Positions 1-64,000 of a stretch of DNA of 64,000 nt are shown in pieces. The stretch is from Bradyrhizobium diazoefficiens. GTDB lineage: Bacteria > Pseudomonadota > Alphaproteobacteria > Rhizobiales > Xanthobacteraceae. Positions within the stretch are counted from its first letter, which is position 1, and each line of letters begins with the position of its first letter. The stretch covers positions 62,001 through 126,000 of the forward strand of contig NZ_JAFCKW010000012.1 in assembly GCF_018129965.1 (NCBI RefSeq), read 5' to 3'. The notes under the pieces are model-generated. The model saw only the letters and a list, made by a program, of their open reading frames with translations. It was not told the origin of the DNA and searched no databases. A program made the translations under genes and the position numbers.

Positions 1-3
1 TCG

Positions 4-1302
4 ATGTCGAACAGGTTTACGCAATACATTCTGGCGGCGATGGTGCTGGGCATCATCATGGGCTCGGCGATCTACAACTTCCTGCCCGACACGCGCGCCG
101 ACTGGGCCTCCTCGATCAACCTGATCGCCATGATGTTCTTGCGCCTGATCAAGATGATCATCGCGCCGCTTGTGTTCGCAACCCTGGTCGGCGGCATCGC
201 CCATATGGGCTCGGGCTCCAAGCTCGGCCGCATCTTCGCCAAGACCATGGGCTGGTTTGTCAGCGCTTCCTTCATCTCCCTGCTGCTCGGCCTCGTGATG
301 GTCAATCTGCTCCAGCCGGGCGCGAACTTCCCCGGCACGCTGCCTGACAAGGCGCAGTCGACCGGCCTGCCGGTCTCGGCCTTCTCGATCGAGAAATTCC
401 TGACCCATCTGATCCCGACCTCGATCGCGGACGCGATGGCGCAGAACGAGATCCTGCAGATCGTGATCTTCGCCGTGTTCTTCTCGGTGGCGATGGGCGC
501 GATGCCGGAGCGTTCCAAGCCGATGCTGGCGCTGATCGATGATCTCGGCCACATCATGCTGAAGGTCACGGGCTATGTGATGATGTTCGCGCCGCTCGCC
601 GTGTGGGCCGCCATCACCGCCACGGTGGCCAAGAACGGCCTGCTGGTGCTGTGGAAGCTCATCGTCTTCATGGGCGGCTTCTATCTCTCGCTGATGATCC
701 TGTGGGGCATCCTCGTCATCGTCGGCTTCGTCGTGATCGGGCCGCGCTACAGCCATCTCTTGAAGCTGATCCGCGAGCCGCTGATGATCGCGTTCTCGAC
801 CGCGAGCTCGGAGGCGGCCTATCCGAAGACGCTGGAGGGACTCAACCGCTTCGGCGCCTCGTCGCGCATCTCCAGCTTCGTGCTGCCGCTCGGTTATTCC
901 TTCAACCTCGACGGCACGATGATGTACTGCACCTTCGCGAGCATCTTCATCGCGCAGAGCTATCACATCGACATGCCGCTCGGCACCCAGCTCGCGATGC
1001 TGGCGACCCTGATGATCACCTCGAAGGGCGTCGCCGGCGTGCCGCGCGCCTCTCTCGTCGTGATCGCCTCGACGCTGTCGCAGTTCAACATCCCCGAGGC
1101 GGGATTGCTGATGATCATGGGCATCGACACCTTCCTCGACATGGGCCGCAGCGCCACCAACGTGATCGGCAACACGCTCGCGACCTCGGTGGTCGCGAAG
1201 TGGGAAGGCGAGCTCGGGCCCGAGCATGCGATGGGACCGAGCGACGCCGTGCCTGACGACATGATCCCCGGCGAAGTGCCCGCCATGGCCGGCCATGGTT
1301 AG
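4..1302 (+). CDS. Dicarboxylate/amino acid:cation symporter (DAACS family, DctA/GltP-like)
   Basis: A 432-residue inner-membrane secondary transporter that should import C4-dicarboxylates or acidic amino acids with H+ or Na+. The chain is almost entirely hydrophobic with about eight membrane segments. Family features seen are the early segment with an IKMIIAPLVFATLVGG block, the serine-rich re-entrant loop AFSTASSEAAYPKTL near residues 264-278, the LDGTMMY stretch near 303, and the GIDTFLDMGRSATNVIGN block near 370 that lines the substrate and cation site. Length matches the family (420-440). The start codon lies three bases from the window edge, so an upstream start or ribosome site cannot be judged. 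The next gene begins 9 bases after the stop and encodes a periplasmic glutamate/aspartate-type binding protein, which favours an acidic substrate. Which substrate is carried cannot be decided from sequence; a dctA symbol is withheld for that reason. Confidence 0.9.
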   Translation: MSNRFTQYILAAMVLGIIMGSAIYNFLPDTRADWASSINLIAMMFLRLIKMIIAPLVFATLVGGIAHMGSGSKLGRIFAKTMGWFVSASFISLLLGLVMVNLLQPGANFPGTLPDKAQSTGLPVSAFSIEKFLTHLIPTSIADAMAQNEILQIVIFAVFFSVAMGAMPERSKPMLALIDDLGHIMLKVTGYVMMFAPLAVWAAITATVAKNGLLVLWKLIVFMGGFYLSLMILWGILVIVGFVVIGPRYSHLLKLIREPLMIAFSTASSEAAYPKTLEGLNRFGASSRISSFVLPLGYSFNLDGTMMYCTFASIFIAQSYHIDMPLGTQLAMLATLMITSKGVAGVPRASLVVIASTLSQFNIPEAGLLMIMGIDTFLDMGRSATNVIGNTLATSVVAKWEGELGPEHAMGPSDAVPDDMIPGEVPAMAGHG

Positions 1303-1311
1303 GGGCGCAAC

Positions 1312-2238
1312 ATGGATCAGACACTGACGAGGTCAGTGATCGGCGGCTGCCTGTGGCTCGCGGCATCCTTGCTCGCGACAGCAAGCTCCGCCCAGACCGG
1401 CGGCGAAGGGCTGAGCCCGACGCTGTCGGCCATCAAGAAAGCGCATGCGGTGCGGCTCGGCTATCGCGAGAGCTCGCCGCCTTTCTCCTTCCTCGACCAG
1501 TCGGGCCGCCCGATCGGCTACAGCCTCGAACTCTGCGCGGCCGTGGTCGAGGAGATCGGCGTCGAGGTCGACGATCCCAATCTGAAGATCGACTACGTCA
1601 AAGTCACCTCGGACGACCGTATCGACGCGGTGCTCCAGAACAGGATCGATCTGGAGTGCGGCTCGACCACGGCCAATTCCGAGCGCGCCAAACGCGTCGC
1701 GTTCTCGCCGCTGATGTTCGTCGCCGGCACCAAGCTGATGGTGCCGAAGGTATCGAGCGTGCAGTCGCTGGCCGATCTGAAGGGCAAGACCATCGTGGTG
1801 ACCAGGGGCACCACCAACGAGCAGGCGATCCAGGCGGCCGACAAGAAGTCGTCGCTGGGGCTGAATATCGTCGTTGCGGCCGATCACGAGCAGTCGTTTC
1901 AGATGCTGGCGGACGGCAAGGCGGACGCATTCGCGACCGACGATATCCTGCTCTCGGGCCTGATCGCGCGGCACAAGGCGCAGGACAAGTTCCGCGTCGC
2001 CGGCGATTATCTGTCTTACGATCCCTACGGCATCATGTTCAGGAAAGGCGAGCCGCAACTCGCTGCCGTGGTCGATCGCACCTTCCGCAAGCTCGGCTCC
2101 AACCGCGACCTCGTCCCGCTCTACAACAAATGGTTCACCGCGCGGCTTCCCACCGGCGAACGGCTGAACGTTCCGATCTCGCTGCAACTGGAGGAAGCCT
2201 TCAAGGCCATGGACGATTCGGCAGGCGCGAGTAATTAG
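1312..2238 (+). CDS. Periplasmic amino-acid-binding protein, GltI-like (SBP family 3)
   Basis: A 308-residue solute-binding protein of the polar amino-acid (PBPb, family 3) class. An N-terminal signal peptide (hydrophobic residues 8-27, likely cleavage after ASSAQ) exports it. The mature part shows the GYSLELC block, the SDDRIDAVLQNRIDLECGST region and an ECGSTTANSERAKRVAFS-like stretch that closely resembles glutamate/aspartate-binding GltI. Its ribosome site (AGGGG) overlaps the stop of the upstream symporter gene, so the two are probably one transcript. No ABC permease or ATPase follows; the next gene is on the other strand after a repeat cluster. It may serve an ABC transporter encoded elsewhere, or act with the neighbouring symporter or in sensing; that is inference. 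Confidence 0.88.
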   Translation: MDQTLTRSVIGGCLWLAASLLATASSAQTGGEGLSPTLSAIKKAHAVRLGYRESSPPFSFLDQSGRPIGYSLELCAAVVEEIGVEVDDPNLKIDYVKVTSDDRIDAVLQNRIDLECGSTTANSERAKRVAFSPLMFVAGTKLMVPKVSSVQSLADLKGKTIVVTRGTTNEQAIQAADKKSSLGLNIVVAADHEQSFQMLADGKADAFATDDILLSGLIARHKAQDKFRVAGDYLSYDPYGIMFRKGEPQLAAVVDRTFRKLGSNRDLVPLYNKWFTARLPTGERLNVPISLQLEEAFKAMDDSAGASN

Positions 2239-2250
2239 ACGGAAGCTTAC

Positions 2251-2410
2251 TTCCCTTCTCCCCTTGCGGGAGAAGGTGGCGCGAAGCGCCGGATGAGGGG
2301 GCTGCATCCGCGAATTCAATCGCGAGAAGTTAGCGCGCGGATAGAGACCCCCTCACCCGTCTCACCGCTATGCGGTGAGCCACCCTCTCCCACAAGGGGA
2401 GAGGGTGCAG
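2251..2410. repeat. Inverted pair of palindromic intergenic repeats
   Basis: Two copies of one GC-rich repeat face each other in the gap between two convergent genes. Copy 1 (about 2251-2301) begins CCCTTCTCCCCTTGCGGGAG and ends GGATGAGGGGG; copy 2 (about 2347-2410) is its diverged reverse complement with an extra CTCACCGC/GCGGTGAG hairpin. Each contains a stem-loop (CTCCCC/GGGGAG type). Related hairpins occur at 20217-20235 and 42075-42100. This resembles REP-like elements common between genes in Bradyrhizobium. It may also stop transcription from both sides. Confidence 0.75.
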
Positions 2411-2421
2411 CGTGCGCCCGC

Positions 2422-3222
2422 TCATTGTCTCTCAAACACCCGGTTCAGCGCCGCGTCATACGTCGCTTGCACCAGCTCAGGATGCAGTTTCCCCAGCGCT
2501 TCCATCATCACGCCGGAATTGATCTCGAGCACTTTCCAGCCGTCATCCACGCGCACCACGTCAATGGACGCAAAGGTGATGCCGATCGCGCTCGCGGCAT
2601 CGCTCGCGAGCTTCACGCAGGCTGAGCGAACTTCGCCGTTCTGCAGCAGCACGGGCCTGGCGCCGGCATCGAGATTGTGCCGCCAGTCCGAGCCTCGCTG
2701 CTTGCTGTAGACGACGAGCGGGACATCATCGAGCAGGATCACACGGACCTCGTCCTCGATCGCGACATAGGGCGAGATCACGAGCCCCGCGCTCATCGAA
2801 AAGACCTCGCCGGCCGCGTGGTCGAGGTCAGCCTCCGTCGTCGCCCTGAAGACTGATCGTCCCGACGTCCCCTCGTTCGGCTTGACCACCACGCCTTGCG
2901 GATGGGCGTGAAGCAGCCGAAGCATGCCATCGCGCCAGCCGGCACCGACGACGTTCTCGCCCAGCTTCGGATTGAGGAAGAGATGATGCGGAATGCAGGG
3001 CACGCCCTCCAGCGACAGCGCCTCGGCGGTGGCCGATTTGTCGTTGGCGAGGCGATGCGCGATGGCGCTGTTGAGGCCGATGTCATAGCCGAAGGCGAAG
3101 CGGCGCGTCGCGCCACGGCACATTGCAATCAGCCAGCCACCGGCGCGGACCTCGATCGCAATGCCGTGGCCGGCGCAGTAACGCCTGACCGCCTGAACGA
3201 AGATCCGCTCGCCGCTTGCCAT
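2422..3222 (-). CDS. ATP-grasp family protein (RimK-like), substrate unknown
   Basis: About 266 residues from the ATG at 3222; a TTG 33 bases upstream (3255) would add 11 residues but has no clear ribosome site. The protein is a compact ATP-grasp ligase. Visible elements are VVVKPNEGTSGRSVF (nucleotide-binding lysine and glycine-rich loop), SPYVAIEDEVRVILL (hinge and strand contacting ATP), SIDVVRVDDGWKVLEINS with the E-I-N metal-binding triad, and a final MMEALGKLHPEL helix. Such enzymes join a carboxylate to an amine or thiol through an acyl-phosphate. No amino-acid ligase partner, peptide gene or transporter lies beside it, so the substrate is not predictable. It is convergent with the binding-protein gene and divergent from fpr. 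RimK-type or cyanophycin/peptide-ligase relatives are the nearest analogies. Confidence 0.75.
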   Translation of the reverse strand: MASGERIFVQAVRRYCAGHGIAIEVRAGGWLIAMCRGATRRFAFGYDIGLNSAIAHRLANDKSATAEALSLEGVPCIPHHLFLNPKLGENVVGAGWRDGMLRLLHAHPQGVVVKPNEGTSGRSVFRATTEADLDHAAGEVFSMSAGLVISPYVAIEDEVRVILLDDVPLVVYSKQRGSDWRHNLDAGARPVLLQNGEVRSACVKLASDAASAIGITFASIDVVRVDDGWKVLEINSGVMMEALGKLHPELVQATYDAALNRVFERQ

Positions 3223-3597
3223 CTGTCTCGGTCGCCCTGTCGCCAAAGGCCGCAAACATGCGGGAAAGGGCGACGCTCCGGGGTGAAAATCAGAGCCATT
3301 CTTAATGAAATTCTCGCGAGCAGGATGGAAATTAAGTGCTGCGATCGGGCCCCTCGGGGAAAAGAAATTACCCGTGATGGGGGCCTCGCAGGATATCCGT
3401 TAATGATCCGGTCAATTCCGCTGCAAATGCCGGTTTGATCGGCATCAATTGCACCCGAAACGAGGTTGATTATTGGTCTCAATGGCGTAGATCACGCCTG
3501 AGACATCCTCCGCCATGGCAAGTGGTGCCCGCCTCGCTTCCAGAGGCCATGCAACGCTGTTGTTCTAAAACCGCAAATATTCGGAATCTCGAAAATC
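3223..3597. other. Divergent intergenic region upstream of the ATP-grasp gene and fpr
   Basis: About 375 bases without a convincing gene. It is clearly more AT-rich than the surroundings from 3290 on, as expected for a region carrying two divergent promoters. I see no convincing sigma-70 hexamer pair, SoxR-type dyad or iron-control palindrome. Short open frames here lack ribosome sites. Confidence 0.5.
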
Positions 3598-4371
3598 ATG
3601 AGCGCGTTTTACCGAGAGAAGGTTCTTTCCGTCCAGCACTGGACCGACACGTTGTTCAGCTTCCGCGCCACGCGCGACACCGGCTTCCGTTTCCAGAACG
3701 GCCAGTTCGCGATGATCGGCCTCGAGGTCGACGGCCGTCCGCTGCTGCGCGCCTACAGCATGGCGAGCGCCAACCACGAGGAAGAGCTCGAGTTCTTCTC
3801 GATCAAGGTGCAGGACGGCCCGCTCACCTCGCGCCTCCAGAAGATCAAGGAAGGCGACACCATCCTGGTCGGCCGCAAGGCCACCGGCACGCTGATCACC
3901 GACAATCTCATTCCCGGCAAGCGGCTGATGCTGCTCTCGACCGGCACCGGGCTTGCGCCCTTCGCGAGCCTGATCAAGGACCCCGACGTCTACGACCAGT
4001 TCGAGTCCATCGTGCTGGTCCATGGCTGCCGCCAGGTTTCGGAACTCGCCTATGGCGAGAAGCTGGTCGCCAATCTGCGTGAGGACGAGCTGTTCGGGCC
4101 GCTGCTGTCCGAGAAGCTGGTCTACTATCCGACGGTGACCCGCGAGCCGTTCAAGAACCGCGGCCGGATCACCGACCTCATCAATTCCGAGCAGATATTC
4201 AACGACATCGGCCAGGGCCCGCTCGACATAGCGACCGACCGCATCATGATGTGCGGCAGCCCTGCCATGCTCGAAGAATTGAAAGTGATGTTCGAAGGCC
4301 GCGATTTCATCGAGGGCTCCGGCAACAAGCCCGGCCACTTCGTGATCGAGAAGGCGTTCGTCGAGCGATAA
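3598..4371 (+). CDS. fpr: Ferredoxin--NADP reductase (bacterial FPR type)
   Basis: A 257-residue cytosolic flavoenzyme that exchanges electrons between NADPH and ferredoxin or flavodoxin. The N-terminal FAD barrel carries RAYSMAS (residues about 51-57), the family's R-x-Y-S FAD-binding motif, followed by FFSIKVQDGPLTSRLQ. The NADP domain carries STGTGLAPFASL (about 118-129), VHGCRQVSELAY and MCGSPAML. The C-terminus ends in the short AFVER tail seen in bacterial FPRs rather than the aromatic tail of plastid enzymes. Length is standard for the class. It stands alone, 214 bases before an FMN/Fe-S oxidoreductase on the same strand. A weak hairpin near 4395-4424 may end its transcript. Likely roles are oxidative-stress defence and Fe-S or heme redox supply, which are family knowledge. 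Confidence 0.93.
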   Translation: MSAFYREKVLSVQHWTDTLFSFRATRDTGFRFQNGQFAMIGLEVDGRPLLRAYSMASANHEEELEFFSIKVQDGPLTSRLQKIKEGDTILVGRKATGTLITDNLIPGKRLMLLSTGTGLAPFASLIKDPDVYDQFESIVLVHGCRQVSELAYGEKLVANLREDELFGPLLSEKLVYYPTVTREPFKNRGRITDLINSEQIFNDIGQGPLDIATDRIMMCGSPAMLEELKVMFEGRDFIEGSGNKPGHFVIEKAFVER

Positions 4372-4594
4372 TCGTCGCTTGCCTGGCGTGTCCGTCCCGG
4401 GTCTGCAGTTGCCGGCCCGGGAATCGGCAGCTCACACCTTTATTACCCCATCCTGCTGCACTGCAAAAATCCGCCCCGCGGACCAATTGCTTTGCCTCCT
4501 CCGAATTCGCTAGCCTGTAACAATATCCGCGTCATATCCGTATGACAGGCGCAGGCGTATCGCATCGCCTCATGCTGGCGAGAGGATGGGAATC

Positions 4595-6298
4595 GTGGCC
4601 GAAGACAACAAACTGCAGGAATCCGCCAAGCCCTCGTCTCCCAAACGTCTGGCGCTCGCGGAAGAGGGCATCATCGAAACCCTGCTTCTGCCGTTCTCGC
4701 CACGTTTCATCATCCTGACCATCTGCGCGGTCGTCACCGCGCTGCTGATCGGCATCGGCATCGCCGACCGCAAGATCTTCGACATCCTGCTGATCCCGAT
4801 CCTGATCTTCGGCGCACTCACGCTGGTCGGTGTGCGCGATCTCATGCAAAAGAGCCATGCGGTGCTGCGCAACTATCCGATCTCCGCGCATATCCGCTTC
4901 CTGCTCGAAGAGATACGCCCCGAGATGCGGCAGTATTTCTTCGAGAGCGAGAAGGACGGCATGCCGTTCTCGCGCGACACCCGCGCGGTGGTCTATCAGC
5001 GCGCCAAGATGGAGCTCGACAAGCGCCCGTTCGGCACCCAGGAGGACGTCTATCGCGAGGGTTACGAGTGGATGCATCACTCGGTCTCGCCCAAGGAGCA
5101 TGCCGAGGAGAAATTCCGCATCACCATCGGCGGTCCGGACTGCAAGCAGCCCTATTCGGCCTCGGTGTTCAACATCTCCGCCATGAGCTTTGGCGCGCTC
5201 AGCCCCAACGCCGTGCGTGCGCTGAATGCCGGCGCGAAAAAAGGCGACTTCGCACACGACACCGGGGAGGGCGGCTTCAGCCCCTATCATCGCGAGATGG
5301 GCGGCGACATCATCTGGGAGATCGGCTCGGGCTATTTCGGTTGCCGGCATCATGACGGCAGCTTCGATCCGGAGGCGTTCGCGCGCGTGGCCGCGCAGGA
5401 CCAGATCAAGATGGTCGAACTCAAGATCAGCCAGGGCGCCAAGCCCGGCCATGGCGGTGTGCTGCCGGCGGCAAAGGTCTCGGAGGAGATTTCGAAGATC
5501 CGCGGCGTCGCAATGGGTGAGGACTGCATCTCGCCGGCCTCGCATCATGCCTTCTCGACTCCCGTTGGCATGATGCAGTTCGTCGGTGAGATGCGAAGGC
5601 TCTCCGGCGGCAAGCCGGCCGGCTTCAAGCTGTGCATCGGCCATCCCTGGGAGTTTCTGGCGATCTGCAAGGCGATGCTGGAGACCGGCATCTATCCGGA
5701 TTTCATCGTCGTCGACGGCAATGAGGGCGGCACCGGCGCCGCGCCGCTGGAGTTCATGGACCATCTGGGCATGCCGATGCGCGAGGGCGTCAACTTCGTG
5801 CACAATGCGCTGATCGGCATCAATGCCCGCGACCGCATCAGGATCGGCGCGTCGGGTAAGATCGCCACCGCCTTCGACATGGCGCGCGCGATGGCGATCG
5901 GCGCGGACTGGTGCAATTCGGCGCGCGGATTCATGTTCTCGCTCGGCTGTATCCAGTCGCTGAGCTGCCACACCGACCGCTGCCCGACAGGGGTCGCGAC
6001 GCAGGACCCGATGCGCGCACGCGCGCTCTACGTGCCGCTCAAGATCGACCGCGTGCACAATTATCATCACGCCACCCTGCATTCGCTGACCGAGCTGATC
6101 GCTGCGGCCGGTCTCGAGCACCCGCAGCAATTGCGCCCGATCCATTTCAGCCAGCGGACCTCCACGACCGACGTCAAATCCTTCGCGCAGCTCTATCCTG
6201 CGTTGCGCCCGGGAGAATTACTCGAAGGCACCGAGGACTCGCGTTTCCGCGACGCATGGCGGATGGCGCAGGCGCAGACGTTCCAGCCGGCGTGCTGA
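4595..6298 (+). CDS. Membrane-anchored FMN-binding glutamate-synthase family protein
   Basis: Encodes about 567 residues resembling the FMN/[3Fe-4S] half of glutamate synthase (GltB) without its amidotransferase or FAD-binding partner. Two hydrophobic segments lie near residues 35-75, which should anchor the catalytic part. The barrel shows SAMSFGALSPNAVRALNAGA, GEGGFSPYH, QGAKPGHGGVLP, VDGNEGGTGAAP and the cluster motif C-x5-C-x4-C (CIQSLSCHTDRC, about residues 450-461) that holds the [3Fe-4S] centre. An ATG at 4586 abuts the ribosome site AGAGG (4581-4585), too close to use; the in-frame GTG at 4595 sits 9 bases behind it and is chosen. The family is often annotated as glutamate synthase, but without a glutaminase domain ammonia-dependent or unrelated chemistry is equally possible. 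fpr just upstream could supply electrons; that is inference. Confidence 0.85.
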   Translation: MAEDNKLQESAKPSSPKRLALAEEGIIETLLLPFSPRFIILTICAVVTALLIGIGIADRKIFDILLIPILIFGALTLVGVRDLMQKSHAVLRNYPISAHIRFLLEEIRPEMRQYFFESEKDGMPFSRDTRAVVYQRAKMELDKRPFGTQEDVYREGYEWMHHSVSPKEHAEEKFRITIGGPDCKQPYSASVFNISAMSFGALSPNAVRALNAGAKKGDFAHDTGEGGFSPYHREMGGDIIWEIGSGYFGCRHHDGSFDPEAFARVAAQDQIKMVELKISQGAKPGHGGVLPAAKVSEEISKIRGVAMGEDCISPASHHAFSTPVGMMQFVGEMRRLSGGKPAGFKLCIGHPWEFLAICKAMLETGIYPDFIVVDGNEGGTGAAPLEFMDHLGMPMREGVNFVHNALIGINARDRIRIGASGKIATAFDMARAMAIGADWCNSARGFMFSLGCIQSLSCHTDRCPTGVATQDPMRARALYVPLKIDRVHNYHHATLHSLTELIAAAGLEHPQQLRPIHFSQRTSTTDVKSFAQLYPALRPGELLEGTEDSRFRDAWRMAQAQTFQPAC

Positions 6299-6405
6299 GG
6301 CGGCGGTCCACCGCATGATACCGCGGCGTTTTGCGGTGGCGTAATTTCCTGGGGGATCGGGCCGCGCCTTAACCTCCTTGTCAGCTTCCGGTGTAAATTG
6401 GCGCC

Positions 6406-6645
6406 ATGGATGAGCGTCGCACCAGAACCAGGCATCGCGTGCTGAAGGCCGGAAGCATCGAGTTCGGCGGCGGCGCGATCGACTGCACCGTCCGCAATTT
6501 TTCCGAAACCGGCGCCGCGCTCGACGTCACCAGCCCGGTCGGCATTCCCGAACAGTTCACGCTCGTCATCCAGGCGGACGGAACGCGTCTGTCTTGTACG
6601 GTCGTCTGGCGCAAGGAGAAACGGATCGGGGTGAGGTTCGGGTGA
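6406..6645 (+). CDS. Single-domain PilZ protein
   Basis: A 79-residue soluble protein made of little more than one PilZ domain, the c-di-GMP receptor fold. The RTRHR stretch at residues 6-10 matches the R-x3-R ligand motif, and NFSETGAALD at about residues 31-40 matches the D/N-x-S-x2-G motif, so ligand binding is expected to be intact. The remainder gives the short beta-barrel ending in RIGVRFG. Ribosome site is weak. It is convergent with the CBS-domain gene downstream and follows the FMN enzyme by 107 bases. Single PilZ proteins act by docking on partners, which cannot be named here; Tad-type pilus genes 2 kb away and the c-di-GMP protein at 39.6 kb are the only related context. Confidence 0.85.
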   Translation: MDERRTRTRHRVLKAGSIEFGGGAIDCTVRNFSETGAALDVTSPVGIPEQFTLVIQADGTRLSCTVVWRKEKRIGVRFG

Positions 6646-6738
6646 TGGACGGTGTTTGACGCAAACCCGCGCCATTGTTCAGCGCCGTCCTGGGGGCCGA
6701 CGAAGTCGCGAGCCCGGGACGACAGTCGAGATTGAAGC

Positions 6739-8034
6739 TCACCCCGTCTCAACCTCACCGCGCCGGCTCGCCAGGATCTTGTCGATCCTTCGCCCGTCGA
6801 GATCGACGACCTCGATGTGCCAGCCATCGAAGTCGAAGGCATCGCCGACATTGGGCAGCACGTTGAATTGTTGCAGCACGAGGCCCGCCACCGTGTTGTA
6901 GCGATGCGGCGGCAGATCGATGCCGAGCAGTTCGCCGAATTCGTCGACCGGCATCCAGCCGGAGACCAGCAGCGAGTCGTCGTCACGCCGGACATAGGCC
7001 GGCTCCGGCGGTCCTTCCTCCGAATGGAAAGCGCCGACGATCGACTCGAGAATGTCGGCGGACGTCACGATGCCTTCGAAAGCGCCGTATTCGTCGTAGA
7101 CGAAACCGATGTGAACCGGCGCGGCGCGCAGGATCGCGAGCACGTCGCGCGCGTCGGCCGACGCAGGAATGCCGGGCGCCTCGCGCACCAGCGCGCGCAG
7201 GTCCGGAGTGCGTTCGTTCATGTAGGCGATCAGCAGGTCCTTGGCCTGAAGCACGCCGATCGGCTTGTCGCGGTCGCCGTCGGAGACGGGAAAGCGCGAA
7301 TGCGGGCTCGTCGCGATGACCTGTCGAATGGCCTCTGGCGTATCGCTCAGGTCGATCTCGTCGACCTCCGTGCGCGGCGTCATAACGGCGCCGACCGGCC
7401 GGTCGCCGAGCCGCATCACGCCGGCGATCATCTCCTTCTCGCCGGGCTCGAGCACGCCGGCGCTTTCCGCCTCGCTGACGAGATGATGAATCTCGTCCTC
7501 CGACACCTTTTCCTCGCCCTTGCCGCCGCGGCCGAGCAACGTGAGGATCAGCTTGCCGGAGAGATCGAGCAGGAAGACGAGCGGCAGCGATATCTTCGCA
7601 AGCACGTGCATCGCCGGCGCAACCTTGACCGCGACGCTTTCGGGATCGCGCAGCGCCACCTGTTTCGGCACCAGTTCCCCGACGATCAGCGTCGCATACG
7701 TGATGAGGGTGACCACGATGCCGACGCCGACGATGTCGGCGACGCCAGCCGAGAGACCGGCCTCGACCAGCCATTGCGTCAGGCGCTGGCCCAGCGTCGC
7801 GCCGGAGAACGCGCCCGAGAGCACGCCGACAAGGGTGATGCCGATCTGCACGGTCGAGAGGAACTTGCCCGGATCGGCCGCCAGCGTCAGCGCACGCTCG
7901 GCGCCGCGCACGCCCTTGGCGGCAAGCAGCGATAGCCGCGCCGGCCGCGACGAGACCACGGCCAGCTCGGACATGGATAACAGGCCGTTAATGACGATCA
8001 GGACGACGACGATGATGAGTTCGACGGACAACAT
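6739..8034 (-). CDS. CNNM/CorC-HlyC family membrane protein with CBS pair
   Basis: A 431-residue inner-membrane protein, often called hemolysin-like but related to the CNNM/CorB magnesium or cobalt transport proteins. Residues 1-150 form the DUF21 membrane domain with about four segments (start MLSVELIIVVVLIVINGLLS, then a glycine-rich GITLVGVLSGAFSGATLG region). Residues about 200-320 carry two CBS motifs, which bind adenine nucleotides (VMTPRTEVDEIDL, VLQAKDLL, VLAILRAAPVHIGFVYDEYG). The last 80 residues form the CorC_HlyC ion-transport-associated domain (DDDSLLVSGWMPVDEFGELLG). The ATG start gives an immediate first membrane helix, although no good ribosome site is visible. Function as a divalent-cation exporter is from family knowledge; real hemolysin activity is unlikely. 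Confidence 0.88.
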   Translation of the reverse strand: MLSVELIIVVVLIVINGLLSMSELAVVSSRPARLSLLAAKGVRGAERALTLAADPGKFLSTVQIGITLVGVLSGAFSGATLGQRLTQWLVEAGLSAGVADIVGVGIVVTLITYATLIVGELVPKQVALRDPESVAVKVAPAMHVLAKISLPLVFLLDLSGKLILTLLGRGGKGEEKVSEDEIHHLVSEAESAGVLEPGEKEMIAGVMRLGDRPVGAVMTPRTEVDEIDLSDTPEAIRQVIATSPHSRFPVSDGDRDKPIGVLQAKDLLIAYMNERTPDLRALVREAPGIPASADARDVLAILRAAPVHIGFVYDEYGAFEGIVTSADILESIVGAFHSEEGPPEPAYVRRDDDSLLVSGWMPVDEFGELLGIDLPPHRYNTVAGLVLQQFNVLPNVGDAFDFDGWHIEVVDLDGRRIDKILASRRGEVETG

Positions 8035-8533
8035 TGTACGCTGGGGAGAGGGATGTGAGTTCCGGCGGGCACCGGGCCAAGCGCGTTATATATGAACTCG
8101 CCCTGCCTTTTGCCCGGTTCCGACCAAATTGTCGCAGCCTGATCGTCCGGTGCGGTTTCGAGGCCAGGGGCACCCATTATGGACGAAAGTCCGAATACCG
8201 GGACCTCATAGGCCGCGATCTCAGGCCCGGCCGGCTGCCGGGCCGGAGACCATTCGCTGGCGCGCGAGAACGTGACGGCCACCCGATACCTTGCCGCCTC
8301 AATCTCAACGAATCCGTTTAAGCGGCGTTAATGATGCCGTCTTGCTGGCAGGCGCCTGGATCGGTTGCAGACCGTCTTTATGGATTGCGCGTAAGCGTTG
8401 ATTAAGCCGCGCTATCCATATTCGCATCCGTAAAGAGCGAGTTGATCGGCTGCAGAAAATTCGTGGCCTCTTCCGGTTGCAAGTCGCCTGGAAGAAGTCT
8501 CGACTGCAGCAAAGGCAGTCAGGTGAAGGTCAA
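8035..8533. other. Divergent intergenic region between the CBS protein and Tad-like genes
   Basis: About 500 bases with no convincing gene; short open frames on both strands lack ribosome sites and resemble no family. It contains a strong GGCCCGG/CCGGGCC hairpin around 8223-8244 and an AT-richer part from 8300 to 8450 that should hold the promoter for the Tad-like genes. TTAA-N6-TTAA at 8318-8331 resembles a CtrA half-site pair but has the wrong spacing (7 is canonical). Confidence 0.5.
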
Positions 8534-9943
8534 ATGCTCCGCTACGCAGCGCTTCGTTTTGCGAAAGACCGGAAGGCGAACGTCGCCATCATCTTCGCGC
8601 TCATGATGGTGCCCACGATTTTTCTCCTGGGCATGGCGCTCGACTACACCTTGGCCTTGCGCAAGAAGGCACAGTTGGACGCGGCCGCAGACGCCGCCGC
8701 AGTCGCAGCCGTGCGCCCGGCGATGTTGGTGCAATCCGACGATAGCGTCGTCCAGGCGACCGCGGCAGCAGTATTTGCGGCGAAAGCGAATATTGGAGGC
8801 CTGCAGTCCGTTCCGACGCCGACCATCAATGTCGTTGATTCCGGGTTGCAGCGGACCATCACCGTGTCCTATTCCGCGCAGTCCATCAATAATTTCCCGG
8901 GCGTTCTTGGCAATCAGACCTGGCCGATCAACGGGACGTCGACGGCGCGCGCGTCCAGCGCACCCAACATGAATTTCTATCTCCTGATGGATGACTCGCC
9001 GTCCATGGGGATCGGCGCGACCACGACCGACATCAGCAATCTCATCAAGTATACGGCCTCCAAGTACCAGTCGGCAGGGGCCTCGCAGAATTGCGGCTTC
9101 GCCTGTCATCAAACCAATATCGCTCACGATGGCGGCACCAAGGATAACCTCGCGATCGCACGAGCCAACAACATCACCTTGCGGATCGATCTCGTGACCA
9201 GCGCCGTCAACCAGTTGCTCAATTCCTGGTCGAACTGCCCGCAGTCGAACGTTACCGGAGGCGTCATGCAGTGCATGGCGGCCTTGAACAACACCACTTA
9301 TAAGGCGGCGCTCTACACGTTCGACGTCGCCTTGAACACACTGGCGACGCTGACCACTCCGACGAGTGCCGGAACCCAGGTCTCCAACATCTCGCTGATG
9401 CCGGTCGCCTACCAGAACTGCGTCGTCGTGGGAACCAACTGCAAGACCGACAATGGCACGGATATCGCGGGCGCGCTGACGAGCCTCAATAGCGTCATGC
9501 CGACGCCCGGGCTCGGGAGCAATGCTGCGGGCGATACGCCGCAGGAGGTGGTGTTCCTCGTCACCGACGGCGTGGAAGACAAGATCTCCTCGACCTGCCC
9601 CAACGGGAGCTTCGCGTCCAACAGCCGGTGCCAGCAGCCGCTCGACACCACGATGTGCACGACGATCAAGAACCGGGGCATCAAGATCGCCGTGCTCTAC
9701 ACCGAATATCTGCAACTCATCGCCAATCCCAACACGGGCATCCAGACGACGGATAACTGGTACATGAGCTGGATTGACAAGTACGACGAGCCTACGTCGT
9801 CGACCGGCACGATCGCTCAGAACCTCCAGGCCTGCGCCTCGCCTGGCTTCTATGCCAGCGTTCAAACCGGTGGCGACATTTCCGGGGCGCTGACGAACCT
9901 CTTCATCAAGGTTGCGTCGAGCACAGCCAGTCTTACGCAGTAG
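8534..9943 (+). CDS. TadG-like pilus assembly protein with vWA domain
   Basis: Starting at the ATG at 8534, preceded by AGGTGAAGG, the protein has about 469 residues; an upstream ATG (8477) has no ribosome site. A single N-terminal membrane helix within KDRKANVAIIFALMMVPTIF is followed by the D-A-A-A-D-A-A-A-V-A-A pattern typical of TadE/TadG pseudopilin-like N-termini. A von Willebrand factor A-type domain follows with an intact MIDAS start DDSPS at residues 153-157. The rest carries several Cys pairs, consistent with periplasmic exposure. It heads three genes of the same class spaced 9-10 bases apart. TadG proteins are envelope components of the Flp/Tad pilus machinery; none of the assembly ATPase, secretin or prepilin genes is in this window. 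Confidence 0.85.
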   Translation: MLRYAALRFAKDRKANVAIIFALMMVPTIFLLGMALDYTLALRKKAQLDAAADAAAVAAVRPAMLVQSDDSVVQATAAAVFAAKANIGGLQSVPTPTINVVDSGLQRTITVSYSAQSINNFPGVLGNQTWPINGTSTARASSAPNMNFYLLMDDSPSMGIGATTTDISNLIKYTASKYQSAGASQNCGFACHQTNIAHDGGTKDNLAIARANNITLRIDLVTSAVNQLLNSWSNCPQSNVTGGVMQCMAALNNTTYKAALYTFDVALNTLATLTTPTSAGTQVSNISLMPVAYQNCVVVGTNCKTDNGTDIAGALTSLNSVMPTPGLGSNAAGDTPQEVVFLVTDGVEDKISSTCPNGSFASNSRCQQPLDTTMCTTIKNRGIKIAVLYTEYLQLIANPNTGIQTTDNWYMSWIDKYDEPTSSTGTIAQNLQACASPGFYASVQTGGDISGALTNLFIKVASSTASLTQ

Positions 9944-9952
9944 GACAGTCGC

Positions 9953-10510
9953 ATGACCGGACCAGGACAGGCTTTGAAAACGAGAGGCAGGCGCCGTTAC
10001 GCTGCCTTCGCAGGCGACGACAAGGGAGCCACGGCGGTCGAGTTTGCGCTCGTTACCGCGCCGTTCCTTGCCCTGATCATCGCGCTGATCCAGACCTTCC
10101 TCGTCTTCTTTGCCCAGGAGCTGCTCGAATCCGTCGTGCAGCAATCCGCGCGCCTGATCATGACGGGACAGGTGCAGTCACAGCAGATGACGCAGGCCGC
10201 GTTCAAGCAGAAGGTCTGCGATCAGATCGTGATCTTCTTCAACTGCAGCGGCATCATGGTCGACGTGCAGGTCGCCAATTCCTGGACGTCGGCGGACACG
10301 AGCATGCCGCCCCTGACGTTCAACAGCCAGGGGCAGGTCACGAACGTCTGGCAGTTCAATCCCGGGACGGCCGGCGATATCGTCGTGCTTCGCGTGACCT
10401 ATGTATGGCCCGTCGTCCTCGGGCCGCTCGGTTTCAATCTCTCGAATATTTCGAACGGCAACCGCCAGATCATGGCGTCGGCCGCTTTCCAGAACGAGCC
10501 GTCATCCTAG
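9953..10510 (+). CDS. TadE-family pilus assembly protein
   Basis: A 185-residue protein with a short basic N-terminus, then GATAVEFALVTAPFLALIIALIQTFLVFF, the TadE motif: a glutamate (residue about 29) in a single long hydrophobic helix, as in pseudopilins. The rest is predicted extracytoplasmic, with one Cys pair (VCDQ and FNCSG). The ribosome site AGGA lies 8 bases before the ATG, next to the stop of the TadG-like gene, and the next gene begins 10 bases after this one, so the three are one operon. TadE proteins are processed by TadV-type prepilin peptidase and help build the Flp pilus; that is family knowledge. Confidence 0.85.
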   Translation: MTGPGQALKTRGRRRYAAFAGDDKGATAVEFALVTAPFLALIIALIQTFLVFFAQELLESVVQQSARLIMTGQVQSQQMTQAAFKQKVCDQIVIFFNCSGIMVDVQVANSWTSADTSMPPLTFNSQGQVTNVWQFNPGTAGDIVVLRVTYVWPVVLGPLGFNLSNISNGNRQIMASAAFQNEPSS

Positions 10511-10520
10511 GGAGTCAGCC

Positions 10521-11183
10521 ATGATCGCCGGCCTGTCGTTTCGCGTGCGGCATCTCTGGACCGATGTGCGCGGTGTCGCCGCGACGGAATTCGCCGTCGT
10601 GGCGCCTTTCATGCTGTTGCTCTACGTCGGCGGCGTCGAGATCGGGAACGGCTTGGCGATGAACGTCAAGGTCAGTGCGACCGCGCACAGCGTTGCCGAC
10701 ATGATTTCGCAGAACACCCAGCTCACCTCGGACCGGATGACGAGTATTCTCTCGGCATCGAGCGCGATCATGGCTCCCTATCCGGTCGTGGACGGGAGCG
10801 GCGCTTCCCTGATGACGATCACCGTCTCTGAAGTCTCGACCGACAGCAATGGCAATGCGACGGTTCAATGGAGCCAGTCGACCAGTTCGACGGGAGCCAG
10901 GTCGGTCGGGCAGAAGATGACATTGTCGTCGTTTACCGCGCCTGATCCGAAGAACCCGACCAATGCCAACATCTCGCTCATCCTGAGCGAGGTGTCCTAT
11001 TCCTACACGCCGAACCTCGGCTACACGGTTGCAGGCACCGTGAAGCTGTCCGACAGCTACTATCTGTTCCCGCGCTGCTCGACAAACAGCCCGAGCAATT
11101 CAAGCTTCCCGTACTACGACGTGAAATACCCGGCGTCGTCGACCTGCACATGCATCCAGCATCTGCAGCAGAAGTCCTGCTAG
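10521..11183 (+). CDS. TadE/TadG-family pilus assembly protein
   Basis: Encodes about 220 residues from the ATG at 10521, with a GGGAG ribosome site 7 bases ahead; a longer reading from 10401 would overlap the previous gene by 110 bases and is rejected. The N-terminal RGVAATEFAVVAPFMLLLYVGG is again the TadE signature (glutamate inside the transmembrane helix). Residues after 45 are Ser/Thr-rich and predicted beta-rich and periplasmic, ending with a Cys-rich tail (SSTCTCIQHLQQKSC). It is the last gene of the three-gene unit and is convergent with the ABC ATPase gene 55 bases away. Probably another minor pseudopilin. Confidence 0.82.
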   Translation: MIAGLSFRVRHLWTDVRGVAATEFAVVAPFMLLLYVGGVEIGNGLAMNVKVSATAHSVADMISQNTQLTSDRMTSILSASSAIMAPYPVVDGSGASLMTITVSEVSTDSNGNATVQWSQSTSSTGARSVGQKMTLSSFTAPDPKNPTNANISLILSEVSYSYTPNLGYTVAGTVKLSDSYYLFPRCSTNSPSNSSFPYYDVKYPASSTCTCIQHLQQKSC

Positions 11184-11238
11184 CTTTGCGACGCCTCGCC
11201 TGTCGAGCGGACCCGCGGCTGGTCTTTGCCGGCCAGGC

Positions 11239-12543
11239 TCAGCCCGGATTCTCCAGGCTGAACGTCTCGGATTGCTCGTCATAGGCGAACAGCTCGGCAT
11301 AGCGGCCCCAGGAGACCACGGTCTTCAACGTCTCGTCCGCATAGTCTTCGGACATGTAGTCTTCGAGTTCGTTGCGGAACCGCGCCGCAGGCGCGGTGTG
11401 CGACGGGCGTTCGTCGAGCACGCGGCGGATCAATCCCATCACGGGCACGTAAGCGACGAGATGCTCTGCGAACAGCCTCTTGCGTGCGTCGGTCTCGAGA
11501 TGGGCAAAGCGCTTGCCGGCGTCGGTCAGCATCAGGTCGCCTTCACTGAGCTGGGCAAACCGCAACAGCTGCAGCGACTCGCCGAGATGGAGGATCTCGT
11601 CTGCCTCGAACTGGAGCTGGCTTGCGAGCACCGGCAGGTCGGCATGTCCGTCATAGGGCTGCCCGGCCAGCGCCTCGATCAGGCCGGACAGCACGTTGGA
11701 CGAGACGTGATGAAGCGCCATTCCGACGCCGGATCCGGGAATGCCGTCGTTGGCCGGTGTCCTCGGCTCCGCGCGTTGGGTCATGCGGGCATAGATGCTG
11801 TCGACGAGCTGGCGGAAATGCGGATCGAGCCTGTTGCGTGGATGGTTCAGCTCGACCTTGATTTCGGCGGCGACGCGGCCCGGATTGGACGAGAACACCA
11901 GGATGCGGTCGCACATCAGCACCGCTTCCTCGATATTGTGCGTCACCATGAGGATCGATTTGATCGGCAGGCGGCCTTCCGTCCACAGATCGATCAGATC
12001 GGTGCGCAGCGTCTCTGCCGTCAGCACGTCCAGCGCCGAGAACGGCTCGTCCATCAGGAGCAGGTCCGGGTGTACCACCAAGGCACGCGCAAAACCGACG
12101 CGCTGCCGCATGCCGCCCGAAAGCTCCTTGGGATAGGCCGACTCGAAGCCGTCGAGGCCGATCAGGTCGATCGCCGCCAGCGCGCGCTTGCGGCGTTCGG
12201 CGGCATCGATCCCGAGCGCTTCCAGCCCGAGCTCGACGTTCTGAAGGACCGTCAGCCACGGGAACAGGGCGAACGACTGGAACACCATGGCGACGCCGTT
12301 CGGCGGACCGGCGATGGTCTCGCCGCGACACGCTGCCCGGCCTGACGAGGGCTGTATCAAGCCGGCGATGATGCGCAGCAGCGTCGACTTGCCGGAGCCG
12401 GAACGGCCGAGCAGGCCGACGATCTCGCCGGAGCGGATCGTCAGGTCGACGTTTTCCAGCACGAGAAGCTCCTCGCCGCTCCCCTTCGGAAACGACCGGC
12501 AGACGCTACGGATATCGACGAGAGCAGGGGGATGATCGAGCAT
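11239..12543 (-). CDS. ABC transporter ATPase (NitT/TauT type) with AAA-associated C-terminal domain
   Basis: About 434 residues from the ATG at 12543, which has GAGGAG 7 bases upstream; the longer reading to 12591 overlaps the permease gene and is not favoured. Residues 1-250 are a standard nucleotide-binding domain: GRSGSGKS (46-53), Q-loop in VFQSFALFPWLT, signature LSGGMRQR, Walker B LLLMDEPFSALD and the switch histidine in MVTHNIEEA. Residues about 285-434 form an extra domain of the AAA_assoc_C kind found on some nitrate/sulfonate-type ATPases. It follows the fused permease by 13 bases and is the last gene of a minus-strand operon. It energises import through that permease; the extra domain presumably regulates activity, but its ligand is not known to me. 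Confidence 0.9.
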   Translation of the reverse strand: MLDHPPALVDIRSVCRSFPKGSGEELLVLENVDLTIRSGEIVGLLGRSGSGKSTLLRIIAGLIQPSSGRAACRGETIAGPPNGVAMVFQSFALFPWLTVLQNVELGLEALGIDAAERRKRALAAIDLIGLDGFESAYPKELSGGMRQRVGFARALVVHPDLLLMDEPFSALDVLTAETLRTDLIDLWTEGRLPIKSILMVTHNIEEAVLMCDRILVFSSNPGRVAAEIKVELNHPRNRLDPHFRQLVDSIYARMTQRAEPRTPANDGIPGSGVGMALHHVSSNVLSGLIEALAGQPYDGHADLPVLASQLQFEADEILHLGESLQLLRFAQLSEGDLMLTDAGKRFAHLETDARKRLFAEHLVAYVPVMGLIRRVLDERPSHTAPAARFRNELEDYMSEDYADETLKTVVSWGRYAELFAYDEQSETFSLENPG

Positions 12544-12556
12544 GATGGTCTCCTCG

Positions 12557-14302
12557 TCAGCCAAGCCGCAGGCGGCGTTCGCCGAATGCATAGAGCGGCC
12601 GCCAGACCAGACGGTTGAACAGCGTTACCAGGACGCACATCGTGGCGATTCCGAGCACGACGCGCGGAAAATCGCCGGCCTCCGTCGCGGACGCGATATA
12701 GGCGCCAAGTCCTGTGGCCTTCAGATGCGTGTCGCCCCAGCTTGCCACCTCGGCAACGATCGAGGCGTTCCAGGAGCCGCCGGAGGCCGTGATCGCGCCT
12801 GTCACGTAATAGGGGAAGATGCCCGGCAGGATCGCCTTGAACCACCATCGCCACCCCCGAAGATGGAAGCTGCCGGCGGCTTCGCGCAGATCGGTCGGGA
12901 AGGCGCTCGCGCCGGCGATCACGTTGAACAGGATGTACCATTGCGTCCCCAGGATCATCAGCGGGCTCAGCCAGATGTCGGGATTGAGCTTGAGGCCGAC
13001 GATTGCGACGACGAAGACGGGGAAGGCAAGATTGGCGGGGAAGGCCGCCAGAAACTGCGCGAGCGGCTGGACCCGTTCGGCGAGCTTCGGTCGAAGTCCG
13101 ATCCACACGCCGATCGGCACCCAGATCATGGTGGCGAGGCTGATCAACACCACGACGCGCAACAGGGTGATCAATCCGTCGCGGACGACGGCGACGACAT
13201 CGCTGGCGCCGATCTCGACCGAGAGATAGCGAAAGGTCAGCCACGCCGCGTAGCCGGTGCTGCCAAGCACCATGGCGATCCATAGCGCGTCGATCATGCG
13301 CGACGGACGACCCTTGGCGCGATCCCTGGCGCGTCCCGCAGGCGATAGGCTCGGCAGCGAGATGGGCAGATTCGAAATCACGCGGTTCATTGCCGCAAAG
13401 GGAATGGTGATGGCGCGCAGCGCGCGGGTGCGCCGGAACAGGTCGAGCATCCAGGAGTTCGGCGCTTCCCCAGATGCGGTCTGCTCGAAGCGGAATTTGT
13501 CGGCCCAGGCGACGATCGGCCGGAACAGCAACTGGTCATAGGCGATGATGACGAACAGCATCGCGAGGATGGCGTAGAAGATCGCGGCAAGATTCTGCTC
13601 CTGGATCGCCATCGCGACATAGGAGCCGATGCCCGGCAGCGTCACGGTGGTGTTGCCGACGGTGATGGCCTCCGACGCAACCACGAAGAACCAGCCGCCC
13701 GACATCGACATCATCGCGTTCCAGATCAGGCCGGGCATCGCGAACGGCACGTCGAGACGCCAGAAGCGCTGCCATCCCGACAGATGAAAGCTTTGGGTCG
13801 CCTCTTCCAGATCCTTCGGCACGTTGCGGATCGACTGGTACATGCTGAACGTCATGTTCCAGGCCTGGCTCGTGAAGATCGCGAACACCGAGGCCAGTTC
13901 GGCGCCGAGGACCTGCCCCGGAAACAGGTTCATGAAGAACACGACCGTGAAGGTGAGGAAGCCCAGGATCGGCACCGACTGGAGGATGTCGAGCAGCGGG
14001 ATCATAACCATTTCGGCACGGCGGCTCTTGGCTGCGAGCGCCGCGTAGGCGAAGGTGAAGACCGTCGAACAGACGATCGCCAGCAGCATCCGCAGCACGG
14101 TGCGCAGCGCGTAGAGCGGCAGGTTCGCCGGATCGAGCGAGACCGGGGCGCGCTCGAGCTCGGACAAAGGCGCAATGGTCTGCTCGCCGCCGTAGACGAT
14201 CAGCACCATCGCGCCAATCACGAGGATCAGCGCGGCAGCGTCCCAGATATTGGGGCGCAGCGCCCGGCCGATTGCGGCGGTGCGGATATCCCTCGGCTTC
14301 AT
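12557..14302 (-). CDS. Fused double ABC transporter permease (NitT/TauT type)
   Basis: A 581-residue inner-membrane protein that contains two complete permease domains in one chain, so it can form the whole channel alone. Domain 1 (residues about 25-275) and domain 2 (about 340-575) each have five to six membrane segments and an EAA coupling loop: EEATQSFHLSGWQRFWRLD near residue 170 and REAAGSFHLRGWRWWF near residue 465. The start has AGGGGGG about 8 bases ahead and lies 20 bases after the stop of the porin gene. The ATPase follows 13 bases later. No binding-protein gene is in the operon. Similar fused permeases are annotated as nitrate/sulfonate/taurine or bicarbonate importers, but the substrate cannot be read from sequence. 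Confidence 0.88.
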   Translation of the reverse strand: MKPRDIRTAAIGRALRPNIWDAAALILVIGAMVLIVYGGEQTIAPLSELERAPVSLDPANLPLYALRTVLRMLLAIVCSTVFTFAYAALAAKSRRAEMVMIPLLDILQSVPILGFLTFTVVFFMNLFPGQVLGAELASVFAIFTSQAWNMTFSMYQSIRNVPKDLEEATQSFHLSGWQRFWRLDVPFAMPGLIWNAMMSMSGGWFFVVASEAITVGNTTVTLPGIGSYVAMAIQEQNLAAIFYAILAMLFVIIAYDQLLFRPIVAWADKFRFEQTASGEAPNSWMLDLFRRTRALRAITIPFAAMNRVISNLPISLPSLSPAGRARDRAKGRPSRMIDALWIAMVLGSTGYAAWLTFRYLSVEIGASDVVAVVRDGLITLLRVVVLISLATMIWVPIGVWIGLRPKLAERVQPLAQFLAAFPANLAFPVFVVAIVGLKLNPDIWLSPLMILGTQWYILFNVIAGASAFPTDLREAAGSFHLRGWRWWFKAILPGIFPYYVTGAITASGGSWNASIVAEVASWGDTHLKATGLGAYIASATEAGDFPRVVLGIATMCVLVTLFNRLVWRPLYAFGERRLRLG

Positions 14303-14321
14303 GGGGCCGGCCCCCCTTGGG

Positions 14322-16319
14322 CTAGAATTCGGCGTGCAGGCGTCCGGAGAAGATCGAGACCGGCCCGCGGTCGGCGTTATAGGCCGGGTTTGCGATCAAT
14401 TGATAGTCGGCGGTCAGGGTGACGCCCTTGATGACCGAATAGGCGTAATAGGCCTCGAGGATACGTTCGGTCCGGTAGTTGAGCTGGCCGTCGCCGATCA
14501 GGAGGCCGGTGCCGCCGGCTGCGAGGAAGTCGCGATGCGCGGCCGACAGGCCGTTGACGGCGCCGCCGATGCCGATCGTGTCGTCCGGCCGCCCCCAGCG
14601 GCCACCCTTGATCGACAAGCCGGCTGAAACGCTGCGGTCGATGTCGGTGAAGGAGAGAATCTGGTTCTGGCCGTCGTTCCAGCTGGCGCGGGCGAACAGT
14701 CCGACGTCGATGGCGAGCTGCTGCTCGAGATTGACGTAGAAGCCGTATTTGGAGCGGTCGCGCTGATTGGCGGTGGTGATGGTGTTGATGTCGAGCCCGG
14801 GATTGGCTGCAGCCAGCGCGACGACCTCGCGATAATTCGCGGTGTTGCCCTCGTTGGCGAAGACGCCGACGCGCAATTTGCCGGGCTGTTCGAAGATCGA
14901 ATGGCGCTCTTCGAATTCGACGACCGCGCCGCCCGTCTTGTAGACCAGCGTATCGCTGTTGGGCGCGTCGGGGACCTGGAACAGGCCGGCGCGCACGGCC
15001 CAGTCCTTGCGATTGAGCTCGACCACGGCGCCGCGGGTATAGCCGGGAAGATCGGCGGGGAAGTCGTAAGCGCCGGATGACCACATCGCCCAGTTCATGA
15101 AATCGGCGCGCGGGTCCTTTGCGTAGGAATTGCCGTCGAAGAAATCGCCGACGGCGAAGCGACCGACGATCAGCGTGACGCGGTCGATGTCGCGCTTGCC
15201 CGCAAGCTGGTTCGGTGCGTCGGGCACCTCTTCCTGCTCGCCGCCGAGACCGAAGGTCTGCTTGAAATAATAGCGCTGCGCGCGAATTTTCGGGAACGGC
15301 GCGCCGGCCTTCTGCGCCTCGCCGTTGGAGAAGCCGGCCAGGCCCAGCGTGCCGTTGATGCCGAAGCCCTGGGCCAGTTCGGGATTGAAATAAAACTCGC
15401 CGCCATCCCACAGCCGTGCGCCGAGGAAGGCCGTCGTCGTCCACGTCGCCTGGAACTGTCCGCCGCCGGGCAGGCTCTGCGGACTCGCATAGGGCGAGTG
15501 GATCGGACCATAGCCCTGCGGCAACAGGGTCGTCTGGGCGTGGACGTTCCAGTCGTCGGATTCAGGGAGTTTCGTCTTGCCGTTGATCGGCGCCATCCAG
15601 GGCGTATCGCCGAACTGGTAATTGAGGCCGAGCTTGAACAGGTGAATGCGCGGTTCGACATCGACATTGGCAAGGCCAAAGCCGCTGAGGTCGTAGGTGC
15701 GGCGCGACAGCGCGACGTAATCGTACTCGGCCTTTGCGGTCCAGTTGCCGCTGACGGCGAATTCGAGGCCGAGGCCCGCCGTCCAGCCGGTCTGATACTT
15801 TCCGACCGGAAACTGCTCCGAGACGCCGTCGGCATTGTTGACGCCGATATGTGTGTGGCCCCAGGCAAAACCGCCGGTGACGAAGGGCATGAAGCGATCG
15901 AAGGCATAGCCGATTCGTCCACGCACGGTGCCGACATAGTCGATCGTGGTATTGAACGGTGCAGGGGACCGCTGATGCGCAACTGCGTCTTGCGGACTGG
16001 TGAAGGTCGAATCCGCTTCGATACCGAGCACGACACGGTTTGCCAGCTGACGATTATAGCCGAGCTGATAGCCGCCGGTGAGGCCGGTCGCGCTGGGCGG
16101 AAGGATCACGCCCTGCTCGGGCAGCGGGTTGGTGCCCGGTCCGAAGCTCGCATCGCCGTAGCCGAAATGGCCGCCGACGTAGAAACCCGTCCAGTCATAG
16201 ATGGCGGCCATCGCCCGTGCCTTGACCGGGAGATCGGCGCAGCGCCCGTCGGCGGGGAACGCCAGCATCCCAAGGCCGATCGCGGCCGATGTTCTCATCA
16301 AGGAGGGAGGGCGACGCAT
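14322..16319 (-). CDS. Carbohydrate-type porin (OprB) fused to an N-terminal small outer-membrane barrel
   Basis: About 665 residues from the ATG at 16319, after which comes an export signal (SAAIGLGMLAFPADGRCADL). Residues about 40-237 read as an eight-strand OmpA/Omp25-like barrel: YDWTGFYVGGHFGYG, alternating strands such as GYQLGYNRQ and VRGRIGYAFDRFMPFVTGG, and a closing strand FKLGLNYQFG. Residues about 245-665 match the OprB carbohydrate-selective porin family (WNVHAQTT, GARLWDGGEFYFNPELAQG, RLHAEF with the terminal aromatic Phe). Ribosome site is weak. The gene is 20 bases upstream of the fused permease, suggesting the outer-membrane entry route for that transporter's substrate. Two tandem barrels in one chain are uncommon; alternatively the first part could be a periplasmic-facing appendix. 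Confidence 0.83.
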   Translation of the reverse strand: MRRPPSLMRTSAAIGLGMLAFPADGRCADLPVKARAMAAIYDWTGFYVGGHFGYGDASFGPGTNPLPEQGVILPPSATGLTGGYQLGYNRQLANRVVLGIEADSTFTSPQDAVAHQRSPAPFNTTIDYVGTVRGRIGYAFDRFMPFVTGGFAWGHTHIGVNNADGVSEQFPVGKYQTGWTAGLGLEFAVSGNWTAKAEYDYVALSRRTYDLSGFGLANVDVEPRIHLFKLGLNYQFGDTPWMAPINGKTKLPESDDWNVHAQTTLLPQGYGPIHSPYASPQSLPGGGQFQATWTTTAFLGARLWDGGEFYFNPELAQGFGINGTLGLAGFSNGEAQKAGAPFPKIRAQRYYFKQTFGLGGEQEEVPDAPNQLAGKRDIDRVTLIVGRFAVGDFFDGNSYAKDPRADFMNWAMWSSGAYDFPADLPGYTRGAVVELNRKDWAVRAGLFQVPDAPNSDTLVYKTGGAVVEFEERHSIFEQPGKLRVGVFANEGNTANYREVVALAAANPGLDINTITTANQRDRSKYGFYVNLEQQLAIDVGLFARASWNDGQNQILSFTDIDRSVSAGLSIKGGRWGRPDDTIGIGGAVNGLSAAHRDFLAAGGTGLLIGDGQLNYRTERILEAYYAYSVIKGVTLTADYQLIANPAYNADRGPVSIFSGRLHAEF

Positions 16320-16605
16320 TGATGAGAAGGCTCCAAGATCGACACATCCTGTCTCCGCCGATGGCGGCCGAGCGCCCTCGGCGGCACGGGGCAGGATCGG
16401 CCCGCCTCGTCCGCCAAACAGATACCCTAGGCCTGGAACCCTATTGCGAATAGTTCGCAATCTCAACAAGGAGGGATGACTGTTCGAGAATTGGCAGGCT
16501 TGTGTGACGATGGTGCAACAAGCAGGCGGAGCCCCAACGATTCGGTCCTGCCTTCGGCGGAGCATTGTCCGCACGCGGGCGTCCCGTGAAAGGGTGGCCT
16601 GGAAC

Positions 16606-16845
16606 TCAGGAATTGCAATCATCGAGACCGTTCCGTTCAAGATGTCGAGGTCGGCGACCACCTAGAATCAGCCGGGCCCCTATCCGCTCCAGCATGCGCG
16701 TCGCGGACAGGAGGACCAGCAGAGACTTGCGTGAGATCGCATGGTTGCTGTGGAGCGCAATGGCGCAACGCAGCCTCTTACTGGAGAGGCGAAGCGTTGC
16801 GATCGCCGCCCAGCGACGCCATTCGGCGACCATCGTGCCGATCAC
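16606..16845 (-). CDS. Small hypothetical protein, coupled to the preceding small gene
   Basis: A possible 79-residue basic protein starting at a GTG (16845) that shares four bases (GTGA) with the stop of the small gene upstream, the arrangement of translational coupling. An internal ATG follows four codons later. The sequence is rich in Arg, Leu and Ala, with a hydrophobic helix-like middle (SRKSLLVLLSATRMLERIGARL). Codon use is acceptable for the genome. No family is recognised and no separate ribosome site is visible, so it may not be real. Confidence 0.35.
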   Translation of the reverse strand: MIGTMVAEWRRWAAIATLRLSSKRLRCAIALHSNHAISRKSLLVLLSATRMLERIGARLILGGRRPRHLERNGLDDCNS

Positions 16846-17096
16846 GTGACAGCCAAAGACGGTCGGGGCACGCCTGTCACATGGCCGTGCGTCGTGCCGG
16901 GAGCTTCGCCCTCGCTGTACCAGTAACAGGTCGGCCTTTTTCCGGCCGTGATGACCCAGCGGCAGCGGAGCGTCTGGTCCTCCGTGAACCGGCGAGATCG
17001 GCGTGCCGCCCGCTGGTTGTCGTTGGCGGGCCCGAGCTGCCGCGGTTGCACCCGCTGAACCGCAAACGCATGCATTCGTGCGAATGTCTTGAACAT
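16842..17096 (-). CDS. Small hypothetical protein (84 aa)
   Basis: An 84-residue protein not recognised by family. The support is a very good ribosome site, GGAGGTG at 17101-17107, four bases before the ATG. The first 40 residues are basic and probably disordered (RVQPRQLGPANDNQRAARRSR); the second half has a compact pattern TLRCRWVITAGKRPTCYWYS with two Cys and three aromatic residues, reminiscent of short Bradyrhizobium proteins of unknown role. It is transcribed away from the DUF156 regulator, sharing a 314-base divergent region with it, and so could be one of that regulator's targets. Confidence 0.55.
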   Translation of the reverse strand: MFKTFARMHAFAVQRVQPRQLGPANDNQRAARRSRRFTEDQTLRCRWVITAGKRPTCYWYSEGEAPGTTHGHVTGVPRPSLAVT

Positions 17097-17355
17097 CGCT
17101 CACCTCCAATTCCGCTCCGCGCGGCAGGTCGGTGAGCAGCGCAACCTGCTATCGCCGGTCGCCAGTCCTCACGCGGCCATGGCCGTCGCGATCTCCGATG
17201 TTCCGGCATCGCTTGCCGGTCCGGAGAGCCGACGTCACGTTGCCAAAGTTGTTACTGCCCATGGCTCTTCGTCTGGTTTCGTTGATCGTCCGAAAGCAAA
17301 GTTCCCGACGTGAAGGCCGCATACGCCCGTGCCGATGGCCCGTCAAGCAGGATTT
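17097..17355. other. Divergent intergenic region upstream of the DUF156 regulator
   Basis: The 314-base gap between the minus-strand small gene and the regulator; apart from the operator pair at its right end, I see no gene. It must hold promoters for both sides. No confident hexamer pair can be named. Confidence 0.4.
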
Positions 17356-17399
17356 GATATCCAGGGGGGAGGATATGCGATATCCTGCCGGGGAGGATA
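17356..17399 (+). promoter_or_regulatory. Two tandem G-tract operators for a CsoR/RcnR/FrmR-type repressor
   Basis: Copy 1 (17356-17376) reads GATATCC, A, six G, A, GGATAT; copy 2 (17379-17399) reads GATATCC, TGCC, four G, A, GGATA. Each is an inverted repeat (ATATCC/GGATAT) around a G-tract. DUF156 repressors (RcnR, FrmR, CsoR) bind G-tracts flanked by AT-rich inverted repeats. The copies start 23 bases apart, about two helical turns, and end just before the ribosome site of the DUF156 gene, which argues for autoregulation. Confidence 0.7.
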
Positions 17400-17410
17400 A
17401 GGAGGTTGCT

Positions 17411-17677
17411 ATGCCGGATCACGTTAACCGTTCGATCGCGCGGCGTCTGAAGCGGGCCAGCGGTCATCTCGAGGCGATCATTGCAATGGTCGAGCAGGGT
17501 CGATCCTGCGCCGAGATCGCGCAGCAATTGCAGGCGGTGGAAAGCGCGATTGAAAACGCCAAGAAGGCGCTGGTCCACGACCATCTCAGCCACAGCCTGG
17601 AAAAGTCGTTTGGTCCGGCCGGCGCGAAGGCTCGGACCCCCCTCAGGGATTTCAACCTGGTCGCGAAATATCTGTGA
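17411..17677 (+). CDS. Metal- or aldehyde-sensing DUF156 transcriptional repressor (CsoR/RcnR/FrmR family)
   Basis: An 88-residue all-helical repressor with an excellent ribosome site (AAGGAGG, 17399-17405) before the ATG. Family hallmarks are RRLKRASGHLEAIIAMVEQGRSC, with the key cysteine in the R-S-C-x-E-I motif (about residue 36), QQLQAVESAIENAKKALVHDHLSH with the histidine of the second ligand position, and tetramer-forming helices. The position that holds the second Cys in CsoR copper sensors is Ser here (DHLSHS), so a classical C-H-C Cu(I) site looks incomplete; an N-terminal His (MPDH) is reminiscent of RcnR. Ligand could be a metal or formaldehyde. No efflux pump, copper chaperone or formaldehyde dehydrogenase lies nearby, so the regulon beyond its own operators is unknown. 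Confidence 0.88.
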   Translation: MPDHVNRSIARRLKRASGHLEAIIAMVEQGRSCAEIAQQLQAVESAIENAKKALVHDHLSHSLEKSFGPAGAKARTPLRDFNLVAKYL

Positions 17678-17695
17678 TCGCGGCCCGTTGATGAT

Positions 17696-17725
17696 GACCC
17701 GCCCGGGGGGACAGCCGGGCGGGTC
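17696..17725 (+). terminator. Strong hairpin after the DUF156 gene
   Basis: An 11-base perfect stem (GACCCGCCCGG / CCGGGCGGGTC) with an 8-base loop, 18 bases after the stop codon. There is no T-tract, so it may end or stabilise the transcript without being a classical intrinsic terminator. Confidence 0.5.
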
Positions 17726-17801
17726 GGGGGCGCGACACGGGGTGGATGAGGCGCCCGTGTCGGACGCAGGATCCACGTCAGATCGGCCTCAGGTCCCTCA
17801 A

Positions 17802-18065
17802 TCAGTAGCAGGTGCGAACGCTTCCGACGTACTGGCCGAAGGCATTGTAGCGGGGGGTCCAGCCGCAGCGGTGATAGCCGTAATAATAGGGGTCGTTGTT
17901 GGCGGCGATCGCGGAGCCGACCACGGCGGCGGTGGCGATGCCGGCGCCGACACCCCAGACCCAGCCGGGCGGCTTGGCTTGCGCCTGCGAGGTGGTGGAC
18001 ATCATGGTGCCGGTGACGGCGAGGGCGCCGAGAGCGACGGCGGCAATCCTGGTCTTGATCGACAT
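17802..18065 (-). CDS. Small secreted protein of unknown function
   Basis: About 87 residues from the ATG at 18065, with GGAG 8 bases upstream; longer readings to 18188 lack support. A clear signal peptide (IAAVALGALAVTGTMM, cleavage near SQAQA) precedes a short mature part that has a glycine/alanine-rich hydrophobic stretch (GVGAGIATAAVVGSAIAA) and a Tyr-rich tail (DPYYYGYHRCGWTPRYNAFG) ending in CY with two Cys. This plan recurs in small rhizobial envelope proteins, including the one at 25520-25840 in this window. Role unknown; periplasmic or outer-membrane associated is likely. Confidence 0.75.
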   Translation of the reverse strand: MSIKTRIAAVALGALAVTGTMMSTTSQAQAKPPGWVWGVGAGIATAAVVGSAIAANNDPYYYGYHRCGWTPRYNAFGQYVGSVRTCY

Positions 18066-18204
18066 GTGAAACTCCATCCGGGTTGAGGCGGTCCGTTGTG
18101 GCCCGCGTGCCCAGTTGGACGGACGCTCCTCGCCTCCGGTTCGAAGGCTGCCAATTCGCCCTCGAAGCGGGTCTCTTTCCTCAATCATCCCAGTGGGATG
18201 CAGG

Positions 18205-19011
18205 TCAGCCGAGGGGGCCCTTGGCGAGCCTGTTCACGTCGAAGTTATCGACCTCGGCCAGCAACTCGCAGAACGCCGTCGCGCCCTGATCGAGCAGTTG
18301 CGCGCCTTTCTCAGGCACCGCCAGCGTCGCGTTGCCGATGGCGCCGCTGGCGTTGAGATCCTGCGCCTGCCAGGCGAAAGGTGCCGGCCGCTGCGTCGAC
18401 AGCCAGCGATACTGCTTTTCCAGCGCGACGCTGCTTGCGGGAAAATCCGCAATGGCGTCCATGCGCACCTGATCGGGATGGCGCGCCAGCATGATGGAAG
18501 TCTCGACCGCGCCGCCGTGAATGCCGTGGCGGACTTCATCGGCCGGGAACAGCTTGTCCGCGCCCGACAGCCGCGACCACGACGTCGTGACCACGAACAG
18601 CTTCTGGTGGGCACGCAAATCCTGCGCGATCAGCATCATTGCCGCGCTGTTGCCGCCATGGCTGGTGATGATGACGAGCTTCTTCACCCCGCGTCGCGCG
18701 ACGTCCTCGCCGATCTCAGTCCATCGCTTCAGCGCGGCTGAGGTCGATAGCGTCTGCGTGCCGGGATAGTCGATATGCTCGGTGGAAATCCCGACCGGTT
18801 CAACGGGCAGAAAAATCGCCGGAACTGTCCCGGGCAGAAGCTCGCGCACGCGTGCCAGATACGCTTCCGCGATCAATATGTCGGTTGTGAGCGGCAGATG
18901 TGGACCGTGCTGCTCGGTCGCCGCCAGCGGCAGCACCGCGATCCAGCGCGCCACGTCCGCGGGGGCGGCATCGGCCCAGCGGATCTCGGTCCAGTCGCGG
19001 GACGGCGTCAT
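18205..19011 (-). CDS. Creatininase-family amidohydrolase
   Basis: About 268 residues from the ATG at 19011. Creatininase-like enzymes are metal-dependent hydrolases that open cyclic amides or N-formyl compounds. Metal ligands of the family are visible: E and H in LAATEQHGPHLPLTTD (about residues 31-46), the aspartate ending that motif, H in SHGGNS (about 117-122) and E in HGGAVETSIM (about 165-174). Length agrees with the family (240-270). It lies back to back with the binding-protein gene of a NitT/TauT-type ABC importer, 139 bases apart, sharing a promoter region. That arrangement suggests a hydrolase for the imported compound; creatinine itself, N-formyl-pterin/flavin intermediates and other cyclic amides are all possible. 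Confidence 0.87.
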   Translation of the reverse strand: MTPSRDWTEIRWADAAPADVARWIAVLPLAATEQHGPHLPLTTDILIAEAYLARVRELLPGTVPAIFLPVEPVGISTEHIDYPGTQTLSTSAALKRWTEIGEDVARRGVKKLVIITSHGGNSAAMMLIAQDLRAHQKLFVVTTSWSRLSGADKLFPADEVRHGIHGGAVETSIMLARHPDQVRMDAIADFPASSVALEKQYRWLSTQRPAPFAWQAQDLNASGAIGNATLAVPEKGAQLLDQGATAFCELLAEVDNFDVNRLAKGPLG

Positions 19012-19150
19012 CAAGGTTTCTTTGCCCGAATTTGTCGCGTAATTTGGGGTTATCAGGGGGCACGGGCCACGTCGGCTCGCGTCCCCTGATATCTTGCGGT
19101 TTTATCGCGTTGGTTTGGTGTCGGCTACAAGTGATCGACGGAGTGCCATT

Positions 19151-20176
19151 ATGAGCCCCTCTCATCTGCGGCGAACGTTAACGGCGGGCTTGTTGATGGC
19201 GGCCCTGGTTCCGATGGTCCCGGCACGGGCCGAGACGCTGGACAAGGTCACCTTCGGAACCAACTGGGTCGCCGAGGCCGAGCATGGCGGCTTCTTCCAG
19301 GCGGTCGCCGACGGCACCTACAGGAAATACGGGCTCGATGTCACCATCGTTCCCGGCGGTCCCAACGAAAACAACCGGATGCTGCTGATCGCCGGCAAGA
19401 TCGATTTCTTCATGGCCGCGAACACGCTGATGTCGTTCGACGCGGTGGCCAACAACGTTCCCGTCGTGACCATCGCCGCGATCTTCCAAAAAGACCCGCA
19501 GGTGATGCTGACGCAGCCGGATGCCAAGGTCGCCAAGATCGAGGACCTCAAGCCGCTGACCCTGTTCGTCTCCAAGGAGGGCATGACCAGCTACTTCCAG
19601 TGGCTGAAATCGGAATACGGTTTCACCGAGAAGAACGTGCGGCCCTATAATTTCAACCCGCAGCCCTTCATCGCCAATCCCAAGAGCGCGATGCAGGGCT
19701 ACGTCACCTCCGAGCCCTTCGCGGTCGAGAAGGCCGCCGGCTTCAAGCCGAACGTGCTGCTGCTCGCCGATGCCGGCTTCAACACCTATTCGACCCTGGT
19801 CGAGGCCCGCCGCGACACGATCGAGAAGAAGCCCGATCTGGTGCAGCGCTTCGTCGATGCTTCCATGGTCGGCTGGTACAATTACATCTACGGCGACAAT
19901 TCGGCCGGCAATGCCATGATCAAGAAGCTCAACCCGGAAATGTCCGACGAACTGCTCGCCTATTCCGTCGCCAAGATGAGGGAATACGGCATTGTCGATT
20001 CCGGCGACAGCATCAAGGACGGCATCGGCGCGATGAGCGACGAGCGCTACACCTCCTTCTTCAACAAGATGGTGAAGGCGGGTGTCGTCAAGCCCGATCT
20101 CGATTTCCGCAAGTCCTACACGCTGCGCTTCGTCAACAAGGGTGTCGGCGTCGAACTGCGCCCGAGCAAGCCGTAA
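19151..20176 (+). CDS. ABC transporter substrate-binding protein (NMT1/THI5-like, NitT/TauT class)
   Basis: About 341 residues from the ATG at 19151, with CGGAG 9 bases ahead. A signal peptide (TLTAGLLMAALVPMVPARA) is cleaved before ETLDKVTFGTNW. The mature protein follows the NMT1/SsuA fold: WVAEAEHGGFFQAVADGTYRKYGLDV, PNENNRMLLIAGKIDFFMA, and a closing region with AMQGYVTSEPFAVEKAAG. Proteins of this class bind nitrate, sulfonates, thiamine pyrimidine precursors, riboflavin or aromatic acids. It is the first gene of a unit that continues with ATPase, permease and a dehydrogenase. The neighbouring creatininase-family enzyme hints at a nitrogen-containing heterocycle. Confidence 0.9.
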   Translation: MSPSHLRRTLTAGLLMAALVPMVPARAETLDKVTFGTNWVAEAEHGGFFQAVADGTYRKYGLDVTIVPGGPNENNRMLLIAGKIDFFMAANTLMSFDAVANNVPVVTIAAIFQKDPQVMLTQPDAKVAKIEDLKPLTLFVSKEGMTSYFQWLKSEYGFTEKNVRPYNFNPQPFIANPKSAMQGYVTSEPFAVEKAAGFKPNVLLLADAGFNTYSTLVEARRDTIEKKPDLVQRFVDASMVGWYNYIYGDNSAGNAMIKKLNPEMSDELLAYSVAKMREYGIVDSGDSIKDGIGAMSDERYTSFFNKMVKAGVVKPDLDFRKSYTLRFVNKGVGVELRPSKP

Positions 20177-20216
20177 CGCATGGCGGAGTTAGACCGATAT
20201 GTTGCGGCGCGGTTTA

Positions 20217-20235
20217 CCTCTCCCGAAGGGAGAGG
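20217..20235. repeat. Perfect hairpin between binding-protein and ATPase genes
   Basis: CCTCTCCC, loop GAA, GGGAGAGG: an 8-base perfect stem, a short relative of the palindromic elements at 2251-2410 and 42075-42100. Placed 41 bases after the binding-protein stop, it may protect the upstream part of the message so that more binding protein than ATPase is made. Confidence 0.6.
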
Positions 20236-20271
20236 TCGCATCGCGGCTCAACGACGAACGTTCCGCGGCAA

Positions 20272-21102
20272 ATGGTAGAGCGCAAACCCTCGTCCACCGT
20301 CGAAGCGGGCCTGACGGCCCTTGCCGTCAGCCTGCGCGGCGTGACGAAGACTTACGACAACGGCGTCATGGCGCTCGGTCCGATCAATCTTGCCATCCGC
20401 AAGGGCGAGTTCATCTCGCTGCTCGGGCCCTCCGGCTGCGGCAAGTCGACGGCGCTGCGCCTGATTGCCGGGCTCGGCGCGCCGTCGTCCGGCATCGTGC
20501 GGGTGTCGCGCCATGAGGGCGGATCGCAAGCCGGTCATGTTGAGCAAGGTCATGGCATCGGCTTCGTGTTCCAGGAGCCGACCCTGATGCCCTGGACCAG
20601 CGTGCGCGACAACGTCAGGCTGCCCTTGAGGCTCGCGCATGTGCCGAAGGCCGAGGCGCTTGCGCGCGCCGATGCGGCGCTGGGACGCGTCGGGCTCGCC
20701 GATTTCGCCGAGGCGTTTCCGCGCGAACTGTCCGGCGGCATGAAGATGCGGGTGTCGCTGGCGCGCGCGCTCGTCACCGATCCGGATATCCTCCTGATGG
20801 ATGAGCCGTTCGCCGCGCTCGACGAGATCACGCGCTTTCGCCTCAACAACGATTTGCTCGCGCTGTGGCGCAGCCTTGGCAAGACCGTCGTCTTCGTCAC
20901 CCATTCGGTGTTCGAATCCGTCTACCTGTCGCAGCGCGTGGTGGTCATGTCGGCGCGGCCCGGCCGCATCCAGGCCGACATCCGCATCGAGACGGTCGAG
21001 CCGCGCGGCGAAGAATTTCGCACCTCCGCCGCCTATTCCGATTATTGCCGCCGGCTGTCCGCGGCGCTGGCGCCGTCCTATGCGGGGCAGTCGACGCTAT
21101 GA
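20272..21102 (+). CDS. ABC transporter ATPase (NitT/TauT type)
   Basis: A 276-residue cytosolic nucleotide-binding subunit. Walker A GPSGCGKS (about residues 54-61), Q-loop FVFQEPTLMPW, signature LSGGMKMR, Walker B ILLMDEPFAALDE and switch histidine VTHSVFE are all intact. Typical of the SsuB/TauB group. The ribosome site is poor. The stop overlaps the permease start by four bases (ATGA), so the two are translationally coupled. It follows the binding-protein gene by 95 bases across the hairpin described separately. Confidence 0.92.
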   Translation: MVERKPSSTVEAGLTALAVSLRGVTKTYDNGVMALGPINLAIRKGEFISLLGPSGCGKSTALRLIAGLGAPSSGIVRVSRHEGGSQAGHVEQGHGIGFVFQEPTLMPWTSVRDNVRLPLRLAHVPKAEALARADAALGRVGLADFAEAFPRELSGGMKMRVSLARALVTDPDILLMDEPFAALDEITRFRLNNDLLALWRSLGKTVVFVTHSVFESVYLSQRVVVMSARPGRIQADIRIETVEPRGEEFRTSAAYSDYCRRLSAALAPSYAGQSTL

Positions 21103-21917
21103 ATGCGCAAGCCTCCGTTACCGCAAGAACCTCCGGCACACGGCGCGCGATGCGCTTCGTGCCTCCCGTGATCGTGTTCGCCGCCGGCATCCTCGCCTGG
21201 GAACTCGTGGTTCGCATCCGGGAGATTCCACCCTATGTGCTGCCGGCGCCCTCCGTCATCGTCCTGACGCTGATCAAGGACTGGGCCGTGCTGTCGCAAT
21301 CGCTCGCGGCCACCCTGCTGACGACGCTCGAGGGTTTTGTCGCCGCCAGCATCGGCGGCATCGCGCTGGCGCTGTTGTTCAACCAGTCGAAATGGGTGGA
21401 ATATTCGCTGTTTCCCTATGCCGTGGTGCTTCAGGTGACGCCGGTGATCGCGATTGCGCCGCTGCTCCTGATCTATCTGGAGCAGCAGACCGCGGTCGTC
21501 GTCTGCGCTTTCATCGTCGCCTTCTTCCCGGTGCTGTCGAACACCACGCTCGGGCTGAATTCGGTCGACCGCAACCTTGCCGGGCTGTTCCAGCTCTATG
21601 GCGCCTCGCCGCCTCAGACCCTGCGGTTCCTGAAGCTGCCGGCGGCGCTGCCCTATATCCTCGGCGGCCTGCGTATTGCCGGCGGCCTGTCGCTGATCGG
21701 CGCCGTCGTGGCCGAAATCGCAGCCGGCACCGCCGGCGCGGGCTCCGGGCTCGCCTACAGGATCGCCGAATCCGGCTACCGGTTGAACATCCCTCGCATG
21801 TTCGCGGCGCTGCTTTTGCTGTCGCTGGCCGGGATTGTCATCTATGGGGTGCTGGCGTTAATTTCGCATCTGGTATTGCGCCGCTGGCATGAAAGCGCGC
21901 TTGGAAAGGACAACTGA
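21099..21917 (+). CDS. ABC transporter permease (NitT/TauT type)
   Basis: A 272-residue inner-membrane channel subunit with about six membrane segments. The family motif DWAVLSQSLAATLLTTLEGF opens the domain, and the coupling loop is FQLYGASPPQTLRFLKLPAALPYI, equivalent to the EAA loop. The chosen ATG overlaps the ATPase stop (ATGA at 21099-21102); an upstream start inside the ATPase gene is rejected. Its own stop overlaps the ATG of the following dehydrogenase gene by one base (TGATG). A single permease gene implies a homodimer channel, unlike the fused double permease at 12.6-14.3 kb. Confidence 0.92.
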   Translation: MNAQASVTARTSGTRRAMRFVPPVIVFAAGILAWELVVRIREIPPYVLPAPSVIVLTLIKDWAVLSQSLAATLLTTLEGFVAASIGGIALALLFNQSKWVEYSLFPYAVVLQVTPVIAIAPLLLIYLEQQTAVVVCAFIVAFFPVLSNTTLGLNSVDRNLAGLFQLYGASPPQTLRFLKLPAALPYILGGLRIAGGLSLIGAVVAEIAAGTAGAGSGLAYRIAESGYRLNIPRMFAALLLLSLAGIVIYGVLALISHLVLRRWHESALGKDN

Positions 21918-22906
21918 TGGCTGCCGGTTCGATTTCGTCCGAAAAGATCGACCTTCTGATCTATGGGCCGGTGCGGCCGATCCTCGAGAGCGGTTTTTCC
22001 GATCATTTCGTGGTCCACAAGGCCGAGACGCGCGGCGACCTCGAGCGGCTGACGCCGGCCATCCGCGAAAAGATCCGCGGCGTGGCCGTGACCTATCACA
22101 CGGTGCGCGCCGACAAGGATTCGTTGTCGCAACTGCCCGGCATCGAGATGGTGGCGAGCTTCGGCGTCGGCTACGACCACATCGACGCCAAATACGCGGC
22201 CGAGCACAACATCGTCGTCACCAATACGCCTGACGTGCTGACCGAAGAGGTCGCCGACGTCGCGATGGGCCTGTTGATCTCCACCTTGCGCGAATTCATC
22301 AAGGCCGACCGCTATGTGCGATCTGGCCTCTGGCAGACCCAGAACTATCCGCTCAGCGTCGGCTCGCTGCGCGACCGCAAGGTCGGCATCGTCGGCATGG
22401 GCCGGATCGGCCAGGCCATCGCGCGCCGGCTCGATGCCTCGCTGGTGCCGGTGGTCTACCACACCCGCAACCCGTCCAAGGACGTCGCCTACAAGCACTA
22501 TCCCGATCTGATCGAGATGGCGAAGGCGGTGGATACGCTGATGGTGATCGTGCCCGGCGGCGCCTCGACCAACAAGATGATCAATGCCGAGGTGCTCAAG
22601 GCGCTTGGGCCCCGCGGCGTGCTGATCAATGTCGCACGCGGCTCGGTTGTCGACGAACAGGCGCTGGTCCAGGCGCTCAAGGCCGGCACCATCCTGGCCG
22701 CTGGCCTCGACGTGTTCGCGGCCGAGCCGAACGTGCCGGACGAGCTCAAGACCATGCAGAACGTCGTGTTGCTGCCGCATATCGGCTCGGCCTCGGTGGT
22801 GACGCGCAACGCGATGGACCAGCTCGTGGTCGACAATCTCAAGGCCTGGTTCGCCGGCAAGCCGCCGTTGACGCCGGTTGCGGAAACGCCGGTGAAGAGC
22901 CGCTGA
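21917..22906 (+). CDS. D-isomer-specific 2-hydroxyacid dehydrogenase
   Basis: A 329-residue cytosolic NAD(P)H oxidoreductase that interconverts 2-oxo and D-2-hydroxy acids. The Rossmann motif is GMGRIGQAIARR (about residues 158-169). The catalytic arginine lies in NVARGSVVDE, the glutamate in LDVFAAEPNVP and the histidine in LLPHIGSAS, all present. Closest functional analogies are glyoxylate/hydroxypyruvate reductases of the GhrB type. It overlaps the permease by one base and the inhibitor gene downstream by one base, so it is made with the transporter. This ties it to metabolism of whatever the transporter imports; an oxo-acid intermediate is a reasonable inference. Confidence 0.92.
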   Translation: MAAGSISSEKIDLLIYGPVRPILESGFSDHFVVHKAETRGDLERLTPAIREKIRGVAVTYHTVRADKDSLSQLPGIEMVASFGVGYDHIDAKYAAEHNIVVTNTPDVLTEEVADVAMGLLISTLREFIKADRYVRSGLWQTQNYPLSVGSLRDRKVGIVGMGRIGQAIARRLDASLVPVVYHTRNPSKDVAYKHYPDLIEMAKAVDTLMVIVPGGASTNKMINAEVLKALGPRGVLINVARGSVVDEQALVQALKAGTILAAGLDVFAAEPNVPDELKTMQNVVLLPHIGSASVVTRNAMDQLVVDNLKAWFAGKPPLTPVAETPVKSR

Positions 22907-23628
22907 TGCGCGTTCTTCGGGGCGTCGCATTCGCCGTCGCGGCCAAGCAGGCCGCGATCGGCGCCGTCGCGGCATGTATCGCCGCGATCGGCCTTGCGCA
23001 TGCGCAGGATGCATCGACCCTGAAGAAGGACATGCCCGGGCAGTGGGAGCTGTCGACCACCGAGCGCAGCAAGACCTGCGTCGTCACCCTCAAGGCCGAC
23101 GCCGCGGGCCAGGGCTTTAAGCTCGAATTGGAGCCGGCCTGCAAGACCGCGCTGCCCTTTACCAAGGATATCGTGGCCTGGAGCGTCAAAGGTCTCGACA
23201 TCGTTCGCCTGCAGGATGCGACCGGTGAAGCCGTGATCGACTTCACCGAGGTCGAGGCCGGCATCTTCGAAGGCCTGCGCCAGGGCGAGGGCGTCTACAT
23301 CCTGCAGGACCTCGCCGCCGCCCGCTCGATGGCCAAGTCGATGGACCAGATGATCGGCGACTGGTCGATCGTGCGCGGTAACGGCCAGCCGGTCTGCGGA
23401 CTGACGCTGACCAACACGGAAGCCGGGCCGGACAATTTCCAGGTCTTTCTCAAGCCGAAATGCGACGCGGCCATTGCGCAGTTCAACCCGACGCAATGGC
23501 GCCTCGATCGCGGCCAGATCATCCTGATGTCGAAGTCCGGCGAGGCCTGGCAGTTCGAGGCCGACGACAACGCGCAGTGGCGGCGCGTGCCCGATACCGC
23601 CGATCCCCTGATCATGCTGCGTCAGTAG
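22906..23628 (+). CDS. Secreted protein with two AprI/Inh-type protease-inhibitor domains
   Basis: A 240-residue exported protein with a signal peptide (hydrophobic 8-34, cleavage near AHA-QD). Two homologous domains follow, about 40-128 and 142-238. Each begins with a W-x-hydrophobic core (GQWELS; GDWSIV), contains a Cys pair (TCVVTL with PACKTA; VCGLTL with KPKCDA) and ends with a strand that reads IVRLQD or IILMSK. This matches the AprI/Inh family of periplasmic inhibitors of serralysin-type metalloproteases, which are normally single-domain (about 110 residues). The start overlaps the dehydrogenase stop (TGATG). No metalloprotease or type I secretion gene is nearby. Confidence 0.8.
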   Translation: MRVLRGVAFAVAAKQAAIGAVAACIAAIGLAHAQDASTLKKDMPGQWELSTTERSKTCVVTLKADAAGQGFKLELEPACKTALPFTKDIVAWSVKGLDIVRLQDATGEAVIDFTEVEAGIFEGLRQGEGVYILQDLAAARSMAKSMDQMIGDWSIVRGNGQPVCGLTLTNTEAGPDNFQVFLKPKCDAAIAQFNPTQWRLDRGQIILMSKSGEAWQFEADDNAQWRRVPDTADPLIMLRQ

Positions 23629-23659
23629 GCGCCGCGGAAGTACTTGGCCTGCACGGTTC

Positions 23660-23763
23660 GAGACGCCCGCTTGCGCGGGCTCCTCACCATGAGGGTCTGA
23701 TATCTCACCACGAAACACGACCTCATCCTGAGGGCCCGCCGTAGGCGGGCGTCTCGAAGGATG
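23660..23763. repeat. Palindromic intergenic repeat pair
   Basis: Two related blocks in opposite orientation: CGAGACGCCCGCTTGCGCGG at about 23660 and its partner CCGCCGTAGGCGGGCGTCTC ending about 23757, separated by CCTCATCCTGAGGG-type sequence. Typical REP-like element of Bradyrhizobium lying between convergent genes. Confidence 0.7.
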
Positions 23764-23771
23764 GCCGCGGA

Positions 23772-25151
23772 TTACGTCGTCGGCTTCGGCGGCGGCGCGG
23801 TGCCTTGCGCCCATTTCTCCAGCTTGCCGAGCACGCCCCAGGCGGTGAGCGCCAGCGAGATCGGCATTGCGAACTGGCCGAGGCCAGGCACGGCCGACAC
23901 GATCGTGCCGAGCAATCCGGCGATGCCGCCGGCATTGGGGCTCGCCGTGACCGACGACAGCAGCGCGGTGAGAACCGAGCCGCCGATGCCGAGCGCGGTC
24001 TTCTTGCCGTCGAGCAGCTTGCCGATGGTCTCGCCCAGCGCGCCGTTGACCTGGCCGAGCACGGGCTTGCTGTCCTTGTTGAGCAAGGTGCTGAGCAGGT
24101 CCACGACCTGCTTGAGCTGATCGACGGGGGCGGGGCTGGTCGGCGTGACGGGCCCTGGCACGGGCGCGGTTTTGTTGATGAGGGAGAAGAGTCGTTCGAA
24201 CAGGTTGATCGGATCGCTGACCGCCGGCGGTGTGGTTGCTGGCGGCGTGGTTGCTTGCGGGGTGCCGCCCCGCAGCAATTGCGCGAGGTCCTCCAGCCGC
24301 TTCAGCGCCTGGGACAGATCGCCGCCCTGCACGGCGCTCCCCGCCTGCGTTGCCCGCGTGATGGCGGCCACCGTCGCCGCGTCGAGAAGTCCGGTGTCCC
24401 GCAGGCCGTTCTGCTGCTGAAACTGCGAGACCGCGGCCTTGGTCCGCGGTCCGCTGATGCCGTCCTCGACGAGCGGCGGATTGGCGCCGAGCTTGTTGAG
24501 CGCCTGCTGCATCAGCGTAATCGTCGATGCCGCATCGTCCTCGGGCTCGGCGCGGTTCGAAAATTGCGGGCTGCCGTCCAGGGTGATCGAGGAATCCAGC
24601 GACATCATCGCGCGCAGGATCACCGCCGTACCGAGCTGGCTATCGACGTGGTCCGCGTCGAACACATGGTCGCGGACGAACTTGCCGGCCCGCGCCTCCG
24701 GCGGGCCGTACAGGGTCGAGCCGCCGTAGAGATAGGGCGAATTGCAGCCCTTGGCGTGATAGCCGAAGCCGTTGAACGCCTCGAGCCGGAACAGGATCCG
24801 CGCGATGCCCCAGTCCTGGGCGCCGATGAAATTCTCGACTCGGAAGGCGTCCACGGCACCGTCCACGAACGTGGCAAACGGACCGCGCCCCTTCGGGACG
24901 ATGCACGTCACGCGATGGAGCGACTCGCCGTTGCCGAGATAGGTGTCGAAATCGAAGTTGGACTCGCGATAGTGGCAGAGGGCGGCAAAATACCAGGGCA
25001 CGCCGCTGAGCCGTTCGATCTGCTGATAGGTGGCCTTGCCGTTGATCGCCTTGCGCGCGACCGCATTCGCCTCCGCCAGACGCGACGGCCGGATCTCGAG
25101 GCTGGCCCAATTCCGCTCGTATTCGCTCTTGAAATTTTCGAATGAGATCAT
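23772..25151 (-). CDS. Modular lysozyme-like protein with peptidoglycan-binding domain and hydrophobic C-terminal region
   Basis: A 459-residue protein from the ATG at 25151, with GGGAGCGGA upstream. Residues 1-190 match the lysozyme-family proteins grouped as COG5526 (SGVPWYFAALCHYRESNFDF with Glu63 a possible catalytic residue, YHAKGCNSPYLYGGSTLYG). Residues about 208-265 are a PG_binding_1 domain (MQQALNKLGAN, DGISGPRTKAAVSQFQQQ). A Pro/Thr-rich linker covers 297-345. Residues 385-445 are hydrophobic, with two candidate membrane helices (GIGGSVLTALLSSV; FAMPISLALTAWGVLG), then a proline-rich tail. No signal peptide is visible, as in phage endolysins. It stands alone, not in a phage block. 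Possible roles are cell-wall remodelling, toxin-like lysis or a domesticated lysin. Confidence 0.75.
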   Translation of the reverse strand: MISFENFKSEYERNWASLEIRPSRLAEANAVARKAINGKATYQQIERLSGVPWYFAALCHYRESNFDFDTYLGNGESLHRVTCIVPKGRGPFATFVDGAVDAFRVENFIGAQDWGIARILFRLEAFNGFGYHAKGCNSPYLYGGSTLYGPPEARAGKFVRDHVFDADHVDSQLGTAVILRAMMSLDSSITLDGSPQFSNRAEPEDDAASTITLMQQALNKLGANPPLVEDGISGPRTKAAVSQFQQQNGLRDTGLLDAATVAAITRATQAGSAVQGGDLSQALKRLEDLAQLLRGGTPQATTPPATTPPAVSDPINLFERLFSLINKTAPVPGPVTPTSPAPVDQLKQVVDLLSTLLNKDSKPVLGQVNGALGETIGKLLDGKKTALGIGGSVLTALLSSVTASPNAGGIAGLLGTIVSAVPGLGQFAMPISLALTAWGVLGKLEKWAQGTAPPPKPTT

Positions 25152-25519
25152 TTTCCGCTCCCGCAAATTGACGAATGATCGAAATCTGGTGGGCGACCGA
25201 CTGAGCCGGGCGCCATGATTGGCGCGTGACGACGGCTTCATCCCCGGGAATGTGACAGGTTGCCGGCCTGGCGCATGTGAATTGCCTTACAGCCGCAGCG
25301 GGAAAATGCGCGCCGGATCGGGACGGCCGAGACCCCACGCCGCTGTAGCGCTGGTTTGGTCGCTTCTCCGGACGCGGCTGATTTGTGCATCGCACGCGCT
25401 ACCACCTTTGCCGCAGCCGGACGCCATCGCCTGACGACCCGAGGTCGTCAGCGCGGCAATTTGTCTGGTCCATATCCATCCCCAGCGCTATGACTGGCGT
25501 CAGCACGGGGAGGACGAGC
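25152..25519. other. Divergent intergenic region
   Basis: About 370 bases between the lysozyme-like gene and the glycine-zipper gene. No open frame here has a ribosome site, and I see no repeat or clear hairpin. It should contain both promoters. Confidence 0.4.
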
Positions 25520-25840
25520 ATGCTTCGGGGTCTTCGCATTGGAAGTTTTGGAATGGCGGCGTGTCTGGCGGTGGCGATTGCGCTGCCGGTGAACCAGGCT
25601 TCGGCGCAGGACGCGATTGGCGGCGCCATCCTCGGCGGCGTCGGTGGGGCGATTGTCGGTGGTGCCATCGGCGGTGGTCGCGGTGCGGCCATCGGTGCCG
25701 TCGTCGGCGCGGGCACGGGCGCAGCGATCGCCTCCGAGGGCGAACGACGTCGTTCCGGCTATTATGCCTATCAGCGCGGCTGCTACATGCAGCGCCCGGA
25801 CGGCCGCTACGTCGCGGTCGATCCGAGATACTGCTACTGA
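25520..25840 (+). CDS. Small secreted glycine-zipper protein
   Basis: A 106-residue protein from the ATG at 25520, with GGGGAGG 6 bases ahead. A signal peptide (MAACLAVAIALPVNQASAQ) is followed by a glycine-zipper stretch: repeated G-G-A-I-x-G patterns from residues about 35 to 72. The tail is Tyr/Arg-rich with a Cys near each end (YQRGCYMQRPDGRYVAVD, ending CY). Glycine-zipper proteins of this size sit in the outer membrane or periplasm of alphaproteobacteria; no specific function is known to me. Confidence 0.82.
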   Translation: MLRGLRIGSFGMAACLAVAIALPVNQASAQDAIGGAILGGVGGAIVGGAIGGGRGAAIGAVVGAGTGAAIASEGERRRSGYYAYQRGCYMQRPDGRYVAVDPRYCY

Positions 25841-25907
25841 GCCATCAAGCTGACCGCGCTCGACGTCGTCATCGGCAATGCCAACGCGTCGAGCAGGGGC
25901 GATGTTT

Positions 25908-26648
25908 TCAGATCAGCCGCATCCCGCGCAGGCTGGCGTGGCCGCTCTTGCCGACGATGATGTGGTCGTGCACCGCGATCCCGAGCGGCTTGGCGATCTC
26001 GATGATCGCTTTGGTCATCTGGATGTCGGCCTGCGAGGGCGAGGGATCGCCTGACGGGTGGTTGTGCACCAGGATCAGCGCTGTCGCTGACAATTCGAGC
26101 GCGCGCTTGATCACCTCGCGCGGATAGACCGGGGTGTGGTCGACGGTGCCGGTCTGCTGCACCTCGTCGGCGATCAGCTGGTTGCGCTTGTCGAGGAACA
26201 GCAGGCGAAACTGCTCCTTCTCGGCGAACGCCATGCTGGAGCGGCAATAGTCGATCACCTCGTTCCAGGACGACAACGCGTTGCGGCTGTTGACCTCGCC
26301 CTTGGCGACGCGGTGTGCGGCGGCCGCAATCAGCTTGAGCTGGTTGACCGCGGCATCGCCGACGCCCTCGATCTCGCGAAGCCGCGCCACCGGCGCATGC
26401 ACGACTTCGGCGAACGAACCAAAAGTCTTGATCAGCGTCTTCGCCAGCGGCTTGGTGTCGCGCCGCGGCAGCGCTGGAAACAGCGCCATCTCCAGCAGTT
26501 CGTAGTCGTTGAGCGCATCCGCGCCCGCGCTGTAGAAGCGCTCGCGCAGCCGCTCGCGATGGCCGTGATAATGCGGCGTGTCGTCGGGCTGAGGCTGCCT
26601 CGACGGGACACGGGATGATGTGCTGGATTTGGTCGGCATCGCGTCCAA
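25908..26648 (-). CDS. radC: RadC family JAB-domain protein
   Basis: A 246-residue protein. A helix-hairpin-helix-like stretch ([16 protein letters not shown], about 90-105) precedes a JAB/MPN metalloprotease-like domain with an intact JAMM motif: H195-x-H197-x7-S205-x2-D208 within [14 protein letters not shown]. The N-terminal 25 residues are Ser/Pro-rich, longer than in many RadC proteins. The name reflects a historic DNA-repair assignment that was later withdrawn; the true substrate is unknown. In many alphaproteobacteria radC lies next to map; here map is 4.2 kb away with other genes between them. Confidence 0.92.
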
Positions 26649-26727
26649 GCATCGCCGCGCGCCCGCGCTTTTGCAACCGCCAATTGAGCCGGCCGCGCCG
26701 CGGATTTGGGCCGGGCGCCATGTCCTC

Positions 26728-28143
26728 CTATAGCTCTCCGATCAGCCGCCACCAGACGTAGTCGAGCGGAACAAGGATGATGAACGCAGCGGCGGTCATC
26801 GCGAGCCCGAGCCGCGTGGCATGCGAGACCGACACATGGCCGAGGCCGAGGGCGACCATGATCGGCGGCGCCTGATAGGCGAAGGCGACCGTGGAGAAAC
26901 CGAGCACCTGGATCATCAGGACGCTAGACAGCGGCATCCCGGTGGCGCTGACGAGGTCGGCGGCGAGCGGTGTATAAATGGCGCCCACGGCGTTGGCGCT
27001 GGCCACCAGCGAAATGCCGAACGACAAGAGCGTGAGCATGGCAAAATTCCAGGCGTCGGCACCGGCCCGCAGCGGCAGCCCCGCCAGCACGATGCGTCCG
27101 AACGCGGCACCGAGGCCTGTCTCCGAGATCACCGTCACGACGCCGAGCAGCGCCGCGACATAGAGCGTGGTGCGGTGGTTGATGGCATTGAACGCGTCCG
27201 GTGTCAGCATGCCGACGCCCGGGAGAAGGCATATCGCCGCTGCGGCAAGGCCGATCCAGGCCGGCCCAAGGCCATGCCACGGCTCGGTCAGCCAGAGCAG
27301 CAGCGTTGCAGCGAGCAGCACCGCGAGCCGCAGCTCCGGCCCGGACAGCGGCGGCAATGCCACAGCCGTCGGAAGCTGCCGGCCCCCGGCCAGCCGGTCG
27401 GGAAACAGGGTACAGATCAGGGCCACCAGCAGGACCGCCTTGACGAGGCCGAGGATCGGCGCGTGCAGCATCAGGTAGTGGAGATAGGACATGTGGATGC
27501 CGTAGATCGCCTCGGCCGAGCCGGCCATGATCAGGTTCGGCACGTTGGAGGGCAGGATGGTGGTCGAGAGCACGAATGTCGCAAAGCCGGTGGCGAGCAC
27601 CACGCCGGTGCGGCCGCGTGTGCCTTCGCCAAGGCCGATCTCGTCGGCGATCGACAGCATGATTGGCATCAGCAGAACGATCCGGCCGATGTTGGACGGC
27701 ATCAGGAAGGCCAGCACGTAGCTGATCAGGACGATGCCGCCGATCAGCCTCGGATAGCTGGTGGCGAGCGGCGCGCAGATCAGCGAAGCCAGCCGCCGCC
27801 CCAGTCCCGTCTTCGTCATCGCCTGGGCGACGATCATGCCGCCCAGCACCAGCCAGAACGACGACGAGGTGAAGCCGACGAAGACGCTCTTGGGCTCGGC
27901 CACGCCGCCGAGTGTCGCGAGGGCAAAGAAGGCGAGGCCGGTTGTCAATTCGGCGAGTGCGCCGCTGGCCCAGGACGCCATCGCGAAAGCCGCGATCGCG
28001 CCGGCGAGTGCCTGGCGGGGCGCAAAACCGAGCCGTGCGATGACAAGGCCGAGCATCGCCGAACCGCAGCTCGCGGCCGCGAGGCTGATCCAGGACCGCT
28101 TGATCGGCAACATGCCCGTCCGCACCGATGTCGAATGGCTCAC
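26728..28143 (-). CDS. SLC13/DASS-family anion:cation symporter
   Basis: A 471-residue inner-membrane carrier with about 11-12 membrane segments. The GTG start at 28143 is supported by TTGGAGGG 6 bases upstream; an ATG 30 bases downstream is the alternative. Family signs are repeated re-entrant loops: [18 protein letters not shown] and the second-half [19 protein letters not shown], both with the S-N-x and P of DASS substrate/Na+ sites, and the [16 protein letters not shown] motif between halves. Substrates of the family are dicarboxylates, citrate or sulfate. It is divergent from a LysR-type regulator 96 bases away, which probably controls it. Confidence 0.88.
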
Positions 28144-28239
28144 CCCGTCCCTCCAATCGGGATGGAAGCTAGCGTGTCGTCCTATCGGCTAAAATGCGTA
28201 AGATATGAAGGCAGGCTCCAACGAAATTGAAGGCTGGCG

Positions 28240-29202
28240 ATGAAATTCGACGAAACCGACCTCGACCTGTTCTGCCATGTCGCGGATGCCGGCAGCATCA
28301 CGCACGGAGCGACGCGGGCCAATTTGGCATTGACCGCGGCGAGCGCTCGGATCCGCACCATGGAGGCGCGGCTCGGCGTGCAATTGTTCGAGCGCAAGCG
28401 CCACGGCATCACCTTGTCGCCCGCCGGGCGCGCCATGCTCGCCCATGCACGGCAGATGCTCGCGCAGGCGGAGCGTCTCCGGGAGGAAATCGGTCTTTTC
28501 CAGGACGGCACGCGGGGGCATGTCCGCCTGTTTGCGAACACCAATTCCTATTCAAGCTACCTGCCGTCCGCGCTGGCGCCGTTTCTGCTCGCGCATCCCA
28601 ATATCGACATCCGCATTGCCGAGCGGCCGAGCGAGGCGATCATCGCGCTCGTTGCGGACGGCTCCGCCGACATCGGCATCGTCGCCGCCGAGACCGACCT
28701 TGCGGGCCTCGCGGCGCAGCCCGTGGCAACCGACCGTTACGTGGTGATCGTTGCCAACGGGCACAGGCTCGCCCGGAGCAAGCGGATCGATTTCGCTGCG
28801 ACGCTGGAGTCCGAATTCGTCGCCGGCCCGAGCCACGGACTGTTCGCTGCCAAGGCGCAGCGCCTCGGCAAGCTGATCCGGGCCCGGGTCCGCATGCGCG
28901 ACGATTCGCAAGTGTGCCGGCTGGTCGCAGCCGGTGTGGGAATCGGAATCGTTCCGCTCTCGGTGGCGGCATCGGTGCAGCAGCCACTCCGCCTCCATTG
29001 CGTCGAGCTGCTCGATGGCTGGGCGCTGCGACGGATGTTCGCCTGCGTCCGCGATCGCGCGGCTCTGTCCCGCCCCGCGCAATCCCTCTATGCCCATCTG
29101 GTCGCGGAATCCACCGCGGCCGTACCGGTCGGCGATTCCGCGAAAATCAGCCGGGCTGGTTCCCGACGCGCCGCTCCGGCAGCGGTAAGGTCACGGCCAT
29201 GA
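28240..29202 (+). CDS. LysR-family transcriptional regulator
   Basis: A 320-residue regulator. Residues 1-60 are the winged helix-turn-helix (LDLFCHVADAGSITHGATRANLALTAASARIRTMEARLG), and about 90-290 form the effector-binding domain (RLFANTNSYSSYLPSALAPFL, VADGSADIGIVAAE, VAAGVGIGIVPLSV). It is divergent from the SLC13 transporter, the standard layout for a LysR protein controlling its neighbour, so an organic anion is a likely inducer. Its 3' end overlaps the convergent EamA gene by 56 bases. The final 25 residues (Arg/Ala-rich, after about 295) lie in that overlap and look unlike LysR sequence, so read-through into the neighbour's antisense is likely to have extended the protein. Confidence 0.9.
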   Translation: MKFDETDLDLFCHVADAGSITHGATRANLALTAASARIRTMEARLGVQLFERKRHGITLSPAGRAMLAHARQMLAQAERLREEIGLFQDGTRGHVRLFANTNSYSSYLPSALAPFLLAHPNIDIRIAERPSEAIIALVADGSADIGIVAAETDLAGLAAQPVATDRYVVIVANGHRLARSKRIDFAATLESEFVAGPSHGLFAAKAQRLGKLIRARVRMRDDSQVCRLVAAGVGIGIVPLSVAASVQQPLRLHCVELLDGWALRRMFACVRDRAALSRPAQSLYAHLVAESTAAVPVGDSAKISRAGSRRAAPAAVRSRP

Positions 29203-30088
29203 CTCCAGCGACGATCAGCGTCATTCCGACCAGACTTGACGAGGTCAAACCCTCGCCGAGCCATACCGTGCCAAGCGCAACCGCGAAGCCCGCGCGCAGA
29301 TAGCTCCCGCTGGTCGTGCCGAGCGGGCCAAGCGTGCGGATCAGCCTGAAATAGATCGTCATCGCGACAGCCGTGCAGACGATCGCAAGTCCGAGGACGG
29401 CCGCGATCGCATGCGGCGGCGGTGCCAGCGTCCAGGGTCGGTCGACGACGATCGCGGCAGGAAGCATGAGGGTCGCCGCGCAAGTCATCGCGCCCGCCGC
29501 GGTGACGATGGCGGGAGTGCCGGAGAACCGCTGTCCCCAGATCGGCGCCAGCGCGTAGCTGAGGCTCGCTCCAAGCACGGCCAATTGCGCGAGTGGCCCG
29601 GCCTCGCCAATCCCGGACAGCGCGTCGGTACCGATCGTCACCGCGACGCCGGCGAGACCGAGCCCGACGCCCGCGATCTTCTGCGCACTGATGGTCTGAC
29701 GCCCGTGGCCGGTCATCATCGCGATCGCGAGCACGAACATCGGCGGAGTTGCATTGAGCACGCCGGCGAGCCCGCTCCCGATGTGCATCTCGCCCCAGCA
29801 GATCAGTGTGAAGGGGAGCGCGCTCTGCAGCAAGCCCTGAACGAACAGGGCCCCCCACATCTGCTTCTGCCGGGGGAGAGCATGACCTTGCGCCATCGCG
29901 ACAAGCGCAAGAACGACGGCGGCGATCGTGACGCGTGCGGCAACCATCGTGAATGGCGGGATCGTTACGATCGCAACCTTGATCAACGTGAACGAACCAC
30001 CCCAGATCAGCGAGAGCAGCAACAGCAGCGCGATCTCCAGGGGCAGGCCGGTCCTTGCCTGGGTCGCGTGGGATGCCTGTGTGCTCAT
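29147..30088 (-). CDS. DMT-superfamily transporter (EamA)
   Basis: A 313-residue inner-membrane protein with ten predicted membrane segments in two EamA repeats (about 15-145 and 165-295). Typical stretches are LLLLSLIWGGSFTLIKVAI near the start and GVMAVTLPLPERR at the end. AGGAG lies about 9 bases before the ATG. Family members mostly export amino acids and other small metabolites. The gene is divergent from the AdaA-like regulator (131 bases) and convergent with the LysR gene, overlapping it by 56 bases. Confidence 0.88.
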   Translation of the reverse strand: MSTQASHATQARTGLPLEIALLLLLSLIWGGSFTLIKVAIVTIPPFTMVAARVTIAAVVLALVAMAQGHALPRQKQMWGALFVQGLLQSALPFTLICWGEMHIGSGLAGVLNATPPMFVLAIAMMTGHGRQTISAQKIAGVGLGLAGVAVTIGTDALSGIGEAGPLAQLAVLGASLSYALAPIWGQRFSGTPAIVTAAGAMTCAATLMLPAAIVVDRPWTLAPPPHAIAAVLGLAIVCTAVAMTIYFRLIRTLGPLGTTSGSYLRAGFAVALGTVWLGEGLTSSSLVGMTLIVAGVMAVTLPLPERRVGNQPG

Positions 30089-30219
30089 GGAAATCTGCTC
30101 CTGGGTGGATCGGGACCATGCCCCGGAGCAGCGGCGCAGGCTGGCCGAATTCGGACCTCATCGCCGATCGGGTCCGATTCCGGCTCCTCGCCGGGCCGCG
30201 CGGAAATTATGATGTCGTC

Positions 30220-30816
30220 ATGGTCAAGGTTTTGACGCAACCGCCGACACTGCCGCCGCATCTCGACCGCGAGACCTGCGACCGGGCGCGGCTGGCGCGC
30301 GCCCGCGCTTTCGACGGACTTTTCTTTTCCGGTGTTCGCTCGACACGCATCTACTGCCGGCCGGTCTGCCCGGTGCGTCCCGCCCGTTCGGAGAATGTAA
30401 CGTTCTATCCGACTGCCGCGGCCGCCGAGCGGGCCGGCTTTCGCCCGTGCCTGCGTTGCCGGCCGGAAGCCGCACCGGGCTCGCCGGCCTGGATGGGAAC
30501 GGCCACCACCGTGGCGCGCGGGATGCGTCTGATCAACGAAGGCTTTCTGGATCGCGGGTCTGTGGCGGATCTCGCCGAGGCGCTTGGCGTCGGCCCGCGC
30601 CACCTGCTGCGCCTGTTCACCCGTCATGCCGGCGCAAGCCCGACGGAAATTGCGGCTACGCGGCGGGTGCAGGAGGCCAAGCGCCTGATCGACGGAAGCC
30701 ATATGACGTTCGCGGAGATCGCCTTCGCCGCCGGCTTCGGCAGCGTGCGCCGCTTCAACGAAGCCTTCGCCGCGACCTACAAGCGTCCGCCATCATCGTT
30801 TCGGCGGCCAGGATAG
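30220..30816 (+). CDS. AdaA-like regulator: Ada metal-binding domain plus AraC helix-turn-helix
   Basis: About 198 residues from the ATG at 30220. Residues about 20-85 are the Ada N-terminal domain, which repairs methylphosphotriesters by moving the methyl group to a Zn-bound cysteine: all four Cys are visible in YCRPVCP and PCLRCRP. Residues about 95-195 are an AraC-type double helix-turn-helix (SVADLAEALGVGPRHLLRLF; MTFAEIAFAAGFGSVRRFNEAF). The C-terminal O6-methylguanine methyltransferase domain of Ada is missing, and the protein ends right after the DNA-binding part, as in Bacillus AdaA. AlkA or Ogt partners are not nearby. It should act as a methylation-triggered activator. Confidence 0.87.
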   Translation: MVKVLTQPPTLPPHLDRETCDRARLARARAFDGLFFSGVRSTRIYCRPVCPVRPARSENVTFYPTAAAAERAGFRPCLRCRPEAAPGSPAWMGTATTVARGMRLINEGFLDRGSVADLAEALGVGPRHLLRLFTRHAGASPTEIAATRRVQEAKRLIDGSHMTFAEIAFAAGFGSVRRFNEAFAATYKRPPSSFRRPG

Positions 30817-30831
30817 AAGTCGGGACGAAGC

Positions 30832-31650
30832 TCACCCGATCTGCTTCTCGCCGTGCCGCTCCGACAGCGTGAAGATCTCGACGCCCGTGGCGGTCACGCC
30901 GACCGAATGCTCGAACTGCGCCGACAGCGAACGGTCGCGGGTCACCGCGGTCCAGCCGTCGGAGAGGATCTTCACATGCGGCTTGCCGAGATTGATCATC
31001 GGTTCGATGGTGAAGAACATGCCGGGCTTGAGCTGCACGCCTTCGCCGGGCCGGCCGATATGGATGATGTTCGGCTCGTCGTGGAACATGCGGCCGAGGC
31101 CATGGCCGCAGAAATCGCGCACCACGCTCATGCCCTGCGGTTCGACGAAGCTCTGGATGGCGTGGCCGATGTCGCCGGTGGTGGCGCCGGGCTTCACGGC
31201 GGCGATGCCGCGCATCATCGCCTCATATGTCACCTCGATCAGCCGCTCGGCCCTGCGGGCGATCGGGCCGACCGCATACATCCGGCTGGAATCGCCATAC
31301 CAGCCGTCGACGATGAAGGTGACGTCGATGTTGACGATGTCGCCTTCCTTGAGCGGCCGGTCGCCGGGCATGCCGTGGCAGACCACGTGATTGAGCGAGG
31401 TGCAGGTCGAATAGCGATAGCCGCGATACATCAGCGTCGCCGGATAGGCGCCGTGGTCGAAGGCGAACGCGCGAACGAACTGGTCGATGCGCTCGGTCGG
31501 CACGCCCGGCCCGACGATGTCGGTGAGCGCGTCGAGGCATTTGGCCACCAGCGCTCCCGCCTTGCGCATACCGGCAAAGGCGCTCGGCCCGTGCAGCTTG
31601 ATCTGCCCGGTCTTGCGCAGGGAGGTATCGGAGGCTTCGACGTAGCTCAT
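30832..31650 (-). CDS. map: Type I methionine aminopeptidase
   Basis: A 272-residue cytosolic metalloenzyme that removes the initiator methionine. The ATG at 31650 opens MSYVEASDTS; a longer reading to 31698 is not supported. The five metal ligands are in place: D in NIDVTFIVDG, D in GDSSRM, H in GHGLGRMFH, E in FTIEPM and E in QFEHSVG. The start MSYVEASDTSLRKTGQIKLH is the usual alphaproteobacterial N-terminus. It is convergent with the AdaA-like gene (15 bases) and stands upstream of no operon partner. Confidence 0.95.
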   Translation of the reverse strand: MSYVEASDTSLRKTGQIKLHGPSAFAGMRKAGALVAKCLDALTDIVGPGVPTERIDQFVRAFAFDHGAYPATLMYRGYRYSTCTSLNHVVCHGMPGDRPLKEGDIVNIDVTFIVDGWYGDSSRMYAVGPIARRAERLIEVTYEAMMRGIAAVKPGATTGDIGHAIQSFVEPQGMSVVRDFCGHGLGRMFHDEPNIIHIGRPGEGVQLKPGMFFTIEPMINLGKPHVKILSDGWTAVTRDRSLSAQFEHSVGVTATGVEIFTLSERHGEKQIG

Positions 31651-31819
31651 GCGGGGCTGGTCTCGATGTCGGCGGAAGGGCTTGATTTCACGCCCCAATC
31701 TAATGATTGCGGGCCCTCATGCAAGCAAAGCGGAGGGTTTTCGGGCGAAGTCGGGACCGCTTCGCGTGAGGAAACGCGTCAAAACGAGACCAGTGCCCGC
31801 CTCGCGCGCAAAACCGGGC

Positions 31820-33130
31820 TCAATTCGGGACTTCTACGGTGGTCTCCACCGGCAGGGCGCCGCCGCGGACGCGGATTTCGCGGACCGGATAGGGAACCCG
31901 GATGCCCTCGCGCTTGAAGGCCTCCCACAGCGCCAGCATGACGTCGCTCTTGACGTTGTCCATGCCATCGGGATCGGCGATCCAGAAGGTCAGCGAGAAC
32001 TTCATCCCGGCCTCCGCGAACTCGGTCAGGATGCTGTTCGGCGGCCGGCCCTTCTGGGCGCGGGGATGGCCGGCGGCGGTCTCGGCGGCGAGCTTGCACA
32101 CCAGCCTCGGATCGGCGTCGTAATTGGTGCCGAAGGCGATCTTCACCAGCGTGTTCTTGTCGGTATAGGTCCAGTTGACGACCTTCTGCGTCACCAGATC
32201 CTCGTTTGGCACCAGGAACTCGCGGCCGTCGCCGGCGGCCACGGAAATATAGCGCGTCTTCATCGCGCTGATGCGCCCGGTATTGTCGCCGATGGTGACG
32301 AGGTCGCCCGGCTTCACCGACTTGTCCGCCAGCAGGATGATCCCCGAGATGAAATTCGCCACGATCTTCTGCAGGCCGATACCGATGCCGACGCCGACCG
32401 CGCCGGAGAACACGGCGAGCGCCGAAAGGTCGATGCCGACCGAACCCAGCGCAATGACGATGGCGATGGCCAGCAGCCCGATGCGGATGATCTTGACCAG
32501 CAGCACCTGCACCGACGGCGTCAGATCGGTGGTCGCGTTGATCCGGCTCTCCGCGAAATTGCTGGCGATGTTGGTGAGCCAGAGCGCGATCAGCAGGAGC
32601 ACGCCGGCCTTGATCGCCAGCAGCGGCGTCAGCCTGAGGCCGCCGATCACGACCGCGACCGAATCGAGCAGGTCGACCGTCGCATCGAGCTGGCCGATGA
32701 TGGACAGCGCCGCGACGAACCAGGCGGTGATCGACACCAGCCTGACGATGAAGACGTTGCGCAGCACCGAGGTCACCAGCCGGATCGCGAGCCAGGCGAA
32801 GCCCAGCTTGGCCGCGACCATCAGGAGATAGCTGCGGCTCGGCCATGTCGCGTGATACATCACCACGCGCGAGACGGTCACGAGCAGGGTGAACACCGCC
32901 GTCGAGGCGCTCGCGATCATGACCCGGGCAAAATGCCGGAGCGGGAGCGGCCAGCCCATCGCCAGCGAGGTCATGTCGACGCGTCTGCGAATCGTCGCTT
33001 CCGCGCCATAGGCGATGCCGGCGGCGACCAGCATCAGGCCGAATTGCAGATAGAACCAGGGGGAGGAGATTTCTGCTCCGACGCTGCGCGCAGTGGTGTG
33101 CACGAAATCCATGAAGTCTTTGATGTCCAT
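31820..33130 (-). CDS. MscS-family mechanosensitive ion channel
   Basis: About 436 residues from the ATG at 33130. There are several N-terminal membrane helices (residues about 20-220), then the MscS core: the pore helix FSGAVGVGIGIGLQKIVANFISG (residues about 280-302), with the G/A packing pattern, and the beta domain GDLVTIGDNTGRISAMKTRYISV with PNEDLVTQKV. The cytoplasmic C-terminal part ends in VPYPVREIRV. This is the longer MscS-like group, not E. coli MscS (286 residues). Divergent from the K+/H+ antiporter gene, 242 bases apart; both serve osmotic and ionic balance, so joint control is plausible. Confidence 0.88.
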   Translation of the reverse strand: MDIKDFMDFVHTTARSVGAEISSPWFYLQFGLMLVAAGIAYGAEATIRRRVDMTSLAMGWPLPLRHFARVMIASASTAVFTLLVTVSRVVMYHATWPSRSYLLMVAAKLGFAWLAIRLVTSVLRNVFIVRLVSITAWFVAALSIIGQLDATVDLLDSVAVVIGGLRLTPLLAIKAGVLLLIALWLTNIASNFAESRINATTDLTPSVQVLLVKIIRIGLLAIAIVIALGSVGIDLSALAVFSGAVGVGIGIGLQKIVANFISGIILLADKSVKPGDLVTIGDNTGRISAMKTRYISVAAGDGREFLVPNEDLVTQKVVNWTYTDKNTLVKIAFGTNYDADPRLVCKLAAETAAGHPRAQKGRPPNSILTEFAEAGMKFSLTFWIADPDGMDNVKSDVMLALWEAFKREGIRVPYPVREIRVRGGALPVETTVEVPN

Positions 33131-33372
33131 CGGGCAGATCTCGTCGGAAAGGTCTTGTCGGAAGGGTCTCGTCGCAGCGCGAGAGGAGGATTTGATTCGA
33201 ACGCGCCGCAGAATCGATCGACGGCAGCGGCCCGGCCATCGATACACCGTGAAGTGAAGCGCGTTAAGGCCGCAAAATACGGGCAGATTGCCGCGAGCGG
33301 GAGAAAATGGGTTGGCGCGCAGCGGCTGCGACGATAAGGATGCAAATCCAGCGATTTGTACCCGGAAGGTGG

Positions 33373-35166
33373 ATGGCCTCCCTCGACTCTGTCAGCCTCG
33401 CCATATTGCTCGGCGCCGTCCTCGTGATGGCCGGTATCCTGTCGAGCCTCCTTGCGCTGCGCTTCGGCGCGCCCCTCCTGCTCGTCTTCCTTGCGATCGG
33501 CATGCTCGCGGGCGATTCCGGCCCCGGTCAGCTCCAGTTCGACGACGTCCGCACCACCTATCTGGTCGGCTCGGTCGCGCTCGCCTTGATCCTGTTCGAC
33601 GGCGGCCTGAAGACTCGCTTTGCCAGCATCCGGACCGTGCTCGCGCCGTCGGTGGTGCTCGCGACCTTCGGCGTGCTGCTGACCGCGCTGATCACGGCGC
33701 CTTTCGCCAAATGGGCGCTGGACCTCAACTGGACGGAATCGCTGCTGGTCGGCGCCGTGGTTGCCTCGACCGACGCGGCCGCCGTGTTCCTGCTGGTGCA
33801 CACCCAGGGCCTGCGCCTGCGTCCGCGCGTCGGTGCGACGCTGGAGGCCGAATCCGGCACCAACGATCCCTTCGCGATCTTCCTCACGCTGATGCTGGTC
33901 GAATACATCTCGCTGGGCTCGAGCTCGGCCGGCCATGTGGTGATGGAGTTCGCCCAGGAAACGGTACTGGGCGCGGTGGTCGGCTTCCTGGGCGGGCGGC
34001 TCGTCGTCGTCGCCCTCAACAAGGTGGCGCTGCCCCAGGGCCTGCATGCGCCGTTCGTCACCACCGCAGCGCTCGTGATCTTCGGCGGCTCGCAGATCAT
34101 GCATGCCTCGGGGTTCCTGGCGGTCTATCTCGCCGGCATCATCATCGGCAACCGACCGACCCGCGCGCATAATTCCGTGATGGCCTTCCTGGACGCCGCG
34201 ACATGGCTCGCGCAGATCGTGATGTTCGTGCTGCTCGGCCTGCTGGTCTCGCCAAGCCGGCTCGGCGCCAGCGTGCTGCCGGCGATCGGTGTCGCATTCG
34301 TCCTGATGCTGGTCGCGCGGCCGATCGCGGTGTTCGTGTGCCTGGCGCCGTTCCGGTTCAACTGGCGCGAGAAGGTCTTCATTGCCTGGACCGGCCTGCG
34401 CGGCGCCGTCGCGATCTTCCTGGCCTCGATCCCGATGCTGGTCGGCCTGTCGAAAGCCTATCTTTATTTCGACGTCGCTTTCGTCGTCGTCATCATCTCG
34501 CTGCTGTTGCAGGGCTGGACGCTCGCGCCGGCGGCGCGCAGGCTGCATGTCGCGCTGCCGCGCGCCGAGCGCGGACCGCGCCGCGTGGAGCTCGATCTGC
34601 CCGGTCAGCTCGAGCAGCAGCTCGTCGGCTATCCGGTGCGCGCGAAAAGCCTTTATTTCCGCCGCGGCCTGATTCCATCCTGGTCCAAGCCGACGCTGGT
34701 GATCCGCAACGAGAACATCCTGACGCCCGTGGAAGCTGATCCGATCGCGCCGGGCGATTACATCTATCTGCTGGCTCCGCCCGAAAAGGCCGGCTCGCTC
34801 GATCGCTTCTTCGTCGACATGCAGCCGAGCTCGGCGCCTGATCCGCATCTGCTCGGCGACTTCATGGTCTCCGGCGAGCACACGCTGGCCGAACTCGCCG
34901 AGATCTACGGCGTCAAGGCCGGCGAGGACGAAAGCAAGCTGACCCTGGCGGATTATTTCGACATCCATCTCGACCACGCGCCGAAGGAAGGCGCCGAATT
35001 GCCGCTCGACGAGATCGTGCTCGTCGCCCGCAGCATCTCCGGCGGCCGCGTCAGCGTCGTCGGCCTGCGCCTGCCGGAAGAGGACGAAACGCCGCCGCCC
35101 CTGACGCGCAGACAATCGCTGCGCAAGAAGCTCGCGGAGCTGTGGACCTCGGTCGCGGGAGTTTAG
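33373..35166 (+). CDS. K+/H+ antiporter, NhaP2/CvrA type (CPA1)
   Basis: About 597 residues from the ATG at 33373; upstream in-frame ATGs at 33307 and 33340 would add 22 or 11 residues and none of the three has an ideally placed ribosome site. Residues 1-390 are a Na+/H+ exchanger-type membrane domain with about 12 segments; the ion-binding region ASTDAAAVF and the ESGTNDPFAIFLT motif (E-x-x-x-x-D-P) are present. From about 400, soluble domains of the TrkA_C and CorC_HlyC-like type follow (LPGQLEQQLVGYPVRAKS, GDYIYLLAPPEKAGSLD). This order defines NhaP2, which expels K+ and helps keep volume and turgor. Divergent from the MscS gene. Confidence 0.9.
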   Translation: MASLDSVSLAILLGAVLVMAGILSSLLALRFGAPLLLVFLAIGMLAGDSGPGQLQFDDVRTTYLVGSVALALILFDGGLKTRFASIRTVLAPSVVLATFGVLLTALITAPFAKWALDLNWTESLLVGAVVASTDAAAVFLLVHTQGLRLRPRVGATLEAESGTNDPFAIFLTLMLVEYISLGSSSAGHVVMEFAQETVLGAVVGFLGGRLVVVALNKVALPQGLHAPFVTTAALVIFGGSQIMHASGFLAVYLAGIIIGNRPTRAHNSVMAFLDAATWLAQIVMFVLLGLLVSPSRLGASVLPAIGVAFVLMLVARPIAVFVCLAPFRFNWREKVFIAWTGLRGAVAIFLASIPMLVGLSKAYLYFDVAFVVVIISLLLQGWTLAPAARRLHVALPRAERGPRRVELDLPGQLEQQLVGYPVRAKSLYFRRGLIPSWSKPTLVIRNENILTPVEADPIAPGDYIYLLAPPEKAGSLDRFFVDMQPSSAPDPHLLGDFMVSGEHTLAELAEIYGVKAGEDESKLTLADYFDIHLDHAPKEGAELPLDEIVLVARSISGGRVSVVGLRLPEEDETPPPLTRRQSLRKKLAELWTSVAGV

Positions 35167-35193
35167 GCGATAGTCGCTCTTTCATGCGGCCGT

Positions 35194-35282
35194 TCGTAGG
35201 CCGGATGGAGCGGAGCGTAATTCGGGACAGCTTTGCCGGCGCGCGCGACCCCGGATTGCGCTTGGCTCCATCCAGGCTACAG
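35194..35282. repeat. Inverted intergenic repeat
   Basis: TAGGCCGGATGGAGCGGAGC at about 35198 is mirrored by GCTCCATCCAGGCTAC ending at 35280, with CCCGGATTGCG-type sequence between. This GGATGGAGCG / CGCTCCATCC pattern is a common Bradyrhizobium intergenic element. It sits between the convergent antiporter and modC genes. Confidence 0.65.
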
Positions 35283-35286
35283 GATG

Positions 35287-35949
35287 CTACGCCAGCACCT
35301 TCACCCCGCCGAACGACGTCATGCGCCCCTGCCTCAGCATCACGATCTGCGTCGCGAGCTGGCGCAGTTCGGCGACGTCGTGGCTGACATAGACCATCGG
35401 GATGTTGGCCTCGTCGCGCAGCCGCACCAGATAGGGCAGGATCTCGAGCTTGCGGGCCTCGTCGAGCGCGCCGAGCGGCTCGTCGAGCAGCAGCAGGCGC
35501 GGCTTCGACAGCAGCGCGCGGCCGAGCGCGACGCGCTGGCGCTCGCCGCCGGAGAGTTTTCCAGGGCGGCGGTCCAGCAGCGCGCCGATGTCGAGCAGGT
35601 CGATGATGCGGCTGTGCTGGCCGGGATCAGGCGCAAGGCTGTTCATCCGCCGTCCATAGTCGAGATTCTGCGCGACGTTGAGATGCGGAAACAGCCGAGC
35701 GTCCTGGAAGACGTAGCCGATGCGGCGGCGCCAGGTGGGCACGTGGATGCCGGCCGTGATGTCGTCCACGGTCTCGCCGTCGATCACGATGGTGCCGCGG
35801 TCGGGCCGCAGCAGGCCTGCGATCATGTTGACCAGCGAACTCTTGCCCGCGCCCGAGGCGCCGAACAGGCCGATGACGCGGCCTTCGCTGGTGAAGGATG
35901 CAGACAGCGAGAACTCGCCGAGCTGTTTTTCGATATCGACCCTCAGCAT
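35287..35949 (-). CDS. modC: Molybdate ABC transporter ATPase (short form)
   Basis: About 220 residues from the ATG at 35949, which lies 2 bases after the modB stop. Walker A GASGAGKS, signature LSGGERQRVALGRAL, Walker B LLLLDEPLGALD and switch YVSHDVAE are intact. The protein stops right after the nucleotide-binding domain; the C-terminal Mop (molybdate-binding) domain that makes E. coli ModC about 350 residues is absent. It powers import through ModB of molybdate presented by ModA. Confidence 0.9.
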   Translation of the reverse strand: MLRVDIEKQLGEFSLSASFTSEGRVIGLFGASGAGKSSLVNMIAGLLRPDRGTIVIDGETVDDITAGIHVPTWRRRIGYVFQDARLFPHLNVAQNLDYGRRMNSLAPDPGQHSRIIDLLDIGALLDRRPGKLSGGERQRVALGRALLSKPRLLLLDEPLGALDEARKLEILPYLVRLRDEANIPMVYVSHDVAELRQLATQIVMLRQGRMTSFGGVKVLA

Positions 35950-35951
35950 GG

Positions 35952-36647
35952 TCAATTCCCGTGCAGGCGCGCGGTGGCGCGGCGGGCGAACCATTCGGCG
36001 CCGATCAATGCCCCCAGCGCCAGCACGATCGAGACGATCACGAGGCGGCCCGCGGCGGCATCGCCATCCGGGGTCTGGATCAGCGAGTAGATCGCCGAGG
36101 AAATCGTCTGGGTCTCGCCGGGGATATTGGAAACGAAAGTGATCGTCGCACCGAACTCGCCGATCGCCTTGGCAAAGCCCAGCACCATGCCGGCGACAAC
36201 GCCCGGCAGCGCCAGCGGCAGCGTCACCGTGAAAAACACTTTCCAGGGGGCGGCGCCCAGCGTCTCGGCGGCCTGTTCGAGCCGACGGTCGATCGCCTCG
36301 ATCGACAGCCGCATCGGACGTACCAGCAGCGGAAACGACATCACGCCGCAGGCGAGCGCTGCACCGGTCCAGCGGAACGCGAACACGATGCCGAGATGAT
36401 CGGCGAGGAAGCCGCCGACGAGGCCCTTGCGGCCGAAGGTCAGGAGCAGGAGATAGCCTGTGACGACTGGCGGCAGCACCAGCGGCAGATGCACCAATGC
36501 GTCGAGCAGCGACTTGCCCCAGAAGTCATGGCGCGCGAGCAGCCATGCCAACGCAATGCCGAACGGCGTTGCCACCAGCGTTGCGATCACGGCGACCCTG
36601 AGCGAGAGCAGGATCGCCGTCCATTCGGCGGGAGAGATGTCGAGCAC
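35952..36647 (-). CDS. modB: Molybdate ABC transporter permease
   Basis: About 231 residues if the GTG at 36647 is used (LDISPAEWTAILLSLRVAV follows); a TTG at 36662, three bases after the modA stop, is the alternative, and no ATG is available. Neither has a visible ribosome site, so translation probably depends on coupling to modA. Five to six membrane segments and the EAA loop EQAAETLGAAPWKVFF (about residues 130-145) fit the family, as does the C-terminal GEFGATITFVSNIPGETQT. Length matches E. coli ModB (229). Confidence 0.88.
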   Translation of the reverse strand: MLDISPAEWTAILLSLRVAVIATLVATPFGIALAWLLARHDFWGKSLLDALVHLPLVLPPVVTGYLLLLTFGRKGLVGGFLADHLGIVFAFRWTGAALACGVMSFPLLVRPMRLSIEAIDRRLEQAAETLGAAPWKVFFTVTLPLALPGVVAGMVLGFAKAIGEFGATITFVSNIPGETQTISSAIYSLIQTPDGDAAAGRLVIVSIVLALGALIGAEWFARRATARLHGN

Positions 36648-36664
36648 GAAACCGGATCGCAAAA

Positions 36665-37450
36665 TCAGGTGGAGGGGCTGATCAGGAACTTGAAGCCGTA
36701 TTTTTCCAGGATGGTCTTGGCCGCCGACGATTTCAGGAAGGCGAGATAGTCGCCGGTCTCGGCCTTTGCGGTCGTGGTCGCGGCGACGGGATAGATGATC
36801 GCGGGATGCGAATCCGCCGGGAAGGTGCCGACGATCTTCACGCCGGGCTCGACCTTGGCGTCGGTGGAATAGACGATGCCGAGATTGGCCTCGCCGCGCG
36901 CCACCAGCGTCAGCGCCGCGCGCACGCTCTCGGCCATCGCGAATTTCGGCTCGGCGGCGGTCCAGGCCCCGAGCTTCTCCAGCGCGGACCTGGCGTATTT
37001 GCCGACCGGCACCGACTTCACGTCGCCGGTCGCGATCTTGCCGTCGCCGGCGAGTTTTGCGAGGTCGAAGCCCTGCGCGATGGTGACGTTGTCGATCTTC
37101 GAGTCCTTCGGGGCGATCAGCACGATGCTGTTGCCGAGCAGATTGACTCTGGAAGGCTCGTTGATGGTCTTTTTGGCGATCGCGTAGTCCATCCAGTCGG
37201 TATCGGCGGAGACGAATACGTCGGCCGGCGCGCCCTGCTCGATCTGCTTGGCGAGCACCGAGCTTGCGGCATAGCTGACGCTGAATTTGACGCCGGTCCT
37301 GGCGGTGTAGGCGGCGTCGATCTCGTCCAGCGCGTTCTTCATCGAGGCGGCCGCGAACACGGTGATGGTCTTGTCCTCGGCGGCGGCAGGCGAGACACTC
37401 GCGCCCGCGAGGATGACGAAAGCGGTGAAAAGTCCGGCAATACGAATCAT
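36665..37450 (-). CDS. modA: Molybdate-binding periplasmic protein
   Basis: A 261-residue protein with signal peptide (IAGLFTAFVILAGASVSPAAA). Mature sequence shows FAAASMKNALDEI near residue 33 and SYAASSVLAKQIEQGAPADVFVSAD near 60, which carry the serines that bind the oxyanion, and a later GEANLGIVYSTDA region. GGAG lies about 10 bases ahead of the ATG. First gene of modABC. A G/C palindrome 24 bases upstream (see separate entry) may affect expression. Confidence 0.93.
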   Translation of the reverse strand: MIRIAGLFTAFVILAGASVSPAAAEDKTITVFAAASMKNALDEIDAAYTARTGVKFSVSYAASSVLAKQIEQGAPADVFVSADTDWMDYAIAKKTINEPSRVNLLGNSIVLIAPKDSKIDNVTIAQGFDLAKLAGDGKIATGDVKSVPVGKYARSALEKLGAWTAAEPKFAMAESVRAALTLVARGEANLGIVYSTDAKVEPGVKIVGTFPADSHPAIIYPVAATTTAKAETGDYLAFLKSSAAKTILEKYGFKFLISPST

Positions 37451-37473
37451 GGAGTGCGCTCCGTGCGAGCTCG

Positions 37474-37493
37474 CGCGCGCAAATGCGCGCGCA
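37474..37493 (-). promoter_or_regulatory. GC palindrome in the modA leader
   Basis: Nine-base perfect arms (GCGCGCGCA / TGCGCGCGC) around a two-base AA centre, ending 24 bases before the modA start codon. It could be a repressor site or an RNA hairpin near the ribosome site. It does not resemble the ModE consensus or a molybdenum-cofactor riboswitch, which is much longer. Confidence 0.4.
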
Positions 37494-37637
37494 GATCTGG
37501 CGTTGGTTCAAGTCAGGTCGCGACGGGCGGAAGCGCTGTTCCACGGGGCCTTGCGACGGCTTACGGCCGGCAGGGGATATCGCAGCTGTGAAGATAGCAG
37601 GCTCAGCCGTCAGGTCAAAGGCGACCGTTTGTCCGGC

Positions 37638-38141
37638 CTATTGTGCCGGCAGGATCGCGATCGAGAGCGAATTGTCTTTGGCGCCGCTGACCTGGAGCAC
37701 GAAAGGCTGGCCCGACAGCTCGTACTTCATGGTCTTGCGGATGCCGTTGCAATCGTTGGCGCCGCTGAAGGCCACGGGCTTGAGGACATGGCCGTCCTGG
37801 ACCACGTCGATCCAGGCCGTGCCGGACAGGCTGATCGTGTAGAGCCCGGCCTTCGCGGTCTTGACGCTGGTGAAGCCGGCAAAGGTGCCGTCCTTCGGCG
37901 CCCGCTCCGGCGGCGTCGGCAGTCCGGCGTCCGCGGGCGCGACCAGCCCCAGCGTGATGGCTGACGACGGTAACGCGGCCTGTTCGCTGCCCGATGCGAG
38001 TTTGGGGCGATCCGGCGCGGTGAGCGCGGCACGCTCGCGCTCGATCGGCCATTTGAACTTGTCGCAGCCGCTGGGCTCTTCCGCGGCGAGAGCAGAGGTG
38101 GCGCCGAGCGTGAGCGCAGCGAAAAACGTGAGAACGCGCAT
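37638..38141 (-). CDS. Secreted protein of unknown function
   Basis: About 167 residues from the ATG at 38141, which opens a good signal peptide (MRVLTFFAALTLGATSALAAE); a start 15 bases upstream is possible. The mature part begins CDKFKWPIERERAAL and contains a beta-rich region (AKAGLYTISLSGTAWIDVVQDG, GQPFVLQVSGAKDNSLSIAI) and two Cys (one at each end region). I do not recognise the family; similar rhizobial proteins exist as conserved hypotheticals. Downstream on the same strand of nothing obvious; modA follows 187 bases later. Confidence 0.72.
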   Translation of the reverse strand: MRVLTFFAALTLGATSALAAEEPSGCDKFKWPIERERAALTAPDRPKLASGSEQAALPSSAITLGLVAPADAGLPTPPERAPKDGTFAGFTSVKTAKAGLYTISLSGTAWIDVVQDGHVLKPVAFSGANDCNGIRKTMKYELSGQPFVLQVSGAKDNSLSIAILPAQ

Positions 38142-38290
38142 GTCAAATCTCGTCATTGGCCACGCAGGGAATGCGGGGCTTGCAGGAAGTCAGGCTTGTT
38201 GAAAGACGGGATGCGCGTCCCGGGATGCCGCGGGCTTACGGCACGGCGGCGGGCTGATCCTAGCGCATCTGGGTCGCCCAAACCAACTCC

Positions 38291-38326
38291 TCGTCATCCC
38301 CGGGCTCGCTTCGCGCCCCGGGACGA
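38291..38326. repeat. Palindromic intergenic repeat
   Basis: TCGTCATCCCCGGG, an 11-base loop, then CCCCGGGACGA. This is the CCCCGGG-type element common in Bradyrhizobium intergenic space. It lies between the secreted-protein gene promoter and the mepA stop. Confidence 0.65.
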
Positions 38327-38364
38327 CACCATTGGTGAGGCGGCAGCTTGCCCTCCCGCCCCCG

Positions 38365-39309
38365 CTACGGCTTAGCGTCGCCCGCGTGCAGCACCACCCT
38401 GCAGGCGGCCGGCATCTGCGCCAGCGTCATCGGCGGCCTCGGCTTGGGCGGTTCCGGCGGCGGCTTGGGGTGCAGCACGCCGTCGCTGAACCAATAGGCG
38501 AGATCGGCCGGCTTGCAGCCCTCGTCCTCGGATTGCGACGGCTGTCCCTCGCATTCGCCTGATCCGGCCGGGCAGCGCATGCGGATGTGGAAATGATAGT
38601 CGTGGCCCCACCACGGCCGGATCTTCGACAGCCAGGCGCGGTCGCCTTTGGCGTCGCGGCACAGCGCCTTCTTGATCGCGGCGTTGACGAAGATGCGCTG
38701 CACCGCCGGCTCCTGTGCGGCATCGCGCAGCACCAGCACATGGCCTGGGGTGAACACCTTCGGATCGACGTCGAGCCGGTCCTGCCGCACCATCATCACC
38801 GCCGACATCTCCTCGCGCTCCTCGCGCGACAGCCGCCGGTCCGGCATCGGCGTCAGCCAGATGTCGGCATCGAGCCCGATCTGATGGCTGGCATGGCCCG
38901 ACAGCGCCGGGCCGCCGCGCGGCTGGCCGATGTCGCCGACCAGAATGCCGGGCCAGCCCGCGTCCTTGTGCGCCTTGGCCGCGAGCCGCTTGATCAGCGC
39001 GATCATGTCGGGATGACCGTAATTGCGATTGCGCGACAGCCGCATCACCTGCCAATCGTCGCCGTTGAGCGGCATCTGCTCCGCGCCGCCGATGCACCCC
39101 CTGACATAGGAGCCGATGACACGGGCCGGCCCCTTCGAAGGCAGCAGCTTGCGCGCGAACAATTCCTTGGCGCCGATCGTGGGATCATCGTGATTGGCGA
39201 GCGGCGGCAAGGGTTTGGGATTGACGCTGCCCTTGTCCTGGGCCAGTGCGTCGCCGGCGGCCAGAAACGTCATGACGAGCAGGAGAGGGGAGAGGTGGCG
39301 GAGACTCAT
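38365..39309 (-). CDS. mepA: Penicillin-insensitive murein endopeptidase
   Basis: About 314 residues from the ATG at 39309, chosen because AAGGAG lies 6 bases upstream. A signal peptide (LSPLLLVMTFLAAGDALAQ) sends it to the periplasm, where MepA cuts D-Ala-mesoDAP cross-links. Zn ligands fall in SGHASHQIGLDADIW and in HDYHFHIRM. The region GPARVIGSYVRGCIGGAEQMP is typical of the LAS metallopeptidase fold. The C-terminus ends with a proline-rich extension (PPPEPPKPRPPMT). Convergent neighbours none; its promoter is shared divergently with the c-di-GMP protein gene. Confidence 0.93.
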   Translation of the reverse strand: MSLRHLSPLLLVMTFLAAGDALAQDKGSVNPKPLPPLANHDDPTIGAKELFARKLLPSKGPARVIGSYVRGCIGGAEQMPLNGDDWQVMRLSRNRNYGHPDMIALIKRLAAKAHKDAGWPGILVGDIGQPRGGPALSGHASHQIGLDADIWLTPMPDRRLSREEREEMSAVMMVRQDRLDVDPKVFTPGHVLVLRDAAQEPAVQRIFVNAAIKKALCRDAKGDRAWLSKIRPWWGHDYHFHIRMRCPAGSGECEGQPSQSEDEGCKPADLAYWFSDGVLHPKPPPEPPKPRPPMTLAQMPAACRVVLHAGDAKP

Positions 39310-39573
39310 GCTGATCTCCTTATAGCCCAACGCCGCGTCAGGGGTAAGAATTGGGGTTGCAGCGAGGCAGCCCTACGAACATTCGTGATTTTCGCGCGGG
39401 TCCGGCCGCTTCTTAACAGTGTAATAACCGTAAGCTGCATTGACCAATATTCATGCGCGGTAAGACATTCGCGCGTCTCATGCATGCAATCGGACGCGCG
39501 CCCGGAATTGATTCATGAAGAGCGCGTGCTTTGCAGCTCTGCCCGCTTCAATTGTTGCGGGTGAACGGGGCTG

Positions 39574-41955
39574 ATGCGTCCATCGAACCAGATCGCGCCT
39601 TTCAAACAGGCAAAATCATCCGTCGACGGCGCGCGCGAAGCTGGCGTCTGCGGATGGGCGCTTCCGAAGATTACTTTTTTTTCAGACACTTGCTCCAAAA
39701 CTCGCGGCCGCTGGCTGCAGCTAGGACGAGCGAAGTTGAGTTTGGGTTCTCGAACAACAAAAAAAACACAGCGGAGCATACGCGCGAGGGCTGGCCGGCA
39801 GCCGCGCAAGCCGCGATTCGCCCGCACGCCCCATCGCCCCGTCGAACACGACGCGCTCGTCCAGAGCCGCGCCGAAGCCGAGTCGGCCATCGCCGAGGCC
39901 CGCAGATCGCATGAGCGGTTGCGTCAGGCCGTCGACCTGCTGCCGCAGGGCATCGTGATCCTCGATCCCGAAGGCCGCTACGTTCTCTGGAACAAGCAAT
40001 ACGCCGAGATCTACAGCAAGACCGCCGATCTGTTCGCCGAAGGCGCGCGGCTGGAGGATACGCTGCGCGTCGGGGTTGCCCGCGGCGACTATCCGGAAGC
40101 CGCCGGCCACGAGGAAGAATGGATCGCGGAGCGGCTGAAGAAGCTCCATGAGCCGGGCAAGCGGCATGAGCAGACGCTGTCGGATGGCCGGGTCATCCTG
40201 ATCGAGGAGCGCCTTACCGATGATGGCGGCGTGGTCGGCCTGCGCGTCGACATCACCGAGTTGAAGCAGCGCGAGGCCTCGTTCCGCCTGCTGTTCGACG
40301 GCAATCCCGTTCCCATGATCGTCTGCGCCCAGGACGACCAGCGCATCCTCGGCGTCAACGACGCCGCGGTCGCCCATTACGGCTACAGTCGCGCCGAGTT
40401 CGAACAGCTCAAGATCCGCTCGCTGCAGGCCTTCGACAGCGAGCCGCCCTGGACGATGGATCGGTCCAGCGACGAGCAGGCCGCGCGCACATGGAAGCAC
40501 GTCAAGGCCGACGGCGTGCTGATCGATCTTGCGATCTACTCCCGCGAACTGACCTATGCCGATCGGCCCGCGGTGCTGCTCGCGCTGATGGACATCACCG
40601 AGCGCAAGCGCGCCGAGGCGCGGCTCGCATTCATGGCCCAGCATGACGGGCTGACCGGCCTGCCCAACCGCAATCTGCTGCGCCAGCAGGTCGACGAGTT
40701 GCTGCAGCACAGGCGCCGCAGCACCGACAAGGTCGCGCTGCTGATGCTCGGCCTCGACAATTTCAAGGCGGTCAACGACACGCTGGGCCACGCCATCGGC
40801 GACAAGCTGCTGCGCGGCGTCGCCAAGCGGCTGCGTTCGACGCTGCGCGAGGAGGACGCCCTGGCGCGGCTGAATTCCGACGAGTTCGCGATCGTGCAGA
40901 GCGGCCTCGCGCGTCCCGAGGACGCGGTGATGCTGGCCAAGCGCCTGCTGGAAGCCATCGCCGATCCCTATCTGCTCGACGGCCATTCCGTGGTCATCGG
41001 CGCCTCGATCGGAATCGCGATGGCGCCCGGCGACGGCGATGATTCCGAAAAGCTGCTGAAGAGCGCCGACATGGCGCTGTCGCGCGCCAAATCGGACTCG
41101 CGCGGCACCTTTGCCTTCTTCGAGCCTGCGCTCGATGCCAAGGCACAGAGCCGCCGCAAGACCGAGGTCGAGCTGCGCGACGCGATCCAGAACGACGTGT
41201 TGCGCCCGTATTACCAGCCGCTGATCGACCTCTCGAGCGGCCGCATCACCGGCTTCGAGGCGCTGGTGCGCTGGCCGCATGCCGAACGCGGCATGGTCTC
41301 GCCGGCCGAGTTCATTCCGGTCGCCGAGGAAACCGGCCTGATCAATCCGCTCGGCGGGCTGATGCTGCGCCGGGCGTGCTGCGATGCCGCGAGCTGGCCG
41401 GACGACGTCCGTGTTGCCGTGAACCTGTCGCCGCTCCAGTTCCGCAGCGGCAATCTGCTCTCGGTCGTGACGGATGCGCTGAAGCATGCCGGCCTGCCGC
41501 CGCGGCGGCTCGAGCTCGAGATTACCGAGACCCTGCTGCTGGAGAAGAGCGCCCAGGTGCTGGCGACGCTGCATGCGCTACGCGCGCTCGGCGTGCGCAT
41601 CTCGATGGACGATTTCGGCACCGGCTATTCCAGCCTCAGCTATCTGCGAAGCTTTCCGTTCGACAAGATCAAGATCGACCAGTCCTTCGTGCGCGACCTC
41701 GGCGCCAACCGCGAAGCCCAGGCGATCATCCGTTCCATCGTCAGCCTCGGCAAGGGCCTCGGGGTCACCATCACCGCCGAAGGCGTTGAGACCGAGGCCG
41801 AGCTCAGTTGCCTGCGCGCCGAAGGCTGCGACGAGGGCCAGGGCTATCTGTTCAGCAAGGCCCGCCCCAATGCCGAGATCATCAGCCTGCTGGCAGCGCA
41901 ACGCGGCATCGACGGCGACGACGAGGAAGAGGACGACGCCGCACTGGTGGCGTGA
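39574..41955 (+). CDS. PAS / degenerate GGDEF / EAL protein (c-di-GMP phosphodiesterase candidate)
   Basis: Up to 793 residues. The first ~110 residues are basic, low-complexity and lie over homopolymer runs (T8 at 39675-39682, A8 at 39759-39766), so the true start may be later, for example the TTG at 39736 behind AGGA. Two PAS domains follow (about 115-230 and 235-350). The GGDEF domain is degenerate: the signature reads NSDEF at residues 434-438, so cyclase activity is unlikely, although it may bind GTP. The EAL domain is intact (EALVRW from residue 562, DDFGTGYSSLSYL near 680), so c-di-GMP hydrolysis is expected. No membrane segment is seen; it is probably a cytosolic sensor. Divergent from mepA. 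Confidence 0.85.
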   Translation: MRPSNQIAPFKQAKSSVDGAREAGVCGWALPKITFFSDTCSKTRGRWLQLGRAKLSLGSRTTKKTQRSIRARAGRQPRKPRFARTPHRPVEHDALVQSRAEAESAIAEARRSHERLRQAVDLLPQGIVILDPEGRYVLWNKQYAEIYSKTADLFAEGARLEDTLRVGVARGDYPEAAGHEEEWIAERLKKLHEPGKRHEQTLSDGRVILIEERLTDDGGVVGLRVDITELKQREASFRLLFDGNPVPMIVCAQDDQRILGVNDAAVAHYGYSRAEFEQLKIRSLQAFDSEPPWTMDRSSDEQAARTWKHVKADGVLIDLAIYSRELTYADRPAVLLALMDITERKRAEARLAFMAQHDGLTGLPNRNLLRQQVDELLQHRRRSTDKVALLMLGLDNFKAVNDTLGHAIGDKLLRGVAKRLRSTLREEDALARLNSDEFAIVQSGLARPEDAVMLAKRLLEAIADPYLLDGHSVVIGASIGIAMAPGDGDDSEKLLKSADMALSRAKSDSRGTFAFFEPALDAKAQSRRKTEVELRDAIQNDVLRPYYQPLIDLSSGRITGFEALVRWPHAERGMVSPAEFIPVAEETGLINPLGGLMLRRACCDAASWPDDVRVAVNLSPLQFRSGNLLSVVTDALKHAGLPPRRLELEITETLLLEKSAQVLATLHALRALGVRISMDDFGTGYSSLSYLRSFPFDKIKIDQSFVRDLGANREAQAIIRSIVSLGKGLGVTITAEGVETEAELSCLRAEGCDEGQGYLFSKARPNAEIISLLAAQRGIDGDDEEEDDAALVA

Positions 41956-42002
41956 CGCTGCGAGCTGTCGCGATCCGAAAAGGCCGTCTTGCCCGGGCTT
42001 GT

Positions 42003-42100
42003 CCCGCCTGCGCGGCCGAAGCCGCTTCGGCGAGGCGAAGGCCCGGGCATCCACGTTCTTCGCGCGGTGCGCTCCCTCTCCCGCTTGCAAGCGGGAGAGG
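42003..42100. repeat. Nested palindromic repeats
   Basis: A repeat related to GGGCTTGTCCCGGCCATCC (compare 44537 onward) appears split: GCCCGGGCTTGTCCC at 41991-42005, then a 36-base block rich in CGGCCGAAGCCGCTTCGGCG (about 42006-42042), then CCGGGCATCCACG. Next to it, 42075-42100 is a perfect 13+13 palindrome (CCTCTCCCGCTTG / CAAGCGGGAGAGG). It lies between convergent genes and may also stop transcription. Confidence 0.65.
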
Positions 42101-42140
42101 TGCACCGAGTTTGCCGCTCGACCTTCCAAATCAACTCACA

Positions 42141-44105
42141 CTAAGCCGCCCGCAGGCCCGCCAGGAACGTATCCACGCTCTTCATCAGCGCCGATGCGTG
42201 CTGCCCGAGTTCGCCCGAGGCCACCATGACATTGTCGGCCAGCGCGCGTGACTGGTCCGCGGCCTGGCTTGCGCCGGCGACGTTGGCGGAGACGTCGGTG
42301 GTGCCGGCGGAGGCCTGCTGAACGCTGCGGGCGATCTCCCTTGTCGCCGAGCCCTGCTCCTCGACGGCGGCGGCGATCGTCGTGGCGATGCCGCTGATCT
42401 CGCGGATGGTGCCGCTGATATCGGAAATGGCGGTCACGCAATTGCCGGTCGCCGCCTGGATCGCGTTGACCTGGGCCGCGATCTCGTCGGTGGCCTTCGC
42501 GGTCTGGCTGGCCAGCTCCTTCACCTCGGAAGCGACCACCGCGAAGCCCCTTCCGGCCTCACCTGCGCGGGCCGCCTCGATCGTGGCATTGAGCGCCAGC
42601 AGATTGGTCTGGCTGGCGATCTCGCTGATCAGGCGCAGCACGTCGCCGATGCGCTCGGCTGACGCTGCAAGACTCGTCACCATCTCGGTCGTCTCGGTGG
42701 CTTTCACCACCGCATTGCTGGCGACCTGGCTGGAATGGGTGACCTGGCGGCCGATCTCGGTGACCGACGAGGCCAGCTCCTCGGTCGCCGCGGCAACCGT
42801 ATTCACGCTGGTCGAGGCTTCCTCGGACGCCGTCGCCGCGGCGGAGGCGCGCTGCGAGGTGCCGTTGACGCTGGCGGTGATCTCGCCGGCGACGTGCTGC
42901 ATATCCTCCGTGGCTTTGGCGACCGCCGCGACCACGCCCTTGACGTCCGCCTCGAAGCGATCGGCCATCTGGCGCTGCAGCGCCTGCTTCTCCAGCTCCG
43001 CCCTCGCCTTGTCGGCCTCCTGCGCCTCGCGCATCGCGACGGAGTCGAGCATGTTGCGGCGGAACATTTCGACCGCCTTGGCCATGGTGCCGAGTTCGTC
43101 CCGCCGCTCGCCGCCGGGAATGGTGACGCCGGTGTCGCCGCTGGACAGCCTGTTCATGACGGCCGTGATCGCGGTGAGCGGGCGCGACAGCCCGCGTCCG
43201 AGCAGGAGCGCCAGCACGATGGCCGCGGCCAGGATCGCGACCGTGCCGAGGACCAAATTGCGCTCGGCGGCGGCGAAGGCGGCCTCGTATTCCGTCGTGT
43301 CCTTGACGATCTCGAGCACGCCGACCGGCGTGCCCGCATAGTTCTTGATCGGGCCGGCATAGACCGCGACCGGATGGCCGTCGAGTTCGGCTTCGCGCAG
43401 CAGCGGCGCGCCGTCGATCGCCGCTTTCAGTTCGTCCGGCTTGGCGACGGCATTCTCGCCGAAGGTCGAGGATAGCTTGTTCAAATTCCTGCCGTCGACG
43501 GAGTAGACGGCAAGGTCGATGCCGAAGCGCTTCTTGGCGCGGTCGACGAATTCCTTGCCGAAGGCGGCGCCGACGTCGACATTGGCGAGGTTCTTGCCGT
43601 CGCGCACGATCGGCGTCATGCCGAAGATGCCGAGCGCCTCGCGGCCCGGCTCGACCCCGACGATCTGGCGGCCGGTCTTCAGCGCCTCCACCACGGTGAC
43701 GCGGCGCCCGGAGACGTCGTCGCCGAAGGTCTTGGGCGTGTGGACGCGGAAGAACGAGATCGCCGGCGGGAGCTGGAAGGTGATCAGCGGAATGCCCTGC
43801 GCCTTCAGGGCCTTGTTGGCGTCGCCGAGCAGCGTGAGCAGGCTGTCGCGGTCGCCCCTGGCGATGGCGTCGCCGACCGGCGGCAGTGCTGCAATCACGC
43901 TCGAGACCGCCAGCGCCGCGCGTCCCTCATAGTCGATCGCCGCGATCACGCTCTCATATTGTAGCTTGAGCTGCTGATCGAGCGCCATGCGGGTCAGCGC
44001 CCGCTGCTGGGTGATCGAGAAGCCGGACAGGATGGCGCAGGCCACCGCAACCGTGAGCGCGATGGCGAGAATCAGGCGGGCGGCGATCGACTTGAGCTTG
44101 AACAT
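42141..44105 (-). CDS. Methyl-accepting chemotaxis protein with Cache-type sensor
   Basis: A 654-residue chemoreceptor. TM1 covers about 8-30; residues about 31-280 are a periplasmic Cache-like sensor (VHTPKTFGDDVSGRRVTVVEALKT, PLLREAELDGHPVAVYAGPI); TM2 is about 286-306; a HAMP domain (RGLSRPLTAITAVMNRLSSGD) follows; then the long signalling coiled coil with the hairpin tip EIASQTNLLALNATIEAARA and GRGFAVVASEVKELA. No C-terminal CheR-binding pentapeptide is visible. It should couple an unknown extracellular ligand to CheA through CheW. Monocistronic, with a long leader region upstream. Confidence 0.92.
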   Translation of the reverse strand: MFKLKSIAARLILAIALTVAVACAILSGFSITQQRALTRMALDQQLKLQYESVIAAIDYEGRAALAVSSVIAALPPVGDAIARGDRDSLLTLLGDANKALKAQGIPLITFQLPPAISFFRVHTPKTFGDDVSGRRVTVVEALKTGRQIVGVEPGREALGIFGMTPIVRDGKNLANVDVGAAFGKEFVDRAKKRFGIDLAVYSVDGRNLNKLSSTFGENAVAKPDELKAAIDGAPLLREAELDGHPVAVYAGPIKNYAGTPVGVLEIVKDTTEYEAAFAAAERNLVLGTVAILAAAIVLALLLGRGLSRPLTAITAVMNRLSSGDTGVTIPGGERRDELGTMAKAVEMFRRNMLDSVAMREAQEADKARAELEKQALQRQMADRFEADVKGVVAAVAKATEDMQHVAGEITASVNGTSQRASAAATASEEASTSVNTVAAATEELASSVTEIGRQVTHSSQVASNAVVKATETTEMVTSLAASAERIGDVLRLISEIASQTNLLALNATIEAARAGEAGRGFAVVASEVKELASQTAKATDEIAAQVNAIQAATGNCVTAISDISGTIREISGIATTIAAAVEEQGSATREIARSVQQASAGTTDVSANVAGASQAADQSRALADNVMVASGELGQHASALMKSVDTFLAGLRAA

Positions 44106-44659
44106 CGAGAATTCCCAGGCATTTCCAAATCTTGCTTTTGTCGAACGTTGTCAGAAAATGCTTAACAACAAGCCTGCTCCGGCCTCCGTGTTTCAGCGGG
44201 CGTCCCGCGCTTATGCATGATGAGGTGTGGTGGGCGCTTGGCGAGTTCGTCAGCCTGGACCAGGATGCCGGGCCGCGGTGGCCCTGGATCATTGGGAACA
44301 ACGACCAGGAATCGGCGACCTGGCGTGCGGACGCACGCCAGCGCCTCACGCTGCGAAACTGCCATCATGCTCCTGTTTTGCCCGACGGGTCAAGTTTGTT
44401 TCGTAAAAATCGAAATCTGTAATGCCATCCATGGGGCGCCTACTGTGCATGGGGTTGTTTTCGAGATTTGCTTTGTCCAGTCGCAAAACGTCTGTAACGG
44501 ACCCGATCCCGCCACGAAGTCCGGCCTCGCCTTCGCCGTCATGGCCGAGCTTGACCCGGCCATCCACGCCGTCCGCGCGGACCAGACATGAAAATGCCCG
44601 GGGCTGGCCCGGGCATGACGGCAGTTTGGCTATCTCTTGGGACGGCAGGGCAACGCGCC
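44106..44659. other. Intergenic region between the chemoreceptor and lepA
   Basis: About 550 bases without a gene. It has an AT-rich chemoreceptor promoter side (44110-44165), a stretch around 44345-44420 with CTGTTTTGCCCGACGGG typical of Bradyrhizobium intergenic sequence, and a REP-like element at about 44537-44575 (ATGGCCGAGCTTGACCCGGC and CATCCACG). The hairpin at 44594-44616 is listed as the lepA terminator. Short open frames here have no ribosome site. Confidence 0.55.
44591..44616 (-). terminator. Intrinsic terminator after lepA
   Basis: Read on the minus strand: ATGCCCGGG, a 5-base loop, CCCGGGCAT, then TTTT. The 9-base stem lies about 45 bases after the lepA stop. The T-tract is short, but the structure is good. 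The same sequence belongs to a repeat family, so termination may be a secondary role. Confidence 0.55.
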
Positions 44660-46471
44660 TCAGCTATCCACCTTCAGCGCGGCGATGAAGGCTTCCTGCG
44701 GGATGTCGACCTTGCCGAACTGCCGCATCTTCTTCTTGCCTTCCTTCTGCTTCTCCAGAAGTTTGCGTTTACGCGTGATGTCGCCGCCGTAGCATTTTGC
44801 GGTAACGTCCTTGCGCAGCGCGCGCACGGTCTCGCGGGCAATCACCTTGCCGCCGATCGCCGCCTGGATCGGGATCTGGAACATGTGCGGCGGGATCAGA
44901 TCCTTCATCTTCTCGACCATGGCGCGGCCGCGGCCCTCCGCGCGGGTGCGATGCACCAGCATCGAGAGAGCGTCGACCGGCTCGTTGTTGACCAGGATCT
45001 GCATCTTGACGAGGTCGGCCGGCTTGTAGTCGGTCAAATGATAGTCGAACGAGGCGTAGCCCTTGGAGACCGACTTCAGGCGGTCGTAGAAATCGAACAC
45101 CACCTCGTTGAGCGGCAAATCGTATTTCACCATCGCGCGGGAGCCGACATAGGTCAGCTCCTTCTGCGAGCCGCGGCGGTCCTGGCACAGCTTCAGCACG
45201 CTGCCGAGATATTCGTCCGGCGTGAGGATCGTGGCCTCGATCCAGGGCTCCTGGATCTCCGCGATCTTGACCACGTCGGGCATGTCGATGGGATTGTGGA
45301 TCTCGATCTCGGAGCCGTCGTTGAGCTTCATCTTGTAGATGACGCTCGGCGCGGTCGCGATCAGGTTGAGGTCGAACTCGCGCGATAGCCGTTCCTGGAT
45401 GATCTCCAGATGCAGCAGCCCGAGGAAGCCGCAGCGGAAGCCGAAGCCGAGCGCGGCCGAGGTCTCCATCTCGAACGAGAAGCTGGCGTCGTTGAGGCGC
45501 AGCTTGCCCATCGCGGCGCGCAGCGTCTCGAAGTCGTCGGCGTCGACCGGGAACAGGCCGCAGAAAACCACGGGGATCGCGGGCTTGAAACCCGGCAGCA
45601 TTTCCGTGACCGGCTTCCTGTCGTCGGTGATGGTGTCGCCGACGCGGGTGTCGGCGACCTCCTTGATCGCGGCGGTGATGAAGCCGATCTCGCCGGGGCC
45701 GAGCTCGTCGACCTGCGTCATCTTCGGCGTGAAGTAGCCGACGCGCTCGACGTCGTAGGCCGCGCCGGTGCCCATCATGCGGACGCGGCTGCCCTTCTTC
45801 ATGACACCGTCGACGACGCGGATCAGCACGACGACGCCGAGATAGACGTCGTACCAGCTGTCGACCAGCAGCGCCTTCAGGGTCGCATCGCGGTCGCCCT
45901 TCGGCGGCGGCAGGCGGGTGACGATCGCTTCCAGCACGTCGGGAACGCCGAGGCCGGTCTTGGCCGAGATCATCACGGCGTCGGAGGCGTCGATGCCGAT
46001 CACGTCCTCGATCTGCTGCTTGACCTTCTCGGGCTCCGCGGCCGGCAGATCGACCTTGTTCAGGACCGGCACGATCTCGTGATTGTTGTCGAGCGCCTGG
46101 TAGACGTTGGCGAGCGTCTGAGCCTCGACGCCCTGGCTGGCGTCGACCACCAGCAAGGACCCCTCGCACGCCGCCAGCGACCGCGAGACTTCGTAGGCGA
46201 AGTCGACATGGCCGGGCGTGTCCATCAGGTTGAAGATGTAATCCTTGCCGTCCTTGGCGTGGTAGGCGAGGCGGACCGTCTGCGCCTTGATGGTGATGCC
46301 GCGCTCGCGCTCGATGTCCATGGAATCGAGCACCTGCTCCTTGCCCGCCATCTCGCGGTCGGAGAGGCCGCCCGTCATCTGGATCAGGCGGTCAGCCAGC
46401 GTCGATTTGCCATGGTCGATATGGGCGACGATGGAGAAATTGCGGATGTTCGAAATCGGGACGGTCGTCAT
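44660..46471 (-). CDS. lepA: Translational GTPase LepA (EF-4)
   Basis: A 603-residue ribosome-associated GTPase; the ATG at 46471 gives [21 protein letters not shown], the normal start. G1 AHIDHGKS, G3 DTPGH, G4 NKVD and SAK are all present, with switch motifs [10 protein letters not shown]. Domains II, III and V resemble EF-G, and the C-terminal LepA-specific domain ends with [21 protein letters not shown]. Length equals E. coli LepA (599). It influences translation initiation and elongation under stress. Confidence 0.96.
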
Positions 46472-46585
46472 GGGCGCGGGATACCACTCACATCCCCGTG
46501 CGGCAACCATATTGCTGTATTTTCAGGGTCTTTCTTCACGCCAAGCTGATTCCACGATGGCCCAAAACGCGCTACGCAACGGCCC

Positions 46586-48223
46586 ATGTCCAGGCCTGTA
46601 TCCACGATTTCGATCCCGTCCGCCCGCGCGCGCGCAAAGACCCGGGTGAGCTTTGGCCGCTTCCGGGCCTGGCTGGTTGCCAGCGCGACCCGCCCCGAGG
46701 CGCGCCTTTGGCTGGTGATCCAGTTCGCCATCCTGCATGCGGTGATCTGGACCTTCATCCTGATCAATCTGAAGGCGGCGCAGGACATTCACATGGATGT
46801 CGCGGAAGCCTGGGGCTGGGGCCAGAAGTTCCTGCTCGGCTACGGCAAGCATCCGCCGTTGTCGGGCTGGGTCGCCGGCCTCTGGTTCTCCGCGTTCCCG
46901 GCGACCGACTGGGCGACCTATGCGCTCGCGATGGCGACCGTCGGCGTCGGCATGGTGATCTGCTGGCTGCTGAGCCTGCGCGTCGTGGACGCACGGCGGG
47001 CGTTCCTGGTCGTGGTGATGATCGCGCTCTACCCGATCTTCAACTTCAAGGGTTTCAAGTACAACGCGGACCTGCTGCAGCTCGTCACGCTGCCGCTGCT
47101 CGTGCTGGCCTATCTCAACGCCTTCGAGAAGCGGAGCTGGCAGTCCGGTATCTGGTTCGGACTCGCCGGCGCGCTGGCGCTGATGACCAAATACTGGGTG
47201 CTGACCATGATCGGCGCCATCGGTCTTGCCGCGCTGATCCATCCGGAGCGGATGCGATTCCTGTCGTCGCCGGCGCCATGGGTCGCGATCGCGACGATGG
47301 TGGTGGCGATGATCCCGCATCTGGTCTGGCTTGCGGGCGTGCATTTCGTGCCGCTGACCTATGCCGGCGACACCTACAGCCTCGACGACGCCGGCCTCGT
47401 GCATCAGCTCGTGACCGGCTACGTCCTGCACAATGTCGCGCTGCTGGCGCTGCCGGTGGCGCTGGCCGCGCTCGCCATGGCGCTGGTGCCGCATTGGTTC
47501 GGGCTGCTGTTGCACGCCCCGTCGCGCATCGTCACGCGGACCTGGGCACGCGGCGCCAATGCGGGCGTCAATCTTGCGCAGGCGCTGAATATCTGGATCG
47601 TCCAGATCATCGTCGCGGTCGGCCCGCCGCTCGGTGCGCTCGCTTTCAGCATCTACATGAAGACCGACTGGGGCATCTCGCTGTTCTTCCTGGTGCCGCT
47701 GGCGCTGGTCGCGATCCCGGCATTGCGTGTGCAAAGTGCCGCCCTGGTCAATATCGTCGCGATCTGGCTCGTGCTCAGCCTCGCAACGCTGATGGCCTCG
47801 CCCTGGATCGCCGCGCGCGAGATGGCGGCCAATGCCGCCAACACCGCGACCTATGGCGCGCGCTCGGATCTCGCGCGCGAATTGACGCAGGCCTGGCACG
47901 CGCGCTTCGGCTCGCGCTGGGCGGTCGTGGCCGGCACGATGGAGCAGATCCAGCCGATGGTGTTCTACAGCCCCGATCATCCGGCCGCGTTGATGCCGCT
48001 CGAAGCCTGGGATTCCGGGCTGACCTCGCGCGCCGAGGCCAAGGCCCACGGCTTCATCGGCGTGTTCGATCCGGCCGACGCCCGCCTGCCGGCGTTCGAG
48101 AAATGGCTGTCGGAGATTGCGCCGAACGCCGAGCGCAGCGTGATGACGACGCGCCGTTTCATTCACGGCAAGGCCGGCCCGGCGATGAGCTTGAACGTCT
48201 ACATCGCGCCGCCGGCGAAGTGA
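46586..48223 (+). CDS. Glycosyltransferase family 39-type membrane protein
   Basis: A 545-residue inner-membrane protein with about 10-12 membrane segments. The first periplasmic loop carries HMDVAEAWGWGQKF and GKHPPLSGW, resembling the GT39/ArnT loop with acidic catalytic residues, followed by SAFPATDWATYALA. The soluble C-terminus (about 450-545) is non-membrane. Such enzymes use polyprenyl-phosphate sugars to modify lipid A or proteins. The first 25 residues are basic and the start is uncertain (no good ribosome site). Divergent from lepA (114 bases), convergent with ptsH. Confidence 0.8.
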   Translation: MSRPVSTISIPSARARAKTRVSFGRFRAWLVASATRPEARLWLVIQFAILHAVIWTFILINLKAAQDIHMDVAEAWGWGQKFLLGYGKHPPLSGWVAGLWFSAFPATDWATYALAMATVGVGMVICWLLSLRVVDARRAFLVVVMIALYPIFNFKGFKYNADLLQLVTLPLLVLAYLNAFEKRSWQSGIWFGLAGALALMTKYWVLTMIGAIGLAALIHPERMRFLSSPAPWVAIATMVVAMIPHLVWLAGVHFVPLTYAGDTYSLDDAGLVHQLVTGYVLHNVALLALPVALAALAMALVPHWFGLLLHAPSRIVTRTWARGANAGVNLAQALNIWIVQIIVAVGPPLGALAFSIYMKTDWGISLFFLVPLALVAIPALRVQSAALVNIVAIWLVLSLATLMASPWIAAREMAANAANTATYGARSDLARELTQAWHARFGSRWAVVAGTMEQIQPMVFYSPDHPAALMPLEAWDSGLTSRAEAKAHGFIGVFDPADARLPAFEKWLSEIAPNAERSVMTTRRFIHGKAGPAMSLNVYIAPPAK

Positions 48224-48228
48224 CCGAA

Positions 48229-48310
48229 GGTCATTCCGGAGCGATGCGCAGCATCGAACGTGGAATCTCGAGATTCCGGGTCTGGTGCTGTCGCACCATC
48301 CCGGAATGAC
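48229..48310. repeat. Palindromic intergenic repeat
   Basis: GTCATTCCGGAGCGATGCGC at 48229 is mirrored by CCATCCCGGAATGAC ending at 48310, with inner hairpins (GGAATCTCGAGATTCC; TGGTGCTGTCGCACCA). A well-known type of Bradyrhizobium intergenic palindrome between convergent genes. Confidence 0.75.
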
Positions 48311-48318
48311 GGTAAGGG

Positions 48319-48636
48319 CTAGATCCCTTCCTCGTTGAACTTGCTTTCAACGAGTTCGGTAATCGCCGCGAGCGCGGCATCCGCTTCGGCGCCGGCCGCC
48401 GCCACCGTGATGGTGGTTCCGGGTCCAGCCGCGAGCATCATCAGGCCCATGATCGAGGTGCCGCCGACGGTCTCGCCGCCGCGCGTCACCCAGACCTGCG
48501 CGTTGAAGCGCTCGACCGCCTGGACGAATTTCGCCGAGGCGCGGGCATGCAGGCCGCGCTTGTTGATGATCAGGAGGTCCCTGGAGATCGCGCCCGCGGG
48601 CACGCCCGACCCGGCTTGCGGCGCGTCGTCGCTCAT
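48319..48636 (-). CDS. ptsH: Phosphocarrier protein HPr of the regulatory PTS
   Basis: A 105-residue HPr. The phosphorylated His is H30 in NKRGLHARASA, and the regulatory serine that HprK targets is S61 in GGTSIMGLMML, spaced as in E. coli (His15/Ser46). The first ~17 residues are an extra N-terminal extension. The start overlaps the EIIA stop (ATGA, 48633-48636), so the two are coupled. In rhizobia this HPr is used for regulation, not sugar uptake. EI is encoded elsewhere. Confidence 0.93.
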   Translation of the reverse strand: MSDDAPQAGSGVPAGAISRDLLIINKRGLHARASAKFVQAVERFNAQVWVTRGGETVGGTSIMGLMMLAAGPGTTITVAAAGAEADAALAAITELVESKFNEEGI

Positions 48637-49034
48637 TTGCCGGCGAGCACGCGGCTGGCGATGGTGACGTATTTGCGACCCGCTTCCTGGGCCATCGCGA
48701 TCGCGTCGGGCAGCGCGCGCTCTTCGCGCACCTTGGCGAGTTTCACCAGCATGGGAAGGTTGATGCCCGCCAGGACCTCGACCTTCGGCCGGCTCATGCA
48801 GGAGATCGCGAGGTTGGACGGTGTGCCGCCGAACATGTCGGTGAGGATCGCAACGCCGTCGCCGGAATCGACGCGGTTAACCGCCTCGATGATGTCGCTT
48901 CGACACAGATCGGAATCGTCTTCGGCGCCGATCGTGATCGCTTCAATTTGCTTTTGTGGGCCCATGACATGCTCAAGCGCTGCCTTGAACTCGTCGGCAA
49001 GGCGCCCGTGGGTCACAAGTACTAGACCAATCAT
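48633..49034 (-). CDS. PTS EIIA, mannose-family type
   Basis: About 133 residues from the ATG at 49034, supported by GAGGAG 7 bases upstream. The phosphorylated His is H9 in IGLVLVTHGRL. Family motifs AILTDMFGGTPSNLA and VLAGINLPMLVKL are present. No EIIB, EIIC or EIID genes lie here. In rhizobia this EIIA-Man homologue (often named ManX or EIIA-Man) takes phosphate from HPr and acts on regulation rather than transport. Translationally coupled to ptsH. Confidence 0.92.
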   Translation of the reverse strand: MIGLVLVTHGRLADEFKAALEHVMGPQKQIEAITIGAEDDSDLCRSDIIEAVNRVDSGDGVAILTDMFGGTPSNLAISCMSRPKVEVLAGINLPMLVKLAKVREERALPDAIAMAQEAGRKYVTIASRVLAGK

Positions 49035-49224
49035 CGGAAAACTCCTCGCGGGCGCTTTTGGTGCACCGCACGAACGCGCCACTTTGACCATCCAGAGCCC
49101 CCGCGCAAGAGGGGATGTTGCGTATCTCCCTGAATCTAGACGGATGGATGAGGGGAGCTGCGCCGGTCTATTCGGTCGCGATAGTGGGGCTCATATGGTT
49201 ACCATTTCCCTTCAAACAATCGCC

Positions 49225-49722
49225 TCAAGGGTTAACGGAAGATGAACTCTTGGTAGTGGTCAAGGCCGCGACAACCGATGGGAGGGGCGAGTAGCCGCGC
49301 TCGACCGGGATTCGCGGTATTTCGACACCGAAAATACTCGTTTTCAGCGATTCTGCCGCAGGCAGACGCTCCGCATCCGCGGCGTCCAGGTCGACCACGA
49401 GACCGACGGTCGCACGCTCCACAAAGTCGCAGCGGCGAATTCCGAGCCCTCGGATCTCGATGAGGCCCGCCAGTTTCGGGGCTGGCCGGACCTCAATTTC
49501 GTGGCCGACTGTCGCCAGATGGACACGGTCGTCGCCAACCAGAACCGACCTTTCGACCACCCCGGCGCGGCCCGCCATGATCAAATCGAAGGCAAGGCGC
49601 GACTTGCCGGCGCCCGAGGGCCCCCGGATCAACACCGCCACAGTCCCGACCTTGACCGCCGAGGCATGAACGCTGGGACCGCCTTCGTTCAAGCTGCCGC
49701 CGTTCAAGTTGGCTTGGCTCAT
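49225..49722 (-). CDS. hprK: HPr kinase/phosphorylase, short alphaproteobacterial form
   Basis: A 165-residue enzyme, half the size of the Firmicutes HprK because it lacks the N-terminal domain. The P-loop is GPSGAGKS (34-41), then LVGDDRVHL with the catalytic aspartate region and EIRGLGI, the HprK signature. It phosphorylates HPr on the regulatory serine and can reverse the reaction. Its start overlaps the chvG stop (ATGA, 49719-49722). A 190-base gap separates it from the EIIA gene downstream. Confidence 0.92.
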   Translation of the reverse strand: MSQANLNGGSLNEGGPSVHASAVKVGTVAVLIRGPSGAGKSRLAFDLIMAGRAGVVERSVLVGDDRVHLATVGHEIEVRPAPKLAGLIEIRGLGIRRCDFVERATVGLVVDLDAADAERLPAAESLKTSIFGVEIPRIPVERGYSPLPSVVAALTTTKSSSSVNP

Positions 49723-51449
49723 AGCGCCGGCAGCCTCACCACGAAGCGCGCGCCGGCAACCGTCGGCGCGCCGTCCTCGTCCGGCGGGCCCGCACGGTTC
49801 TCCGCCCAGATGCGCCCGCCATGGGCATCGACGATCTGCTTGGAGATCGACAGGCCGAGGCCGGAATTCTGGCCAAAACCCTGATGCGGGCGGTCGGTGT
49901 AGAAGCGCTCGAAGATGCGCTCCAGCGCATCGTCGCGAATGCCGGGGCCGTCGTCGTCGACCACGATCTCGATCTCGGCGCGGACGCGGCGGCAGGTCAG
50001 GCGCACCTTGCTGCCGGCTTCCGAGAAGGACTGCGCGTTGGAGAGCAGGTTGGAGACCACCTGCCCGAGCCGCGAGTCATGGCCGGTCACGGCGAATGCG
50101 TCGGTCGCGCTGCGGCCCTCGAAGCGCGTCTCGACCGCGACGTCGTGGCCGAGCTTGGTTTCATTGGCAACGGAGACGAGCGTCGTCAGCAGGCGGCGCA
50201 GGTCGACCGGGATCGCATCCTGGCGCTGCAGCTCGGCATCGAGGCGGCTGGCGTCGGAGATGTCGGAGATGAGGCGATCGAGCCGCTTGACGTCGTGCTC
50301 GATCACCTCGAGCAGGCGCGCACGGCTGTTCTCGTTGCGCGCCAGCGGCAGCGTCTCGACGGCGGAGCGCAGCGAGGTGAGGGGATTCTTCAGTTCGTGG
50401 GCGACGTCGGCGGCGAACATCTCGATCGCCTCGATCCGGCTGTAGAGCGCGCTGGTCATGTCGCGCAGCGCGCCGGACAGATGTCCGATCTCGTCGCGGC
50501 GGCGGGTGAAGTCTGGAATCTCGATGCGGGCCTTGATGCGGCGGCGGACGCTCTCGGCACTGTCGGCCAGCCGGCGCACCGGACCTGCGATCGTGCTGGC
50601 GAGCAGCAGCGACAGCATGATCATGACCGCGGCGGCGACGCCGCCGACCTTGAGGATGGCGAGGCGCTCGGCGGTGACCATCTGGTCGATGTCATCGCCC
50701 TGGGTGGACAGCATCAGCGCGCCGTGGATGGCCCGCGAGCGCAGCACGGGGACCGCGACAGAGACGATCACCTCGCCGCGCGCATTGACACGCACCATCG
50801 AGCGCTTCTGGCCCTGGAGCGCATCGCCCACTTCCGCATAGCCGTTGCCATTCTCGGGCCCGAGTTCGCGATAGAGCGGCAGGTCGCCGCGGTTCAGCCA
50901 GGTGCGCACCGCGACCATGCCGCGCTCGACGAAGCCGGGCTTGTCGGCGGGCGGCGGCAGATCGAGGCGCAGCACGTTTTCGAGGTTGCGGCTGTCGAGC
51001 AGCAGGCTGCCGTTCGGATCATAGATGCGGGCGCGTGTCTTGGTCGGCGAGATCAGCGTGCGCAAAACCGGCGCAACGCGCTCGGGATTGATCGGAAAGT
51101 CCAGCGGCGAATACTCGTCGGGCCCGCCATAGGTCTCGCCCGGCTTGAGGTCGAGCAGCCGGTCGGGATCGATGGTGATGGTGTTGGTCTGGACTGTCGC
51201 CGATGCCGCGATGGCGCCGGCGATGATCTCGGCCTGAACCAGCAGGCTCTGCGCGCGCGCGTCGATCAGGCCGGCGCGGAATTGCGACAGATACAGGATG
51301 CTCGCGACCAGCGCGACGAGACCGGCGAGGTTGAGCGAGACGATGCGACGGGTCAGGCTGGAGAAAGACAGCGCGAAGAAGAACTGCCCGGCACGCTTCA
51401 GCCAGTTCAGTGGCCGCCAGCCCTGCGCGGCCGGCTTGTCCTCGGCCAT
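49719..51449 (-). CDS. chvG: ChvG/ExoS-type sensor histidine kinase
   Basis: About 576 residues from the ATG at 51449 (AGGAG directly upstream); a TTG at 51521 would give 600. TM1 is about 38-56, a periplasmic sensor region runs to about 265, TM2 is about 267-288, then HAMP. The phosphorylated His is H351 in FAADVAHELKNPLTSLR, and ATP-binding N, G1 and G2 boxes follow (NLLSNA, DDDGPGI, GLGLSISKQIV). In rhizobia ChvG with ChvI responds to acid and envelope change and controls exopolysaccharide, envelope and carbon genes. The gene order chvI, chvG, hprK, EIIA, ptsH is conserved in Rhizobiales. Confidence 0.93.
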   Translation of the reverse strand: MAEDKPAAQGWRPLNWLKRAGQFFFALSFSSLTRRIVSLNLAGLVALVASILYLSQFRAGLIDARAQSLLVQAEIIAGAIAASATVQTNTITIDPDRLLDLKPGETYGGPDEYSPLDFPINPERVAPVLRTLISPTKTRARIYDPNGSLLLDSRNLENVLRLDLPPPADKPGFVERGMVAVRTWLNRGDLPLYRELGPENGNGYAEVGDALQGQKRSMVRVNARGEVIVSVAVPVLRSRAIHGALMLSTQGDDIDQMVTAERLAILKVGGVAAAVMIMLSLLLASTIAGPVRRLADSAESVRRRIKARIEIPDFTRRRDEIGHLSGALRDMTSALYSRIEAIEMFAADVAHELKNPLTSLRSAVETLPLARNENSRARLLEVIEHDVKRLDRLISDISDASRLDAELQRQDAIPVDLRRLLTTLVSVANETKLGHDVAVETRFEGRSATDAFAVTGHDSRLGQVVSNLLSNAQSFSEAGSKVRLTCRRVRAEIEIVVDDDGPGIRDDALERIFERFYTDRPHQGFGQNSGLGLSISKQIVDAHGGRIWAENRAGPPDEDGAPTVAGARFVVRLPAL

Positions 51450-51641
51450 ATGCTCCTGAACGCCGTCGGATGAGACATCCCCGGCGCTCTGGTTCTGGTC
51501 AGGCTGCGTTCGGTCAAGCAATGCTCACGCCCGCGTTAGGACTTCTGGTGTGAAGGTTCCCCGCATCCTAGAGCCATCCCGATCCCGATGGAACGAGAAC
51601 CAGCGATGGGCTCTCAGTCTTTCGTGAAGGCGACCTGCGCC

Positions 51642-52343
51642 TCAGGCTTCCTTGAAGCGGTAGCCGACGCCGTACAGCGTCTCGATCATCTCGAACTCGT
51701 TGTCCACCACCTTGAACTTCTTGCGCAGCCGCTTGATGTGGCTGTCGATGGTGCGGTCGTCGACATAGACCTGGTCGTCATAGGCGGCGTCCATCAGCGC
51801 ATTGCGGCTCTTCACCACGCCGGGCCGGGTCGCCAGCGCCTGGAGGATCAGGAATTCGGTGACGGTCAGCGTCACCGGCTCGTTCTTCCAGGTACAGGTA
51901 TGGCGTTCCGGATCCATGCGCAGCAGGCCGCGGTCGAGCGCCTTGGCGTCGTTCTCCTTGGGCGTGACGGTCGGGTCCTTCGGCGCCGAGCGGCGCAGCA
52001 CAGCCTTGACGCGCTCGACCAGCAAACGTTGCGAGAACGGTTTGCGGATGAAGTCGTCGGCGCCCATCTTGAGGCCGAACAGTTCGTCGATCTCTTCGTC
52101 CTTGGAGGTCAGGAAGATCACCGGCAGGTCGGACTTCTGCCGCAGACGGCGCAGTGTTTCCATACCGTCCATGCGCGGCATCTTGATGTCTAGAATGGCG
52201 AGATCGGGTTGCGTGGTACGGAAACCGTCGAGCGCGGAGGCGCCGTCGGTGTAGGTCATGATGCGGTAGCCTTCGGCCTCCAGCGCGATCGAGACGGATG
52301 TGAGAATGTTGCGGTCGTCGTCGACCAAAGCGATTGTGGGCAT
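51642..52343 (-). CDS. chvI: ChvI-type response regulator (OmpR family)
   Basis: A 233-residue regulator. The receiver has the D-D-D pocket (VDDD), phosphorylated D52 in [13 protein letters not shown] in FLTSKD and K in RKPF. The C-terminal winged helix runs about 140-230 with [16 protein letters not shown] as recognition region. The start has a usable ribosome site and the usual [15 protein letters not shown] opening. It precedes chvG by 192 bases (with the ATG start of chvG) and regulates it together with other envelope genes. Confidence 0.95.
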
Positions 52344-52583
52344 GAGCCTCTGCTTTCTGCTTTCCGTTTGGGTCGTGGCTTAAACGGCGAGCAATCCACT
52401 GATGCGCCGCATACATGGGTGCCGAATTTGGCGTTCGAACCTTGTCACCGAGCAATGCAAGCTGGGCTGAAGTGTGACCAAGTTCCACGAAACACGGCAG
52501 ATTCGCCGCATGCCCATCCATAACCGGGCCCTCGTTTACCCGAAAAAAGGCCCTCCTTGCAACCACCTGAGCCGAGAAAGCCC

Positions 52584-53318
52584 ATGCAACCGACCCCTGA
52601 TTTCGACCCCGGAAAGCTCGCCAGATCGCTGCTGGGGCGGTCGCGGCAAGGGGCGCTCGCCACGCTGATGGTGGGCTCGGGCGATCCCTATTGCTCCCTG
52701 GTCAACCTGGCCAGCCACCCGGATGGCTCGCCGATCCTGCTGATCTCGGGACTCGCCGTGCACACAAGGAATATCCTCGCCGACAGCCGGGTTTCCCTGA
52801 TGCTGGACGAGCGCGCGGCCGGCGATCCCCTCGAAGGCGCCCGGATCATGCTGTCCGGACGCGCCGAGCAGGCCGCGGCCGACAAGGAGATCCTTCAGCG
52901 GCGGTATTTGGGTGCCCATCCGTCGGCCGAGGCCTTTGTCTCGTTTAGGGATTTCTCCTTCTTCCCGATCCGGCCCACGGGCATCCATCTGGTCGCCGGT
53001 TTTGGCCGGATCGTCGATCTCAAGCCGGAGCAGTTCCTGACGGACCTCACCGGCGCCGACGACCTGCTGGCGGCGGAGGAGGGTGCGGTCGCTCATATGA
53101 ATGAGGACCACCGCGACGCCATGGGCCTCTATGCGACGAGGCTGCTCGGTGCGCCTGAGGGGGATTGGCGCTGCACCGGCTGCGACCCCGAGGGGCTCGA
53201 CATGCAGGACGGCCAGACCGCCCTGCGGCTGGATTTTCCGGAGCGGGTGACCAACGGCACCGCGCTGCGCAAGATGCTGGTTCGCCTGGTCAGCGAGGCA
53301 CGTGCCAAGGCGGACTGA
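52584..53318 (+). CDS. HugZ-like FMN/heme-binding protein (PNPOx-like fold plus DUF2470)
   Basis: About 244 residues from the ATG at 52584 (GAGAAAG upstream); a TTG at 52557 is less likely. Residues about 15-150 are a split-barrel pyridoxamine-phosphate-oxidase-like domain (GALATLMVGSGDPYCSLVNLASHPDGSP, RFHVAG-like LVAGFGRIVDL). Residues about 165-240 are DUF2470 (HMNEDHRDAMGLYAT). This combination is found in HugZ heme oxygenases and related proteins of unknown role. The characteristic His of HugZ's C-terminal loop is not clearly visible, so heme breakdown is uncertain. Divergent from chvI (240 bases). Confidence 0.83.
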   Translation: MQPTPDFDPGKLARSLLGRSRQGALATLMVGSGDPYCSLVNLASHPDGSPILLISGLAVHTRNILADSRVSLMLDERAAGDPLEGARIMLSGRAEQAAADKEILQRRYLGAHPSAEAFVSFRDFSFFPIRPTGIHLVAGFGRIVDLKPEQFLTDLTGADDLLAAEEGAVAHMNEDHRDAMGLYATRLLGAPEGDWRCTGCDPEGLDMQDGQTALRLDFPERVTNGTALRKMLVRLVSEARAKAD

Positions 53319-53395
53319 AGCGAAACCAATTGAACGCCACCGGCGATCGCCGCGACCCAAGACCGTAACGGTCTTGAAGCGCAGCGAGAGAGCTC

Positions 53396-55990
53396 ATGAG
53401 ACGCCGTCGTTTGACGCTGGTCGCGGGTTTGGCGCTGGCGATCACTGCATCGCTGGTCACGACCAGCCTCGCCCAGAAGGGTGATCTGTCCGTGGAGAGC
53501 GCGCGGATCAACGCGCTGAGAAGCGCCGGCAGATATTCGGAGGCATTACCGCTCGCGCAGGCGATGGTGGCCTCTCTCGAGAAGACCGCCAACAATCGCG
53601 ACCTCTCAGGCGCGCTCAACAACCTCGCGCAGATCCATGCCGATCAGGGCCGCGACGACCAGGCCGAGCCGCTCTACAAGCGCGCCATTGCGCTGATGGA
53701 AAAGGGAATGGGTCTCGACAGCGTCGAGATCGCACCGGTGCTGAACAATCTGGCCGCACTCGATCAGCGGCAGAGCCGATTCGCCGAGGCCGAGCCGCTG
53801 TTCAAGCGCGCGCTGGCCATTCGCGAGAAGGCGTTGTCGCGCGAGCATCCCGACGTCGGCCAGTCGCTCAACAATCTCGGCACGCTCTATGTGAAGCAGC
53901 AGCGCTATGCCGATGCCGAGCCGCTGCTTCAGCGGGCGCTCGCGATCTACCAGAAAATCGGCGGTCCCGAGCATCCGGCCGTTGCAACGCTCCTGAACAA
54001 TCTCGGCCAGCTCTACCGCGATCTCAACCGTGACGCGGATGCCGAAGCACCGATCAAGCGCTCGCTCGCAATCCGCGAAAAGGTGCTGGGCTTGGATCAC
54101 CCCGACGTGGCGCGGTCCCTCAACAATCTCGCGGGCCTCTACGAGCACCAGCAGCGCTATGCCGATGCCGAGCCGCTCTATCGCCGCGCGCTTGCCATCC
54201 GCGAGCGCGCGCTCGGCCCCGATCATCCGGATGTCGCGACCTCGACCAGCAATCTCGCCTATTTCCTCTACGCATCAGGCCGGAACGCGGAGGCGTTGCC
54301 GCTCGCTGAAAAGACGCTTCGCAACGATCGCGCGCAATTGCGGGTCGTTCTACCGGTCCTGTTCGCGGCGCGGCAGCAATCCCTTCTGCCGGACGACAAG
54401 GCGCTGGACGAGGCGCTCACGGCGATCCAGCGCGGCACGCAATCCTCGGCCGCGTCGGCCGTGAACAAGCTCGCCGTGCGGCTCGCGGCCGGCAGTGACC
54501 GGCTCGCCGAGTTGGTGCGCCGGGACCAGGACCTTGCGGCCGAGTCCGAGGCACTCGACAAGGCGATCATCGCCGCGGTGGCGAAGCCATCGCCCCAGCG
54601 CGACGTCGCGGCCGAGCAGCGCTCTCGCGCGCGGATCGCGGCTATTGTGGGCGAGCGTGCAGGTCTTCAGAAGACGCTCGCCATCGAGTTCCCCGACTAC
54701 GCCTCGCTCTCCAATCCTCTGCCGCTTGCGGTGAAGGACATCCAGCCGCTGCTGTCGGCCGACGAGGCGATGGTGCTCTATGCCGTGGTCGACCAGCGGA
54801 GCTATGTCATCGCGATCACGCGCGAGGGTGTCGACTTGAAGGAGATTTCGCTCGGCACGGACGCGCTGACGCAGAAAGTGACTGCGTTCCGCAGGGGGCT
54901 GGATGTCGGCAAGGCGCGCGATGCCTCCGGCAAATCCGGATTGTTCGATCTGGCGCTCGCCAACGAACTGTATGTCGCGCTGCTTAGTCCGGTTGAAGCT
55001 CTAACGAGAGACAAGCGAAACCTGCTCGTGGTGCCGTCGGCCGCGCTGACCGCCTTGCCGTTCCATCTGCTCGTCACCGAGAAACCGCAGGCTGCGGTTC
55101 CGGATACGCTCGAGGGCTACCGCAGCGCCGCCTGGTTGTTGCGGCGTCAGGCCGTCTCGGTGCTGCCATCGGTCGTGAGCTTGAAATCGCTGCGTGGCTT
55201 TACGCGCAAGGACGAGGGCGTGAAGCCGATGACCGGCTTTGGCGATCCCGTGTTCAACCCTGCGCTGGAAGGGCCCGCAGAGCGCCGCGCCGCGAATGGA
55301 CAGGTTGCCGCGCGCAGCGTCGTGACATCGGCCTATAGCGAGTTCTGGCGCGGTGCTGGTGTCGATCGCGCCCGGCTTGCGCAGTCGCTGCCGCAATTGC
55401 CGGATACCGCGGACGAGTTGAACGCGGTCGCCAAGGATGTCGGCGCGGCCGCAGCCGACATCCATCTCGGCCGCGACGCCAGCGAGGCGACGCTGAAGCG
55501 TGCGGCGCTTCCTCAATACCGCATCATCTACTTTGCCACCCACGGGCTCGTCGCCGGCGACATCAAGGGATTGGGTGAGCCTTCGCTTGCGCTCTCCATT
55601 CCTGAACAGCCCACGGAACTGGATGACGGTCTGCTCACGGCGAGCGAAGTCGCCCAGCTCAAACTCAATGCGGATTGGGTCGTACTGTCGGCCTGTAACA
55701 CCATTGCCGGCGACAAGCCCGGCGCCGAGGCGCTATCGGGATTGGCGCGCGCGTTCTTCTACGCCGGCGCCCGTGCGCTGCTGGTCTCGCATTGGGCGGT
55801 GGATTCGGAGGCCGCCACGCGCTTGACCACATCGACTTTCGATCTTCTTAAAAACGAACCAGGACTCGGCCGAGCCGAAGCCTTGCGCCGCGCCATGCTG
55901 ACCTACGTCGATGACGCATCGTCGCCGCGCAACGCTTATCCCGCGATGTGGGGACCGTTCGCGCTGATCGGGGAGGGCGAGGTACGATAA
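53396..55990 (+). CDS. Secreted TPR-CHAT protease-like protein
   Basis: An 864-residue protein with a signal peptide (RRLTLVAGLALAITASLVTTSLAQ). Residues about 35-300 hold roughly six TPR repeats of the kinesin-light-chain type (YADAEPLLQRALAIYQKIGG and similar blocks about 42 residues apart). A linker follows and residues about 555-860 form a CHAT domain, the caspase-like peptidase relative. Both catalytic residues are present: H716 in FATHGLVAGD and C767 in VVLSACNTIAGD. TPR-CHAT proteins cleave specific partners in some bacteria (for example as CRISPR-associated Csx29 and eukaryotic separase relatives). Here export to the periplasm is predicted, and no obvious substrate gene is adjacent. 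It follows the HugZ-like gene by 77 bases. Confidence 0.86.
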   Translation: MRRRRLTLVAGLALAITASLVTTSLAQKGDLSVESARINALRSAGRYSEALPLAQAMVASLEKTANNRDLSGALNNLAQIHADQGRDDQAEPLYKRAIALMEKGMGLDSVEIAPVLNNLAALDQRQSRFAEAEPLFKRALAIREKALSREHPDVGQSLNNLGTLYVKQQRYADAEPLLQRALAIYQKIGGPEHPAVATLLNNLGQLYRDLNRDADAEAPIKRSLAIREKVLGLDHPDVARSLNNLAGLYEHQQRYADAEPLYRRALAIRERALGPDHPDVATSTSNLAYFLYASGRNAEALPLAEKTLRNDRAQLRVVLPVLFAARQQSLLPDDKALDEALTAIQRGTQSSAASAVNKLAVRLAAGSDRLAELVRRDQDLAAESEALDKAIIAAVAKPSPQRDVAAEQRSRARIAAIVGERAGLQKTLAIEFPDYASLSNPLPLAVKDIQPLLSADEAMVLYAVVDQRSYVIAITREGVDLKEISLGTDALTQKVTAFRRGLDVGKARDASGKSGLFDLALANELYVALLSPVEALTRDKRNLLVVPSAALTALPFHLLVTEKPQAAVPDTLEGYRSAAWLLRRQAVSVLPSVVSLKSLRGFTRKDEGVKPMTGFGDPVFNPALEGPAERRAANGQVAARSVVTSAYSEFWRGAGVDRARLAQSLPQLPDTADELNAVAKDVGAAAADIHLGRDASEATLKRAALPQYRIIYFATHGLVAGDIKGLGEPSLALSIPEQPTELDDGLLTASEVAQLKLNADWVVLSACNTIAGDKPGAEALSGLARAFFYAGARALLVSHWAVDSEAATRLTTSTFDLLKNEPGLGRAEALRRAMLTYVDDASSPRNAYPAMWGPFALIGEGEVR

Positions 55991-56273
55991 GGCTGGCGAG
56001 CGGATTGTGCGTCGCAACAACAGCTGGAAGTGCTGAATCGCGTATTTGGTTGCGCGATCATTCGTGAATTTTTGATGCGCCTGCTCAGGGCTGAAAGGCG
56101 CGACGTTCAGCGCGGTCGTTGAATAAACCAAATCCTGCGGGATCGCTTGGCAACGTCGGCGTTCACCGATATTAGGTCGTCCAACCGAGGCCGGACGGCC
56201 TGTAATTCACGGTGACCGCGACGCCGTCATGGTCAGGTCGCGCCATGTGTCGCGGGTTCGAGGAGGATTTTTC

Positions 56274-57890
56274 GTGAAAGAGACGGGCGTGCGCAACGGT
56301 GCCTTCGGTGCCGACAAATTCGGTTTAAAGAATCTCAAGCAGGTTCACTGGAACCTCGGCGCACCGCAGCTCTATCAATACTCGCTCTCAGCGGGTGAGG
56401 CGGTGCTGTCCGCAGACGGTTCGCTCTGCGCCGATACCGGCGAGTTCACGGGCCGCAGCCCCAAGGACAAGTTCACGGTGCGCGACGCCACCACGGACAA
56501 GAAGATGTGGTGGGCCGGCAACCAGTCGATCACCGCCGAGCAGTTCGAGACGCTCTATCAGGATTTTCTCAAGCACGCGGAAGGCAAGAGCCTGTTCGCG
56601 CAGGACCTCTATGGCGGCGCCGATCCGGCCTACCGGATCAAGACCCGCGTCTTCACCGAGCTTGCCTGGCACTCGCTGTTCATCCGCACGCTGCTGATCC
56701 GCCCCGAGGCGATCGAGCTGTCGACCTTCACGCCCGAGCTCACCATCATCGACATGCCGAGCTTCCGCGCCGATCCGAAGCGCCATGGCTGCAAGTCGGA
56801 GAACGTCGTCGCGATCGACTTCGCCCGCAAGATCGTGCTGATCGGCGGCTCCTACTATGCCGGCGAGATGAAGAAGTCGGTCTTCACCACGCTGAACTAT
56901 TATCTGCCCGAACGCGGCGTGATGCCGATGCACTGCTCGGCCAATGTCGGCGCAAACGGCGACACCGCGATCTTCTTCGGGCTGTCAGGCACTGGCAAGA
57001 CCACGCTATCGGCCGATCCAAACCGCACGCTGATCGGCGATGACGAGCATGGCTGGGGCCCGAACGGCGTCTTCAACTTCGAAGGCGGCTGCTACGCCAA
57101 GTGCATCAAGCTGTCGAAGGAAGCCGAGCCCCAGATCTACGCAGCGTCGACGCGCTTTGGTGCGGTGCTCGAAAATTGCGTGCTCGACGAAGACACCCGC
57201 GTTGTCGATTTCGACGACGGCTCCAAGACCGAAAATACGCGTTCTGCCTATCCGCTCGACTTCATCCCGAACGCCTCGCGCACCGGCCGCGCGCCGCAGC
57301 CGAAGAACGTGGTGATGCTCGCCGCCGACGCCTTCGGCGTGCTGCCGCCGATCGCCAAGCTGTCGCCGGCGCAGGCGATGTATCACTTCCTTTCCGGCTA
57401 CACCGCAAAGGTCGCCGGCACCGAGCGCGGTCTCGGCAACGAGCCGCAGCCGGAGTTCTCCACCTGCTTCGGTTCGCCCTTCCTGCCGCTCGACCCCAGC
57501 GTTTACGGCAATATGCTGCGCGACCTGATCGCCCAGCACAATGTCGACTGCTGGCTGGTCAACACCGGCTGGACCGGCGGCAAGTACGGTACCGGCTCGC
57601 GCATGCCGATCAAGGTGACGCGTGCGTTGCTCACCGCGGCGCTGGATGGAAGCTTGCGCAATGTCGAATTCCGTACCGACAAATATTTCGGCTTCGCGGT
57701 GCCGACCGCGCTGCCGGGCGTGCCGGCCGAGATCCTGAACCCGGTCAACACCTGGAAGGACAAGGACGAGTTCGACAAGACCGCCCGCGCGCTGGTCGGC
57801 ATGTTCCAGAAGAACTTCGCCAAGTTCGAAGCCCAGGTCGACGCCGAAGTGCGTGCGGCCGCTCCGGACGTGAAACTCGCGGCGGAGTAA
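56274..57890 (+). CDS. pckA: Phosphoenolpyruvate carboxykinase (ATP)
   Basis: About 538 residues from the GTG at 56274, which has GAGGAGG 7 bases upstream; an ATG at 56229 has none. The enzyme makes phosphoenolpyruvate from oxaloacetate, the first step of gluconeogenesis. Motifs: [10 protein letters not shown] (substrate), [12 protein letters not shown], the P-loop [11 protein letters not shown], the metal site GDDEHGWG and the C-terminal region [15 protein letters not shown]. Length is standard (536-540). In rhizobia it is needed for growth on dicarboxylates. Followed by a good intrinsic terminator. Confidence 0.97.
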
Positions 57891-57916
57891 GGCTGCGGTC
57901 TCGCTTGAATACAAAA

Positions 57917-57941
57917 GGGCGGCCGCGAGGCCGTCCTTTTT
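57917..57941 (+). terminator. Intrinsic terminator after pckA
   Basis: GGGCGGCC, loop GCGA, GGCCGTCC (one G-T pair), then TTTTT, 26 bases after the pckA stop. Classic Rho-independent structure and the clearest terminator in the window. Confidence 0.85.
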
Positions 57942-57975
57942 GTCTGTGTGCGCAAGCGCTGACCGCACACTCGGC

Positions 57976-58111
57976 GTCGTCCCCGCGAACGCGGGGACCC
58001 GTACCGCGTGATCTTTCGAGGAAGTGCAGTGCAAGGGTCGGCGAAGAGGCGCTACTGGTCTTCGCCAAACTACCCCCTGTGGTTATGGGTCCGCGCGTTC
58101 GCGGGGACGAC
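57976..58111. repeat. Inverted pair of GCGGGGAC repeats
   Basis: GTCGTCCCCGCGAACGCGGG (57976-58000 with ACCC) and its reverse complement type CGCGTTCGCGGGGACGAC (58094-58111) flank a 90-base spacer. Typical Bradyrhizobium intergenic element between convergent genes. Confidence 0.7.
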
Positions 58112-58125
58112 GCTGGAGCTAGGTC

Positions 58126-58941
58126 TTACGCCTTGAAATACGCAATCTGCGTCGTGGTCGCCAGCAGCCGTCCGTTCGGCGACCACAGCTCGGCGTTCTG
58201 GTCGGCGTAGCTCTTGTGCATGATCTTCGAATCCGCCGTCGCGAGCACGCGCGTGATGTCTTCGGCGGCGAGTTCTTCGCTGTCGGTGTGGAAATACGTC
58301 GTCAGCGACACCGTGCCAAACGGCACCAGTTCGCGCCTTGCGTGGAAGATGCGGCCGAAGAAGGCGTCCGACATCGACATCAGCGACAGCATGTCGAGCT
58401 TGCGCGGCGTGCGGTCGCCGATCCAGATTTTCGAATAGGTGCCGGCAAGCTCAGGCTGCGGCGGGCCGATCCGCATCTCGCCCTCGACGAAGCGGAACTC
58501 GTACTGGTTGGCCCAGGACGCCTTGATGTTTGGGAATGGCAGCGTCTGCTCGAACGGCGTGGTCTCGGGAAATTGCGCCACCCGGTGCTGCCAGGACGGC
58601 CGCCGCTCGGCGAACACCGCGGTGGCCAGCGTCGCCACGTCGCCGCCGCCCTGCGACAGTTCGACGCTCCAGTGCTGGCTGGAGCGGTTGGCTTTCACCA
58701 GCCGGACGTCGAGATCGAACGGACCCTTGGCGATCGGCGCGCAGTAATTGACGGTGAGGGCCAGCGGGTCGCCGATGCGCTGCGGATGCTCCATCAGCGC
58801 GCGCAGGATGGTCGCTGCGGTGATGCCGCCGAACGGGCCGACAAAGGCCCAATAATCATCGCTGGTGTGCCCCTGCCAGCTCGAGTCACCGGCGGTGATG
58901 CGGGTGGCGTCGTCGAAGGGGTGGGGAAGCTTGGCGTGCAT
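58126..58941 (-). CDS. Thioesterase-like family protein (double hot-dog)
   Basis: A 271-residue protein of the TesB-like/4HBT_3 thioesterase superfamily. The first hot-dog half has the GPFGGITAATILRALMEHP region, followed by PIAKGPFDLDVRLVKANRS; the second half begins near residue 165 (DMLSLMSMSDAFFGRIF) and ends with SPNGRLLATTTQIAYFKA, the TesB-type closing motif that includes the usual D/N and Q/T residues. It probably hydrolyses an acyl-CoA, chain length unknown. It stands between pckA (convergent) and glgP, alone. Confidence 0.82.
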   Translation of the reverse strand: MHAKLPHPFDDATRITAGDSSWQGHTSDDYWAFVGPFGGITAATILRALMEHPQRIGDPLALTVNYCAPIAKGPFDLDVRLVKANRSSQHWSVELSQGGGDVATLATAVFAERRPSWQHRVAQFPETTPFEQTLPFPNIKASWANQYEFRFVEGEMRIGPPQPELAGTYSKIWIGDRTPRKLDMLSLMSMSDAFFGRIFHARRELVPFGTVSLTTYFHTDSEELAAEDITRVLATADSKIMHKSYADQNAELWSPNGRLLATTTQIAYFKA

Positions 58942-59036
58942 GGTGCGATCCGGCGTTCAATGACGGACGTCATATCACGTCCGCAACCGCCCTGTGCAAT
59001 TACCTCTGGGGTTAGCCGATTTCGCTACCTGGAAAA

Positions 59037-61571
59037 TCAGCTCGCAGCGTCGCGCCGGTCTTCCGCCTCCTGGAAGGCGGCCGCGGTCGGATTCACCGGC
59101 ACGTTCCAGATTTCCTCGGCGTATTCGCGGATGGTGCGGTCGGACGAAAACCACGCCATGCGTGCGACGTTGAGAATGGAGGCGCGCGTCCAGGCCGGCG
59201 CCACCTGCCAGCGCGCATCGACGCTGCGCTGCGCCTCGTAATAGGAATCGAAGTCTGCACTGACCATGTAATGGTCGAGATAGCGCAGCGCATGCGCGAT
59301 GGATTCGAACCGGCCGGCATCGCCGGGCGAGAATTCGCCGGCGCCGATCGCATTGATGGCGCGCTGGAGCTTCGGCGATTTGCGGATCACGTCCGAGGCG
59401 TCCAGCCCCTGCTTGCGCCGGATCATGACGTCGCCGGCTTCCATGCCGAAGATTGCGATGTTTTCGGCGCCGACATGGTCGCGGATTTCGATATTGGCGC
59501 CGTCGAGGGTGCCGATGGTGAGGGCGCCATTCAGTGACAGCTTCATGTTGCCGGTGCCCGAGGCTTCCATGCCGGCAGTCGAGATTTGCTCGGACAGGTC
59601 AGCCGCGGGAATGATCACTTCCGCGAGGCTGACATTGTAGTCGGGCAGGAACACGACCTTGAGCTTGCCGTTGATCGCAGCGTCGTTGTTGACGACCTCC
59701 GCGACGTCGTTGATCAGCTTGATGATCAGCTTGGCGTAGCGATAGCTCGCCGCCGCCTTGCCCGCGAAGATCTTGACCCGCGGCACCCAATTGCCGTCGG
59801 GGTCGTCTTTGATCGCCTGGTACAGCGCGACCGTCTCGATGATGTTGAGCAGCTGGCGCTTGTATTCGTGGATGCGCTTGATCTGCACGTCGAACAGCGC
59901 GCTCGGGTCGACCTTAATGCCGAGCCGTTCGCCGATCAGGCGCGCGAGCGCCGTCTTGTTGTGCAGCTTGACGCTGCGGAATCTCTTCTGGAATTCGACG
60001 TCGCTGGCGCGCGCCTCGATCAGGCTGAGCTGGGTCGGGTCGTCGAGCACGGCGTCGCCGCAGGTCTCGCGCAACAGATCGGTCAGCTTCGGGTTTGCCA
60101 GCATCAGCCAGCGGCGGAAGGTGATGCCATTGGTCTTGTTGGTGATGCGGCCGGGATAGAGATGGTTGAGATCGTGGAACACGGTCTCGCGCATCAGGTC
60201 CGAATGCATCGCCGAAACGCCGTTGATGCTGTGCGAGCCCACGAAGGCGAGCTGGCCCATGCGCACGCGGCGGCCGCTCTTCTCGTCGATCAGCGAGACC
60301 GAGGCGCGGAAGTCGATGTCGCCGGGCGCACGCGCTTCGGCGAGTGCGAGATGCTGCACGTTGATGCGGTAGATGATTTCGAGATGCCGCGGCAGCAGCC
60401 GCTCGAACAGTTCGACCGGCCAGGTCTCGAGCGCCTCGGGCAGCAGCGTGTGGTTGGTGTAGGAGAGGGTGGCGACCGTCAGTTTCCAGGCTTCGTCCCA
60501 GCGGAAATTATGCAGGTCGACGAGGAGTCGCATCAACTCGGTGACGGCAAGGCTCGGATGGGTGTCGTTGAGCTGCACCGCGACCTTGGACGGCAGGCTG
60601 CGGAGCTGGCCGTCGGACGACAGATGCCGCTTGATCAGATCCTGCAGCGAAGCCGAGACGAAGAAATATTCCTGGCGCAGGCGCAGCTCGCGGCCCGCGG
60701 GGCTCTCGTCGTTCGGGTAGAGGAATTTGCAGATGGCCTCCGCGCGCGACTGCTCGGCGCTGGCGCTGACATAGTCGCCCTTGTTGAAGGCGTCGAGCTT
60801 CAGCGGATCCGGCGAGCGCGCCGACCACAGGCGGAGCGCATTGACGTGCTGGCCGCGCCAGCCGACGATCGGCGTGTCATAGGCGATCGCCTGCACGGTC
60901 TCGCCCGGATGCCAGATCGCACGGTCCCGGCCCTTGTCGTCGACATGCTCGACGCCGCCGCCGAAATTGATGTCGTAGATCACTTCCGGTCGCTGCAATT
61001 CCCAGGGATTGCCGAAGCCGAGCCATTCGTCCGGATATTCCTGCTGCCAGCCCTGATTGATGATCTGGCGGAACAGGCCGTAATCGTAGCGGATGCCGTA
61101 GCCGATCGCGGGGATCGACAGCGTGGCCATGCTTTCCATGAAGCAGGCGGCCAGCCGCCCGAGGCCGCCATTGCCGAGCGCGGCATCCGGCTCGCATTTG
61201 CGCAATTCGGGCAGCGATACGCCGAGATCGCCGAGCGCGACCTCGAAGATCTTGAGCAGCCCCATGTTGTTGAGCGCGTCGGTGAACAGACGGCCGATCA
61301 GGAACTCGAGCGAGAGATAATAGACGCGCTTGCGGCCGGCGTCGTAGCTGTGCTTCTCGGCGAGCAGCCAGCGGTGCACGATGCGGTCGCGCAGCGCCAG
61401 CGCCGCGGCCTGGTACCAGTCGTGCTTGGTCGCCATGCCCGCGTCCTTGCCGATGGCAAGGCGCAGCTTCGCCAGGATCGTGCCTTTGATCTCAGCCAGC
61501 GCGAGTTCGTCGATGGGCTGGCCGGGAGCTGGGAAATTTGACTGGAACGATTGATCTTGCAAAGCCGTCAC
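59037..61571 (-). CDS. glgP: Glycogen/starch/alpha-glucan phosphorylase
   Basis: An 844-residue cytosolic enzyme that releases glucose-1-phosphate from glycogen. The GTG start at 61571 has AGGAA just upstream; no ATG is near. The PLP-lysine motif is EASGTGNMKLSLNG, and other signatures include HDYNLEFLIGR-type YYLSLEFLIGRLF near residue 85, GNGGLGRLAACF near 130 and KRIHEYKRQLLNI near 570. Length and order are standard. No glgABC genes are nearby, so glycogen synthesis must be encoded elsewhere. Confidence 0.96.
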   Translation of the reverse strand: MTALQDQSFQSNFPAPGQPIDELALAEIKGTILAKLRLAIGKDAGMATKHDWYQAAALALRDRIVHRWLLAEKHSYDAGRKRVYYLSLEFLIGRLFTDALNNMGLLKIFEVALGDLGVSLPELRKCEPDAALGNGGLGRLAACFMESMATLSIPAIGYGIRYDYGLFRQIINQGWQQEYPDEWLGFGNPWELQRPEVIYDINFGGGVEHVDDKGRDRAIWHPGETVQAIAYDTPIVGWRGQHVNALRLWSARSPDPLKLDAFNKGDYVSASAEQSRAEAICKFLYPNDESPAGRELRLRQEYFFVSASLQDLIKRHLSSDGQLRSLPSKVAVQLNDTHPSLAVTELMRLLVDLHNFRWDEAWKLTVATLSYTNHTLLPEALETWPVELFERLLPRHLEIIYRINVQHLALAEARAPGDIDFRASVSLIDEKSGRRVRMGQLAFVGSHSINGVSAMHSDLMRETVFHDLNHLYPGRITNKTNGITFRRWLMLANPKLTDLLRETCGDAVLDDPTQLSLIEARASDVEFQKRFRSVKLHNKTALARLIGERLGIKVDPSALFDVQIKRIHEYKRQLLNIIETVALYQAIKDDPDGNWVPRVKIFAGKAAASYRYAKLIIKLINDVAEVVNNDAAINGKLKVVFLPDYNVSLAEVIIPAADLSEQISTAGMEASGTGNMKLSLNGALTIGTLDGANIEIRDHVGAENIAIFGMEAGDVMIRRKQGLDASDVIRKSPKLQRAINAIGAGEFSPGDAGRFESIAHALRYLDHYMVSADFDSYYEAQRSVDARWQVAPAWTRASILNVARMAWFSSDRTIREYAEEIWNVPVNPTAAAFQEAEDRRDAAS

Positions 61572-61809
61572 TTCCTGGTCGCGAGAACACTACTAACCCT
61601 ACGCGTCTTGTAACCTTAAGCGTATTGCCTGCGCATCGGAACCATTGCTGGTGCGGCCGTGCACGGCGCTGGCGTAAAATTATGCAAGGAATGGGCCGAT
61701 TTGGGAACCCGGAAGCGTACGGAAGACGCTGATTTGGTGCGTTTCGGGCAGTCTGAATTGACAAGCCTCCGGTCGGAAATCGACCGGCCGTGCTCGCATG
61801 AGGTTGGCG

Positions 61810-62400
61810 TTATCTGACCACGCCCGACGTAAATCCCGCCTTTCGCCGAGGCGGCTTGATTTCCTTTTTCAGGAAGCAGCGGGCTTCGCGACCGGTGTAA
61901 CCGGGGCGGGCATAGGTGAAGGCGCGGCACTTGTTGTCGGCGGTGCAGGCGGCCTTGCAGGCCTCTTCGCCTTCGCCGTCCTTGAGCTCGAAATTGCGCA
62001 GATCTCCGCCAGGACGGTCGATCGACGTTTCCACGCCCTCGACCCGCGGCTCGATCACACCGGCGCCGCGGACGCCGGAGATGCAGCAACTGCCCGGGAC
62101 GCGCGGCGGCACGGTGTTCTTCAGCCAGCATACGGCCGAACCGCCTTCCACGTCGGGATAGCTGAAACTCCAGGAGCGGCACCGGCGATCGCGCTCACAC
62201 TGCAGTGCGCAATCCTCGGGGTCGCCCGATGTGACCGGCGTATTGAAATAATCGCCGCCGGGCCGGTCGAACGCCGTCTGGGCGCGCACGGGCTCGCTCG
62301 CGAACACCAGCGAGAGCAGCGTGGCGCAGGCCACGACGCTTGCCAAGATCCTGGCCAACACCTTTGCCAGGACGGCCCCGGACAGGCGGCCCTTCCCCAT
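61810..62400 (-). CDS. Secreted double PAN/Apple-domain protein
   Basis: About 196 residues from the ATG at 62400 (a TTG at 62463 would add 21). A long hydrophobic signal or anchor (VLARILASVVACATLLSLVFAS) precedes two PAN/Apple-like units: about 45-110 (FDRPGGDYFNTPVTSGDPEDCALQC, RDRRCRSWSF, KNTVPPRVPGSCCISG) and about 125-190 (DRPGGDLRNFELKDGEGEEACKAAC, NKCRAFTYARPGYTG, CFLKK). Both keep the Cys pairs of the fold, and DRPGGD opens each. PAN domains bind carbohydrates or proteins. It stands next to gshA (109 bases) with no obvious link; function unknown. Confidence 0.8.
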   Translation of the reverse strand: MGKGRLSGAVLAKVLARILASVVACATLLSLVFASEPVRAQTAFDRPGGDYFNTPVTSGDPEDCALQCERDRRCRSWSFSYPDVEGGSAVCWLKNTVPPRVPGSCCISGVRGAGVIEPRVEGVETSIDRPGGDLRNFELKDGEGEEACKAACTADNKCRAFTYARPGYTGREARCFLKKEIKPPRRKAGFTSGVVR

Positions 62401-62508
62401 CGGAACAGCTTTCGAGTTATTGACGGCATTCAGTTTTTTCAGCCATTCATTTGATCGCCACAAACCTGTATGGGCGATGAACGGCCGAACGTCCGGGCGG
62501 CTGTGACC

Positions 62509-63879
62509 CTAGAAGGCGTATTCCGCGTAGGCCGGATCCACTGAGCCGTTCCAGGGACCGTTGAACTTCTCCAGCATCTCTTCGGCTGGCGTGCGGCCGG
62601 AATCGATGATGCGGTCGAGCGGTTCGAGGTGCCGGGTTTCGTCACGGCCGAGCTGGTCGATCCGGCCGCGCCGGCGCAGGCCGGCATGGGCCAGGACCAG
62701 GCATTCCTTGGCGATCTCGAACAGATAGCGGTCCTTGATCCGCGCCTTGAAGCCGAAGCGCGGCACGTCGTCGCGCAAGGCCTGGCGCTCGGGCGCGGTC
62801 CAGTGCTTCGCGAGGTCCCAGGCGGCATCGAGCGACACGTCATCATAGAGCAGTCCGGCCCAGAATGCCGACAGCGCCGGCAGCCGGCCCCACGGGCCGC
62901 CATCCGAGCCGCGCATCTCCAGATAACGCTTGAGCCGCACCTCGGGGAAGATCGTCGAAAGATGGTTGGCCCAGTCCGATAGCGTCGGACGCTCGCCGGG
63001 AAGATTGTTGTTGCGGCCCTCGAAGAAGGCACGGAACGAGGAGCCCGACACGTCGATATAGTCGTCGCCGCGCTTGACGAAATACATGGGCACGTCGAGC
63101 GCGTAGTCGACGTAGCGCTCGAAGCCCATGCCGTCCTCGAACGCCCAGGGCATCATGCCGGCGCGCGCATTGTCGGTGTCGCGCCAGATCTCGGAGCGGA
63201 AGGAGAGGAAGCCGTTCGGCTTGCCCTCGGTGAACGGCGAATTGGCGAACAGGGCGGTCGCGACCGGCTGCAGCGCGAGCGAGACGCGCAGCTTCTTGAC
63301 CATGTCGGCTTCGGACGAGAAGTCGAGATTGGTCTGCACCGTGCAGGTCCGGTACATCATGTCGAGGCCGTATTGGCCGACCTTCGGCATGTAGCCGGTC
63401 ATGATCTTGTACCTGCCCTTCGGCATCACCGGAATGTCGGCGCGCGACCAGGACGGGGTCATGCCGAGGCCGAGGAAGCCGATGCCGAGCGGGGTCGCGA
63501 TCTCGCGCACTTGCGCCAGATGCGCCATCAGCTCGCTCTGGGTCTGGTGCACGTTCTCGACCGGCGCTCCGGAGAGCTCGAACTGTCCGCCGGGCTCCAG
63601 CGAGATCGCACCGCCGCCGGTGACGTCGTAGAGGCCGATGATGTTGCCTTTCTCCATGATCGGCTCCCAGCCGAGCAGGAGCTTCATGCCCTCGAGCAGC
63701 GCGCCGATGCCGCGGGCGCCTTCGTAGGGCACCGGGCGGTGGCCCTCGAGCGTGAACGGCGTCTTCTCGTGCTCGGTGCCCATGCGGAATTCGGACGGGT
63801 CCTTGCAGCCGCCCTCGAACCAGGCGACGAGCTCGTCGCGCGAGTGCAGCGGCGTCATATCGATCTGGTCTCGCGCCAT
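62509..63879 (-). CDS. gshA: Glutamate--cysteine ligase (alphaproteobacterial/plant type)
   Basis: A 456-residue enzyme making gamma-glutamylcysteine, the first step of glutathione synthesis. It is the class with GMT(P)EHEKTPF near the N-terminus (here RMGTEHEKTPFTL), PGGQFELSGAP, the Met/Arg-rich DMMYRTCTVQTNLDF and MRGSDGGPWG near residue 310. Length is usual for the group (450-460). ATG start MARDQIDMTPLHSRDEL is the family's. The last 121 bases of the window upstream hold no recognisable gene end. Confidence 0.95.
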   Translation of the reverse strand: MARDQIDMTPLHSRDELVAWFEGGCKDPSEFRMGTEHEKTPFTLEGHRPVPYEGARGIGALLEGMKLLLGWEPIMEKGNIIGLYDVTGGGAISLEPGGQFELSGAPVENVHQTQSELMAHLAQVREIATPLGIGFLGLGMTPSWSRADIPVMPKGRYKIMTGYMPKVGQYGLDMMYRTCTVQTNLDFSSEADMVKKLRVSLALQPVATALFANSPFTEGKPNGFLSFRSEIWRDTDNARAGMMPWAFEDGMGFERYVDYALDVPMYFVKRGDDYIDVSGSSFRAFFEGRNNNLPGERPTLSDWANHLSTIFPEVRLKRYLEMRGSDGGPWGRLPALSAFWAGLLYDDVSLDAAWDLAKHWTAPERQALRDDVPRFGFKARIKDRYLFEIAKECLVLAHAGLRRRGRIDQLGRDETRHLEPLDRIIDSGRTPAEEMLEKFNGPWNGSVDPAYAEYAF

Positions 63880-64000
63880 ATCAAACTCTAATCAAAAGGG
63901 CGCTTCGATCGAAGGCGCGCGGGTGACAGGGGCGGCCCGCGAACCCATGGGGTACACGGACGAACTGGGTTTGCCGCGCGATCATCGCGACGGCGAGGTT
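63880..64000. other. Upstream edge of the window
   Basis: 121 bases before the gshA start, including its promoter side. Three minus-strand frames are short and contain stop codons within about 120 bases, so a neighbouring gene may end just beyond the window. Nothing definite is seen. Confidence 0.3.

Follow-up and report, generated by a model that had tools for sequence, protein, structure and literature searches.

Repression of metal export is the role for which members of the CsoR/RcnR (DUF156) family are best known. In RcnR the last metal ligand is a His four residues after the His at position Y, a place at which the regulator described here has a Ser, with a His at +3. InrS of Synechocystis belongs to the same family, and is not known from a divergon with NRAMP, porin or ABC genes.

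PMC7055735 places two TACT-G6-N-AGTA sites in the rcnR–rcnA intergenic region of Escherichia coli, and a title cited there states that both genes are repressed through a shared operator. The locus studied here resembles the RcnR system in its DUF156 regulator, its G-tract inverted repeats and the presence of two sites in a divergent region; it differs in that RcnR controls an exporter and recognizes TACT-G6-N-AGTA, unlike the ATCC..GGAT of our sequence. The same paper reports that InrS enhances the nik import genes and also regulates an exporter, a positive action on import that makes it a second relevant precedent, while it describes InrS as retaining a Cys-His-Cys site where our regulator has Cys-His-Ser. 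In Bradyrhizobium, the copper CsoR of the csoR-cueA divergon (PMC5057107) has the family and the divergent layout in common with our locus, whereas the copper CsoR type is represented in the present genome by separate paralogues (D1–D3) beside large divergent genes of 600–818 aa. Among the matches listed, the nearest relatives outside the lineage are NreA-type regulators and NicO-adjacent proteobacterial proteins, which keep the Cys at position Z, unlike the Bradyrhizobium clade; the name NreA is taken from a paper on Sphingobium (PMC5557971) and is applied to the NicO-adjacent relatives by likeness only. The family, the G-tract sites and the divergent layout are already known; searches of open-licence papers brought up no mention of a DUF156–NRAMP/ABC divergon, of an uptake-type operon as a conserved partner, of a fixed spacing or of a lost ligand.

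The window, a stretch of 64,000 nucleotides from Bradyrhizobium diazoefficiens, carries the following features around the regulator gene.

17411..17677, plus strand, DUF156 (CsoR/RcnR family) regulator of 88 aa, with Cys33, His58 and Ser62 at positions X, Y and Z and an extra His61
17399..17405, plus strand, Shine-Dalgarno sequence AAGGAGG of the regulator, overlapping the end of operator 2
17380..17400, no strand, putative operator 2 beside the regulator gene, ATATCC-TGCCGGGGA-GGATAA, with an N9 centre
17357..17376, no strand, putative operator 1 beside the divergent promoter, ATATCC-AGGGGGGA-GGATAT; the tandem is kept in orthologues
17341..17346, minus strand, -35-like box (TTGACG) for the divergent operon, separated from the operator core by 12 bp, named from position and pattern only
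17318..17323, minus strand, weak -10-like hexamer TATGCG, 17 bp past the -35-like box
16842..17096, minus strand, first divergent gene, a small conserved protein of 84 aa with no Pfam match; 40 of 42 orthologous loci have a homologue no more than 3 kb away
16606..16833, minus strand, second small open reading frame (75 aa), which over 60 aa shares 48% identity with its counterpart in locus L061
14322..16661, minus strand, outer-membrane protein with an OMP_b-brl and then an OprB porin domain (Pfam)
12557..14302, minus strand, double-domain ABC permease with two BPD_transp_1 stretches (Pfam)
11239..12591, minus strand, ABC ATPase with a C-terminal AAA_assoc_C domain (Pfam)

The regulator reading frame opens with an ATG at 17411 and ends at 17677, and its product matches PF02583 (Trns_repr_metal) above the curated cut-off (E 1.7e-19, 70.4 bits against 22.8). 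Alignment to M. tuberculosis CsoR (2hh7) places Cys33 at the first Cys, His58 at the His and Ser62 at the second Cys, which bears out the original prediction that a Ser replaces the second Cys of CsoR; with Ser62 at Z, the regulator lacks the Cys-His-Cys site of CsoR. Compared with the W-X-Y-Z site of RcnR, it has His4, Cys33 and His58, with Ser at Z and His61 at +3. Its scores against the NCBIfam equivalogs of RcnR (20.1 bits, cut-off 138) and FrmR (24.5 bits, cut-off 133) are below cut-off. An AlphaFold model built from a 15-row alignment (mean pLDDT 81.7) predicts three helices, Cys33 opening helix 2, which starts at that residue; when the model was submitted to Foldseek, the top 20 rows were CsoR, InrS, CstR and FrmR chains, the best at E 7.3e-3 and none at or below 0.001. 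Just past the regulator stop lies a perfect 11-bp inverted repeat with an 8-base loop and no T run (17696–17725).

Upstream of the gene we found the G-tract inverted-repeat operator expected of a DUF156 protein. The two putative operators start 23 bp apart, with 7 bp between their ATCC..GGAT cores. Two G-tract repeats 23 bases apart had been predicted, and by its letters the pair is there; what needed correction is the second repeat, which has an N9 centre and ends in GGATAA, the form ATATCC-N8-GGATAT being exact for operator 1 only. A sigma-70 promoter scan returned no promoter at the divergent -35/-10-like site, and a terminator scan was likewise empty. Over the -10-like position (17310–17330 in the window), GGC-N(5-7)-GCC, mostly around GTA, recurs in 45 of the 56 distinct loci defined below.

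A total of 195 Bradyrhizobium genomes were searched with an orthologue threshold of E <= 1e-24, and an orthologue was present in 39 of them (42 genes). Of these 39 genomes, 33 carry the exact tandem ATCC-N8-GGAT-N7-ATCC-N8-GGAT, against 0 of the 156 without an orthologue (Fisher 1.3e-31, uncorrected for kinship and partly hand-counted). The six orthologue genomes without it carry an N9 variant (G000), one N6 site (G138) or one arm mismatch (G025, G105, G107 and G108). A looser tandem pattern matches 65 of the 195 genomes, with 0 matches for the reversed control; these are, by hand count, the 33 exact 8-7-8 genomes, G000 and G138, and the other 30 have no G-tract palindrome by eye. With at most one arm mismatch, the putative tandem ends 10–13 nt before the regulator ATG in 36 of the 42 orthologues and 59 nt before it in one, and no tandem was found in the 110 nt upstream of the remaining 5. 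When 33 distinct stretches were compared in register, the core arms held 1.95 bits per position versus 0.77 in the linker. Autoregulation, as the original prediction had proposed, appears well supported at the sequence level, by this placement before the ATG and by the tandem staying at the regulator even when the operon is elsewhere (genome G152, locus L145, and contig C34 of the present genome). A similar layout is also found in MAGs assigned to Xanthobacteraceae (L218), Hyphomicrobiales (L185) and Bradyrhizobiaceae (L187). The promoter stretch of a record titled Frankia sp. RB7 (L180) is identical to that of Bradyrhizobium G081 (L061), and the title is probably wrong.

The regulator had been described as an orphan, a description that we abandon: the adjoining minus-strand small protein, porin and ABC importer form a conserved divergent partner. 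Neighbours of the 42 orthologues were counted in stretches of about 16 kb, some ending at contig ends, using references from the window, L013, L012 and L049, loci that match themselves by construction; CzcA and FrmR-like labels were assigned from sequence and place. An OprB-type porin lies within 9 kb of 37 orthologues, an NRAMP within 8 kb of 29 and a creatininase gene near 27, followed by MgtC (6), CDF (3) and a FrmR-like gene (3); the double permease accompanies at least 11 and the ATPase at least 10, both lower bounds because many stretches end before those genes. The usual order is regulator, tandem, small protein on the opposite strand, then, where present, NRAMP and after it MgtC, and finally porin, permease and ATPase. 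A homologue of the small protein is absent within 3 kb at L061 and L145 only, and porin and ABC genes are both below thresholds at three of the 42 loci (L145, L013 and L062, the last a short contig). The window is one of the 13 loci without NRAMP. Consistent with what had been noted before, a Pfam scan of the eight neighbouring reading frames gave no recognisable metal pump (copper-exporting ATPases included), chaperone or formaldehyde gene.

The nearest NCBIfam models of the window permease are ntrB and choline permease, all below cut-off, and by resemblance the ABC pair may be a NitT/TauT-type importer. Two plasmids carry similar ABC genes; the Azospirillum one has MgtC, CDF and DmeF nearby and the Rhizobium one has none. 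The OMP_b-brl barrel and the OprB porin are fused in one long protein, with a homologue near 37 of the 42 orthologues, and the listed GTG start of its gene may be too early. In the seven small proteins that were read, from the window gene and its homologues, an NDN stretch and Cys-x-Trp-like motifs were seen.

The spacing of the element was followed in 69 loci, of which 56 are distinct after setting aside 12 duplicates and one locus without the element (L145). The linker between the operator cores measures 7 bp in 55 of the 56 and 6 bp in one (L218), and between the operator core and the divergent-strand TTGAC there are 12 bp in 52 loci, 13 bp in 2 and 22 bp in 2. With the stricter box CTTGAC and two mismatches allowed, 50 distinct loci gave 46, 1, 1 and 2 cases at 12, 13, 11 and 22 bp. 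Mean pairwise identity is 44% in the linker and 60% in the 12-bp gaps; the length of the spacer is thus constant while its letters vary, which argues for a geometric constraint, and since 22 equals 12 plus 10, a helical constraint can be argued for these loci of shared ancestry. Because of that ancestry the counts are not independent events, and the two 22-bp cases may be one. From TTGAC to the ATG of the small gene the distance is 192–328 in the 38 measurable loci, about 248–286 in 34 of them. L218 has more targets and looser spacing: its three separate sets of tandem and TTGAC, all in 11 kb, differ in gap (13, 11, 11) and in linker (6, 7, 7).

In four natural separations it is the divergent operon, rather than the regulator gene, that the TTGAC box accompanies. 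In G152, regulator and tandem lie near 1.32 Mb of a 7.71-Mb contig (L145) with none of the reference neighbours, and the operon lies near 7.42 Mb (L146) with its own tandem and TTGAC and no DUF156 match in its 16-kb stretch. Likewise, in G176 (L154), in G189 (L155) and on contig C34 of the present genome, the operon has tandem and TTGAC apart from the regulator's own sites, and TTGAC is absent from the regulator's own upstream region in L145, L154, L155 and L013. Since the separated operons keep both, the element is best read as part of the operon promoter as well as autoregulatory. A true orphan, with coincidental repeats and autoregulation only, might be suspected from the absence of an adjoining classical metal pump in the window and from the G152 regulator, which is alone among the reference genes sought; the tandem before the separated G152 operon, the spacing and the co-occurrence speak against it and make it very improbable. 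We consider it probable instead that the tandem sites are common to the regulator and the divergent set, the regulator repressing itself and controlling that set.

Further sites were sought in the assembly that contains the window (7.13 Mb, 54 contigs) by means of sequence patterns and the PF02583 profile, which gave 10 matches. A paralogue on C34 is 70% identical to the window regulator, also has Cys-His-Ser and carries two G-tract repeats of its own, and two sister regulators keep Cys-His-Cys. TATCC-N(6-11)-GGATA occurs at 17 places of the 7.13-Mb genome versus 8 for the reversed-pattern control. Seven of the 17, selected by inspection because their centres are G/C tracts or palindromes, fall at the window gene (2), at the C34 sister genes (1 and 2), at the C23 sister gene (1) and at the C34 small-protein/NRAMP set (1); the site adjoining the one before the C34 NRAMP lacks the outer T/A and was found through the tandem search. 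Among the other ten places, C1:174821 and C45:187762 score equally high on one measure. A looser pattern with a G/C centre has 23 forward and 27 reverse matches against 2 and 2 for the control; they include the known sites, and the rest, some 20 places, are without the outer T/A. The tandem G-tract sites at the regulator exceed chance. The genome search proposed with the original prediction has thus yielded chosen sites at the sister regulators on C34 and C23 and before the C34 NRAMP set, and remote targets, which had been left open, therefore have a first answer in the C34 copies.

In the mechanism that we favour, the regulator would be half of a conserved divergon. Two tetramers, as we infer, would sit side by side on the tandem operators on fixed helix faces; so bound, they would repress the gene of the regulator itself, whose ribosome site shares bases with operator 2, and would act on the divergent operon from a constant distance ahead of its -35-like box. 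This putative operon would, in the window, comprise the small protein, the small reading frame, the porin and the ABC importer. The modified site, made of the N-terminal His, Cys33, His58 and, probably substituting for the lost Cys, His61, would bind a divalent transition metal, and binding would release or remodel the regulator-operator complex.

The sign of control on the uptake operon is finely balanced. The metal-free form activating it has close to an even chance in our estimate and repression is likewise somewhat under even, so that we lean slightly to activation; a site wholly upstream of the -35 box, the phasing, the weak -10 and the uptake-type target would fit it, and it is favoured by the precedent of InrS on the nik import genes (PMC7055735). 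An ordinary RcnR/NreA-type derepressor, whose metal-free form would cover or wrap the shared region and repress both promoters until released by excess Ni/Co, has a real chance but falls short of an even one. Such derepression is the family rule, the shared divergent operator of RcnR (PMC7055735, as above) conforms to it, and the Cys-bearing sister regulators adjoin NicO on C34 and HlyD-type and cation-efflux genes on C23. However, the target looks like an uptake operon, which one would hardly expect excess metal to switch on unless the inducer is not the substrate, and the operator cores stop 12 bp upstream of the -35-like box.

The altered metal site, also part of the original prediction, proved to be a trait of the clade. 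Of the 42 orthologues, 34 have Ser at position Z, 3 have Gly, 1 has Asn and 4 have Cys, so that 38 are non-Cys; the Cys at X and the His at Y are kept in 42 of 42, and a His at +3 is present in all 38 non-Cys orthologues and in 0 of the 4 Cys ones. A simple swap, in which His at +3 replaces Cys at +4, is true of the 42 orthologues and was rejected more widely, as L168 (Asp) and L182 (Gln) have neither residue and many Cys-bearing relatives outside the lineage carry both. On a tree of 108 rows a single change between Cys and non-Cys suffices, consistent with the Cys having been lost once in this lineage. The tree left out duplicates and L189 (an over-long reading), the count was also made without L238 and two FrmR-like rows, and the tree was not used for rooting because the outgroup branches are very long (6–9). 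A ligand role for His61 is plausible, since PMC5016687 names the residue at +3 as a candidate for the fourth ligand in FrmR-E64H.

Among the best 80 of 225 relatives, those outside the lineage (L190–L244, L218 apart) are 47–58% identical to the window regulator; 15 of 54 lie directly before a NicO gene (at >=60% identity) and 39 do not, and their 110 bp upstream hold mostly one matching site or none. Because, within that best 80 of 225, 15 of the 54 nearest outside relatives directly precede NicO, a Ni/Co-type metal would by analogy be the most likely effector. In L218 the regulator (8001–8264 of one MAG contig; Pfam 58.7 bits) has Leu, Tyr and Ser in place of Cys33, His58 and Cys62 and keeps the tandem sites, with NRAMP, MgtC, CDF and a FrmR-like gene nearby. 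Given this ligand loss, and given that His61 is not universal (L168, L182), a metal effector may not be general, and the degraded site leaves room for other possible effectors, or none. One such effector would be a cysteine-reactive small molecule (formaldehyde or a persulfide) sensed by the lone Cys33 in place of a metal ion. The Cys is kept in every one of the 42 orthologues, and FrmR, according to PMC5016687, needs this Cys and Pro2 for formaldehyde sensing, Pro being present at residue 2 of the window regulator and in 15 of the 42 orthologues in all. On the other hand, 27 of the 42 have a residue other than Pro at position 2, none of the eight Pfam-scanned neighbours was recognised as frmA/frmB-like, the Cys is lost in L218 and the recurrent neighbours are transport genes; we therefore regard a cysteine-reactive effector as improbable.

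As to the divergent set, the closest solved relative of the C34 NRAMP is EleNRMT (PDB 7qia, E 4.7e-50; next 1.5e-23), a Mg2+/Mn2+ transporter of the NRAMP family. Helix 1 reads NDAGA and helix 6 GTTVAPW in each of the 32 NRAMP copies examined. Checked against the NRMT signature (DxxG in helix 1, TxxA/T in helix 6), they share the Thr-x-x-Ala of helix 6 with EleNRMT and differ in helix 1, where EleNRMT has Asp-x-x-Gly and the operon NRAMPs Asp-x-x-Ala, so that a substrate of the Mg/Mn type is a prediction only. If wired in this way, at a constant helical distance, the divergon would link sensing of a transition metal, or of another signal, to magnesium and manganese supply through an NRMT-type NRAMP, MgtC, porin and ABC importer. 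A bolder history, which we think doubtful, is that a DUF156 derepressor became a helix-phase-dependent activator of a Mg/Mn-type uptake operon while still repressing itself, its metal site being dismantled stepwise from Cys-His-Cys through Cys-His-Ser/Gly/Asn to the Leu-Tyr-Ser of L218 with operators and operon kept. Proteins that have lost metal ligands yet keep their operators form a natural series, which makes the family's needs for sensing and for regulating testable through four or five existing orthologues of the regulator. The present genome has six NRAMP matches, and three of these fall inside some 17 kb of C34; the region C34:258000–303000 (L013/L137/L138) forms a metal island in which three NRAMP genes, NicO, MgtC and three DUF156 regulators lie in about 20 kb.
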